From Fennellomyces sp. T-0311 (lineage: Eukaryota; Mucoromycota; Mucoromycetes; Mucorales; Lichtheimiaceae): a stretch of 64,000 bases of DNA. The stretch is taken from contig JALLLT010000018.1 in assembly GCA_025266875.1 (NCBI GenBank), positions 62,001 through 126,000 of the forward strand. The letters are read 5' to 3'. A program made the position numbers and the translations under genes. Shown piece by piece: positions 1-64,000 of the stretch. Below the pieces are notes generated by a model, which worked only from the letters and a program-made list of their open reading frames with translations, was not told where the DNA came from and searched no databases. The first letter of the stretch is position 1; every line of letters starts with the position of its first letter.

Positions 1-113
1 CGATGAAGCCGGCGTGTTTCTGCACCCACAAGCAGATTGCGAACAAGGACAAGCGCGGTGTAAGTTTCAAGCATCTGGAATTCTGCTTTCTTCTTACGCA
101 TACTTTTAGATAC
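1..113 (+). CDS. Possible 3' end of a gene that starts before the window
   Basis: An open frame runs from the first bases to a stop at 111-113, giving a short tail that contains DEAGVFLHPQADCEQGQ. A GTAAGT-like donor at about 60 could instead end an exon there. I do not recognise the protein, and there is too little of it to call a family. It is listed only because codon choice and lack of stops make it look coding. Confidence 0.2.
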
Positions 114-548
114 AGAAATTTGGTCCATAAAGCAATGCAGGAACGAGCTTGCTCACGGGCGAGTTCTTGTAAGTGGGGATACAGTTGTATCAAGCTCAAT
201 CTGATGCCGCTTATTGTAGTTTGTAGACAGAGACAAGAACGCGGCGTGCAATATAAGACGCATTGGGATTCAATACATGCTTACGGATGGAGCCCCCAAT
301 CACCGCCCAAATGCTCTTGTACGGCCACCCCATGAAAATGAAAGGAATTAATAAAGAATTCCACAGCTTTAGTTATTGCGTCTGGCGCATGTCTGGGGAC
401 TGGCCACCCCCAGACATGTTAGCTAGGCCCAATGCGCGTCGATCTCTCCGAAATGATTTTCAGCTTGTGTACCAAATTATTTTCGCGCGCTCCTCAATTA
501 CTCGGTGTCGCACCTTCCTTTTCGTGAGTTAAAGAATCTCTGTCCATT
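114..548. other. Intergenic region upstream of MIOS
   Basis: Apart from the hairpin at 388-418, no convincing gene is seen. Open frames here are short and lack family resemblance. It probably holds the 3' end of the preceding gene and the promoter of the MIOS gene. Confidence 0.4.
388..418. repeat. Perfect 11-bp inverted repeat (hairpin) upstream of MIOS
   Basis: CATGTCTGGGG at 388-398 is the exact reverse complement of CCCCAGACATG at 408-418, with a 9-base spacer. It sits about 130 bp before the MIOS start codon. It could be a regulator-binding palindrome, an RNA hairpin ending the upstream transcript, or chance. Confidence 0.5.
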
Positions 549-3500
549 ATGGCGTCTTCGCCATCGATTATATGGTCTCCCCATCCCGATTCCAACAAAT
601 TCCTTGTGGGCGGAACGGAGCTCAAGCTTTACGAATGGATTCCAGCGGTAAATTGCGATTCGAACAAAGACAACCAATTTATGCATTGCTGTTTATTCCC
701 TGTAGACTTCCGACACGCCAGGCAGTGCCCACTTTTTGCTATCTAACATACCCAAAATTGTGGTCATGGTACAGAGGGCAGAAGCAAACAGTTGCATTAT
801 CTCTAACAGTTGATTTAGTGCGCTGATTGGTCTCCAGACCCATATCAGCGTGATTTGATCGCGATTGGACTTATTACGGGCAAAACACTGCTTGTTCGTA
901 TGCAAAGTGATATCATGGACTCACCCTATCCATCATCCACCGACGGGATCAACTCGCCCACGCCATTGTACCGAAACCCGAGCCGCAGCAGCACGAAACA
1001 ACCACCAACACTTGGTGTTAAAATGTCAAGACCTTGCAACGTCGTATCGTTTTCCCAAACCCATCCACATTTGTTGGCGTGCGGTTTGGATAAGGTTCGA
1101 AATGATCCTTGTCTCCTTGTTTGGGATGTGTCTCAAGCAATTGACGGTGATACACCGACCGGAACAACTCCAAGCACACCCCATTTGACAGGTTTGCGAT
1201 TGATCTATAGATTTTTTCTGATACGAAATGGGAGGAGTGATTGTTTACTTATTGGATGTGTATGGTTTAGGTACTTTCGATTTGGATGAATGGAATGGGG
1301 TGTTTACGTTCTTACAACGGGGTAGATCGCAAGTTCAACAGTTTGGGAATGGATAGTTCGGTACCTTATCCATCATCCGCGTAAGTTCTTGGCTGTTTCT
1401 AGTGGATAGTGTTGTTTAAGAGGTTACATAGGTATCGCGAGCAACGCCCCATCTTACAATATGGCTCGTCCGAAGCAATCACTTCTTGTACTTGGTCAGC
1501 GCATGCGGGGTCCCCACTGTTGATTGCCGGCATGGGATACAAGTATCTGAGAGTATATGACATTCGAGGTGCACTGGTTTTTAGTCGAAAAGAAAAAATC
1601 TAATATGGAATTCTCTCCTATAGCTGATGCGAATGCGGCCCCGCTCCAGTTCTCAACAAAAGCAGTATATGGCACATCGATCGATCCGTTCAACCCGTAT
1701 CGGATGGCGTCATATAACGAAGAAGGCGTGATCAAACTATGGGATCTTCGAAAAACCAATGATTCAATATCCTTTTTCTATATCAGTTGATTGATGTTTC
1801 TGCGTTGACATAACATGTCCTTAACCAGATAGTTTACGTTCTAACGTTGAATTCAGAAAGTAGCACAAAGCATGCACTTTCGAAAATTGCATTTTCACCA
1901 ACAAGACCCGGACTATTGGCTTCAGTATCCAAAGATACACCGATCGTCAATCTATGGGATATCCAGGAAACGAGTATACTACAAAACGCAGTTCCTCCAA
2001 CGTCCTACGGCAGTGAAACTTCCAGCGGACTCAGGGCCATCACTGGGTTCGCATCCTCAGAGCCAACTGATAATACGCCACATATCCCAGGATCATCAAG
2101 TGTTCCAGTATTGTGGAGAAGTCGTGAATGTGAGCCGTCTCATTATTACATTCGTGCGTCCGCTGATACAAGCTCGTTTAGCTGCACCAAGTTCCAAACC
2201 GATCACCACGTTTGGATTTATACCTCGTATGGCGGATGACGGATCGGTACCAAGTCTCCTGACTATGCATAGAGATGGACAATTCGAATCGATTGATTTG
2301 GAAGAAGCTTCCAAGATGACTTGGCAACCGACTGGCGGCATCATGGCAACGAATGGGACCGAGTTGTTGAGTTGTGGTGGTTACCCTGCCGTTCGAAGGT
2401 TTCCGGAATTATCCCGACTTCATATATCGGATGTTCGGTAAATATTTTTGTTAAGTTACAGTATATGTTATACTAACTGTTTGTAATAGTTCGCAAACTG
2501 ACACATACGAGATGGAGGAATGTGTTCCTGCAGAGATTAGAGGAAATGTCATTGATAGCCTTGGGAATGATATCTCCGTTGTTATGCGAAAACGTGTCAA
2601 GATGGGATACTCTATGGAGGTAAAAATGTTAGAAAGTGTAAGTTGATTGCGGCTGTACTGATAAGAGTAATAGTATCAGAAGAATCTAAGCATAACACGG
2701 GATGATCACAAGCTGCATGAATTATGGGCCTGGTTGCAAAGTAGTCGTCTTTTTTATTTCTTAACTTTCATCGCTGATATAGCGTTTTAAATAGAGGCGG
2801 ATGAACTAACCAAGTCGGGAAGAGCCGACTATACAAACCAAGGCGTGTACTTTATTTGGAAAGGCTTAGGTAAATGACCAGTTGTTCGTAGAAGACATGA
2901 AAGTTGATAGTGAATGGTTAGCAAAAGGCAGTACATCTCCCCAAAGCCGGAAATCATCTATGAGTACCAAAGGAGTGATGCGAGAGACGCCTCCAGATTA
3001 CGGATCACCAAAGAAGACATTGGAAAGGCTATCAGCCAAAGAGATACCTGAAGATGATGACGATATGCTTGGTATGGTATCTACAACAAAACGTATACAG
3101 CGAGACCTTGCGTTGAAGATGTGTGGATTCGATTATACCAAGAGTGAGCTGGAACAGGAGCTTATTCGGTAACCCTAACTGTATAGAAGCTAGAGACCAT
3201 GCGATTAACTCAGTGTGACAGACTCGAGTCCATTGGTGAATACGATCAAGCCGCAGGATGGGCATTTTTCTGTGGGCTGACGGATCGCGCAATCCAAGCA
3301 CTTGGAAGCGTCCGTGGGACCGGTGAAGATGGTAGGCTATTTCTTAAAAGGCTAGGATCCGGTACTGATAAATCTGTTTAGATCAACAAAGAAAACTGAT
3401 GTCAGCTGTGCTGGCAGGCTTTCAACCCGGATCAGCGGATGTAAACCCTACTTGGCGCCAACTATGCGAATCACTCAGCCAAGATATGATTGATCGGCCA

Positions 3501-4568
3501 TACTTGCGTGCGATCTTTGCATTCATATCATCCAATGACTGGTATCGAGTACTCAACGAGCCTCGACTGTCGTTGAAGGAACGCGTGGCTGTGGCATTGC
3601 GCGTACTGGAAGATGAACAGGTGATTACCGTCTTTATTTTGGTTTGGACAAGTGCTAACTATCTACAATGCTAGCTGACGGTGTACCTTGAGAAGTCCAC
3701 GGAACGTGTGATCGAAGAAGGAGACGTTGAGGGTGTTTTGTTGACTGGACTTTCACAACGAGCAGTCGATCTATTTGAACAAACAGTGAATCGTTACGGT
3801 GATGTGCAAACTGCTAGTCTTGTCATGAGCTACGTGGCTCCACAAAAGATCAAAGACAAGCGTGTAGAGGATTGGGTTGAGAGGTAAATGCACATGAGGC
3901 CAAGCATGTGTGTTTTACTAAAAACAAAGGATTTAGTTACCGTGGACTGCTGGACCGATGGCAGCTGTGGCACCAGCGGGCAAAGTTCGATATTGAACGT
4001 GGAAAGCGCATGAACAACGCAAGTGAGATTGCCACACCTCAAGTTTATGTGCGATGCACGTATTGTTCGCAGACACTTGGCCACAGTCTGCAAGCGCAAA
4101 ATGTGCGTAACCGCGACGGCAAACGCATGAATGTCCAAACGAATATTTCGGCAGGTCGAGCTTCTGGAAAGCAAAAGGTAACGGACATGTCCTCGTACAC
4201 GGTGAAATGAAAAGCTAAGAACTTGTTGCTATAGCCTACGGTATGTCAAAGTTGTCGCAAGCCAGTCCCTCGGTGTGCTCTGTGCTTATTGCATTTGGGT
4301 ACACCTATCGATCCGTTGCGACGCAATATCGCCATCAACGATTCAAGAAAAGGTAATTCTAGGTACACAACAGGAAACACAGCAAGGTGTTTGTAACGCT
4401 GTTTATCGTGTAGCGGATCCCGCCGGTTTTGATCTGTGGTTTACATGGTGTCAGACATGCAGACATGGAGGCCACGCGGTTCATATCTTTGAATGGTTCA
4501 AAAACCATACCACTTGTCCTGTTAGCAACTGTTCATGTAATTGTTATAGTCTAAGCACAGGCAAATAA
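549..4568 (+). CDS. MIOS: GATOR2 complex subunit MIOS / SEA4-like WD40 protein
   Basis: Homologue of the MIOS (metazoa) / Sea4 (yeast) scaffold of GATOR2/SEACAT, which relieves GATOR1 inhibition of TORC1 at the vacuole. The start ([20 protein letters not shown]) opens an N-terminal WD40 propeller; matching blocks follow ([20 protein letters not shown], then a [14 protein letters not shown] blade). A helical solenoid in the middle includes [17 protein letters not shown] and [12 protein letters not shown]. The C-terminal zinc-binding module carries [30 protein letters not shown] and [16 protein letters not shown] followed by [10 protein letters not shown]. This order of blocks is that of MIOS. 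The coding sequence is cut by many introns of about 45-65 nt, for example 4354 to about 4413. The stop TAA at 4566-4568 lies only 55 bp before the next start codon, so the two genes are nearly fused. Exact exon borders in the propeller were not all fixed. Confidence 0.9.
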
Positions 4569-4623
4569 GAAATTGAAGGGGCCGGAGTTGCTGGGCAGAA
4601 CGCGTTTCTTCTCTCTTAAAAAC

Positions 4624-5996
4624 ATGTTTAAACACAAAAATCGACCTAACGATCCGAACAAACCATTCTCATTGACGAGCAAAAGCAAGCCGCTCGATGC
4701 CACGGAAAGCCTAGAAACAATATTGAGTGCAGGAAAGAAACAAACGACACGAAATGGTTTGCGATCGACACCACAACAGGATGTTAGACGATCTGAACGC
4801 AAACGTAAACACGAAGCGGATGACGATTTCCAATCTCAACCTGGAGGACGATCAAGAGGAAAGAGCAAAGTTAAAGACGAACCGGTACAAATACCCAAGC
4901 TGATGCTTCGTGGGTCTTCTCGAAAAACAAACGGACCAGCGGACAAGAAGCAGCGGGAAGAAGATAAACGGTTGAAGCAAAAGGAGATTGAAGACTTGTC
5001 GTTTTCAAGTAATCTTGATGTTGAAGAACTGGAGGAAATCGATGAAGGTAAAGAGGCACATAGATCAATATGAGAAGGCGTTAATAAGGCAAGCAACAAA
5101 TAGATATAACTGAATGTCCGTTCTGCCACACAAAGCTCGGGAAACACAAGTCATTACCTGAAAACATCCGGTTAGCGCTCAAAATTATCCGGAAAAAAGA
5201 CAAGCAGTACGAAACGGAAGAGGCTGAACGGATAAAGCAACGCGCAAGTGCCAAACACCAAAAGTTCCTGGAGAGTCGATTGCATATCAAGCGAAAGGCA
5301 TCCAATATGGAGCAATACTCGTTCTGTCGTCTCCACCGCGTCGAATTAGTGATCAAACCGAAAGGAAAAGACGATGGATATCCGTTAAATATCGACTTTG
5401 ACAAGATCAAAGGGCGCGTTCATCAGTTGAAGCGTGAACTCAGGGCAGTAATCGATCGAAAAGTCGAGAGCGAGTTCCGCGATATAGCCCTGAAATCCTA
5501 CGAGGAAGATGGTGCTAACAAGGCACGCAGTGCAATGGCGGTCATGTCGCGATTTGACAAGACTTTGGTTAGTTCCATACTCCTTGGGAAAGGGCTGTTG
5601 CGTTTTTCTGACCAAGAGTAAAAATAGCCGGGGTATTACGGATCCAAAGGTGCAGCGACAATCCTGGAAACTCTCAATGTGATTTTCCTGCACAGTGGAG
5701 AATTGACAGCTAAACACACGGCACCCCAATTGCCGCTGGAATATATTCAGCAAGTTCTTGTACCCGAAGCTGGACTTCGGTTGATACGTCAAGATATTGC
5801 CAAGTGGCCCGAAAACAGGAACTTGAGCGAGGCGCAACTTATCAGTGAAGCGTCAAAGGTTATGAATGATAGCAGGGAGTTCGGATGCTTGGTTTATCCA
5901 GCCAGTAATGAAGACTTGGGAGAGTTTACCGAAGAGAACTTTATTGACTTAACTTCGAGTGATGATGAAGATGACGATAGTGACGACCTCGAATAA
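4624..5996 (+). CDS. RTC4-like domain protein (restriction of telomere capping protein 4)
   Basis: Three exons (4624-5047, 5104-5567, 5628-5996) give 418 residues. The basic, low-complexity N-terminal half (KTNGPADKKQREEDKRLKQK) is followed by a CPFCHTKLG zinc-knuckle-like pair and by the block conserved in fungal RTC4-domain proteins: FCRLHRVELVIKPKG, a helical stretch, then PGYYGSKGAATILETL and VPEAGLRLI. The end is very acidic (SSDDEDDDSDDLE). In yeast RTC4 affects telomere-cap phenotypes and is nuclear; its molecular activity is unknown. I chose ATG 4624 (MFKHKNRPND) because the frame upstream has no ATG. It lies 55 bp after the MIOS stop and 59 bp before the COQ4 start, so its promoter must overlap neighbouring genes. 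Confidence 0.85.
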
Positions 5997-6055
5997 TAAA
6001 GTTTAACTTGTTGTCATGGAGTTTTATTTTTGACACAACTCTCTCCGACGCAAAA

Positions 6056-7062
6056 ATGTCCTTACGATTGTCAACACGTCCATTAGCTTTACGTTCAATC
6101 CTTACTGCACGATGTTATACCACACAACCAGATAATAGTGAGCCTTATTTGCTGTCTTTTTATTCACAAATGGAGCTGATGATCGGTTGCAAGGTGCACC
6201 AAAAAAGTTGTACGATACGCACATTCCAATTCCATTGCGGCAGCGTGCTCTTTTAGCTGCCGGTTCAGCTTTTACGGCTCTTTTGGACCCTCTACGTGGA
6301 GGTAAAATGTAACGTATGTAACATTGACCGATAATTAAACAATTCGATATAGATATGGTCGCTGCGCTAGGTGAAACGACAGGCACATTTGCACTGAAAC
6401 GAATGCGCGATCAAATGCTTCAAACCGAAAGCGGACGGCAAATATTACGCGAACGACCTATCATCAATACCACTACCGTCGATTTCCCTATGCTACGCGA
6501 AACATGTAAACCAGGCACCTTTGGACACCTTTATGTATCTTGGCTCGATACGGAAGGTGTTACCCCAGACACGCGTGAACCGGTATATATCGACGCCCAT
6601 GGCACGAGAAACAAAGTTAACGTAGCAAGGGGTTTTAGGTCCACTTTATTGATGATGAGGAACTGGCGTATGTGATGCAACGGTATCGACAATGCCACGA
6701 TTTCTATCACGCATTGACGGGGTTGGGAGTGTCGGTCGAAGAAGAGCTGGCATTGAAGTGGTTCGAGTGGGCACAGACGGGGTTACCAATGACGGCGATG
6801 GCATCCATTTTTGGGCCCATTATGCGAACTCAAGCTACTCGCAAGCGCATGTTCGATATCTATGTGCCTTGGGCTGTGTATACTGGAAAGTAAGTTGCGT
6901 GAAATACGGTGGCGGTGTCCTTGCTTAAATCAGGTTTGTGCTAGATCGTCGGTTCCGCTTATTTCGGTCTACTTTGAAAAGCACTTTCACAGACAACTGG
7001 ATGAACTACGCAGCGAGCTTGGCATCACGCTCCCGCCACATGTCCCAGATTCATTGAAATAG
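6056..7062 (+). CDS. COQ4: Ubiquinone biosynthesis protein COQ4, mitochondrial
   Basis: Five exons (6056-6137, 6194-6301, 6353-6582, 6639-6889, 6945-7062) give 262 residues, the normal length for COQ4. The N-terminus (MSLRLSTRPLALRSILTARC) is Arg/Leu/Ser-rich like a mitochondrial presequence. The core holds LLAAGSAFTALLDPLRGDM and VAALGETTG, then the zinc motif HDFYHALTGLGVSVEEE, fitting HDxxHx(11)E. COQ4 belongs to the coenzyme Q synthesis complex on the matrix side of the inner membrane and has been linked to head-group C1 decarboxylation/hydroxylation. It begins 59 bp after RTC4 and ends 75 bp before the stop of the minus-strand gene at 7138, so the two transcripts must converge closely. 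Confidence 0.95.
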
Positions 7063-7137
7063 ATATGTATATTTCTGAAGGGCAAACTACAAGAACATAA
7101 GTATATATAAATACGGGATATTGGGCGGGATAAAGAG

Positions 7138-7990
7138 TTAGTTGAGCGTTTCGGGGGACCAGGCGCGTTCTTTGCCTTTCCTTGATGGCGATAGTGATCG
7201 GACAAATCGACGGCTTCCGATCGTGCTGTTACTGCTATTACTTCCGGTACTTGTTGTCGCAACCACTTCCAACGGTGGTCGTCTTCGTTCGGCCTCGAGA
7301 ATGACTTGAGTTGGCCAATCCTCTAGTACCATCTGTCCCAAAGGATTACGTTCATTTGCGACACAATCGTCGTCAACGTAGGCGCGTCTGGTGTTCTTTC
7401 GTCGGTACTCTTCGTGGAACACCGATTGATTCTCCTTATCGTGGCCTTGCTCCATTGTGGGCGGCAACGGATCGGTGTCACTGACATCATAATCTTCATC
7501 GTCGTGGTATATTTGGGAGATCCAGGCAGACGTATCATCACGAAATTCGTCGATATCATCTTCGAACAACTTTCCGATCAAAGGTGGTGGTGTCGATAAT
7601 AATAGGTCATCATCCAGATCTGTCGACTCACTTGATTCTTGCGAAAAGATATCAGGCAACGGCTACCACACTATCAGTTTATAACTGCGGTCCTGCCCAC
7701 AAAAAAAAAGGTCTTACGTTGTCAAACGAAATCTTGTTGTCATGATCCAAAATCATGTCCAAGTTTGGGTGTCTTTCAGCATCGTCATTGGGACATCCAA
7801 TAATTTCCCGTAGCTTTTGAGCACTTAAACTGCTTGGCCAAGTGGTTTGCACTGCTCTGGTTCGGTTACGGAAACCACTTCCGGAATGAATCCCAAGATT
7901 GGCAAAACCACCTTCTAATCGTGAAAATGTCGATACCGGTGGGCAATAGTTTTCGTAATCGTTGGATGAATCGGGGTCTAGCGAGTCCAT
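7138..7990 (-). CDS. Hypothetical acidic protein with KEN box
   Basis: Two exons on the minus strand (7990-7728 and 7662-7138) joined by a 65-nt GT-AG intron give about 262 residues. I recognise no domain. It is acidic and probably disordered, with ESSESTDLDDDLLL and a C-terminal Ser/Arg-rich tail (RFVRSLSPSRKGKERAWSP). The N-terminal SALSAQKLREIIG-like stretch (SSLSAQKLREIIG) is the most ordered-looking part. A KEN motif within HDKENQSVFHEEY resembles the degron read by the anaphase-promoting complex, and SLSPSR and AWSPE look like proline-directed phosphorylation sites. A cell-cycle protein is therefore possible, but this is inference from short motifs only. Start ATG at 7990 is the first in frame. 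Confidence 0.7.
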
Positions 7991-8998
7991 TGGATAGAAG
8001 GAAACAAAAAGACAAGCTATGTAGTCTGGTTTTAGGCTGCTGTGAACGAAATCACCTTGGTTTCTATTGGCTCCGAGATACAGTCAGCCGCAGGATTTAG
8101 GGTGCCAAACTCAATTATTCCCCGCGCAAAAATTGTTGCCAACGCGCAGAAAAGCTTTTCATCCTCGCTCACCTGAATAGCCCGGAGAAGGCAGCTTTGC
8201 AAGTCTATAGATTAGCTGAGAAAAACCTTAAAACACTCATACTATTAGTTTAAACGCTACAAATTTTGTTAGATCTTATCCTATAGGTAAATGATCTATT
8301 CCTTGCCGTATCAATACTTCACATTATTCTCTAGCATTAACCGATTACTGCGAAAAAAATATTTTCTACCATTTCAGCTTTCGAATAAATCACTTGCCCC
8401 TGAAAGCGCGTCATTTGCTCTATAAACCCTTTCGTTTTTTTTTTCGCGGAGAGCCACCTTTTCATGAGTAAAGAGCCACACACCTTTTGCTGAACAACTT
8501 CTTGAGCAAAAGCATCCACTCTTGCTAAGAGAATCAACTCATCGACTTTTTAATCCGCAGAGGGTTGTGTTCTTTCTCTTCTTACTCTTCTTTCGCGTTG
8601 TTACAATTAAAGCCGTGAGGTAAAATGACTAACGAATTAAGCCACTTAGATAAATATTGAAATGGATTGAATGGATAATAGAGGGTGAGTTAACAAGGGC
8701 TAAGTGAATCAGTGGGCTTCTTCTGGCTTGTATCGCTGGAATGGTTCTTCAGCTCTGTGTAAGATATATATTTAGTATGCTAACTGTTTTATTCACCGAT
8801 GGCGGATGGGTTTATTTATACTATATGCCTGATGGTGAGAGTAGGGTAGAATGCGTAGAACCGACCATTATACCAGGATAGTAGTTAACTAGGATGGTAG
8901 CATACTAGGATTGATGCCGCTTTCTATGTTACTGTGTGACAGGGTAATCTTGGCTCTGAGGATCAGACACAGAATACACAAGTGATGGGTTTACCTTG
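7991..8998. other. Intergenic region, no gene seen
   Basis: AT-rich with homopolymer runs. A 66-codon open frame on the minus strand (8337-8537) has no ATG start and no recognisable family. The first few hundred bases should hold the promoter of the minus-strand gene ending at 7138. Confidence 0.4.
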
Positions 8999-9404
8999 CG
9001 CACACAAGGTCGCCCAGTCACTTTAGTAAAATGTCCTGAGTATAGAAATCACCAACAAATCCATGATGCCGTCAATAGACTCAAGAATAAGATATACTTT
9101 AACCGAGAACAACTTTACGCCAATCTTACGCTAGTGGCCGAATAGGATGGCTATACTGTAAAAATTATTGACTCCAGCAATTTGAACACTCAAAACATGG
9201 TAACTACGAATTTTATTTGTGGCCATGGTGGTAAAGCTCGAGGCCACCGTAATTAAAGCCAAACAGTTACCCCAAATAATAAGGACTCATATAAGAACAA
9301 GAATACGGTACTTATATAAAATAAAAGTACCTATAATGCCATGACTTGTATGTGCCTTTTTGTATTAAATATTTTACCAAAGTGACTGGGCGACCTGGTG
9401 TGCG
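8999..9404. mobile_element. Non-autonomous element with 34-bp terminal inverted repeats (MITE-like)
   Basis: Bases 8999-9032 and the reverse complement of 9371-9404 match at 32 of 34 positions; both contain CGCACAC, a variable base, then AGGTCGCCCAGTCACTTT. The 406-bp unit has no coding frame between the repeats. A TG dinucleotide lies just outside both ends and could be a short target duplication, but that is weak. It resembles a miniature inverted-repeat element, perhaps of the IS630/Tc1/mariner type. A DDE transposase relic lies about 430 bp downstream, but nothing proves that it moved this element. Confidence 0.7.
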
Positions 9405-9648
9405 TGAAGTCGAAATCTGGGAAAGCCCAAAATATTGGGTGCAAAAAGTGCTCATTAATAGGGCTTCCTCGTGATGTCATTTTTGTACGTTAAGACTGCG
9501 ATTTTCGTGTTCCAGACACGCCTAGCTTTCGTTTGACCTACATTTCGTTGCATACAATGGCATCACTCAAGCGCGCATTACAAAAAATGAATGGACTTCA
9601 TTTATTATCGCTCATCGATACATAAGTGAGCACAGAAGGCCCTGAAAC

Positions 9649-9760
9649 ATGAATATCGACGACTCCCTGCGCGCAGTGTTGCAGGACCTCTTTGGCAATG
9701 GTGACACGACGGCGGGAAGAATCATGACCCTTTCTAATGACATGAATTTGCCAGATGAAA
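9649..9760 (+). CDS. Possible small exon upstream of the transposase relic
   Basis: An open stretch from ATG 9649 encodes MNIDDSLRAVLQDLFGNGDT and about 17 further residues, and ends at a good donor (GTAAGT). The matching acceptor before 9833 would put the following transposase frame out by one base. It may be the decayed N-terminal part of the transposase or an unrelated exon. Confidence 0.2.
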
Positions 9761-9833
9761 GTAAGTAGCTAGGTCGCCTGGGGAAAGTACTCTCGGATGA
9801 GTATGTCAATGAAATTCAAAATTTCATTGTAGA

Positions 9834-10415
9834 ATGAACCAAGACTGGTCAGCCAGCCACAGTAACGCGTATCCACATGCACCTCGAAGATCAAAGGATT
9901 TAGAGCTTGCTGAGCTTCATTATGGGACGGAAAAAAAACAAAACATTCTTCATGACAGCGAAACCATCGTCAAGTACAGGAAAACCTATCTGGAAAGACG
10001 CTTGAGCAATTTGAATCCTGATGAACCGCCTATCCAACCGGAAGCATTTCTTGATGAGTCGTACTATCACTTAGACCATCACGCCAGACGGGCGTATTAT
10101 GTCCCAGACATTGTCGTCAACCAAACTGGGCATAAGCCTATGTTGGTAATATTTGGTGCCTTTACAGTTTATAAGGAGAACAACGGTCCCAGGGCTGAGC
10201 TAGTTGAAGAAAATACAACTATCTGGCCAGTTAAAGGCAAAGCCCAATGTCCAAGAAGAAGAGAATGTCGGTATGAAGCGCGCATCGACTGTACCTCCTC
10301 TTTCTTGCAGTGCATTCGACTGACCTCTTTGTGGAAAAAGACAGTCATTCAATGCAAATATTATTATGGCGAGCATCAGCCAAACGCTGTCCATTCTGTG
10401 GCAGTTGTTGAATAA
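9834..10415 (+). pseudogene. Truncated DDE transposase (IS630/Tc1-mariner-like superfamily endonuclease)
   Basis: A 193-codon frame from ATG 9834. The middle resembles the DDE superfamily endonuclease of fungal IS630/Tc1-like elements: AFLDESYYHLDHHARRAYYV holds the Asp-Glu-Ser block around the second catalytic Asp, followed by HKPMLVIFGAFTVYKENN and TTIWPVKGKAQCPRRR. The N-terminal DNA-binding helix-turn-helix region, the first catalytic Asp and the C-terminal Asp/Glu block are not visible, so this is an inactive fragment or part of an element with further exons. It sits directly upstream of the five-copy gene array. Confidence 0.7.
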
Positions 10416-10653
10416 GATGATGGTTCTCTTGAAACTATAAACTAATGCAAGGTTGGTACCCAACCTCCGAAAAAATCTTAAAAAAAATTAACTAACCGAT
10501 TTTGTTTTACTAGCGACCAAGCATGCATAGCAGAGCAGATGCTTTTAAAAACCAAATGATAGGATCATCTAGTCGCCTGGCTATCAAATATTTTTTGTTC
10601 CATGTAAAATGGCTGTGATCCCATGGAGATGTAAGCGATCAAACTTTGTATAC

Positions 10654-12676
10654 AGGTTTCCGGCCGGATGTTAATGACAAAAAAAGTAGCACAAAATTCC
10701 CATGCACCCGCAGTAATCCCTTTAGCCCGAAGCAATTTGTAAAAGAAAACTTCGCTACTGGCCCTGTGGCCTTTTTCCAAGCAGGTAGGTACATTGCAAG
10801 TGCGCAAACGGCAGCGACCGTGTTGTACCGAAACGTTGTGACGAAAATCGCGAACGATGGCAACTACCCCGATGCCTAGGGCTGGGCGAAGGAGGTCCTC
10901 GAATATGATTTTATTGTACGTATGGTTAAAGTTCGATCGGAAACTGCGAGGTAACATTACATGGCGTAGATTTTGTTGACGGAAGATGTTCAGGAGCACT
11001 GGCTGCGGGCTTCCCAAAGCAACCGTGTATCCAGTGAATTCCAAATGAACAATCATTTTGCTGTCGACTTTGCGCAAAACCAGAGCTCCTCCTCCTCCTC
11101 TCCCGCGAGGCAGGGGTACCAGCGTAAGTCTACTCTTCTGTGTCAAACACTGTATAATACTTAGCAAAAATCCAGGATGTTAAGATTACACTTACAGCAG
11201 AAGCAACCGATGGCATCATCCTATGAGATGGTGGCAATTCGGCTGGTTATATAATCAAGAGCGAAGCAGCGCACCGGTACTATGACTACCATTCGTCCAA
11301 TCCTGCTGAGAAGAACATAATCTTGTATGTTGAACAGTGATAAAAAATTATATCCAGGAATAATTTGTTATTTGACACATTTACTTATAGTCTCGGCATC
11401 AATGGGATCCTTGACTTGGGGAACGACAAGACTAATGGCCAAATACCGCTTTTCGAAAAGGAAGAATGGGGAAGGCTTTTGGAGCTTTTCCCCACTCCAA
11501 ACCTTGATGAGCATTATATTGTCAAGGACGATCAATTTATAAAATACTCTACGCAAATCGAACAGGTATCGTAGATTGAAAAATATATATATATTAATGA
11601 AGTGGCATACTGACGGATATCTATAGATCTTCTACCAGAAAAAGTACAGTTTTGCTGTATTTAGGGCAGCGCAATGCGACTACCAAAGCGATGCCGATGT
11701 TCCAAAGCTTGCCGCCTTTACTGGGATTTGTATGTTCTACCCTAGCTTTCGAAAGGTCGTTTATGTCGTTAACGTACTCTTCAGCATCAATGTCTAGAAT
11801 ATCACAAGTATGCGCTTGTTCCTAGTGGTCCTGCACTCAGTGAAGCCGACTATATTGTGGGGTAACCTGCTTGAAACTGTATTTCGAGACTCCAGTCTCC
11901 GATGTGCCTGGTATGAGAACAAGTACATTGACTAGCAAGTACATCAAGATTAACAGAGAGTATTTAGAGGGAGAAACACAATACATTGCTGCCCAGGCAA
12001 CAAACAATACTACGGTCATCAAGACAGATTTGAGGATAATTGACAACAACGTATGCGAATACTCCACCGGAGAGTTTGCTCTGTCTCTCCCAGAAGCAGT
12101 GAAAATATCCACTGATCGGAATAAACTGCTGATTGAGGGAAAGTTCATGCTTAACCGAATCGTTGGAGATGGATTGAAAGCAGTTTTACCTTTCCATGTT
12201 GCAGGTATGCTTTACTTTAAGTGTATATTCTTAATTTACAATGCTAACAAAAACAACAATAGGTTTGGAAGCAAAAGTAATTGCGTTGTCTCTTGTTGCA
12301 GATGGATTGTATGTGGGGCACACGGTCGCTCAAGTTGTGTTGCCGGTGCGCATAAGAGATTTTTAGTAGGATAAAGGAAGCCCTTATTTCTGTTCTGTTC
12401 CAGTATAGAGTAAGTTATCTATTCAGTCTTTACGAAGATACGCTTACCTCTTCCCATCTTCGCCGTTCCTAGGATTATATTGATACGTTATACGATGACC
12501 ACCGAGGCGCCGTGGAAAAGACGAAAAGGAACAAAAAGGGTTTATGGTGTGCAACAAATGATACGCCATCTTCAGAAGAGGCACAGCTACCAGATCCTGC
12601 ATGGGTCCGCGAGGGATGGATGTATCCGCGTGAGAACTCCCCTCTTCCTCCTCCACCTGCTTCCTTTATTTCATAA
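10654..12676 (+). pseudogene. Copy A of an unrecognised tandem gene family (decayed)
   Basis: First of five head-to-tail copies of one multi-exon gene. Exons read FSPKQFVKENFATGPVAFF, LTEDVQEHWLRASQ, LGINGILDLGNDKTNGQI, YHKYALVPSGPALSEADY, KTDLRIIDNNVCEYSTGEFA with DRNKLLIEGK, then the conserved tail WVREGWMYPRENSPLPPPPA and stop at 12674-12676. Introns of about 50-60 nt match those in copy C. It is broken: in-frame TAG at 10877-10879 where copy C has CAG and copy E has CAA, TGA at 11224-11226 where copy E has CGA, and a short deletion near 11,858 that shifts the frame before the WGNLLETVF block. I recognise no named domain. A His/Lys/Glu pattern (D-R-I, GE-A, K--IEGK) faintly recalls a nuclease fold, which is speculation. 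Confidence 0.65.
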
Positions 12677-13329
12677 ACTACCGCTCCTTGTAAGTAGCAT
12701 CGCAGTACGCCTACACTCAACGGTACAGTAACATATTCAATAGCCTCAATTTATAAATAGCTCATCTTCACTTCTCGTATTTTTTTTATTTGTTCTGATT
12801 TTTAATCTGTGACATAACATCTCTATTTTCGCGCTGCTCTGAGAAGTTATTGTTCCCTTTATGGTACCACTTTTACTGATGCAAACGATTTATTATTTAA
12901 ATTAAAAAATCGACCAGCTGGCATCATATCATTCATACCATTGTCTTGTTCGATATATTGTGTGTGCATAGAGGTTGATAGCATGATTCGCAACTTGAGG
13001 CTTTTCATGGTCGTTGATCGTTTGAATGTGCGAATCCTCTTGGTTTCCATGCTGACAACAGGAGCGGCCCTTACTTCAAATCAGTTGGTGTCCCATGCTT
13101 TTCTTTTTCTTCTTGAAAATACGCTCGTCCTCCTTCCTCAATCAAACAAGCACCATCCGATCGAAAACCTTTACAAGTGCACATGATTGTTTACGATCCA
13201 ACACGCTCGCATGATCCTACGCTCCTAATCTTTCATTTGTTTTGCACCGAGGTAATATAGAGTATACTACAAGCCTGTTCCAAACCTTGTTTAAGAGGCT
13301 TTTGTATTATTGTGTCTCATTCAATATAA
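12677..13329. other. Spacer between array copies A and B
   Basis: No gene seen. The stretch around 13,125-13,170 (a TCCTCCTTCCTCAATCAAAC-like sequence) resembles one at about 18,555-18,590 downstream of copy C, so the duplicated unit may include 3' flanking DNA. Confidence 0.35.
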
Positions 13330-14115
13330 TTGGGGCAGCCTAAATCAGCTCGCAATGGACGAGGCAGCTTTGACTCTGGAAGGTGTTGCATGTTGGCCTC
13401 GTTACAAGCCTCCATATCACTTGTACTCCACGTTGATCTGGGAAACAACGAACTTGATTGCCCTATGTTGCTTTTCCATGCCAGAACTTACCGACTATCG
13501 CAACTAGTTCTCTCCGAATGCTAAGCAGATCGGACTGGTATTGTAGATTGCCCTATAGGTATTATAGATTAATGAAATGACATGCTGACGGATATATGCT
13601 CTTAGGATTTCACAAGAAGTACTAATCTCATATGGTGCTTACAGAAGCACGATGTGAATAAGAAAGCGAAGGAAACGTTGCCGCAGATTACCGGCTGTAT
13701 TGGGATTTGTAAGTGCTCTAGCGAAAGCTTGCTTATATATGTCGCCAGTGTACTTTTCAGCCTTAGCATCTGCCAACATCTGTCAATATCACCAGTATAC
13801 GCTTATTCCTAGCAGTGCTCCTCCCTCAGCAAGGCTGATTATACGTATTGTGAACGTGCGAGAAAATCTTGGTGAAACTGTGTTTTGAGACTCGGGTCTC
13901 CACTGCGCCTGGTATGGAATGCAGTATATTGAGTGGCAAGTGGCATGAAGGTTAACAGATTTTTAAGAGGCGAGCCGCGAGACGCATTGCACGCTGCCAA
14001 TGCTACGGACAGTACGACGGTTATCACGACGGAGTATGTATCATGTCATTGGCCGGCATGTCGATCAAGAGTACTCTACTGTAGAATTCTCTCGTTACCT
14101 GCAAGCGGTTGTTGA
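13330..14115 (+). pseudogene. Copy B of the tandem family (heavily decayed fragment)
   Basis: Only the middle third is recognisable. The stretch near 13,430-13,500 reads LHVDLGNNELDCPMLLFHA, matching the ILDLGN block of copies A and C. The sequence at 13,680-13,730 matches the exon end and donor before the SALxYH block, and 13,865-13,930 matches the LLETVFRDSSLRCAWY block at the nucleotide level. Numerous frame changes exclude a working product. N-terminal exons and the WVRE tail were not found. Confidence 0.55.
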
Positions 14116-15143
14116 AGTATTAACAGCTCGAACAAACGTACTCTATTCGGGATAAATGTTTAATAACAATGCTGGAAATGAAGCGATGCGCCATGCTGTT
14201 GGTGAATAGCAGTAGACGAATTGACCTACAATGTTTTTCGTATATTTGCTTGTTCTGCTTTTTTGAATGCCATCTACGTAGACACTTTACAAATGCCTAA
14301 GCGACAAAAAAGCGACTCAAAGCACACCCCTGCTTTATGCTCACCGCAAGCACAAAGGCCCGCTAAATGGTCCTCCACTGATGCTTGTGTGCACGTTTGT
14401 CGCTTGTCCAACCCTGAAGAGGGGGGGTGGAATGTGCCTTGGAACCCAGCTAGTCTCCGGTACGACTAGTAACAAGCGGTGTGCATACACAAACACATGA
14501 GAAAATGTAGGTTAGGCTTCCTTGGAACAGATTCGAGCTTGGTACAGCTGGGCAAACTTGTGAACCGTTTCATGGCTACGAGTTGACAAAGCATTACATC
14601 TTGTATGACCTTGCTATTGTGTTGTCATGGTAACGTCTCTATTATACTATATTAGCAACTTAGAAGGAAGGAAGGAAAAACCACACCAGCAATTACTAGC
14701 AACGATCTGTAGCAATTCGTTGAATTTGGAATTGATAAACTGATAAAATGGACCTTGATTTGTGAAACCAAAGCGCCAGTATTTCTTACCGGTGTGCTTT
14801 TTGCCAAACAAAATGCCATAGTGAAAATGAATGAGCTTGACACAAATAGGGACACTGCGGAATTGCGAAATGGTCTGGTTGCGGCTTGCCTCACCTGAAG
14901 ACGCGAATCGATAAAAAAGGAATAGTCTCTATGTACCTTTTAAGGAAAATAAACACAGCCCGAAATACCTGGTATCGAGCAGAAGATCGAGGTACCATCA
15001 TAGAGATTTTGCTGTCTGACATTTGCTTCTCTTTCATTCAAAGGGTAAGTTAGCCGGGAATGACTTTACTTTTCGCAGCTTTCCCTCTGTGAAAGTTCAA
15101 TTGCTCAGGTCCGTCACGCCTTCTTTTCGTCCACTGGTCATGT
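14116..15143. other. Intergenic region within the array
   Basis: No convincing gene. Short open frames on both strands (for example 14,652-14,894 minus) lack family resemblance. The region separates the decayed copy B from the MITE at 15,144. Confidence 0.4.
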
Positions 15144-15304
15144 CACTGCAAATAATTTCGATGGTTAAAAGTGGTTACAGCGGTTAAACATAAGCTTTTT
15201 AACCATTTATACTACCACTTTTAGCAACTCAAGCGGTTAAAAAGCTTATGTTTAACCACGTCAAAAAATCATTCACCAAAATTTACCAAAAATTATTTGC
15301 AGTG
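15144..15304. mobile_element. 161-bp palindromic MITE, copy 1
   Basis: Ends CACTGCAAATAATTT and, inverted, AAATTATTTGCAGTG. The interior is a long imperfect palindrome: GTTAAACATAAGCTTTTTAA near the left and its inverse near 15,233-15,258, so the single strand could fold back almost end to end. A second copy of exactly the same length lies at 51,393-51,553. No coding frame. It looks like a fold-back/MITE family; target duplications are not clear. Confidence 0.8.
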
Positions 15305-15850
15305 CTGGAAACCGATAACTTCTTCACAGATTCTACAGTTGGAGATGTACGCGGCTCGAAACTACTCTCAAAGCCAGTATACGATTATAAGTAGAGAACT
15401 GTTATGTAGCGGTATAATAGCTGGGGGAGCCAACCGTAGCGATCACATCATCGGATCATTTATTCGGTCTTTTCCAACCACTCACGCGTGCATTATACGC
15501 ATGCCTATCTATGCTTCTAAATAACACGCATAAAAGTATACATTTTCAATCATATTTTATGAGCCATTGAGGATGTATCTTATAAGATGTAGGCTGGCGT
15601 TAAGTGTGCCGCTGCCGTCCATAGGGCACATATCTTCGAATTCTCCTGGTTACACAACAATGCATTGTTGCCTTCAACATCTGATGCACAGCAATGCTGA
15701 TGTAAAGCTACCATAAACTTTCATGATGTACCGCTGTTATGTACCATCACCTGTGCTAAGTATATAGTTGATATTCCAGTCTCTAGGCAAAATTGAGTTA
15801 AGTGATAAAGTTATCAATAACAGAGCATGGTGATTAAACGGATGTACCAC
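15305..15850. other. Intergenic region upstream of array copy C
   Basis: No gene seen. It probably contains the promoter of copy C, although its start codon was not settled. Confidence 0.35.
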
Positions 15851-15851
15851 C

Positions 15852-18037
15852 ATGCTTAACGCGCCTTTCCGAAAAGGGAAGAATACGAGGATAAAAGTTA
15901 CCACAGTACAGTTTATTCGCTGGTTCTTCCTTTTCCTTCCAGCTTATTTTCTGCACTATAGTTTCCTTTCGACATTCGCATATCACTTACACCATGATAA
16001 CGTAAATTTGCTACTCGTAATATTGGTGATCCCGCTTACGATACGTCTTCCGTAGTCATAAGTTTGACCCAGATACATTCTTGAGAGACAACTACAGTGC
16101 AGGACCAGTCGCGTTTTTTAAGGCTGGCGAATATACTGCTGGCGCCCAGAAGCTAGCCACAAATTTGTACAAGACCATCGTTGCCAAAATAGCTGATGAC
16201 GAAACTTATCCTGAAGCACAGACCTGGGCGAAAGATGTTCTTGATTATGACTTTATCGTAAGTAGCACCTGTGTATTACAATAAAATAGTTAACGCTGCA
16301 CGTCGCTAGGTTCTTCAAACGGAGGATGTCCAGGAGCACTGGCTAAAAACGTCTCAGAGAGACCGCATGTCGAACGAGCTTCGAATGCATAATACACACG
16401 CTACCAGTTTTGCTGAAGAGTACCCTGAGAACTCCTCAACCTTTCTACGTCAAAAGGATCCCACACAAGCATATAAAGTAAGTAGGGGAGCTGTTGTAAG
16501 GGTCAATCACAGTCAATTCTTTCAGAAAATTTACCTATCGACAATCTATTTAGGAAACTGAAGTCACATTAAAAGCAGAGTCAACAGATCGCGTATATGT
16601 TAATGACAGTTGCGATTCTGTGGGCTACACTATCAAGAAAGTAGCAGCAGAGCGGTACTATGTTTACCATACATCTGATACTTCTATAAAGGCTGTTATC
16701 TCGTAAGTTTTTCATAGGAATCATAAAGATGTAAAGCGGAACTAAAGTGATATCAACTTTTGCCATACTTATTACTCGTAGACTTGGAATTAACGGCATC
16801 CTCGATTTAGGCAACACAGAGGTGGATAGCCAACGATTGTACTTTGATGACAACGAGTGGGCGCGTCTTCTCGAAGCTTTCCCGCCGCCAGAGTGCCCAC
16901 AGCATTGTGTTGCTGATAACAATTTGTTCTTGGAATACGCAAAACAGATAGAGAAAGTAACGTGTATGAGCAGCATGAAATGGAAACAATGGTATTTAAT
17001 TATTGTAACTATAGGAGTGGTCACAAAAAAACTACAATCTTGTCCGGCTTATGGCGGCAAAGTTTGAGTATCAGAGCAAAGGAGACATAGCAACAGCCTG
17101 TCACTTATATCAAGACTAGAAAGTACATTAGATCTAACAAATAATCTTTTTGGCTAACATGTGTGATTTTATTTCTAGTATTAATTTCTGGCAGTATCAC
17201 GAGTACGCCCTGACTTCTAGTGGCCCTACTCTCAGCAAAATGGACTATATCATAAAGATCTGGGGAAACCTTTTGGAAACTGTCTTCCGGAGCTCAAGCC
17301 TTCGATGCACTTGGTAAGCAAGCGATGAAATTTAGCGAGCTGTATATAAACACTAATCAATCTCGCAGGGAGGAGGATCAAGTCGTTTCCCAAGGAGTGT
17401 CAGCATACAATACCACTTTCATCAAATCCGATTTTAGCATTCTGGATCAGAGTGGACAAAAATTTTCTGCAGGAGCGTTCGTCCACTCACTTCCCACCGA
17501 AATGAACGCTTCAGCTGACCGTATTAAGCTACTTATTGAAGGAAAGGGTATGCTAAATGGCATGGTCAAGAACGGCGTAAAAACAGTTTTTCTTTTGCTT
17601 GTTGTCGGTATGTACTTGATATGGTGCGATTCTTCTTGTTCCGTAATCTAATAGCATAATAGGAATTGAGGCAAAAGTGCTTTCTCTGTCTCTTGTAGCA
17701 GATGGCCTATACATCGCTCACGACGTCTGCAGGATTGTGCTCCCAAAAAGTATCGCAGGGCTACACAGACTAAAATCTGATATAATTCCTGCTCTTTTTC
17801 AGTATCGAGTATGCTTATCGGATATTTCGCATCATCAGTTATTCATTCATTGGTGTTTAGGACTTTGTACTCAAATGCCATGGTATAGTCCAAGACGTAG
17901 CTGAGGCAAACAAGAGTAATAACCCTAATGCCCGCCAGAAGAACTCGCTCACAATGGCAATGTGGGTACGGGAAACATGGATGTATCCTCGCGATAACAC
18001 CTATCTTCCTTCCCCACCTGCATTCTTTATTGAATGA
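15852..18037 (+). CDS. Copy C of the tandem family, best-preserved member, unknown function
   Basis: The most complete copy. Coding blocks in order: KFDPDTFLRDNYSAGPVAFF (from about 16,064), AQTWAKDVLDYDFI, TEDVQEHWLKTSQRDRM, a glycine/valine block with RYYVYHTS, LGINGILDLGNTEVDSQ, NEWARLLEAFPPPECP, QYHEYALTSSGPTLS, IWGNLLETVFRSSSLRCTW, FIKSDFSILDQSGQKFSAG, DRIKLLIEGKGMLNGMV, a hydrophobic stretch VKTVFLLLVVGIEAK, VADGLYIAHDVCRIVLPKS, then WVRETWMYPRDNTYLPSPPA and stop at 18,035-18,037. Exons are joined by 50-65-nt introns. One doubt: an in-frame TAG at 17,117-17,119 lies just before an intron where copies A and B read through, so it may be a nonsense mutation or a shifted donor. The N-terminal exon is uncertain; ATG 15,852 is a candidate. 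I recognise no named domain. Confidence 0.6.
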
Positions 18038-19030
18038 ACTTGCGGCACCCATACAGTAACTCGTTGTATATCTACATACGCTCTAACACTTACACTTTTT
18101 CTGCTTCTCAAATCTTGCTACGTATCGATTATAAAGCGAAAATCACATGTACGGTGTGTCTTGGCTTTTGTCGTTCCGATAAAAGCTTTCATTGGTGAAT
18201 TTGTGGCAGACATCATGTCACATAGCAGCGCTCGTGCTCGCAGAGTCGCTACCACATCTGTTCAATGTATTAAGTAGAGTGAAACAAAAGCAGTTTATAA
18301 CCTTTAGAGAAACGATATCAGTGTTCACATGGTCAATACATGGTATAGCGATCATTGAAATTATGGAGTTTACGGATGTTTGTTGGGCTTGTGAAGTGAC
18401 ATTTTCTCCCTCCAAATTCACAGACGAACATAGGCTTGTAGGGAGACATCGATGCTTAAAGGATGCAGATGGGTTCTGATGTGGCTTTGGGAGGGCATTT
18501 TATCGATTTCCCATGGATCACATAACGGGAACTTATGTATTCATAAACGTTTGAACTTCCTCCTTTCTCAATCAAGCAGGCAACCTCGGCGCAAAGAGTC
18601 ATAACTGAGCATGATCCACCGCGTTGTGCGATTTATGCCACAGAATCTTCCATCTGGTCTCACGCCGAGATAAAATGAATGCAATCCCATTTGAAGCCTT
18701 GCCTCGCAGCGATTTGTCAATTCAAAATCATTGCGTCACCATTACGTTCTCGATCAGTTCACAAAGAACACGCCAGCAGATTAGCTTTGATTCTGACAGA
18801 GGCTTTATGTGACCTATCAACGGCATTTGGGGTTTAGGAACCGATACAAATGATAGATATATGCCTTTTTCCGTAAGAGTGTGCATCAGTCCTTCCCGAT
18901 CAAGGACGGCTAGCCATTCCTCCAATGCTAGAGCAAGATCGAACGGTTGGCGTAGACCGTGCAATATAAAGTAGTGGCCGTGATATCGTGATGGATGTGT
19001 TTATTGAGGTTCCATGAAGCAATACCGCCT
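18038..19030. other. Spacer between array copies C and D
   Basis: No gene seen; open frames are short and lack ATG or family likeness. The sequence around 18,555-18,590 resembles the spacer after copy A. Confidence 0.35.
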
Positions 19031-19420
19031 TGCGGCACGACATGACATTGTCCCAGCTTTCTCTCTGCAATGGAATCTGTAAGTATATTGGCTTTCCGTT
19101 GGTCATCCATCCGACTAATTAGCGCTTTTAGAGTAAATGTCACAATATACTCTTGCTTCCGCGGTTGCTCTCTTTGCAAGGCCGAAGGGTCTGAAGTAAC
19201 CTGCTTGAAACAGTCTTTCGGGCGTCTGGTCTCCGGTGCCCACATGAATATGACGCGTACAAGGGATCAATTACCAAGACAGCGGCCTACCAGACCACCG
19301 GCAACAATGTATACGTTTGTCTTCCTCCAGAATTTGCTTACTTGCTTCTGGACGAAGTAAAAGCATCGACTGACAGAACTAAACTGCTGACCGAGGAGAA
19401 TTTACTTCTCTAAAGGATCC
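19031..19420 (+). pseudogene. Copy D of the tandem family (3' fragment)
   Basis: The sequence at 19,198-19,250 matches the LLETVFRxSSLRC block of copies A and C (read here as LKQSFGRLVSGAH in a shifted frame). Bases 19,255-19,412 match the block around GEFA and DRxKLL (STDRTKLLTEEN). Frame changes and loss of all other exons make it a relic. It directly precedes copy E. Confidence 0.5.
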
Positions 19421-19539
19421 TCAAAAGTTGATCGAAACGATCCTTTCTTTCATACATGTCCCAGACAAGCGTCTTTGTTTGGAGTTGACACTGTCATCTC
19501 GACGTACTTTCGCCCGTCTTCTAACACACTTTTACTGCT

Positions 19540-21484
19540 ACCTTAACGCAGATATACTGCTGTCGTATATTGCAAGTCCACACAGGCGGCGACGGAGATG
19601 TACAAGGGCGCTGTTACAAAAATTGAGGGTTACGAAGACTGCCCACTGGAAGCGCAAGGCTGGGGAAAAGAGGCTCTGCAGTCCAACGTCATCGTAAATA
19701 TGATTGAAGTATTATCAGAGAAGAGCCACATAACGCTACATACTTATAGATTCTGAAAACTGAAGACGTACAAGCGCATTGGCTAGGGTGTCCTAAGGCA
19801 ACTGTACATCAAATGAATTACAGATGTACAGTGTTCTCGCTGCTGCCCTTGTACAAACGCAAAGCTCCCCTTCCCCATTTCCTGCATCCCCACCCCTCAT
19901 AAGCATCCGCAAACCCCAGAAAAAAAACATAACAGGGATACAAATGTAGTCTGATCTTCAGTACCAAGCACTGTATAACACTGGCAGCAAGAATTCAGGA
20001 GACAAAGGTCCTTCTTACCACTGGAGCAACCGACGGCATCGTCCTACGAGACGGCAGCAAATAGATATGCTTTAATATCAAGAATGAAGCAACAAAACAC
20101 TTTATGATGGTCATTCTTGTAACCCTGCGGATAAGGGCATCATAACGTATGTTGAATGGTTATCCAAAAGGTGTATACAAGAGTGACTTGTCATTCGACA
20201 CACTTACATATTGCTTTGGCGTCAATGGGGTCCTTCATTTGGGCAACAATAAGCCGGAAACCCACATATTCCTTTTCCGAAAGGACGAGCGGAGCCAACT
20301 TCTGGAGATGGTGGCCGCCCCAAAACTCGCCTCCCATCAAGTTGCCAAGGACGATTTCTTGGGCATGTCCAGGAGAACGAACAGCTATTCATTGTAGATT
20401 AAGCAATGCATATAAATTAGTGAAGTGGTATACTTACCAATGTCTATAGGAATTTCACACGAAGAACTGCCCTTTTGCCGCGCTCACAGCAGCGTAATGC
20501 GAGCGCAAAAGCAAGTGTGATGATCCCACAGCGAGCTTGCCGCCTATACTGGAACTTATAAATAGTATTCTACTTTTCGGACGGTCGTTTATGTCGCAAA
20601 TGTACTTTTCAGTATCAATATTTGGCAATATCACAAGTATGCACTTGTTCCCAGTGGACCCTCGCTCAGTGAAAGGGTTTACATTGGAAACTATGAGGAA
20701 ATCTACTGGAAACTACATCCAGAAACTCGGGTCTTCGATGTACTTGGTTTGAAATGGAATACATTGAGTGGCAAGTGTATCATGATTAACAAATATTTAA
20801 GGGGTGAGACCCACTGCACTGCTGCCAAGGCTACTAATAGTGCCGCGGTTATCAAGACTGATTTGAGGATTGTTGACAGTAAGCCATAGGGAAACTCCAC
20901 CGGAGAGTTTGTTCAGACCTTCTTCGGAATCCAGTAAAGTGTCGACAGACCGAACAAAGCTCTTGATCAAGTGGAAGTTCTTGTTGAGCTGAATTATAAA
21001 CGATGGATCGAAAATGGCCTTGCTTTCCCATGTTGCCGGTATGCTTTTTTCGAGGAAACATGATCAATTTGCGATACTAAGAAAAACTTCAATAGGATTG
21101 GGGGCCAAAGTTATTTCATCGTTTATTGTTGTAAATGGACTGTATGTTGCGCACACAGTTCTCAAAATGGTGGCGCCGGTTTCCATGCAGAAGTTCAAGA
21201 CGATCAAAGAGGTTTTGACTCCTAGGTTGTTCGAATATCGTGTACGTTTATTATGCTCAGTATATACAAGGATATGCTTTCAAAAATCCCGTGCCTTGGT
21301 GACCATCAAGGTAGCGCTGAAGCGGCGAAAAGAAAACAAGAAGGGCACATGGCGAGCAACAAGTGATAAATCATCAGCAGAAGAAACAGCCCTGCCACAA
21401 ATAATATGCTGGGTCCGCGAAGGATGGGTGTATTCGCACCAGAGCTCCTGGATCCCTCCCCTATCTTTACTCTTTAGACAATGA
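19540..21484 (+). pseudogene. Copy E of the tandem family (decayed but nearly full length)
   Basis: Begins with a frame-shifted counterpart of the YIASAQTAATVLY block (19,563-19,690), then TEDVQAHWLGCPKAT, TTGATDGIVLRDG, FGVNGVLHLGNNKPETHI, a LLEMVAAPKL block, KTDLRIVDS with STGEFV, DRTKLLIKWK, GAKVISSFIVVNGLYVAHTV and the tail WVREGWVYSHQSS. TAG at 20,888-20,890 and further stops and shifts interrupt it. The end at 21,482-21,484 follows the same tail motif as copies A and C. As the last member it marks the array's downstream limit. Confidence 0.6.
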
Positions 21485-22291
21485 GTCCCCCATACGAATA
21501 AAAAGACGATTATAGTAGCAGATCAAAACTTATATTTAGAGTTGAATTATGTAATCCATAAAGTATGACTCGTACCGCTGCGATCATTCGAATAAAATAT
21601 AGCTATTTTCTACTCTTGTTGAATAGATTATGCGTACATGAAAGCTGATGGTGTTGCCACACAAGTGTGGGCTTTCGGGTAACCGTTTGTCGACTTTTGA
21701 AGGCGATAGTCCTATTCAATGTGCCTGGTGCTCCATTTCCATGCATTTACGGCAAGAAGCAGACTTTACCGTAAATAGGAGCATTACTGTTTGCGCTGCC
21801 CTACTTATATAATAAGTGGGGCTCGGCAATTGAGTTTCAAGCGTGAAGGGTGGTGTTAATTATTGTTAGTCAAAGTCATAGAAGCAGCTGACGACAATGG
21901 AAGCTGATGAAGCTCATGTTGGAACTACTTGATAGTCGAATTCAATGGTAATAAGTTACCTAAACTTTTACATTTGGTTCATTTGTGGAATAGGATAGAA
22001 GGGCAACTAGTAGCACCGCCAAGAGAGGGGCTGTTAGCAAATTAGTTTTATACTGTGATTGCAATAGTACACAAGACCGCTCGATCATGCTTTTATCAAG
22101 TTCCGTTCACACTGAATTGCAAGCTATTTAAAACTATACACAACCACCGAATCTGAGGCCGCACGAAGTACACTCCCTTGGCAGTACCCAGTGCAGTATA
22201 GAGAACTTGTGCATGGAATCTTGCGCGCACTGCATTTTTGCTCGATTTTTGAAATCCAGCTGCATAATCTTTTTCTCTTTGCACACTTTTC
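21485..22291. other. Intergenic region, no gene seen
   Basis: AT-rich. It contains no open frame of note and presumably the promoter of the DUF155 gene that starts at 22,292. Confidence 0.4.
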
Positions 22292-24069
22292 ATGAAAAAA
22301 AAAGCCGAGAGCGATTCTCGTCCACCATCGGCCATCTCGCGAGAGGTGTTAAAGCCTAGTGCACAATCCTCGGCACAAGCAGAAAGCAGTAAAAGTACCG
22401 GCCATGACATTAATAAACGACCCGATCCACCTCGACCCAAAAGTACACAGCCCTTGCGAAGTAGCAAGATTTCTCAAAAACTCGTCTTGTTTCCCCCACG
22501 ATCTATTGAATCATCAGCAGCTGTTCTCGATAATGCCCTTCCACTGCCAGCCATACAAGATTTATCGCATCAAAAAGACCAGCAGGCGTGGACTCCTCAA
22601 GAATGGACAGAAGATCACCAGCCCACCACGCCTGGTGTAGAGATCCCAGCTACTTCATTAGGGTGCAGAACGGAAGCAGAACACATGACTCAGGATGAAC
22701 GTGATTTGGCGAATCTTTCTCGAGTTACAGCGTATTGCACTGGTGAAGGTTACGCGCTGAGTCGACTACGCCAGTTTTTGCGGCAGCACCATCGGGTCAC
22801 GCCGAGGCTTTACGATGAATGTCTTTATGCAGCATACCACTATCCACTGCATACCATGCGGCCTGGCAAGGAAAACCTGCATAATGTTAGGGTGCGCAGC
22901 GCGTCGCCACGTGCGAACAGCTTGTCGGACGAGGGCGAGATGGATTATGACGAGGATACGTACGAACGGAACGGCATAGAGGCGATTGGATCCCATCTAC
23001 GTGCTCATGACAGGGATGATTGCCACGAGTTTAGCCGTCGAATGACATCCATTTCGGCACCAGCTTCGCCAGTAAAAGACGACGATGTGATCCACCGACC
23101 GATAACACTGACTCCAGCTCCACCGCAACGACGGGATTCGTTGTTTACGGGCGGCGAGGTTTTTCTGTTTGATTATGGCGTGGTGGTGTTTTGGAATTTC
23201 AACCGGGCACAAGAGCTTTTGATGCTCGAGGACTTTGCGCAGTTTTCCATCCGCCCGTTCCGCGACAATCCCGACGAGGAGATGCAGATCGAGGAGATGC
23301 ACTTTCAATACGATGTTTCGCAAGTCAAGCCGCGTATCTTTAACGACATGATTACACTCAAGAGCAGCAATCACATGGTCAAGCTGACGTTGTCGCATGG
23401 CCTTTCACAGAGCGCGGTTCTGGCGCGCTATGAGGATATCATGGATAAAACAATCGAGGTAAACGGTTAGGAGGCGCTGGGAAGAAGCGTGCTTATGGAT
23501 GCGCCTACAGGATACCAAGCATCTACCCAAAGAAATGGCACAGACCGGACGCCTCGTGAAGAATCGAACGGAAATCACAAAGGTCAACGGCCAGCTGTTT
23601 AACTTGCGCATGAACGTCAACCTAGTCTCCAATGTTCTTGGTACGTGGCCGTGTCCTGATGATTGCTGCTGGATAGCTGATTCTGTTACAGATACGCCGG
23701 AAATCTTTTGGTCTGAGCCCGCGCTTCAGCCGATGTACAATGCCATCCGAGGTAAGCAAGGCTTATCGTGCACACTGTATGCGAGGCTCACCGTTATCGT
23801 GCAGACTATCTGGAAATTCCCCAACGCGCAAAGATTCTGAACGATCGGCTCAAAGTCATCTCAGATCTGCTCTCCATGCTCAGAGACCACCTCACCAACT
23901 TTGGCGTGGAATATCAGACCCTGATTATTATTTACCTCATCATCATCGCCGTCATTGTCGCTTGCGTAAGTTGCCTGGAAAATTGGATGGACGGGTGGAT
24001 GGCTAACGTGGACTGCTGTACTAGTTCGAAATCGCTGTTAAAGTACTACAGACCATGCGGGTCATCTAG
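22292..24069 (+). CDS. RMD1/RMND1-family (DUF155) membrane protein, RMD8/Sif2-like
   Basis: Five exons (22,292-23,458; 23,511-23,640; 23,692-23,751; 23,805-23,965; 24,025-24,069) give 520 residues. A disordered Ser/Pro-rich N-terminal half is followed by the DUF155 core: RVTAYCTGEGYALSRLRQFL, then EVFLFDYGVVVFWNFNRAQE, IEDTKHLPKEMAQTGRL, LFNLRMNVNLVSNVLDTPEI, and RDYLEIPQRAKILNDRLKVI. It ends with one strongly hydrophobic helix (TLIIIYLIIIAVIVACFEIA) and a short tail. Family members include yeast Rmd1 and Rmd8, fission-yeast Sif2 and human mitochondrial RMND1. The long N-terminal region and C-terminal anchor resemble the Rmd8/Sif2 branch rather than the mitochondrial one, so an internal membrane location is more likely. 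An in-frame stop at 23,468 disappears once the 52-nt intron is removed. Confidence 0.9.
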
Positions 24070-24553
24070 GATACGTCTGTATTCTCTTAGATAAAAAGTT
24101 CTTTTGTTGTTTTCAGAGTGTCGGGCGTTGGGACTGAGGGCTAAGGAGTGATGCTCACTTGGCGCACCGAATGCCAAGAGGAACAGTTGATCGGTAGGCG
24201 TAGAAAGCGCAGAAAATGAGCACCTTCCAAACAGCAATCAAGATGTGTCGGAGGGAATGATGTCACTGCGCGTAGTAAAACGGATATCAGGAATGTTGTG
24301 GCACATTGCTCCAGCGATCATGCAAGCGCCACATTGGTAGTTATGCAGCTGCGGTGTCTCGGAACAACGAGACGACAGACTACATGCATTGCATCAACTT
24401 GGAAGACTCATAACTCAATTGAGCTTGCTTTTAATAAATAGCATTGTGTGTCTGTGTGTGTGTTTCCAGATGATCCCGGTTTCGTTACAAGTACATAAGA
24501 AATACAGCGAGAGAGAAAAGAGAGAAAGAGAGAGAGAGTGCGTATGTGTGTGT
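24070..24553. other. Convergent 3' region with simple repeats
   Basis: Lies between two convergent genes. It holds a GT-rich run near 24,444-24,464 and GA-rich and GT-rich runs near 24,507-24,551, which probably form part of the 3' untranslated region of the exchanger gene. No coding frame is supported. Confidence 0.5.
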
Positions 24554-26224
24554 TTAAGGATGGAACCAGAAGGCCAAGGCGATGATGGCGTAAGCAGCCA
24601 ACAGCAAAGCGCCCTCCAACCAGTTGGAACGCGCGTCTTGGATGAGGTAGTTGACAATCAAAACGCTGGCGAACAAAATGATGGTTTCGAAATCCTCAAA
24701 GAACAAGGTCATGGGTTGGTCGATGATCCAGCCGGCAAGGACCAAGATGGGGGTGACCAAAAGACCAATTTGCAGGGATGACGACAAAGCGATACCAATG
24801 CACAAGTTCATCTTGTTCTTCATGGCGAAGGTGACAGAGCTGACGTGTTCGGCCGCACTGCGCAAAAGCACTTGATTAAAGACAAAGCCCCTCCTCTATC
24901 CCCCACCCACCGATACTCACTTGCCGACCAAGGGAAGCAGAATGATACCGACGAATGTCTCATTAATGCCCCATTCCTCAACAACACCTTCAATACTATA
25001 TGGCTTGTTAGCTTTTGCGTTTCAAAGTATGCTTTTCCGACAACTTACGCTCCGACAAGGAACTCGGCATGCAGCGAGACAAAACCAGCAACCACGAGCA
25101 ACCTAACGCCGGTTATTAGTTGACTTCCAAAGTCTCCGCCATAGAGTCTTCTTACAGAACGACAGAGAAAATCAAGGTGGTCGTAGGAACTTCTTCTTCA
25201 TCAACCTCATCTTCAAACTGTGAGAGCGTAATCGGTGAGTGGCAGGTTAAATACATCATGCATGCACACTTACGATGCCGGAGTGCGTTTTAAGCTAGTA
25301 AATATAGAGAATAGGGTTAGCGCACTTTTTCACCCTTAAATTTTCACTCCCGTCCCACGAATTACCTGGAAGAACAAAAATAGCATGTAGATGATCAACA
25401 GTACAATGGCCGTGCCGTGGCTCAATGCCAGGATACCTTCGGCAGCCTCCTCATCAGAACCAGCAACGGTAGCAAAGGCGGCGGGCACCAACAGAGACAG
25501 AACTGTGAGAGCAAGCAAGGAGGATGACGTCTGTGCAGCTATGAACACAAACAAACAGTCAATAAATATGTCACTTGTCTTAACCAAAAATAAAAAGTCT
25601 ACCGATGTTGTTGAATTCTTGCTCATGTCGTGTCAAACCGCCAAGGAAGAAGCAGAAGCCCAAGACCTATCGACACATGTCAGCCTGAAAAGCGAAACAC
25701 TGCCTCCTCCCCTTTCACTTACCAGGAGAATGTTGGACAAGATGGAGCCAAGCACGGAGGCTGAACGTGGTACAATGTCAATAAGGAGCCATATGCAATG
25801 CAATTTTTTGCCAAACCTTGGACGACGCGAATAAGTCCTTCCTTCAGAGCAATAACACCGAGAATAAGTTCGACAGCGTTGCCAAAGGTGGCGTTGAGAA
25901 GAGAGCCGATGGTGGATCCGGTACGGAGAGCAAGCTCTTCGGTGGCTATTGGTAAACACACGTAAGCATATACCCGGTAACCATCGCGTTGGTTTCATAG
26001 TTACCAAAACCCAAAAGCTTGGCAAGGGGAATAATGGCAATAAAGTTGAGTGAGAAGACCACACTGTCGGAGGCACCAATGAACGAGACAATGAGCGCGA
26101 TGGGGACAAAGATCAACAAGACATTGAAGTATGAGTTGAAGAAAGATGACTTTAGCGATGAGAGCACTGTCGGTGCATGCTCATCGCGCGAGTTTCCGAG
26201 AAGCGGCTGGCTTTCGTGGTTCAT
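24554..26224 (-). CDS. VCX1: Vacuolar Ca2+/H+ exchanger (CAX/VCX1 family)
   Basis: Minus-strand multi-exon gene starting at ATG 26,224 ([15 protein letters not shown]). It shows the two inverted halves of the CaCA superfamily. The first alpha-repeat reads [20 protein letters not shown]. The second is split by an intron and reads [20 protein letters not shown], then [20 protein letters not shown]. Hydrophobic segments include [50 protein letters not shown] and [20 protein letters not shown] at the end. An acidic loop ([13 protein letters not shown]) follows the middle, as in fungal VCX1. The role is proton-driven Ca2+ loading of the vacuole, important for calcium tolerance and signalling. About eight short introns were inferred; not every border was fixed. 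It converges on the DUF155 gene. Confidence 0.92.
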
Positions 26225-28979
26225 GGCGCGGAAGAAGAAGGGAAAAGGTAGTGCAACAACGCAATAAGCATGGGCTCTTTAAATACCCGGCAATTTGATT
26301 GATATGGCAAATTGATCGCCCCGATCCAGCAAAAACCATCGCATGTCCGTGAGAGAGATGCACTCGAAAGCTATAGCATCTCGTCTTTCAATCAAATAAA
26401 GGAGTCGATTATATATATATATATATATAAACACTGGTAAATTGCCCTTTACTGACCTATACTGCTGCTCTTTCCAGCGTCAACGTTGTCACCATCGGTT
26501 GCTGCAAAAGTTTATGCGCGAACCTTTTTTTATTATTTTGCATTCTGCACGTACATGGCATTCGAACACAGCTTGCGTTTGCCACATCGCCTCTTTAATG
26601 AGCCGATGGCGTCCTTCAGCCCTTTCCTTCAAGTCTTTTAGGAGTCTTCTAAAATTTCCAGTTGCTAATTAAGGTGTACAAAGTGCTGGAAATCACCATA
26701 TTAGGTACTTTCTGGAAACATTTGGCCTTCTAAACTGTCCAACATGAGCCACAACTCGTTCCACGTTGTACAACCGCCGCCGGGGCTTGGCGAAGCAACC
26801 AAAAAGACGGGACAGCCCTTACAGTGCTTTTTTTTTTGTCGCGACGCGTTTCTTGACTTTCATCCTTTTCTATTGAAACCAAAAGCATGATGCTTTTTCC
26901 GGATGCCTCGCTCCTTGACAAGTAAAGTAAAGAAAAATATCCTGGAAAATTATACTTTGGCCAATGTATCACAATCGTGTGCATCGGGCTATAGCGGGAC
27001 AAAGCTATCTTTAGCGTATGCCGACGTGCATAACTAGGAAAGCAATGTCGTTCTCGTAAACAACGAAGCCCATTTTTCTTAACGACTGATATATTGCCAA
27101 GGTAAACAGCGGGAGAAAAAACCATTTGCATATTCCTATTGTTGCTCGCAAAGCCGATGCATTGAACGTTTCCAATAATGGTAAGCCGTTGTTGGATTAC
27201 CGAAGTATTATGCAGTGATCAATCACAGGGTTTCTATTGGTGGCTTCTCTCTTTGGATCAACATGACGCTACTTTGATATACCTAACGACCTCAAGAACA
27301 AATAAAAAAAAATATGGCCCAGAAGGGTTACTGTGAGAATCGGTGTTTCCTTTATATATGAACCATGCGGTGCTGTAAACCTTCATACTGTAAAACGTTT
27401 TCCCTTGTTCGCCATGCTATGAGGTAACATATATCACACATGCTTTTTCTCATGCCACAGTGAGACTCTGTTTTCATTTATGAAATGCCCTCAGCCATTT
27501 TTCTGCCGAAAAAGAGGCATCTCCGTGGTCACCATCTATCAGAAAAGGAAAAAACCAGATGGGTTAACGCGCGAAAGCAGCACCATGTAAATGATCACTA
27601 CAATTGACAAATGGACTAAATGTAGCTAGTGAATGGAACTTTCTTTGTAGATATGCATACCAACAACAGAAGTGAAATGCTGCTAGCTCCAGACAGTAAA
27701 GCATGATACATAGTATGCCAAGGTTCAGGGTACTCTTATAATCATAACTGCAATCGATCGATTAACTACGTAGCCACCAGTCAACGTTTCAAATGATACA
27801 ATCCCATGGCCATAGAACCGTGGTATTTTTCTCTCTTATCTGGTGTACGTACTTCGAGCTCGGATACATGTCCCGACGTGACAACCTTACTTTTTCTTGT
27901 TGCTATCCTTGCATATACAATAACACAGTTTTTACGTCACTTCTTTGCCTTATATATGTATCGTTCAGTGAGTGTTTGAATGTATCGTTCAATGTAAATC
28001 GTAGGTATTTATCCGGGCTGCTCTCTGAGATTGTAAAGCACATTGTCCAGTTAGATGGTCAACCACTCATATTAAGAAACAACTATTCGCTCTGGACAAG
28101 TCCGATGAAGTGTAGCAACTTTTTTTTGTATCATTCCCATGCTTGCATCATCGGCTAAGTTCAGAAAATTGACAAGCCACATGCCTGGCTTTAACATACT
28201 GTTATTTCTTTTTCTACAGTGCTCAAGTATGCCGCTGCGGAATTCAAAAGTTTCAGCCCATTGGAGTCATAGAGAAGACGTGTGCTTACGTGGTGGAATC
28301 AATCGAAAGTGTGCATTAAGCGGATATTATTATTCATTTGGTGGAAAGCAGAAGCAAGCGGCTTGAATGCTGCAACACCGGCTCTTTATAAATCAAAACA
28401 GCAGTTTATGTACATTGCAACTTTTGCACATTTAAGTCCGTTGATGTAACCTGAACTAGGCTTACGCTGATATAGTACCACCCATAAGTGAAGGAATAAT
28501 GTTTTCGAAAGCCTAAGAATGTCCGCCCTGAAACTGGCGCACAGACCTCCTGTTTCAGGCAAGTGTATGGACTAGATCGCGACGCCACGTCGCCGCTTCA
28601 AATAACTTTTGCATCATAGCATCTAATAGTTATTGTGGCGTAGAGCAATGTTTCCGTTTTGCCGGATCGAGTTCAAAAAAGCTATTTGTGCCAACAGCGG
28701 CATTCTCCATTTTTCTTTGAACTCTTCAGTCAGTTGCCATCAATTTTAAAAGTGCTCAATGCATCTAGCAATGCCTAGATCTGAGTTATCAAATCGGGAT
28801 CTATAGCGGCCAAAATGTCACCGCGTTGACATTTATATATTGCAATCGGCGTGCGTTTGTATGGTTACCAATATACATAGTAATAAGACACGCGCCGTGA
28901 TGTTTCTATCTTTATTATGTTGAAAATTTACACACATACATGTAAAAAAAAATCAGGCACCAATCGATCGCATCATGGA
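26225..28979. other. Long gene-poor region
   Basis: Contains an (AT)n microsatellite near 26,411-26,429 and many poly-A/T runs. Open frames such as 26,730-27,131 (minus) and 27,793-28,158 (plus) show no family pattern or splice logic. The part next to 26,224 should contain the exchanger promoter. Confidence 0.4.
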
Positions 28980-29405
28980 TACTGGGACCATTTAGCTTCA
29001 ACAGACATAAGGACAGTCGCCATGACGTGGAAATATAAGTAGTTGTAGTAGGCGTAGAAACTTCGTCTGCTGTAAAGCATGTGTTATAGTACGGGCTCTC
29101 GCAGTTGGTGCAGTCGGTGTTAATAGAGTGGTATGTGTCTCCACAGTTGTTTTATGAATGAGTGTAGTTGTAGTTACATACATAAAAGTTTCCCAATAGC
29201 TGTAGGCGTTGTCCTAAATTTGGTAGTCGTAATAGCAGCGGTAAGTTTGCTTTTTGTCGAAGAAGGTTCCGATGTTGAGGAATCTATAGATGGAGACTCT
29301 TTCGATGTCAATTAGTTCATAGTTGTAAGATTTGAAGGCTCCGCTAATTTAGTCAGCGACAGGAGAACATCTTTGATAAAACCTACAGGTAAGCTATTCA
29401 GCCGT
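28980..29405 (-). pseudogene. Possible relic of a Ser/Thr-rich protein gene
   Basis: The minus strand from about 29,405 to 28,980 encodes Ser/Thr-rich low-complexity stretches in changing frames: SKESPSIDSSTSEPSSTKSK, TTTTLIHKTTVETHTTLLTP and STPTTTTYISTSW. One TAA and at least two frame changes interrupt it. Such composition is typical of O-glycosylated cell-wall or secreted proteins, but with no signal peptide or GPI site this remains a guess. It might also be chance composition. Confidence 0.25.
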
Positions 29406-29659
29406 AGAGCCATGGTAAGCAAGCGATATGTAAGCCAACTTCCACCGAGCTTTTCTGTGTAATATCCAGACTTCATGATATGGGTTCCTATAGGTACTTT
29501 TGCATCTCCTTTATCTTTTGATAAGCATTAAAAGCAGTCAGCACAATCACCAGGTGAAACCCAATGATCTGCATTCAAGCCAAATAGCATCGAGAATTAA
29601 TTGTAAAGCAACGGCAAGAGCTCATCGCGTGTTCCATCACTGGAAAATTCGCCAGGAAA

Positions 29660-29869
29660 ATGTATATTGAGCGTAATACGACGCAACGAGTGGTCGATCC
29701 AAGCTTTCCCGAATATCATTTGAAGGGAGGTGATTACAGACCTAGTATGGTATTGCACATTATCCTCAATTCGTGTAACCTCTCTGAATTAGAGGCAACA
29801 AGGTCACTGATGTCAAAGCTTGTGAAGATGAGTCGTCCAAAAACATCTTCGGTCTCTGCTTCAAGATAG
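29660..29869 (+). pseudogene. HET-domain gene relic (N-terminal fragment)
   Basis: MYIERNTTQRVVDPSFPEYH followed by a GGDYRPS block aligns with the start of the HET gene at 30,210 (MYIEYVTPQRVADPNFTKY, then GGSYRPT). Similarity fades after about 35 residues and the frame ends at 29,867-29,869. The HET catalytic-like core is absent here. It is a truncated duplicate lying about 550 bp upstream of the fuller copy. Confidence 0.65.
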
Positions 29870-30209
29870 CACACGTAAGCCGTTTGCGATATCTGCAGAT
29901 GATGATGCCGTTGTTGTGCTGAGCAATGAACGACAGCTCTAAAAGGTGCTCAAATAAAGTCTGGGCTTAGTTGTGAATGTTACACGGTGGCGTAAACCAA
30001 GTGCTCACAGAGTCCGTTTGTTCTTTCAATCCCTTCTCTTTTGTCCTTTTCATCTTTTCACCTACGCTACCAGAATCAGCTGAAAAGTGCCCCACAAACC
30101 TTCATGACTCGAATTTTTTCGATTCTCATTTCCGGGAATTGACAACAGAGTCCATTTAAGCTGTAAAACGAGAATAGCACTTTGCACCACAGAATTGTCG
30201 GCTGCAAAC

Positions 30210-31756
30210 ATGTATATCGAGTATGTCACGCCGCAACGAGTAGCCGATCCAAATTTTACCAAATACAATTCGAATGGCGGCTCATACAGACCGACATGGC
30301 TCATCCGCACCTGCGATTGGCAAAGGGTTCCTGGCACCGAGGCCATCTGCGGCTATCATACCTATCATACTGTTGGGAGCAGTCCGGAGAGAAATTTCAA
30401 AAGGCGAATATGGAATATAGCTTGATTGACAATGGGTTCCACAATATAAGAAGAGAAAATTATGGAGCAGTGAGCAGCTTTTACGTGACATACGACGAAT
30501 TGCTCCAGGAGATATGCAAGGACTTTGATATTGAGTACTTGTGGTACGACAAGATCTGCATCGACCAAACGAACAAGGCAGAAAAGCATAATGAAATCAA
30601 GCAAATGCATCTTATTTACAACAATGCGCGTTACACAGTCGCTTTGGTTCCTGAAATCTTTATCAAGGATCCTACATGTTTCGACAATATAGACTGGGCC
30701 AATAAGCATACCGAAGCTAAATCCAAAGCACTTGGCCAAATGATGAAATCCCTATGGTTTCAACGGAGCTGGACACTGGAGGAAGTCATGATGTCAACAC
30801 AGATTTTGATCGTCAGACGAAACACCCATTTTTGGACTCTTGCGAATTTCAAACAAGGTATCAGGCGCAAGGAAAACGGTCCTCTATCGGAATCCATGCT
30901 CGGATTCAAGGAACGTAAAACAAAAAGCGCAAATCAAGTGCTTACATATGCCCACTTGCGTACAAGCACGAAAGAGCACGACAAGATATTTGCACTGGCC
31001 AACATTTTTGCTGAAATTATTCCTGTCGACGTTGATTACGACAACGACGTGTTGACTACAATGTGCCAATTTTATCGACGCTTGGCCCAAAAGGATTTAT
31101 CTCTGATGTGTTTTGGAGCGAACTTGAATCGAAAAGGGCGTCTTGGAAAAGCGTCGACCATGGGATCCTATAACCTTCCCTCTTGGACAGGTGCTGCGGG
31201 ATTGCATTCAAACAGACCAATAGTCAATACTACACTGGACCAAAATCACGATTATACGATAGACGAGCATATGGTGTTACATATACGGTGTCGATACTAT
31301 CCCATACAACTTAGTAAATACGATGACCGCGATTTCTTTCGAGACGGAAAGCGAATGAAGAGAGCAGACGAAAACACTTACAGAATAGTTGGCACAATGG
31401 AAGACTTTGATGGCGATGAAAGCGAGGCGTTGGACTGGAATCAATGGAATATGAAAGAAGCAACGGATTGCTATGCTACTCATTATTACAAACCAGACAA
31501 CCACACTCAATTTTTCTCACCGGTACTACCGCTCTCTCTCACTGAGGAATGCGACGAATGTGTTATATTGGGTGTCCTATTTAACAATGAGGTGGAGATA
31601 ACGGTCTTCCATTTACTTCTTGGCTATAGCTACACCTATTTCGCACCAGTTGCAAGAAAATCCATGTATGACTCCTCATATAGAATTATCGGCACAGTAC
31701 TGTTAAAAAATTTTCAGTATTGGGAGCCACGTATGAGCCCCCAAGGTGATGGATAA
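30210..31756 (+). CDS. HET-domain protein (heterokaryon-incompatibility-like), frame broken once
   Basis: The N-terminus (ATG 30,210) reads MYIEYVTPQRVADP, then WLIRTCDWQRVPGTEAICGY in one frame. From about 30,362 the similarity continues in the next frame: LSYCWEQSGEKFQ, IEYLWYDKICIDQTNKAEKH, IYNNARYTVALVPEIF and LWFQRSWTLEEVM, then YNLPSWTGAAGLH near the C-terminus and stop at 31,754-31,756. The LSYCW, WYDKICIDQ and W--RSWTLEE blocks are those of the HET domain, which in filamentous ascomycetes acts in self/non-self cell-death reactions. In Mucoromycota the role is unknown. The one-base offset near 30,362 is a real mutation or an assembly error; no intron can explain it because both flanking blocks are conserved. 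If real, only a shortened product could be made. Confidence 0.75.
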
Positions 31757-32503
31757 AATGTTCGGTAGCCTTGGATGCGAGACTCATGACTTTTGCATTA
31801 CATAAAAGCGATGCTTATGGTCCCTCTACACTCAATGGACGTCTAATATACTTTTATTCATTGATTATGTTACAAGCCACGTAAAGCAGCTGTTAACAAA
31901 ATTGTATTAGTAAATTCAAGTATTACGTATGCTGCGTCGTAATACGGTCAACTCACGCTATCCGCTTGTTTTTTACCAAAAGTCATTTACACCGTAGTGT
32001 TTGAATGAGTAACGTTTTTCTTCAGACACTCCCTACATATGTCTTCATGCCATGTTAAGCATCTTTGAGTTCGACAGGTTTATCACATGTATATGTTAAT
32101 GTAGTAGACTATCTTTTGTGGGTGATGTATTCATAAGGCTCTGCGATTCCTATATACGCTTACCACTGAAGGGGCACTAGGTAAGACGCATATCATCGGG
32201 ACGGGCAGTTACAACGCTGGCAGAAGTGAAATATCCATGCAGCTTACAGTGTAAGTACCACGAGATTCTGAACAGGGTAAGCGGCAAAGTAAAAGGAAAG
32301 ATGATTGAGGAGGCTAGCGTGTCAAGAGATAGCAAGGTTACACGGTCGTCATGCCGCACCAGGATTCACACACCATCGAACAAATTTTCCGCGCATCGCA
32401 TGCATCTTTGGTCAAGGGGGTTGTTTATGTTTGGCTAAAACATTTTTTTTGGGATTTTCCCTTTCCTTTCTTCTTTTTACCACTTTCACTTGGCTTGTCA
32501 ACC
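31757..32503. other. Intergenic region upstream of the COX4-type gene
   Basis: No gene seen. A pyrimidine-rich stretch at about 32,440-32,480 precedes the start codon at 32,504, as often found upstream of highly expressed fungal genes. Confidence 0.4.
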
Positions 32504-33090
32504 ATGCTTCGCTCGACTCTATTCCGCCATTCGCGCATTACCCCTCGCATTTGTCAACGCAAGGCTTCATCAGTCGCTGTCAAAGATATAGAGTCGCGTT
32601 GGTCTTCCATGTCAGCTTCTGAGCAGAACTCTATTGCCAAGCAGCTTGAAGAAGCCCAAAAGGGTGATTGGAAGGTGCTTCCCTTGGAAGACAAGAAGGC
32701 TGCTTGTAGGTTTGCACTGCCTCTTATCGACGTGTGGTACTGACATTAAAAAAAAAGACTATATCGCGTTCGGTCCCCACGGTCCTCGCCAACCCCTGAC
32801 AGAGCCTGGCCACGGAAACAAGGTGCTTGGTGGTGTTATTGGCGTGTTGACCGCATCAGCGGGGCTGTTCTGGGTGATCCGTGCGAACGGTTCGTATCTA
32901 CATATGCGTGTTTCTAGCACATAAGGACAGAAAGAGTAACTCAGTTTTATTAGGCGAGGAAACACCTCAGACGCTGACCAAGGAATGGGAAGAGGCCACG
33001 AACGAGTATCTCAGACGCCAGCGATCGGACCCGATCAGTGGCATTTCATCAGAGGGATACAAGGGCAAGGGTTATGTCACGCACAAGTAG
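32504..33090 (+). CDS. Cytochrome c oxidase subunit IV (yeast Cox5-type), mitochondrial
   Basis: Three exons (32,504-32,705; 32,758-32,889; 32,954-33,090) give 156 residues. The N-terminus MLRSTLFRHSRITPRICQRK is a typical mitochondrial presequence, followed by VAVKDIESRWSSMSASEQ, then KGDWKVLPLEDKKAAYYIAF. One membrane helix follows (VLGGVIGVLTASAGLFWVIR) and an intermembrane tail with PQTLTKEWEEATNEYLRRQ. This is the layout of mammalian COX4 and yeast Cox5a/b, a nuclear-encoded subunit of complex IV in the inner membrane. I chose ATG 32,504 for the presequence; an upstream ATG lies in another frame. It converges on the UBP3-like gene, with only 44 bp between the two stops. Confidence 0.93.
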
Positions 33091-33134
33091 CTTTTTTGAT
33101 AACTGTATATTTTTTTACGTGTGGAGTGTTTCTA

Positions 33135-35213
33135 TTATGATCGCATGTAAAACAGAATATACGCTGTTTGGTCAGCGTGGATGGTTTCAGATGTTCGGGT
33201 ATTTTCCTCTGTCATCAACACGTCCCGTTCGGAGACTGGTGTGATGTTTGTGTCGTTGATATGCAGCCACATTCCGTTCTGTCTCCGAATCTCGCAAGTG
33301 TAGTGTCCGCCGCCCGCAGACGTGCCATGGTGATATACAACTACGGCACCACCGGATAAGCTTTCCGTTGTTTCTCTCTCGCTCTCTCTCCCAAACAACT
33401 TACTGCCAAAGAGTTTATATGTCAGCGGCTTGCCTGTCCGATGCACAGGTGTCAGCCACTCTGGCTGAATCGTCAATTCTGCGCCATAGTTCACGCGTTT
33501 CTGCAGCTTCTGGACACCTCCCACGTTGTCAAACACGAACCGCTTCATATGCAAAATTAACACCGGCGGCAGTGTTTCCAAATAGACCTGCTTGGTTGCA
33601 TCCACACGCACGCCCTTGGGAGACATATAATCGTGCATGACTTCTGGCACAGTCATGTTGCGAATCGCGTCTTCGATCGTGTTGACGTTGTCTGGCTGGA
33701 TATCCAATGGCAACGATTGGAATGGTTCAAGATTGGCAGAGTCTTTGGCTCCGGGACACCGCAGTGTCGATCGCACCTTGCCTCCGAATATCTTGCTGAT
33801 CGGTGAATCCTCAAATCCGGTCTAATTGGTGATAACTTTCTTAGCGTGCCGTTTGTATATAAATATATATATTTGCAGCAAGTATACCAGTTGCAAACTG
33901 CTAGTCTTGTTACCCGGCCCCACCTCGAGCCAGCCATTGCCGTTTCCACTCGCAGCAGCAGCGGCGGCTTCTTCCGACTTTTTCTTTTCCTTCAAAACTA
34001 CATATCCTATCAGCTCAAACGCCTTGCCCTTTTAAACCGTTTCGTATTACCTGACACCATCTCTTCATGCAAGCCATCCAATAAAAAGCACAAGAATTCT
34101 TCTGCATCTTCTTGTCGTCCCTTTTATGCCACCCGAATCAGCTCTTAATCCATATCCATCCTTCTCCCTCTCCTACCTTTAACGAATCGAATCGCTTTTG
34201 TCCGCGTAGAGCATCATACACGTATTCGGGTACGAACGGCTCGCCATAGGGATCTGTCTTGACTTCTTCATTCACTGGAGGCTCTGGTCTAAACTCATTG
34301 ACAAACTCAATCATTGAATCCAACAGCGGGGTTTTGCTTCGGAAAGAATGGACAACATGTTGCCCGATCGTCTTTAACAAGTCGTAGAAGGGAGGACAGT
34401 GGGAGAGCGGTTGAAGAATCACGTTCATGAAGCAGGTATTGACGTTATTGATGAGACCTCTAGGCTCCAACAATGGAACGGTATTGAAGCGCGGTTCGTA
34501 ACGGTTAATGATATCGGCAATGCCCATAAACTTTGTTGGGGCGGTGGGTGTTTGGGTAGTGGCGTTGTTGGTAGCACCGTTGACAGCCAATTTGCTGCTA
34601 GGTGACGCTGCTGGTGCTTTTGGACTGCTTGCTTTTGCTTTTGCTGCATCGTTATTTGACTTTAACAGTGCTGCCCAGCTGGATGGTTTTGCTTTCGGCA
34701 ATTCAGCCGGCTTTGGTGTATCGGCCAGCTTTGGCGTCTCGGTTGGCGTTGGCGTCTCGATGGGTTTTGGCGTCTCGATTGGTTTTGACGTCTCGACTGG
34801 CTTTGATGATTCTTTGGGTGGTTCGGACGCTGTGCCATTTTCTTTCACTGCGCCATTTTCTTTCGCCGTGCTGTTTACTTTCACTGCACCATTTTCCTTC
34901 AGCTTGCGATGCGTCTCGGGTACCTTTTTCTGCGCCCGTTTCTTTTGCACACCTGTGACAAACGGTGTCTGATCCACCCTCGCCAAGGTTAGTTACCCTC
35001 TCTTCTTTTTTCCTTTTTATTCCGAGTTACCGTCTTTGGTGGCAAAAGAGAAACACCGGCTTGGTTGAGTACCGAGTTGATCTCCTCGCGACTGAGATCG
35101 CCGAACCCAAAGTTTGGCACAAGTGCCTGTTCTGTTTTCTATTGACAGATTCCTTTAGTTTCCATAAAAAAAAAGATCGATTGTGTTACAGCATTTACCT
35201 TCCCTGTTGGCAT
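33135..35213 (-). CDS. UBP3: Ubiquitin-specific protease, UBP3/USP10-like
   Basis: Seven exons on the minus strand (35,213-35,199; 35,138-35,031; 34,968-34,177; 34,120-34,051; 34,006-33,888; 33,821-33,404; 33,340-33,135) give 575 residues. A disordered N-terminus has a Pro/Thr/Lys-rich repeat (KPIETPKPIETPTPTETPK). The catalytic domain carries the Cys box GLINNVNTCFMNVILQPL, the QEDAEEFLCFLLDGLHEEM block, GWLEVGPGNKTS, LPPVLILHMKRF, and the His box YHHGTSAGGGHYTCEIRR with WLHINDT. These match Ubp3/USP10, which deubiquitinates trafficking, ribosome-turnover and stress-granule substrates with Bre5/G3BP as cofactor. The intron at 33,341-33,403 is 63 nt with no stop, so unspliced RNA stays in frame. 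Removing it restores the family spacing between YKLFG and VYHHG. Confidence 0.92.
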
Positions 35214-36417
35214 GGGAGTTTCGGGAAGTGACGTGGTAATAGAGACTGAAGGTGAAATGGTGAAGTTGTTATTTTTTTCGTTTTGCTTGACTCAAAAGCA
35301 AAAGGTGGAAATGCGGTGATATGCTGTTGTGTAGGTTGTTGCTATATACGTTGTTTTTTGCGCCCGTTGTCTGGTTTTTTGCGAGTATGGAAGAAGTGAA
35401 ACTCTTTTTGGATTCGAGTATCTAGGTTCCGGGCTTATGCGTGAAGAAAGGGATCGGGAGGAGGGGTGTTGAAGGAGTTTGGGGATGGAGTGGGTCCTGA
35501 ATGCGAGAAAGAGGTTTTGCTGACAAAGAAATAGAGAAAATGTACAAATCACAGGAGGCTTGATTGCACAACAAGAATGTGCATAATAATATGTAAAAGG
35601 GTTTAAAAAATACAAAAGATCTTGCTCCTGTTCAAGCAAAAAGTGTTCCGTTGCAATGGAATGGAAAGCAGTTGCAAAAGAAAGTAGATCGTCCTGGAAC
35701 GGCGAAGAAGACCAATTTTTTTTTCGCTGGAGCGGATCAATAAAATTTGGGGTGAGCTGTGCTGCGACACGTCTTACTACTGTAAGCCCTATACTGCTTA
35801 TCCAACCCGGCCCAAAGCTAGTGGCTTTGACGTACCTACTTACCGACTACTTGTATCCCAGTTGTAGTTACAATCACACCCCTCCCATAGGATTATCTCC
35901 TTAGCTTTTGTCGACTTTAATTTTTTGCAATGCTTGTTCTGACTCTGCTAAGTGGACTTATCCCCAGCTCCATCCAATTACCGTTGCTGTGGAATTTCGT
36001 TACCATGAATACTGTTGCTACGAAGCTATTTGTCTTACATTGTAATCGTATACTTCGAAGATGCACGCTGCTAAGTGACAAATAGCCGAGCAAGTCGCCA
36101 AATAACTTGTCGATGAAGGGGACGCATTAAGCAACCTGATGGTAAATAGTACTAGTAGCAAAAAAGATGCGGATTTTTCTCTGTAATGCCAGAAGAATGA
36201 TATACTGTGCTTATATGAGAACACGAAGGTTCCATTCGAAAGCTTAATTATGAAGACGTTCATCTAGAACTCAAAAAGCTTAAACAATGAAAAGAACCGG
36301 TAATCTACTGCTGCAAAGCAGGAGTTGTGTAAGTTACACGAGTTTCTCTCGTTACTAAAAACCCACGGTACGTCACTGTGTTTTTCTCTATTTTTCATGT
36401 AGCTGCTGGTTAACAGC
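35214..36417. other. Divergent promoter region between UBP3-like and SZT2-like genes
   Basis: About 1.2 kb with no supported gene. It must hold both promoters. No conserved element could be named. Confidence 0.45.
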
Positions 36418-39400
36418 ATGTTCAATGAAGACGAGTGAGTTGTTTTCATAACCGGAAATGTTCCCTTTTTGTTCTTATTCCTTATGTATAGCAACACTAG
36501 GCGTGATGCCATAGTTGCCTCGTCAGACAATAACCATAGTCAAATTGCCAATCTAAAGGTGAATCCATTTTGATAAAACACAACTCGTTCACTCATGGTA
36601 CTAAAAAGGGTGCCCGAGGTGCTATTCTTCTTACCAAGAATGCCGCGTTTCATTCTCGAACGACATTAACGTTGTGGTTATTGAATCACATGTTTGAACC
36701 CATCGATCCGAATCATGAACATGAGGTAAAAAAAAAAGAAACCACTCCCTTTTGGTTCCGAAAGCGTTTTGCTAAAAAAAAACGTGAATAGGGTATGAGC
36801 TTTATGGAAATTTCAAGCAGCGCATCGTCTTCTGTGCCTAGCACACCTATCCAGCAAGAGGATCAATCACAACGCGATAAAGAAGCTGCGATTCTCACTC
36901 CTCGAACGCGTATTCTTTCTATGGCAAACGAGTATTGCATGGTTATCATGGTTGATCTCAGTTCCAGTCTCGCCACAACCGATGCCAACCGTGGCAATGT
37001 TATGATTGATAACATTCATCATGCGTAACGTTTTTCATTTCTTGGCTATCAGTGTTTGATTGCTAAAAACGAGATTAGACTCCGTAATGTAATGAATGAT
37101 CTTGCCCAACCAATATCGATACCATCAACGGATACACCCGTACGTGTAGCATTGCTCTCACTACATCAGCAAAAAGTCTCAAAGTTGTCCTTTCTGAAAA
37201 ATATAGTTTGAACCAACTATCCGATTGACAGTACTTGCCGAATGTTCGCAATTTGGATCCAATATCAACGTTATCCCCATCTTGGCTGAATTCCCAACCA
37301 TGCGCGTGTTTCTCCAAAATGTCCGCATCACTCCTTCCAACGTCTCTTCCATCCTCAAGACACTCAATGACAGTATCGCCATCTTTTTGCGTGACCTGGC
37401 TGCATTTCGACAAAAGCTCAAAAAGCGACGATCCAAACTAGGCTACGAATTGGATGTGCGAAGGAACCATTCGAGCATGATGGATCACGATAGTATGCCG
37501 GGTAGCAATGGTGATGAAGAGATCTTCGACACTACGTATCTCGACGAAGCACATCAAGAGACGACTAAAAGGAAAAAACATGCCAATCGAGAGAGCATAT
37601 CCGGCAAGCCGACTGCGAAAAAGACAAAAGCCAGCAAAGGCACCCAAACAAGCAGCGTTCAAAAGTCAACTACTACGAGACAACAACCGCAACGAAAAGA
37701 TACCAAAAAGGACATATGGGGCGTTGGAAAAACCGGCAGTAATCTCTCATACATCTTGCACGCTGGTCTATTTGCCCTCAGTCTATTGCCCGACACCGGT
37801 CGACGTTCTTTAATCTTGCTCACGGATGGCGTCGTCAAGTCCAACATTCAAGACGAATTCATCCTTCGGCAGCTCTCCAGCGACAATATCGCGTGCAGCA
37901 TCATACAAATCAGCTCGGGTCCGTCGATGGACTGCAACTTCGGTTTTATACCCGATACAGATATACTAAAGTTCGTAGCCAGTGCGACCGGTGGTCAGTA
38001 TATGCATATTGAGGATCTTTTCGATTGTTCGGCCTCGGAAAGTGTTCCCAAAGATACTTTGGATCGCATCATTGCCAGTCTCAGCGTCGCGCAACGCAAA
38101 TTTTTGTTACACGAGGTTTACATGGACAAGTCGAGAGCAGGTACAAATGCTACCAGCAGAACATCTCCTTGGGCAAAAAGTAGTACCTCTGCTACTTTGG
38201 AAAAACGTGATTTCCAATTGACAACAACTGGTACAGGGAATGGGTTTCCATGGGATCCAAAAGCTGAGCCAGAAATACCAGAAGCAAAGTTGCTACGATA
38301 CCAAGAGTACGCTTTGCCCAACAAATTAGCACATGTGATTGCGGCTCGGACACGGCAAGGGTTTTCTTTGTTTTCGTTTACGGTCGATCGCAGACGAAGT
38401 ACGCAATTGAACGTCCCCAATGGCAAAAAACCTCAAGTTATTATCACATTGGCACTTCAGTGGCAACCTCAAATTACGATCGAGTACCGGATTCGGGCAG
38501 CTTTATCATCGACTACGAATGTGCTGTTGTCCAGTTATTTCGGCACCGGAACCATATCCGAAGATAACACTCCTACCATTGCGGGCTGTAGCAGATTATT
38601 ATCGTCATTGACCAACGCCAAAGCTGAAATCTTGATCCGAGCCAACAGTACATTCTCACACTTGCTTCGAAACTGGGATGCTTTCCAAAGACGATTTCAA
38701 GTGATGGGTATATTTACTGGCAGTACTAATTCACCAGCACCAAGTCTCTCTGGAAGTGCAGCCATTTTGAAAATAAGCAAGCTCAAACAGTTACTTACAG
38801 CTATATCCGAAGCTGACAAACACCTCAGCACCATATTGAATCTCGATACCCGCAGCAGCCGAAGATTGCTGTCTCCAGCAGCTCAAGCCTTACAATTTCA
38901 AGAATTGTGGCAGAAACTAGATGATAACAGCGATATCCGGCATCAAACTTCCTGTTGGTACGATACCCACCACCGTTTCGACCTTGTACTACACTTTACT
39001 CCTCATTATTGCTATGCCGATCGCAGCAGTGCTCTCATCAACTCAGCGGAGGATGCAGTTTTATCCACAGTATTGGATCGATTGCACGATTTGCTTTATC
39101 AAAATACCGATTTTATCAGTAACCGTGGCACCTTTGTCAAGATCACTCCTCCTACCGACACCGATCCCTGTTGTCGACTTTTTGAAATACGGATCACTCA
39201 TGAGGGTTTGCGGACGATTCATGTGGATATACGGTTTTTCAATACCCCGATGGATGTGCGCATGCAGATTATGGATCAGTTTATGCATATACTCAGTACC
39301 CAGATCCAGTTTGATGAGGAGGAGATATTGACAGAATTGGAGATCAGTAGTCCAAGCCAGCCATCAAACAAATCTCAACAGAGCCTTCCTCTGATCAAGA

Positions 39401-42400
39401 TTGCTAAACGTCCACTGTCTTCCCTGTTAATGCGTGATCCGGAGCATTATTTTGGCAATACAAAGGACCGCGAGGACTATTACAATCGACGACCGAGTAC
39501 AGAAATTTTGTTGGCTGGCGAATATATTGCCAGAAATTATATGCGTCGGCAACGTTGGAGCTGGGATACGCATATCGTTACAACAGCCATGAACGCCAAT
39601 GATTTCTATGGATTGCAGCCACTTCAAGACTTGGCGTTTGAGCGGCTATGCCATGCACGAATTAAAGAGGTAAGCGTTGCATATAAAGCTGTTTTTTCGT
39701 TTACCAAAGTTATCCAATAGGGCTATATCTTGGTGTCCTTTGGAGAAAATGCTTGCCATTTCTACCGAGAGTCATATGACCGGATAGAACGATCATCACA
39801 ATATTTTATCTGGCGTGACCCATCCAAACGAGTATTAACCACCGAATTATGGCTTGAACCGGTGACCCGAGACGACCAGCATCGTCAAGACATTGTACTA
39901 GCCGAACAAAAACGACTTCTTCATCAAGACCGAAAAATCCTCACTAAACTCGTTTCATTCGACTGGACGTTTGTTACGGGTTATCAACAACAACGAGGGC
40001 CACCCAGCAAAAGCGACGCCGATTCACCCGGACTTGTTGATGATGATCTACTGGGTATCCACCATATGAAAAAGTCCATGATGATTGACATTTCTGCCGT
40101 TCTTCGACCGAGTGCATTTTCCGTCGTCGTATACCCGTGTCCGCAACAACTCAAGATCGGCGATGAAGATATCATCAGTGCATCACACGACAAGTCTGTT
40201 GTATGGTTACAAACGGAACGGTATTTGCCACTAGCAAAGAAACCAGAGGAAGTTCATCCCAAGGGTTGGCATAGTCCGGGAGTTGGGTTGATCCGAGGAA
40301 GCAGTTACAATCAAGGCTCATGTCACTGCCCAAGACCAGATCGCGAATTCCTTTTGTTCCGGGAAGCGTTTTCGGATTTACCAAGTTTGTATCGGGATGT
40401 TGCGTTGACGCATTATTACTTCCACCAACATTTGCGCATGCTTGCCGATTGCGAAATGGATCCAACTGTATCAAGCGATGGATTTTGGTCTGCGTTTTTC
40501 GACGAAATTGCAAGCAATCCAGATACCCACGCTGCCAAAAGCACGCTGCGATTATCTCGACGGATCACCGACATGCAATGTTTCGTCAAGACATTCAATC
40601 CAAGCACTTTTATTGTCGTGCTGGCGCCTTCACTCACCACACTCATGCACAACCACAGTCAACATAGTCTCGGATTCTTGTTGTTCGAATGTTATCGACA
40701 ATCATCGCCTGTCAAGGACGAGGATGACGCAGAAAGGCATGTTACGTTCAAGGAAATCGATTTTTCGTCCATCAAGGAATCTATCCTGTCGCCTCGTCTC
40801 ACCAATGGCACATACCATGATGAAGATGGCGAACGGCCATTTTCGGATTTCAAGTCTCGGTTATTGCAGGATATTAGCGATATATACAACATTTGCTATG
40901 CGAAATCCATCTATTCGTCGCTCTTGTTTGGTAGCGTGGTTTCTGCCGAAGATTTCGACAAGGTCTTGGATATATGCGAAGAAATCGTACTTGATATTGA
41001 TCTTACTGGCTATTTGAATGTCCAAACACTACTCAGACGCCATGGGCGGACGAAGTAAGCTTTCGTATTGCAAAGATACTGTATGAGCAATGACTAAAGA
41101 ATCAAAAAAAAATTAGTGTCGAAGAATGGCAGTCCGCGCAACAGCGATTCAACTCAGTTCTCGAGCACTATTTCGAACCTGTCATCTATTCACAAAAGAA
41201 AAAGCAATTCATTTATTGCTATCGGCCAGCACATGTCAAAATTGGTAACAAGACCGAAAACGGCAACAAGCTGACACGACTCGCTGACGTTGTTGTCTCG
41301 GCCCAATGCCCGCTTTTCATTCGACTCGAATATACCCTCAACAGCCCCAAACATGCTGTAAAGCGGACCTTTCCATTGGAAGTCCTGCCTACTTCTTATG
41401 ATGTTCAAGACAATGGACAGACTTTCAGTTACGAACCAACCGAAATTGGGTCGACGGAATCACCCGTTGCTTCAGCAGATGGTTCCTCGGCAACAGTTCG
41501 TCTGGTTTGTATGATCGTACCGCAAACCAAGTATGCGCCCATTATCAATGCACATCATGTTCATGGATGCCCAGCCGAAAGTCCTGTACATCATCAATCG
41601 TAAGTATCTTCTCTATCATTATTTTCTTTGTGGCTCATCGATCACAACAGCTCATTTTTCGATAACGAAATCGAATACCGCGAAGCATTATCAGAGCTTT
41701 CTGCCGAGAAACAAGATGCCTTGATCGAAACAAAAGCACGCTTAACATGGTTACTGACAGAAGAAGTCATGCATGGATTACTACGCGCTGGACCAGTGAC
41801 GGATGTAGTCGTACGCTACATTCAAAGCCATTTAATGAAAAAGAATCCATTCGTTGACTTCCCGACAACTATGGTAATTCCTCTAGTATTCGTCAAAGGT
41901 CGACAAATGGGTCGGCGAACATTCTTGGAACAACTGGAACGCAACACCATGACGCCATACAAATTAGTTCGCGTCGGTGATTGTTTCTATGCAACGGATC
42001 ACAAGGAATACGGGGACGTTTTCGATACTACCGAAAACTTTTTCTATCGACGTGATCAGCATGAAGGTGCGGATTTCTATACCGATTTGGGCATCGAGCT
42101 TTACACGGATGAAAAACGACCACCGGCACCGCAACAGGATGGGTCACAGAATGGGAATGACGAGTTTTGTGAAGGATTGGGCATCAGTATTATGGAACCG
42201 GATGTGTTTTCCGACGAAGATGATCCCAATACAGTCGATACGCAAGTACCTCAGCAGTTGTATTGGTTATTGATTATCCCGCGCTCGCAAAGTGTTCAGA
42301 TTTACTTCTATTCCAAGATGCCGCAGTCCGTCAATCGATCCGAGATCGTGCGTGTCACCAAAGTCATGATCAACGAAGCAATCGAACGAACGAATAAGCT

Positions 42401-45400
42401 TGTGTTACTTCAACATTTGTATGATACAAGAACTTGCAGCAAATACCTCATTGCAAACGATGGATCGACAGCAAACAACAGCAATGACACGTCGACCGAA
42501 GAATCATCCGATGACAGTGATGGCAAACATAGTAAGCTGAACGATACCGGTGGACTTGTTGAAATGCTATCGACATCTGGTGAAGAAGTATCGTTCACAC
42601 CACCCAAAAAGTTCCGGCCTGGCCAATTCAAATGCGACGTAATTTACACATGGCGATTTCCATTGCATTGGCGACTGCAGCCCAATATTGCCCTCAACGC
42701 CTTATCGTCTGATGTATTGCGCCACTTCACCGTCAGAAACAGACCAGATATTTTCGTTTGTATGCGTGATGACAGTGTCGTCTACTGCAAACTTAAAGAA
42801 GAGACCGTGTATTATATGGATGGATCCGAATACTATGGCGATGATATGCAACAAATGGTGCGATCAACATCGCCGCACAGTTCATTGATTGCTTCGGGAA
42901 TCGCCGATCAAATGGCATTCTCGCATCATTCGCGTACTCAGTCGGCGCAACCAACAACCAACTCGCAGCCACTGCAAGAAAGTATGGGTCCAATCACGAC
43001 AAGTAATAGCAGTCGCAGAACAAGCCCACGGTCCAGTCCTGGTGGAAAAGTCCATAGTACGAATAGTATTCAGCTGTCACCAGAACCAAGAAAGCCTGCG
43101 CGAACATCCGAGTCAAGAGAACTAGTGCTTGAAGTCTATGGTGTTGACTTGCCGAATTGGATTTCGGATGAATTGGTCGATATGCTTGAGAACCGATTGA
43201 CTTCTCATATCACGCTCAAAGAAGTACAGCAGTTTTTGCTTCGAAACCCTGGATCGAAGTTGTCTCGAGCGGTAAGTGCGCTTCATGCTTTCTTTCTTTC
43301 TTGGTATACTCAACCGATTTCTTGTGTAGGACATTGATTTCATCCTACCGGCTGATAAGCCGCCTGCATTACGCGAGACTTTGGATTTACCAAGTGAAAT
43401 CAATGATACAGCACAGTTCTCAAGACTTCTGCGAGAAAGCGTGTTGACAAACTCCATTCGCATCCTCACTGGCAACGGACTTGCCACAGCACTAAAGAAC
43501 TATCGTCTTCGACAACAGTATAACAACATGTCTTTTGTCAGAGGTTATTCTATGCAGTAAGTCTCCTCACAAACATGGGATATCATGGGTTATTGACAAA
43601 AAAATGAAACAGGAAAGACTTTGCCATCGACAATCCTAATGTTGACGAGCTATGCTTTTACTACAGCTGTATCAACCGGACACCTGGTGTATGCTCGGAA
43701 CTGGAACTAAGCATTGGCCAAGGCGTAGCTGGTTTTGTGATTTCATTCAACGATGTGCCACTGGAGAATGGTTCTCCGAACGGCTTGCAAGATTTCGCAC
43801 AACGCAGTTTGTTATCAAGCTTCGCATCAAAACCATCCACCCACTTATCCCTTCCACAACAATCGCGCGTTACACTTTCTATCGATATCTGGACCGTTGG
43901 TCAATTGGATCCCAAAAGTCTGTACGAGCACATCTACAAGAGCTTCCGACAGAGCATATGTGACTACATGATTGAACATTCGATTAGCACCACCTTGCTG
44001 ACACCCACAGCTACGACTGTGGATATTATCAGCGATCGTAGTCTCACCACACTCCACACTTCTCTTGTAAATGTGCTTGACGGTGCTTTCCAATGGAACA
44101 ATCCAAGTGTTACTATGGTTTCACAACCCCTCCAACTGCAGCCATGGTGTTTGAATGAAGTTGTGCAGCAGCTGAACGCCGACTTTTTGGATCTCAACGC
44201 CAACATTAAATCTGTCATTGGTATTCAAGATCGCAACGATGGAGGGTATCATGGATGCTGCACCAGCTCCGAACTGAAACGACGATCAGAAGCAATGATG
44301 CAACCACAACGGAATTTCCGATATTCGATCATCAGTGGATTGCAAGAGTTTTTTGGAACAAAGCACTTTGTAGATCCTCACCACAAAATTGAAACGATTG
44401 CTGACGATGTGCGGTTCCCACACTCAATACGTACAGATCAAACTAGTATGCATAGTCGTCATGAATCGGTTGCATCATCCAATATCACGGGCAACACACG
44501 AAACACAACCAAGCCGCCAGTAAAAGCTGGATTCCATGGGTACTACAAGGACGCAGCGCATCGCCGTGCATTCCATCTCCTTGTCCTCGATGCGGAGTCA
44601 ATCACATTGTATACTTACAACTACACCAAATCGTTTGTCGATCAGCTTCTGCAGACGGTGATGCAAACGATTACCCATCAAAACAGTCGTGTTCGCATGT
44701 TGCAGAATATTATGCATCAGAAACTCGGCCTTTTCCGTCATTCAGAAACATTTGCGGCGATTTTCACTGATGTTAACGCACCAGCAGAGAATGACTCGTC
44801 GCTTGGTGTGGAAGCGTTGAAGAATTTGGTGGTGGATACATATTCCAACGAGGAAGTTCGACCACCTATCATCTCTCGCGGATCCAAGTCATCAGTATCC
44901 TCGTCCAAGTGGTTGGCTGACTGTAACTCTACTTTGAAGGATGCATACACCAATCCACCAGATTACACAGAAACCGTGGACCAGCATGTGGATTATCTGA
45001 TACGACATGGCACTCCATTTCTCGATACATATTTACGGCATTCTCAGCTGCGCTCAGCTCACGACAAGGCATTCAATGTGTATGTCAAATGGGCAAGTCG
45101 GTACGCCGTACCTGATCGGAAAGATTATGCTTCGGAAATGATGTCTGTTACCGAGCTCAGGCTTATCCTGAAAGCATCACGACTCCTCCATTTTTGCCGC
45201 ACGCCTCTGGTGTTCTCCGACATTGACACCAAACGATCAAGCGTTTTCGGAAGTATCGAAACGATTCAAAAACATCAGCGGATGGAAGAGACAATGATAT
45301 GGTACGAAGGAGTGGCACGTACTTTTATGGGCGAGTATGCGTCATATCTGGAAAGTATCGGTATGCACGTAATCGTCCATGGTGTATCTGGAAACAACAG

Positions 45401-46860
45401 CAACAGCAAGGAGGATCATGGCGTATATCTGTCGTTTTACAAGGTTACCGAAGACTTTTTGGTCCAATCACCAGTGATCTATCTGCTTCAAGTGTTTCCA
45501 GGAGGCACCATTATGTGCGAGATCCGATTGACTGATGTGTTTGTATCCGTCACCTTGTACACACTCCATCGTCGATATGGCCGACTCAAAATGACACAGT
45601 CATCATATATGCATGACAGTATCGAGAAACGCCGAGCCGATTTTAAGGACTTTACCGAGGAATGTGATCGTATCAAGCAAAAGATCCAGGTCAATTCGTT
45701 CGTGCATGATTTCAATTTGAAGTTTATACAACAATCCTTGGACACAGCATCCTCGTTGCCATTCTCGGTTGATCTTCTTGATATTATCAAGAATACCTAC
45801 TCGCTATACAACAAGCCAGCAACGTATTCTCGTAACCGCATCTTTTGTGGATTTTACGAATTGGCTCTTTACGACGAGGAAGAGAATATGGCTAATTTAC
45901 TTCCAATGGTTATCCGGAATGCATCAAAGTACGGGTTCGAGTCGCTTAGCAGCAATGGTGTTCCAAGAGCTTGTTTTGTATCGTCCGACGATGCATCGTT
46001 CGTCAAAGGCAGCGGTAGCAGGACAAGGAGTAATTACCGATACACCTTGCTGATCACAGATGATTTCCATGGACGTGACTTGAGCGAATTTCTTGCTGGT
46101 GGTACATACCACTATGCCGAATCACCAATCACCGAGGTTGCCACCACTCCCACTACGACCACGGATAGCAAAGTCACTGTACAGTATTTTGTCATTGTGA
46201 CGTATTGGGACCAAAACAGCTACAAGACATGGCACCATTCACCACGGTACAAGCCACGAAGCATGTCCGGTACATTGAAGGAAATTCTGGAACCTGAGAA
46301 ATATACCTTGGAGGACGTGACCCAGAAAGCAAGACAAAGGATTGATGATTTGATGAAGCAGGCAAGTTCAGTAGGAGAAAATATGCTTATGATGTTAATG
46401 ACCGTGGAAACAGGCTGTGTTTTTGTACCATCAAGATGTAATGTGGAATCAGCTGTATCAAGCAATAGGGAAAAAGGAAAAGATTGACAATGTCCAAGAA
46501 CTTATTGACTTGTCTGGCCAGTTCTATGCATTAGATGCCGTATCCACCGAAGCATCATTGCAGCGATTTTTGGAACTCAACCTTTCTTGGGAAGCCGTTC
46601 TAAACTCGATCCATCGATTTTATCCAAACACATCCAAAATCCTTGAATTGCACTCCTCGCGGCATTTGCTACTGTTCAATCCAAGTGCCGTTCAGGAATA
46701 CTTTGTACATATTGTGGTCGATTCTTCAAAGTCTGTGCAGATCTCGGCGAAGAGCAAACAGCCTAGACCCAATACTTACAGTTTGGATCCTACGGAACAG
46801 GTCTTTGTTGGAAATCTAGCTGTTACCTTTGGCTATTGTCTCTGGAAATATACCAATTAG
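36418..46860 (+). CDS. SZT2: SZT2-like giant protein, KICSTOR-type TORC1 regulator
   Basis: Twelve exons were placed (36,418-36,434; 36,492-36,558; 36,609-36,725; 36,792-37,024; 37,079-37,143; 37,232-39,669; 39,721-41,054; 41,117-41,599; 41,651-43,271; 43,330-43,556; 43,613-about 46,370; about 46,414-46,860), giving about 3,260 residues, close to human SZT2 (3,432). Markers: FHSRTTLTLWLLNHMF near the N-terminus; MVIMVDLSSSLAT with LLTDGVVKSN and NFGFIPDTDILKFVA, a von Willebrand A-like domain; GYILVSFGENACHFYRESYD and FIWRDPSKRVLTTELWLEP; DFILPADKPPALRETLDL; and a C-terminal FLELNLSWEAVLNSIHRFYP. In animals SZT2 is the scaffold of KICSTOR, which tethers GATOR1 to lysosomes so that TORC1 responds to amino acids. 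The last intron has two plausible splice pairs, both in frame. No frame damage was seen, so the gene looks functional. Confidence 0.88.
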
Positions 46861-47568
46861 ATAGATAAAAGATACCGTGTAAACTTTAACTATGTAATAG
46901 TATCACATCATGATTGCAACTTTACTCCGTCTGTCAATCGGTGTATAGATCTTTTCTCGAAAGAACTTGATCCATTTTTTCCGTGTTTGATTGCCGTATA
47001 CTCCTATTGTCCGTCAAATGCATGTGAAATGAGTGCCTATGCCCAAAATCAACACCTTTCGTAGATCCGATATACGTCGTACATTGTTTACGCATATCAT
47101 GCTCTTGATTGGCTACTAACTTGTTATGGTCAAGATAATCGCAGTAGCCTTACTTGAAGATTGGTACAAACATACCTGAGACCTAGAGATATTGTATTCG
47201 ATTGAAAGGTCTTCAAGCGACTAGTTAGACAGTATCATTGTCTGCTAATTGCTCAAGAGCAAGCAAAGAATGTGTCGAGCTCATCTGAGAAGTAAGCATG
47301 GATATTGTATCTATGTAGCACCAAATTGATTTTGTAATCAATGTGCTGAGAATGTCATGTCTATGGCTAACTTATTCTTGGTCCTTCCTACTCATTGGCT
47401 TATGGTATTAATCTTTTTTCCCGAACGGTGCGTACGGACATATTCATTTAACGTAATCCCTTATTTATTAGCTGATACAGCTTGGCCCGGAATATTATAT
47501 CGGTGTAATCGATGGAATCTTTATATAAGAAAGTTGAAGTATGTTTTTTTTTTGGCGTTCTGTCAATT
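46861..47568. other. Intergenic region, no gene seen
   Basis: AT-rich with no supported coding frame. It should contain the SZT2 terminator and the pectinesterase promoter. Confidence 0.45.
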
Positions 47569-48743
47569 ATGGCACAAAATTTTTGGATTTTATCATTGAT
47601 CGCAATCGTCAGCTGGCTTTTCACCTTTGTCAATGCTGATACAACAGTCAAAGTTGCACTTGGGGAATCGGTATGATGCGTTGTCTGTAAAAAGGGCACC
47701 GGGAAAAAGCATTAACGACCGTTGCGTGTACAGATTCAAGATGCCATGGAGTTACTTCCTGATGATGGTTCTCTTGGCGTGATCGAAGTAGAAGTCGGCA
47801 CTTACAGCGAAAATATCACTATCTCTCGATCAAACATTGTTTTTCGTCCATCGGGAGACGGCCAAGTAATGTTGAAGCAGCCTGTTCGGGACTATGCTGT
47901 CGTTTTTATCAACAGTGATGCAGACGATATTTCTTTCTATGACTTTATTGTCGTGAACAGTATCGGCGAGGCTGCCGGTAACCAAAATGCCATCCGAACA
48001 TACGGCAAACACTTGGCAATGTATAATTGCAAATTAGTTGGTTTTGGTGACACCGCATTTTTTGTCCGTGGCAATGGATACCTCTACAATACCTGGGTCG
48101 AAGGAAGTAAGTGACTATCTAGGACTTTTCAAATCATTGTACTAAAATATAGTTGAGCCGTTGATTTCTTTTATGGTGAATACAATCTGTACGTGTACAA
48201 ATCCACCATCGCTTGCAGTGGACAAGGTGCGGTCACTGCCGCATCAACGTTACTGGACAATACCAGCGGCGGTTTCGTATTTAACAAAGCAAATTTTACC
48301 CCAGTAATTTCTTCAATTTACGATGTACGACAAGAAGATGATCATTCGTATTCGTCACCTCTTTCACCTGATGAATATGAATCCAGTACAATTCTTGGAC
48401 GACCATGGCATAATGGTCCACGAGTCATCATTGTACAAAGCAATATCATGAGTCATATCAAGTATGGGAGGTCTATAGTGTACAAAAATGTACTTATATT
48501 AATTTGGCTTCTATGGATAGACCAGAAGGTTATAGTCCTTGGAACTTTTCGGATGAAGAACTGGAGAACAATGTCTATTACGCCGAGTATGATAATACTG
48601 GCCCTGGTGCTGATACTTCAGAACGCGTTTCCTGGGCTCGTCAAATTTCTGCCGATGAAGCAAAACCGTATCTTTCCCCACAAACGTATTTTGATAACCT
48701 CGATATCGGAACGGACTGGATCGACCCAGATTACTTGGATTAA
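47569..48743 (+). CDS. Secreted pectin methylesterase (CE8 pectinesterase)
   Basis: Four exons (47,569-47,670; 47,734-48,106; 48,158-48,461; 48,521-48,743) give 333 residues. The N-terminus has a clear signal peptide, with hydrophobic core WILSLIAIVSWLFTFV and likely cleavage after VNA. The CE8 beta-helix signatures are present: GTYSENITISRSNIVF, NQNAIRTYGKHLAMYNCKL with GFGDTAFF, EGTVDFFYGEYNLYVYKSTI (containing the catalytic Asp of the GSVDFIFG-type motif) and ILGRPWHNGPRV (the Arg of LGRPW), then GYSPWNF. The enzyme removes methyl esters from homogalacturonan outside the cell, preparing pectin for polygalacturonases. The acceptor of intron 2 was placed at 48,157 to restore EGTVDFF. This suggests a lifestyle on plant material. 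Confidence 0.93.
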
Positions 48744-49151
48744 GCACATTCATTTCTTAATAAAGTCACTTACCTTCATTTTAGTACTTTTTTAGCAGTA
48801 TCTACATTAAACATTTGCACTATTTAAATATCTCATTTGACCACCAGTGTGCGTCGTAACATTAAAAATGCTACGATATAACTTAAAAAAGTTCTTTTAA
48901 AGAGAAATTGGGATAACATGTCACGGAGAAAGGCAAATGAGTCTGTATATCCTTTTTATACGTTATGGGATGATAACAGCGATCAACCATTTTTACATAG
49001 AATGACATACTTAATGTTGTATCATACTCGCTAATGCGATGCTTGCTCTCATAAAAAAACAAATACACACTGATAGTTTGTCCTTTAGAAAAGCTTTCAT
49101 TTCCGGAACATCGGTCAAATGCATAGTGCGTCGTGGCAAATTTCTGACACG
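48744..49151. other. Intergenic region, no gene seen
   Basis: AT-rich 3' flank of the pectinesterase gene. No coding frame is supported. Confidence 0.4.
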
Positions 49152-49915
49152 GATAACACTTTGTCGTTCTGTCTCTCCGATTGTGGCACCACTTTCCTTA
49201 CCCAGCAAGTATGTGTTCAGTGTGGCTACTGTCCATTCTATTATTTGGTACATTTTGCACATTTTAATATACTTTTTTACCCGAATACGCATAATTAGCA
49301 CTTCTATTCTTTTATACTTGTGCGTTTTGCACATCTTCATCTTTCACCCGGATCATTTCGGATATCCCTTCCATATTTATAACGTGCCTCCAGGACGACT
49401 CGTTATTATCAAGGTTGGATTTGCAGAACCCAGGTGAAAGAAGCCCATAAATATCCCTGAAATTTCAAATGAAATAATCCAGTTTACTGTCATATTTCCG
49501 CCATACGCCATCATACATGGTTATATGTTTTTCTTACTTTTTGTTTACATCGATTGCTATTGCCACACCAACAACCACACAGCTCTGTATGGCCTTCGGT
49601 TGCATTGCCATTCGGCGGCAAGAGAATTAGAGACACCGCGATAACATGGATCTTTAGGCAGTTAGTCAAAAGTATCCATCTTCTCCGTTCTAACTCATCA
49701 TCAGTATAAATAAAGAGTAGTTTGACTCAATAAAACATTATACGATTTTTGATCCGTCATTCGAAAACTTTTCTCGCTACGCGATACCACAGTTACTTGA
49801 CTTCAATTATCTTGATCATACCTTGTCAGACGCCTAAGTCAGAGGCTTACAACTGTACTGTTTGGTTAAGTAACCCTTTCTATTTCACTTATTAAAATAC
49901 AAACTGTGTGCGGTG
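49152..49915 (+). repeat. LTR-like repeat, copy 1 (longer form)
   Basis: The sequence from about 49,152 to 49,450 and again from about 49,795 to 49,915 matches, in inverted orientation, the repeat at 55,530-55,977. Shared landmarks are GATTGTGGCACC, CATTTTGCACAT, CGGATCATTTCG, a TATA-box-like CATAAATATCCC, ATTATCTTGATCATACCTT and ACCCTTTCTATTTC. About 300 bp between the matching parts is absent from the other copy. A TATA box inside a non-coding repeat of this size suits a retrotransposon LTR, but no reverse transcriptase or clear TG...CA ends were found. Confidence 0.5.
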
Positions 49916-51392
49916 AACCACTACATGTATGCAATAATGGAGATTGGTCAAAGATCCATTCTAACGCATTCCATCAGATCAACACTCTGGAGGAGTATTG
50001 ATGACTAAGATCCAAACGGTATTACCTTACACCGGTTTCAAGGAAGCTGAACGATGCTCTACAGGACATGTACCTGTCACGGAGTAAACGTAGTCGATAC
50101 TCGCCGTCGTCGGTAAAACGTAAGATGAACATGCAACACAGTACGACCTCGATCAAATATCGTTTATCCAGGAGCGGATATTGGAATCTCCAGTTAAAGA
50201 TATAAAAGAGAGAGAGTTCATTCATAATAAAGAACATACAATTATTCAGATTCTCAACGATTTCTATTCTTGTTACCTATTTTACCTATACTATCTCTCT
50301 CATCACATTGTGATCCGTGATTCAAGGAGATACAAACAATTTCCTTTAACGACAGCGTATACAGTATTCCACAAAGTAATGCCGCTATCCGTAAAAATCA
50401 ATGTTGCCAAGGGCCAATTTTTTTGTATTATATTGTTGCGCCGCTTTTTGAACGGTATGGGAAAATAGCCACCTTGACTTTCTTCTTTGCTTCCCTTTTC
50501 TAAAAGTCATCAAATATATATAAACATCAGTACAAGAAAGATTCAGATACATTGTTACGAACAATAAATAGCAGTACTTAAGGCAGTGAATATTCTAGTA
50601 TGCACTTTGACAAGACTTCAATAAGTGACTTAATTGAAGTTAATGCCAAGGCAAAGAGTTTATTTAGAGCCGCCCTTTCAAATTCGTATTTATCGTCTGT
50701 GGTTGTTTCTTTCACCACAATAGCGATAAGTTAATTAGTTGGAAAAGAATATTCTTTTATCTAATAGTGCTAAGAGTTGTTTAATTTCAATAAAGCACAG
50801 TTCTACAAGTTCTTCCACACCTTCTGGTTCTTCTCATGATTAATTTCTGTTAGTCTAAGTGACGAAGAACTTTCTCTGACAAGAAAGCAGCTTTTACCGC
50901 CCTAATTTCCTTTAGAATCGGCAATTTGACATTTCATTTTGAGATTATTCTTGCAGTTTGACAGCGTATATAGGCCCAGTTTGGAAGAACTCCCGCGATC
51001 TAATAAAACCAGCCTTTTGTATATTACTAATTTTTATTTAGCTTTGATATTAAGGAAAATCTTGAGGCAAACTACTTCGGTCTATTTTCAGTTGTGTCAT
51101 TCCGAAACAAGGACAGATATAACAATTGATCATTTTAGATTCTTAACGGAATCACAAAATTGTGATACGTTCATAGCAACAACAATATTAGTCATACTGG
51201 TTTAATCATATACAATAGTACGGATAGATCTCTATAAAGGAGCGTCAGAAGTGAGATACGCTGTTGCTAGAAAGATCACGCCATCACGAATTTATTAGGA
51301 GACTTTGCTAGCTGCTGAAAGCAAAGGTCATACATATAAACAGTTTTAAAGGTAATTAAATTCAGAATTACCGTATCAAAACATTCTCAACA
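49916..51392. other. Repeat-rich non-coding region
   Basis: No supported gene. A short stretch at 50,025-50,090 has protein-like composition in the plus frame and could be a remnant of the internal part of the LTR element. Otherwise AT-rich. Confidence 0.3.
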
Positions 51393-51553
51393 CACTGCGG
51401 TGAATTTTGGGTGAATGACTTTTTGATGTGGTTAAACATAGGCTTTTTAACCACTTGTACTACCATTTTTAGTAACTCAAGTGGTTAAAAAGCTTATGTC
51501 TAACCACTTCAAAAAATTATTCACCAAAATTCACCCAAAATTTTTTTGAAGTG
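51393..51553. mobile_element. 161-bp palindromic MITE, copy 2
   Basis: Same family and same length as the element at 15,144-15,304. It begins CACTGCGGTGAATTTTGG and ends in AAGTG. The interior shares TTAAACATA-GCTTTTTAACC, CTACCA-TTTTAG-AACTCAA and AAAAAGCTTATGT with copy 1. The long internal palindrome is preserved. No coding capacity. Confidence 0.8.
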
Positions 51554-52705
51554 ATAGGATTAATAGATGCGCTTAAAGATATGCTACCAAAACTTGCTAT
51601 ACATAGCATTTACTCAGCAGTTCTCATCACACTATATTCCAATGTATCTCAATGTTTTTAGGCAATTCTATCCTATGTATCATGAAAACTAAAAAGACAA
51701 TCGGCTTTGTTTACATCATCACTTATACAAAACCATTCTGAAGGCTGATCCATTTGGGCCTTAGACCGTTAAAGAGGCTCAGTCAATTGTTTTGGCTGCT
51801 AAAACTGATGACTGAATACATATGACTTTAGGCACGTTATATTTTGCCATTTGGAAGAGCCTGGCGCATTTTAAGCAATGTATATGTTGATTTCTATCTA
51901 GCAATTACAAGTTCGCTTTTGCATTCCTAACAGCTATACAGTAATTGTATCTAAGAGAAGATAAAATCGTCGGAAACGTATAGTCGTTTGTTGAAGAATT
52001 GAGCCACATGTCCCCTGAAGCAAAATGCAACACCCTCGGCATTTATAACTTTTAGCTCCGTTTTTTATTAATAATAGATCTCGGTGGTCACCAATTTGCT
52101 CCGCCTAACACATACCTATTAGGAATTGCCAGTACAATAATATTTTATTATTATATACGTGGCAAGTTACGTGTTTAGTATTTCTGGAACGTAATGAATG
52201 GGAACAATGCTAGTGCTATGCATGATTTGTGTATCCGAAAGCCTTAATATTTTGCACCAACAAACCTTAGTTTGGCAATCCTGGCGTGGGTTCTGGACAA
52301 AACTGTCGGGTCTGTCATGGACGGGTAAGAAATAGACTTGCTTTTTGAAGTATGCAGTCCATTGTCTTACTAATCCGTCAGCCAATCATCTATCTCTCCA
52401 ATGGATCATTGTGGGAAACCGCTTTACCGCTTCAAGACATCTGCGCGTGATCTACAGTTTCAAGCGACCAAGCCTCTTCAAAAATAATTTACACTTTACG
52501 ACCTTAACCACTTCTTGTTGATGGCAAGGATTTGACACAGCCCACTGTTGATGACCTACCTTAGCCGCGTCCAATGCAACCGTAGATTGGCGCAACCATG
52601 AAGAGTATATAAAAGAAGCGAATTGGTACCTATTCATATTTTTTCAATATTATCAACCACATAACTACTACTCTCCTCCCTTTTACTTACACGTCAATTA
52701 CAAGA
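51554..52705. promoter_or_regulatory. Non-coding region with SOD promoter at its end
   Basis: No gene seen. A TATA-box-like TATATAAAAGAAG lies at about 52,607-52,620, roughly 90 bp before the SOD start codon, followed by a CT-rich stretch. This is the likely core promoter. Confidence 0.5.
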
Positions 52706-53341
52706 ATGGTTAACGCTGTTGCTCTCTTGCAAGGTGCCACTTCTGCTATTACTGGTCTTGTTTGGTTCACCCGACACGGTGATTATACCACTGTGTATGC
52801 AAATGTTACTGGTGTCCCTACAGGACATCATGGATTCCATATCCATCAATTCGGTGATCTGAGTGATGGTGTGACGACGAAGTAGTTTTTTAAGGATCTG
52901 TTACTAACACCGGAAATACAGGTTGCGAATCTTTGGGTGGCCATTTCAATCCGTTTAAGATGAATCATGGAAGTCCTGAAGACAAGATCAAGCACGTCGG
53001 TGACTTTGGAAACGTTGAAGCTGATCACTATGGTAATGTCCACTTCCAAGTGGCAGTCAACACACTAGAATTCGAGGGTAAAAATTCTATCTTGGGGTAT
53101 GTACATTACGGCTCTATGGTACGATTTCCTATTAACATTGAATTCACGCAGACGAGGCATTATTTTGCACGCTGATCAAGATGACCTGGGACGAGGTGGT
53201 GATGAAGGGTCCAGACTTGTTGGAAACTCAGGTGCTCGCTTAGCTTGTGGCATTATCGGAAGTAAGTAAATCTTATGTATATTTTTAAGTACGATTCCAA
53301 TCAACTATATTTTACTAGTTGCTGCTGACGACTTGGATTAG
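52706..53341 (+). CDS. SOD1: Cu/Zn superoxide dismutase, cytosolic
   Basis: Four exons (52,706-52,868; 52,922-53,096; 53,152-53,261; 53,319-53,341) give 156 residues, the standard length. Metal ligands are visible: GFHIHQFGD (two copper His), [11 protein letters not shown] (bridging and zinc His), [11 protein letters not shown] (zinc His and Asp) and [14 protein letters not shown] (copper His). The disulfide pair is in GCES and LACG, and the active-site Arg is in GARLACG. There is no signal or mitochondrial presequence, so it is cytosolic. It converts superoxide to hydrogen peroxide and oxygen. The first intron ends at 52,921; an earlier 26-nt choice was rejected because it breaks the conserved DGCES spacing. 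The usual His after GG is Asp here (GGDEGS), a non-ligand position. Confidence 0.95.
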
Positions 53342-54006
53342 GCTCCGTGTCGTATATTTCTCTCTCATCGGGCAATCATCTGTATACATGCTCAATCTTT
53401 AATGATCGCGAAAAGTGCGCTCATTGTTCAATTGTAGTCTCAATAAGGCATGAGTAACTCTGTATAGAAATATAATTCTTCCGTTCAATCTACTGCCATT
53501 CCTAAGTTAATTAACACAAATCATACTTTTGTGAAGCAGATACATAATTTCATTACGGTTACGCAATGCGCCTATGGTCTATGTACTCTTACACGTTATA
53601 CTAAAACGGTAGGTAGTACATAAATAGGTGCATGAAAAATTATACAGCTGACATCGTAATGCTTACTCCCTTAACCTTGTTGCTGTAAGCAATGGCCAAA
53701 GATAGTGTGTGCTTGCCTAGTATCAATGGCACGACCATCCGAGAACGATACAAAATGTAGTATACATACAATACTGCTTTAACAAATGCTTAAAGCAATT
53801 GCTTCACTACTCTTCCAGTTATTTATTAATCTTGATTCTGGTTTTACGTGCGCTACCTTGGATGTCGTATTCAACAGTGTGATACCAGCAACGAGCGACA
53901 ATGCCTTCCTGATTACGTACGTTGTGCATTATTTCGCAATAGTTGCAAGGAATTCCATTGCTCAATCTTCATATGTACGTTGTTGTAAAAGGAGGTTGTT
54001 TGTGTA
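53342..54006. other. Intergenic region, no gene seen
   Basis: SOD 3' flank and AT-rich DNA. A short plus-strand frame at 53,786-54,007 has no family resemblance. Confidence 0.4.
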
Positions 54007-55511
54007 ACACTACGGGTTATTTTGCTACGTTACATCTACGGCAAATCTCTACAAATCTACAACTCGGCAAATCTCCGAATTTCGACCATTTCGTAGATTT
54101 TATCTCCAGAGATTTGCAGTGTTTTTTCGTAGATTCGCCGTAGATCCTCCATAATATGAATACGCTTAAACCATAGCTTTTGGATGATAGAGGAACAAAA
54201 ATACAACGAAAATGATGATATAAACAATCGTTTTATTTAAGAGTTACGAGATGCTTCGTTTTCGCGCTCTCGTCTAGGTACTAAGCAGTCGCAGTCTACA
54301 CTATTTGTTCTGTCGTTTTTTCGTATTTGCTATCTTTTTCACTAGAGTTGCTACCTTTTTTCCTGAGCTTCCAATATCACTGTTGGTGACGGATGATCGC
54401 TTACGTTTGCCTATGTCCACTTTCTTTAATGTACTTTTACCTGGCTTGGTTTGCTCCTGCTTTTTCTGTGTAAATATGCCTTTTTCAGAGAAGGCTCATC
54501 GAGCTCGCTAGGATCTTCTTTGTCACTAACAACTAAATCACTGTCATTTTCATCATTTCTACTCTTTTCACTGACACCTTTACCACTTGTATCCCCAAAT
54601 CCTTCTCTCGAAAAGCCATGCTTAACCACCGATTCAATAAATAGTGTCTTACTTGTCTGTTCGGGTCTGTCGTCTGCTGCTGCGTCAAAATCGCCCATCG
54701 GCGCGTCCAGGTCCACCGTCACGCTGGGGGCGTATGTGGTACTTGGTTACCCATTGCTTTTACCATAACTGTCATTAATCTCACAGTTGTACTGGTGGTC
54801 ACTTTGGTTAAAATGAAAAGCTAGTAAACAGCTCGATATCCAATATGAAAATCTTACACTTCCTTGAATTGGACTTTCATTACCTTCATATTCATTACAA
54901 GATTAGCCATCGCGACTGGATTTGTCATTTTCAGCACTGCAAGTAATCAATATAAAGTTGTAGAAACACATCTAGTATACCTTGTATTCGTCGCATAGCT
55001 ATAAGCCTCTTCAAGTTTCCTTCGCTTCTTTTGCTGTCTATTTTTCACAGTTTTTGCTTTCTTGACAAGCCCTGATTTGGCGATACGATCTCCAATATGC
55101 TGATGCTCTGTTATAAGTTTTCTGAAGAAAAGGCCATCACAGCGATGGCATTGGAATTTTCTCCGGAAAACGCTTTTTAATATTGTGATGTTTGTCATTT
55201 CATGGATGGGTGTGAAGAGTAAAGGAAAACGCGTCCAATTTTTCACGTTAAGTCCTCCGACCAAAGTAGATATGCCGCAGGTTTCTGAAGATTTCCCGTA
55301 GTGACCATATATAGCTTTATTAGCACGCAGTAAGATTCGGATGGACATATATATATATGTTCAATCGATGTAAAACTCTCCTGGTGAAGAAACAACAAGT
55401 TTACCGCTAAAATACTAGAGAAGATTTGCCGTAGTATTGTGGAGCTTTGCCGCACTTGAAGATAATTTTAAGATATCCCGTTGATTTGCCGTCATTTAAA
55501 ACCCGTAGTGA
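54007..55511. mobile_element. 1.5-kb terminal-inverted-repeat element carrying one gene
   Basis: CACTACGGGTT at 54,008-54,018 is exactly inverted as AACCCGTAGTG at 55,500-55,510. Inside both ends, short subterminal repeats recur in inverted sense (CTACGGCAAATCT, CGGCAAATC, TTTGCCGTAG). TA lies directly outside 54,007 and 55,511, which would fit a TA target site. The CACTA...TAGTG ends would instead fit the CACTA superfamily, but the 3-bp flanks (TAA, ATA) do not match. The only sizeable coding content is the minus-strand gene at 54,308-55,348. No DDE transposase motif was recognised, so the element is non-autonomous or uses an unrecognised protein. Confidence 0.65.
54308..55348 (-). CDS. Zinc-finger/basic hypothetical protein inside the TIR element
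   Basis: The minus strand holds a run of open frames filling the element. ATG 55,348 opens MSIRILLRANKAIYGHYGKS, later FQCHRCDGLFFRKLITEHQH, a C2H2-like finger (Cys-x2-Cys, His-x-His), then a lysine-rich helix (KKAKTVKNRQQKKRRKLEE) up to a donor near 54,979. Further exons read FIESVVKHGFSREGFGD and, after a 66-nt intron ending in CACAG, KKQEQTKPGKSTLKKVDIGK with a basic tail and stop at 54,308-54,310. The joins between 54,900 and 54,725 are not settled, so this may be one spliced gene or two. It looks like a nuclear DNA-binding protein. I recognise no family. Confidence 0.45.
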
Positions 55512-55529
55512 TAAAGAATTCCGCGTGAA

Positions 55530-55977
55530 ACAAGATCCACAATGTAGGTTAAAATAAGAGAAATAGAAAGGGTGAGCAACCAAATACAGATGTGACTTGG
55601 GCTTTTTAAGGTATGATCAAGATAATTGAGATCAAGCTAACTTTCTTATTGAATATGATAATTCGGGGGTATTTATAGGCTTCGTTCATCTGGGTATGGG
55701 AATTCGACTGCGATAATAGCAAGTCGTGTCGAAGGCACGTTGCAAATATGAAAGGGTGTCTCGAAATGATCCGAATGTAAGATTGAGATGTGTAAACCGC
55801 ACAAGTATAATAGAATAATGGGTGTTGACCGTGGGGATCCGTGTAAAGAGGTAGATTGAGATGTGCAAAATGCACCAAACAATAGAGTAAACAACAGACA
55901 CAGCGAGCACGTGCATGCTGTGTATGGAATATGGTGGCACAATCAGAGAGATTAAACAGCAAGGGAAATTAGTTACA
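55530..55977 (-). repeat. LTR-like repeat, copy 2
   Basis: Inverted relative to the repeat at 49,152-49,915. On the minus strand it starts TGTAACTAATTTCCC, includes GATTGTGCCACCATATTCC, TTTTGCACATCTCAATC, a TATA-box-like CCTATAAATACCCCC, and ATTATCTTGATCATACCTT near its end. It abuts the TIR element at 55,511 within about 20 bp. Probably a solo LTR or fragment; no internal coding domain follows. Confidence 0.5.
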
Positions 55978-56555
55978 CCGTAGCTGCTCACTTCTTTAAG
56001 ATTACAGTGGGAGAAGCTATTTACTTCGACAACAGTAATATCATTTGTATGCTTATATAAATAGATTAGGCCATAGTGTTCACGTACTAGAGCATAGAGT
56101 CTGTGGCAGGATTGAGGAAGGTGATGTTATATTATATGGTAACCCAGACAATGTTACTAATAGTAATGGCAGTAAGGTCAATGATAGTGATAAAAAGGAA
56201 ATCTCAGCTCACTATACATATATATCTATAAGTTAGCGTACCGTACTATTTTTCTGCCCTTATCAAGGGTGTGCTTTTTAAGTCCACTACCCGATCTCGC
56301 GCCGTTTGCCATATATGAGATTCTCATTATCGGGAACTTCCTCGAATAATAGGCCAGAGAAAGTATATAACCCCCAAAGGCGGGGCTGTGTATCTAAACA
56401 ATGGTATAATTCACGCTATCATAAGTATAATATTTAATTAATACATTAAGCATAGATTCATGCTGGAACGTACTTAAACCTGGTGATGCAACGCTTTCCA
56501 AGCCCCTTAAATGGTAAGGATATACGTAACAGCGACGAACACGCAGTACTGGAAT
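55978..56555. other. Non-coding region upstream of HET relic
   Basis: No supported gene. It contains AT-rich DNA and TATA-like stretches near 56,216 and 56,366. Confidence 0.35.
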
Positions 56556-56835
56556 GAAAGTAAAGGATCAATGTCCCAGAAAATACCTTGATATGCTACT
56601 CATTACTATAAACCTGATGACAATTTTCAATTTCTCTCATCCATGTTGCCACTCTCCCTCACTGAAGAATCGGCGATTATGCTGTACCTGTATTGGCATA
56701 ATTTTACGTAACAGTATGACAATGGCAGTCATTGACTGTGGATTGACTGGATACAGTTACGATCATCTATTGCCAGTTGTAAAAAAGTCCACTTATAGTT
56801 CGACATATTGTAATATAGTGGGTAGGTGCCACCCT
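56556..56835 (+). pseudogene. HET-domain gene relic (C-terminal fragment)
   Basis: In one frame the stretch from about 56,590 reads YATHYYKPDDNFQFLSSMLP followed by LSLTEES, matching YATHYYKPDNHTQFFSPVLP and LSLTEEC near the C-terminus of the HET gene at 30,210-31,756. Stops precede and follow it. A weaker match to its GYSYTYFAPVARKSMY block appears as GYSYDHLLPVVKKSTY at 56,748-56,797. It is the decayed end of a third family member. Confidence 0.65.
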
Positions 56836-59012
56836 GTGACGTGACGGTGTCACGGCACCGCACAAAACTCCTCCCCACCGAAATAAAACAGAGAGCCTCT
56901 TCTTCCCTTTACGTCGTGTAACGCTAAACCCCACGATACTTGATAAGTTGGCTGACGGGCTCAATTATCTTGGAGGAATTCAAGAGTCGTGGAGGGCGGG
57001 TGCATTTCTAGGTGGCCTTATTCCGGCTTATATGGCATTGTATATACCCCACGGACTCGTAACCCTTTTATTCTTATTCATGTCTTATTCTGGTGAATGC
57101 CCACTTTTCCCCTCTATGTATTGTGGTATTGATAGCCCATTACTATGTTTCACCTTCCCTTTCTCCCACTATTCAAAGGATCAAATCCTTACGAGACACA
57201 GAGTAGCCACGAAAAGTCACCCAGCACAACAATATAAGACCATTGGTATGAAACTTTGAAGAATTTCCGGTTCGATGAATCTCGTGATCGTCCACGGAAA
57301 ATCGTGGACAAAGCGTCTCAGAACGAGAATAGTAAAAGCTTTATCACTAGCTAAAGTAAGAAAAATTACTATCTTTATGCACATAAACACCACTATCTAA
57401 TATTCACTAGGTTATCCATCAATTGGATCTATTACCGATAGAAATTAGGTTATCGATCTTTCAATGGCACTTCTATTTATCTTTCGTACCGCATGTATAT
57501 CTGTTATCTTTCATAAACTGTCGCACTTTTGGTGCCCAATGAGGCTTTACTAACCTATGTATCATTATGCGCTGAAGGCACAAAATACTTACAGGAATTT
57601 TACATTTGCTATGATAGACGTTCCTGTCAAAACCTCGTTCCAGGGTAGGTGATCTGAGCGGTAGCCTTGATATTCGTTGCCTGTTCCGATTTAGTTTCAG
57701 AGACACGAGAAAGAACCAAATGAACAATTACAGTATCCACTGAACGTTTCACTCGTCGGAAAATGCACGAAAAAGGGTATCGGTAGGATACACAGCCATT
57801 AGTTGAAATGGAATACAGCACCATTAATATCTCGGAACACTTCCGTCGTTATATAAGCAAATAGATTAAGTAGCTTTTTGAAACTGTGCAAAGCACTCTT
57901 GGTCATGTTAGCAATATTTTGCAATTGTGATCATACACAATTATGTTGTATACAATATGGGACGAACGGTTACATTTAACTAAGAATTCATAATATGAAG
58001 GGGTATGGAAGTGTCTGGGTTCGTGGGAGTAAATAATTGTATGCAATGGCAGTGCATGTGTAGATTAATGTAGCAATCCTTATCTTCCTACGAATAGCTG
58101 TGTCTCCATCACATTACTTTTTATTGAAGTTGACTTCTCAATGCTTTTATGCCCCAGATTATGTCCTCATATGAATGATATTAAGTTATAAATATTTCAT
58201 CTATGTAATGACGACAGACGAAGCCGATTTTGGTCAAGTGACGCTCGATGCTACAAATATAGTAATCTGTAGTATCGACTTACTGACAGTCTGCTAACAC
58301 AAGACGTGTTCCTACTGTTCCAGCGATGCTCCTCAACAGAATTATCTGACACATTCCAGCAGCTTTTTAAACGAGCACCACTCGGTATAAAACGATTGGT
58401 AGAATAATGTCCACTAATATCGCGAAGGGTTCATTGGCATAGCAAAATGATATTTGTGAATTTCCAGTGGGTTCAAAATGTATTTTTCATGAAGCAGGTA
58501 TATCGTATTTGAAAGCAATTCGCCGGGCAGAGCGAGTGGAAAATGTATGGCTCGTTGCTTAGTTCCATTGCGAATAGACTTTAGGCAAAACATTTACAAC
58601 GCTCTGTATGCTCGATGAGCAGTTTTATGAGATGTGAAAAATCACTTTCTTACACTGAGTCATGTTTCGGTACTCCTGCAAACAGGTTACACCGATACCC
58701 ATTTTGAAAAATGTTACCGATTTCTCAGCATTTGGCTACACAAGAAAAAGAAAGTTGACGAATAAGTGCACAAGGATGGAACTGACCTGTTCCCAATAAA
58801 GACATTTTGCGAAACAGGCGTGCAGGACCGTGGCTCTGGATATGTTTTCCGGATTGCGCAGCAACAAATAAAGCCAAGATACTTATCGTGTTATGGAAGT
58901 GACCAGGTTACCGTGCCCAATTGGGCTGGGCTTAGTTGGTTAAAGAAGTTCAAATATAAGGTAGCCTTCATTTATTCCTCAGCATCCCAAAACATTTTTT
59001 TGCCAATTTCTA
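56836..59012. other. Long non-coding region upstream of P450 gene 1
   Basis: No supported gene. A 103-codon frame at 56,948-57,259 starts without ATG and resembles no family. An interrupted inverted sequence (GGTGCC ... GGCACC) lies at 56,824-56,859. Confidence 0.35.
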
Positions 59013-60975
59013 ATGACTTTGCGAAAGCACGCGAGAAAACTTGCTTCAAGTCCAGCAGCCAATTCAGCCGTCGCGGTACTTGGACTTGCAGCATGTGCCT
59101 GGCTTTTGCTATCCTCTTCAACTGACGATGAAGATGATGCAGGCAAATTAAAGGAAATCCCATCGCCCAAGGGCGCCATCCCCTACTTTGGTAAAGTTGT
59201 TAGAGCCTGGTAACTGCTTCCTCCAGCGCACCTAATGCTGTAAACGATTCAGGACACTTGCTTATCTTAGAGGAGGAAGTACCAGTAGCACAGTTTAACC
59301 GATGGCATGAAGAATTAGGTTCGTATAAACGAGTGCATCACAATATCACGTCCAACATATCCTGCTTTAGGTCCAATTATCTCTATCCAAATGGGTGTCA
59401 AACAATGGTTATCTATCAGCGATCCATATTTAGCTTACGAGATCTTCAACGTGAACGGACGGTACACTTCCGATCGCCCGTATACAACATACCTATCCGA
59501 GTTTTTCTCGTTAAACAGTAAAGGTATAACCACGGGGAACCCATCTCAACAATGGAAGAAAACACGCGCTGCAGGTACTTTATATATCAAAATTTCTAAG
59601 ACAAGCGGGCTGATGTCAGTTGTACAGCAATACAGATCCTTTCGCCAAAAAATCACGAGCACTTTGAAAAACTACATGGTCCGGAAGTCGATGCATTAAT
59701 TGAAAGCCTCCTGTATGCCACCAAAAAGCACGGTGCCGTCGATGTCCATTCCCCACTACAGCTCACTTCGTTAAATGTAATTCTATCGACTTGCTTCGGA
59801 AAACGCGTCGAATCAACCGAGGATCCGCTGTTTAAGGAAATAACTGCAGTAATGACCGAAAGCATGCGGCGATCATCTGCGTCAGAGGAACTGAACACAT
59901 TTTTGCCTATCCTTACGGTGGTTGATGTCCTTTTTGGAAAAAAGAAGGACATGCGCAAGTTTATCTACGAAAAACGCAATCCTCTTTTTGATAAACTTAT
60001 CAAAGAAGCACTTAAAAGCGGAGTTACTTGCTTTGCAAAGTCGTTGACCGAATTGGAGGATGTCAACGAGTATAACAATGTCTTGGTCACACTATGTGAG
60101 TGCTTCAAAATTATGTCAACAAAATTCTAACCATTACATATTATAGCCGACGCAATTTTTGCCGGCACTGACACAACCGCAGTTACATTGACATGGATGA
60201 TGGTTATTCTTTGTCACTACCCACATGTCCAACAAACTATCCGAGATGAACTGGACGAGTTCATTTATAAGCACAAGCGTCTGCCGACGTTCAACGAATG
60301 GGAACACTTGCCGTACTCTGCTTCAGTCCAAAAAGAATGCATGAGATTCCGTCCAACGTCTCCATTCGGACTACCTCACGTAGCGAACCAAGACTGTAGG
60401 TTTCTTGATGGTGCTATGATGAATAACCGTTACGTATTAATCTTTTCTCTCATGGATCAGTCGAATGTAGTGGCTATCTTATTCCAAAAGGCGCCACAAT
60501 CGTCTGCAATATGCATGCTATGCATCGTAACAAAAAATTTTGCAGAGATCCGGAAAAGTTTATCCCTGATCGTTTCTACAGTCATGCCAAGCCAATGTAC
60601 ACATCCGCAAATGCGGGCGTTGAAGATCGCGATCATTTCAATTTTGGTTGGGGCCGGTAGGTTATAGGATACTGAATTTTATTTATGCATGATGCTGATC
60701 ACTGCTTTTAGACGTACATGTCCAGGCGCCTATTTGGTAAGTTCACCCACGCTCACTTTCGAATTACTTGGTAACCTTATATTTGATTTTAGGCCGAAAT
60801 GGAAATGTTCAATGTTTGGGTGAGATTGTTTTCGACGTGCATAATTGAGCCTGCAATCGATGCAAGCGGCAAGCCTGTCTATCCAGATCTATACACCTTT
60901 CTTAACGGCGGAATCGTTACAATGCCCTTCAATCCAACTATGCGCATCATTAGGCGTACTGATGCGCTGATATAA
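59013..60975 (+). CDS. Cytochrome P450 monooxygenase 1
   Basis: Multi-exon gene from ATG 59,013, first exon to 59,190. It starts with a hydrophobic anchor (SAVAVLGLAACAWLLLSSS) for the endoplasmic reticulum. P450 signatures: I-helix AIFAGTDTTAVTLTWMM, ExxR in QKECMRFRP, PEKFIPDRFYSH, and heme loop FNFGWGRRTCPGAYLAEME with the Cys thiolate ligand. Substrate-region blocks include PIISIQMGVKQWLSISDP and LSTCFGKRVESTEDPLF. Introns of about 50-65 nt were inferred, for example one ending at 60,464 that restores SGYLIPKGATIVCNMHAMHR. Resemblance suggests the CYP509-like group common in Mucoromycota, but this is from memory. Substrate unknown. Stop TAA 60,973-60,975. Confidence 0.9.
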
Positions 60976-62204
60976 TCTCCTTTAACTTTATAAAAATGAG
61001 TGCAATATTTTGTAGCGTTGGAACTTACTACTGTCAATATCAATATATTATTATTAAAGTATTTATGTTAATACACTTCAGCAAAAATTTAGAAGTTACC
61101 CCAGAAAATTAGTTATTGCTGTTCACATACGACATGGGTATCCTACTACTGAATCTTCTACTTAATTGAAACAGCATACTTTATTGGTCGAATATGACTA
61201 TGGGATTCACATCCAATCTCAAGCGTGGTATCTTGCAAGAGTGTGTCTACATCAGTAGATCACTTCTCCCGACAATCATGATCTATCTCTTTATACTCTG
61301 TGAGCAGAGTGCTTTGCAGCTAAAAAAATCCTTTTGATAAGTATTTTGTGTATCGAGGACCCGAGTTCAATAATCTGTTACGTAGGTAATATAAGAAGCG
61401 GTGGTAGTTAAGCATAATTTGGCAATTACAGTATGAAGCGCATGTTATCACACGTAGTAAGGCGAGCAATACACACAGTGTACGTATACCAGGTCACAAA
61501 AATTGTTCACATTTGTACGCTTGCTGTCATGGAAAAGTATCAACTAGCCTCAAATGCGCACACATGAATAATATTATACGCGTTAAACTGCTCCAGGCAG
61601 TAATTCGGTTTGATAGCACCTATACCTAAACTATAGTGAGTATATACATTAAAGTCTTGCACTTAACGCTTCCTTCTCAATTAAGATTAGCTGTAAATTA
61701 TGCCTCACACGAATTTCGTGTCCACAGTATTTCTAGCTCATCGAAAGGGCGCCTAGCGTATCGCTACACCAGTATTACAGTCTATTATGAAGAGTAATTT
61801 TAATTATAGCCACCTAATTGCAGACAACACCGTTTTCAAGCCCCAAGGTAAAGCGTAAGGACCGTAAAAAACGATTCGCCAATAGTTTTTGCTTTTAGTT
61901 ACACAACCGTATCGCCTCCGTCATCCTCCTATTGCGTCGTGCATGGTTAACTAAAGTAGGCATTATTTAACTAACAAAAAAGCTTGCCTCCACATATTGA
62001 AACTGTACAGAGGATTTTATGATCCCGGTATAGTTAATGCGCCATAGGGAACATGATGCGCAAAAAAGTATCATGTAAAGAGTACATGCTTCAACGAGGA
62101 GTACGCACATAATGCATACATATAGGCATCAACTAATTTTAAACCTGCAAAAACGTTGATGATATCTATTGAATACATTTTTCTTTTTTCAAATAACAAA
62201 AGTT
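60976..62204. other. Intergenic region between the two P450 genes
   Basis: No supported gene. AT-rich; presumably holds the promoter of the second P450. Confidence 0.4.
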
Positions 62205-64000
62205 ATGGTATATTCAGGTTCGCTGGCCCAGAAATTACAGGCCTCGGCTAGCAATCTTCTAGAAAGAATTCAAGCGATAAACCGCGCCGATGTCCAAAAT
62301 TTTGGTAAAATTGCTACTGCTGCTGCAACTACCTACTTTTTAGCTACGGTGAGTCATTCCATTTTATATACTTAACTGTGTCTAACGCACCCATTTAAAA
62401 TAGAAAATATACGACGCGTTTTTTGGTCCACTGAGCTGTATTCCTGGCCCAATTGCTTTGAAATTTCTGCCCATGCAATACCTACCAAATATTAACAGTC
62501 CTCCAGGAACATCGTATGTATTTCAAAAAGAGAGGCGAAGGAACCGAAAGACTAACACGTAAAGAACCGATATAAGGTGGCGAAAAATGAAGGACTGGGC
62601 ACATCAATACGGCGACATAGTGCGTGTTGGGCCAAACGACCTAATGGTCTCAAACAAGCAGATGCTGAAGCAAATATTATTGACCCATGATTTCCCTAAA
62701 GCACCAGTGTATGCCATTTATCACAGTACGTCTCGAAATCACCTATTTAATACATATAGAGAATTAACGTAAAGCTATACAGGGAACGGTATTCAGACAT
62801 TACTTGACTCGACTGACGTTGACATTCATAAACGAAGGGTAAGCTGATCAGCTGGCTACATATTTAATCAATACTTCAACGGTGCCTCCATATCAACTTT
62901 TAGAGACGACTTATGTCATCAGCATTCTCAACCGAACGCTTGAGGACCCTTGAGCCTCATATGGCCAAAGTAACAGAAGGAATGTTACGGCGTATTGACA
63001 AGGATATTGTCAGAACAAAAGCCGAAGACGGATATGGTACTGTTGATATATGGTCCATACTTCGTTTATTTGCATTGGATATCATCGGGGAGACTTCTTA
63101 TGGAACTGAGCTGCACATGTTGGAGAATAGCAATAATCTTGTCATGCGCACCATCAATGAGAACATTAAAATGGCTACTTTCGTAAGGACTACTGATCCT
63201 CTGTATCATTTATCAATGTCACTAATTGTAGCATTAGGCAATGGCACATCCCATTTTAGGAAAACTTGCCGTATCATTTCCTTTTCTCTCCGGAATTTTG
63301 ATGGCTGATAACGAGCTACAAATGGTACGTATTTCGCCTGAGTCTCAACACTTACATATCGGATAATCTTTTAACATGGTGTGCAGTACATGAGAAATAT
63401 GATTAAGAAGCGATTAGAATCTGATGGCAAACAGCACCATAACGATATTATTCAGATTCTTCTCAATTCGCAGCTCAACAGTAATCCCGAGAATCACTTG
63501 ACGCTCGAGACAATCACTCAAGAAACCGTAGTCTTTTGGATTGCTGGATCAGAAACAACAGCAAACACTATGGGATTTGCAATTATCAACCTGTTAAAAC
63601 ACCCAAAAGTGTTGAATAAGTTACGGAAGGAGATTGATGGCATCGATATTGAAGTAGGCCAACAGCTACTAAGGCACCAGCAGCTAAAACATTTGCCATA
63701 CTTGAATGCAGTAATTAACGAAGTACTGAGGCTGGATCCAATCGGTGTGGCAGGGACAGACCGTATAGCGGATAAAGATGTGCTGCTAGACGGTCACATC
63801 ATAGTACCCAAAGGAGTAAGTCTTCAATCAAATATATCCTTCATCAAGCTAATACTAGTGTAAACTGTAGACTGTGTTTAACTGCATATTTTATCATACT
63901 CACATCGACCCAGCCTACTGGCCAGAGCCGGAAAAATTCATTCCTGAACGCTGGCTTGACGGATCCAGTATTCCCGCAGATAAGGATGCATTTCTACCAT
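62205..64000 (+). CDS. Cytochrome P450 monooxygenase 2 (cut by window end)
   Basis: ATG 62,205 opens MVYSGSLAQKLQASASNLLE, followed by an N-terminal hydrophobic region split by an intron (IATAAATTYFLAT / KIYDAFFGPLSCIPGP). Then come WAHQYGDIVRVGPNDLMVSN, RRLMSSAFSTERLRTLEPHM, DIIGETSYGTELHML, the I-helix FWIAGSETTANTMGFAIINL, ExxR in NEVLRLDP, and PEKFIPERWLDG near the window end. The heme loop lies beyond 64,000. The CIPGP hinge and overall pattern differ clearly from P450 gene 1 at 59,013, so the two are not recent duplicates. Substrate unknown. Confidence 0.9.

Follow-up and report, generated by a model that had tools for sequence, protein, structure and literature searches.

Organization of the array

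Five related gene segments, designated copies A to E, lie on the same strand between positions 10714 and 21484 of the window, by which we mean the 64,000-base stretch of Fennellomyces sp. T-0311 analyzed here (bases 62001-126000 of contig C90, in a genome of 45.6 Mb and 182 contigs). The segments occupy, on the forward strand, positions 10714-12676 (A), 13432-14033 (B), 15994-18037 (C), 19186-19422 (D) and 19589-21484 (E). A decayed DDE-type element lies just upstream of copy A, and a MITE-like repeat lies between copies B and C. When a family protein encoded on contig C144 (P0005) and its relative from Apophysomyces (P0003) were used as tblastn queries, 25 high-scoring segment pairs (HSPs) were obtained within positions 9501-21999 of the window, while 100 dinucleotide shuffles, serving as a chance control, yielded none; from 22001 to 64000, neither query gave an HSP. 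The 25 HSPs are distributed over copies A, C, D and E and none falls in B, which is recognized by its DNA and by the copy-C protein.

Conserved blocks recur along the array at the DNA level. The LLETVF block begins at 11862, 13863, 17265, 19196 and 20698, always on one strand, establishing block similarity among all five segments, and the WVRE tail occurs three times, in copies A, C and E. The five-copy direct tandem array of the original prediction is thus upheld, as an array of three long copies (A, C and E) and two fragments (B and D). The exon order that all five had been said to share is present in A, C and E, the last with a partial first exon, but B spans only exons 4-7, approximately, and D is reduced to some 240 bases. 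Similarly, all segments fall within the predicted bounds of 10654-21484, although the start at 10654 belongs to the right end of the DDE element, which extends to 10673, and copy A is readable only from 10714.

Condition of the individual copies

In copy A, exons 1-9 are recognizable, while the tiny first exon that carries the ATG is missing; in-frame stops interrupt exons 1 and 3, and frame breaks interrupt exons 6 and 8. The public annotation nevertheless lists it as a hypothetical protein of 328 aa (P0002, BJV82DRAFT_578856), whose model takes an ATG within exon 2 as its start. Copy B is a decayed fragment in which an exon-4 remnant was read by eye in the list of open reading frames. Its positions 13521-14033 share 66% DNA identity with 11549-12028 of copy A over about 500 bases, and 13481-13822 align with a copy on contig C114 (both by self-blastn); it carries the repeats D1, D2, D3, D8 and D9 of the DNA repeat analysis, and the copy-C protein matches it at 13775-13963 (E 2.7e-5). 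Copy D retains only the LLETVF and TDRTKLL blocks. Copy E, with a partial exon 1 and recognizable exons 2-9, contains stops in several exons as well as frame changes.

Copy C possesses every exon and corresponds to a publicly annotated hypothetical protein of 473 aa (P0001, BJV82DRAFT_611465). Its exons are all open only under the public splice map, in which the intron after exon 5 uses a GA donor (GAAAGTAC at 17119, a GA-AG splice); without this splice, a TAG stands in frame ahead of the core. At the equivalent intron, both copies on contig C144 read with a GT donor. The public model also enters the last intron of copy C rather than the WVRE exon, and these splice features would fit a transcript-based gene model. 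The core, encoded by exons 7-8 at 17370-17808, reads IKSDFS..SAGAF..ADRIKLLIEGK followed by strands, and its conserved acid is replaced by alanine (GAF in place of GEF). Copy C had been described as nearly intact, and it is indeed the best preserved, with all exons present, yet it is open only if the GA-donor intron is spliced, and it has lost the usual glutamate. The contrast drawn between one best-preserved copy and decayed neighbors holds, since A, B, D and E all carry lesions or are fragments.

Distribution of the family

The family extends beyond the array. A six-frame search of the Fennellomyces genome revealed a pair of copies on contig C144 and, on contig C114, fragments in opposed orientation. 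The first C144 copy (C144a, locus L017) encodes P0005 (BJV82DRAFT_718396; 512 residues, or 517 in our splice model); each of its traced exons is open from ATG to stop, and it is the sole locus so traced among those of P0001-P0006. The second (C144b, L016) keeps the exon plan, lacks glutamate at the E position of the core, and retains the aspartate in one of two alignments. Where traced, the exon plan is common to A, C, C144a and C144b, and the tiny ATG exon within this multi-exon structure is shared by copy C and both C144 copies. The six proteins P0001-P0006, which include P0004 (BJV82DRAFT_716438) and P0006 (BJV82DRAFT_672488) from the same strain, belong to the same family as the array genes and are all unnamed hypothetical proteins.

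Queries with P0005 and with relatives from contigs C79, C139 and C102 brought the list to 21 family places, clusters being merged. Some of these are weak: for C138, C123, C113 and C150, the only support is an E-value of 1e-5 to 1e-3. When 13 divergent loci were scored with a profile built from five close members, 9 exceeded the 12.0 bits of the highest-scoring among 30 residue shuffles and one equaled it, while C144b reached 38.8 bits in the same run. The 15 profile matches listed do not include the loci L042 (C113), L047 (C121) and L060 (C1). The C121 match falls outside the profiled core; for C113, there is also no D-E-K stretch (the core pattern described below) among the open frames listed, so that this locus is possibly a false member.

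Outside Fennellomyces, a genus of the Lichtheimiaceae (Mucorales), one protein from Apophysomyces (three member sequences) and one unnamed fragment of 105 aa were found, in searches of 5.8 billion protein sequences that reach relatives sharing five-residue words and of which the last scored the best 7995 candidates. The Apophysomyces protein, P0003 (DFQ28_001050, Apophysomyces sp. BC1034), was recovered by profile with an E-value of 2e-119. With P0003 as the query, the viral and prokaryotic collections gave 5 and 38 pattern stretches, respectively, none of which encodes a relative. In the literature, no item named both Fennellomyces and T-0311, and no description of this gene family was found in the titles and abstract openings listed. 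A family specific to Mucoromycota had been anticipated, and its origin in Mucorales agrees with this; it is not, however, confined to the array, as the copies on C144 and C114, together with more divergent listed places, show.

Divergence and selection among the copies

Over aligned exon sites, copy A differs from the C114 copy by 29.8%, from copy E by 33.6% and from copy C by 41.2%, the pairs not all being compared over the same sites. A thus has a closer relative on C114 than in copy C, so that at least two lineages are present in the array, which is not a simple series of local duplications.

Third codon positions hold the most differences in all ten copy pairs, with an uneven distribution at P < 0.05 in eight of them. 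Differences at first, second and third positions amount to 173/137/284 for A-C, 95/82/191 for A-C114 and 131/110/169 for A-E; the two exceptions both involve the fragment B (B-C, 52/49/70, P 0.10; B-E, 46/45/55, P 0.54). Positions were counted in the frame of copy A, and since exons 6 and 8 disrupt that frame, the third-position excess is, if anything, understated. This pattern shows that the family protein was under purifying selection before the copies decayed, and it gives no support to the rapid selection that had been suggested as possible for the array. Together, the dispersed paralogs, the lesions and the past constraint at codon positions agree with the predicted birth-and-death pattern, and turnover of this kind is well supported for the family.

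The C-terminal core

The intact-looking member, P0005, has an N-terminal half that is probably helical and a linker, basic in several members; these precede a C-terminal core whose pattern, K-x-D-L-R ... E ... D-x-x-K ... K, is referred to here as D-E-K. Proteins with such a core are probably widespread in other Mucorales. In seven chosen core rows, which leave out C144b, C114, P0007, C68, C98 and C138 of the 13-row alignment, both the lysine and aspartate of K-x-D, the aspartate and lysine of D-x-x-K, and the later lysine are invariant, and the glutamate is present in six. Across all 13 rows, ten have the glutamate and three (copy C, C144b and C98) do not; the later lysine is absent from C98 as well, and the lysine of D-x-x-K from C138. 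The order of the motifs and the hydrophobic strands that follow the lysine-bearing helix resemble those of PD-(D/E)XK nuclease-like domains, and a nuclease-like role is the mechanism that we judge most likely for the core, although unproven.

Several observations weigh against a nuclease. The core spacing is E-x-x-K/R, with the lysines in the helix after the glutamate, and the glutamate is gone from three members. As the original prediction had stated, no named domain is recognizable: Pfam returned only sub-threshold matches, PHROG gave a single weak match (E 0.061), and no PDB sequence fell below E 0.05. Structure prediction yielded two AlphaFold models, both poor, with mean pLDDT values of 37.8 and 46.8 (the latter for P0005), and a fold search with them gave no PDB match at E <= 0.001. 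On the favorable side, the P0005 model places a helix at 370-387 and strands at 391-398, 401-411 and 414-424, downstream of the motif; against it, the D/E stretch itself is modeled with none. Also favorable is a basic cluster in the linker of five of the seven members examined, which hints at a nuclear location, but this cluster is absent from A and C.

An ordinary fast-evolving, non-enzymatic family, for example of scaffold or recognition proteins in which the D-E-K pattern is structural, is a possible, although rather doubtful, explanation of the same data. It would account for the Pfam result and for the fact that copy C and C144b lack the glutamate but keep other core positions; against it, K-x-D, D-x-x-K and the later lysine belong to the columns still conserved at the deepest divergence, and most rows of the full alignment keep the glutamate.

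Fennellomyces is not a known plant pathogen, which speaks against an effector role. The family could nevertheless be read as secreted effectors of the Crinkler type, whose C-terminus would resemble a restriction endonuclease, since Crinkler C-termini frequently bear domains of the REase superfamily and an association with transposons has been described (available part of PMC5289972), RiCRN1 of Rhizophagus being an example with a CR-REase domain (from the portion of PMC6131194 available to us). This is very unlikely, as Pfam searches with P0001, P0003 and P0005, extended to E 10, gave no match to Crinklers or to their LFLAK/Ubl header (the public model of P0003 lacks its N-terminal part), and inspection of P0001 and P0005 by eye disclosed neither an LFLAK-like motif nor a hydrophobic signal stretch.

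Mobile elements beside the array

The MITE-like repeat between copies B and C (15144 to at least 15300, where the query ended; no strand assigned) contains an internal palindrome, with an inverted repeat at 15182-15257. A query of 15100-15300 against the genome gave 213 candidates, of which at least 40, counting the repeat itself, were scored as places with identities of 91-100%. Two MITEs had been predicted; this one is repeated in the genome, but the right flank at 21500-22100 matched only itself, and no second MITE is found there.

The decayed DDE-type element (9428-10673, forward strand, about 1.25 kb) was delimited by blastn against four other copies. Its DDE label comes from the original prediction and from reading of the frame, Pfam having given none. 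Positions 9560-10480 gave 60 matching pieces that resolve into at least 40 genome places, its own included (57 candidates, of which 40 were scored). By blastn, terminal inverted repeats are present in two of five copies (L053 and L070). None was found in the copy next to the array, although its right end agrees with that of the others. One copy on the same contig (C90:139687) is 99% identical over 9560-10480 and 95.7% identical over a longer alignment, which may reflect recent movement or conversion. The right end at 10673 lies 40 bases before the first readable exon of copy A, at the spot where copy C, C144a and C144b, by their spacing, would place the ATG exon, and the start of copy A was therefore probably removed or split by the element. 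The transposase relic reported next to the array is thus confirmed as part of a multi-copy element, although at the three places read the family genes lie outside it.

Copies of this element lie within 2 kb upstream and on the same strand at 3 of the 21 listed family places (the array, C104 and C68:802k). By chance, this has a binomial P of 9e-7 to 3e-6, in a test devised after the pattern was noticed and limited to listed places; if the element favors gene-upstream DNA five- to tenfold, the same post hoc test gives P 1e-4 to 2e-3. This association might suggest that the element carries the family genes as accessory genes or cargo, which is most improbable, because 18 of the 21 listed family places have no copy upstream among the listed DDE places, only 3 of the 40 listed DDE places adjoin a listed family place by eye, and at all three places read (array, C104 and C68) the gene lies outside the element, which at the array ends at 10673 with the copy A gene after it, the order being the same at the other two.

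Proposed history and comparison with known systems

With moderate confidence, we interpret the locus as a tandem cluster, mostly dead, that belongs to a divergent Mucorales family which evolves by birth and death and whose core is most likely of a PD-(D/E)XK-type, nuclease-like kind. Under this interpretation, family copies would arise both in tandem and on other contigs, would be held for a while by selection on the protein, and would then decay, transposon insertion providing one probable route, as in copy A. The putative PD-(D/E)XK-type domain would bind or cut nucleic acid inside the fungal cell, perhaps as a nuclease directed against mobile DNA, or the protein may be conflict- or toxin-like. 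A more elaborate version sees in the array a graveyard of PD-(D/E)XK-like nucleases that are nuclear, specific to Mucorales and pitted against mobile DNA; in it, the DDE element tends to insert just upstream, copies such as C that have lost the acid serve as catalytically dead decoys or regulators, and the conflict drives the turnover. This version is speculative and seems to us unlikely.

A family that public annotation had left as "hypothetical protein" is hereby described and found to be wider than the array, and the D-E-K core offers a testable biochemical idea for it. In addition, tandem gain, dispersal, past selection and decay can be followed clearly here, next to transposons and in a fungal order that has received little study. 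Should the nuclease reading be correct, the role of an expanded family of intracellular nucleases in these fungi would become a question of its own.

Compared with the PD-(D/E)XK (restriction-endonuclease-like) superfamily, which is marked by an alpha-beta-beta-beta-alpha-beta core fold and by metal-dependent cleavage of nucleic acid, the family appears to have a similar order of D, E, lysine-bearing helix and strands (the strands partly taken from a poor model), but it has E-x-x-K/R where E-x-K is usual there, and no significant profile or fold match links the two. With Crinklers such as RiCRN1 it shares the character of a lineage-expanded eukaryotic family for which a nuclease-like C-terminus has been proposed from sequence (PMC6131194, as far as the available text goes), but no Crinkler header, secretion signal or sequence match was seen in it. 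Lichtheimia is a genus of the same fungal family as Fennellomyces. In Lichtheimia corymbifera, tandem duplicates are numerous, with 701 genes in smaller tandems, and the genes named among them are MFS, HET and P450 (in the available part of PMC4133162). Tandem duplication is thus common there, and on this account the genome behavior of Fennellomyces is ordinary; what is new is the protein family.

Two fragments of the family lie in opposed orientations on contig C114 (C114:82500-91500, stretch L015), both flanked by an inverted-order repeat that was read by eye at approximately L015 3160-3340 and 6160-6400. This arrangement looks as if a single copy had been split and inverted. On contig C117, the genome search identified two opposed copies of the DDE-type element with identical scores (C117:626414-627258 and C117:631501-632345), spaced about 4 kb apart, a pair that may represent an inverted duplication.

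Within the array, the public gene model of copy C places a candidate GA-AG intron, a rare splice type, at window 17119-17179 (+). Adjoining the five copies, an open frame at window 22268-23470 (+) encodes an RMND1/Sif2-Sif3/Mrx10 (DUF155) domain (E 1.2e-25).

For structure work, a divergent relative on contig C79, which has a single 455-aa open frame on the minus strand (L038:1749-3113, corresponding to C79:124248-125612), is possibly a better choice than the array copies.
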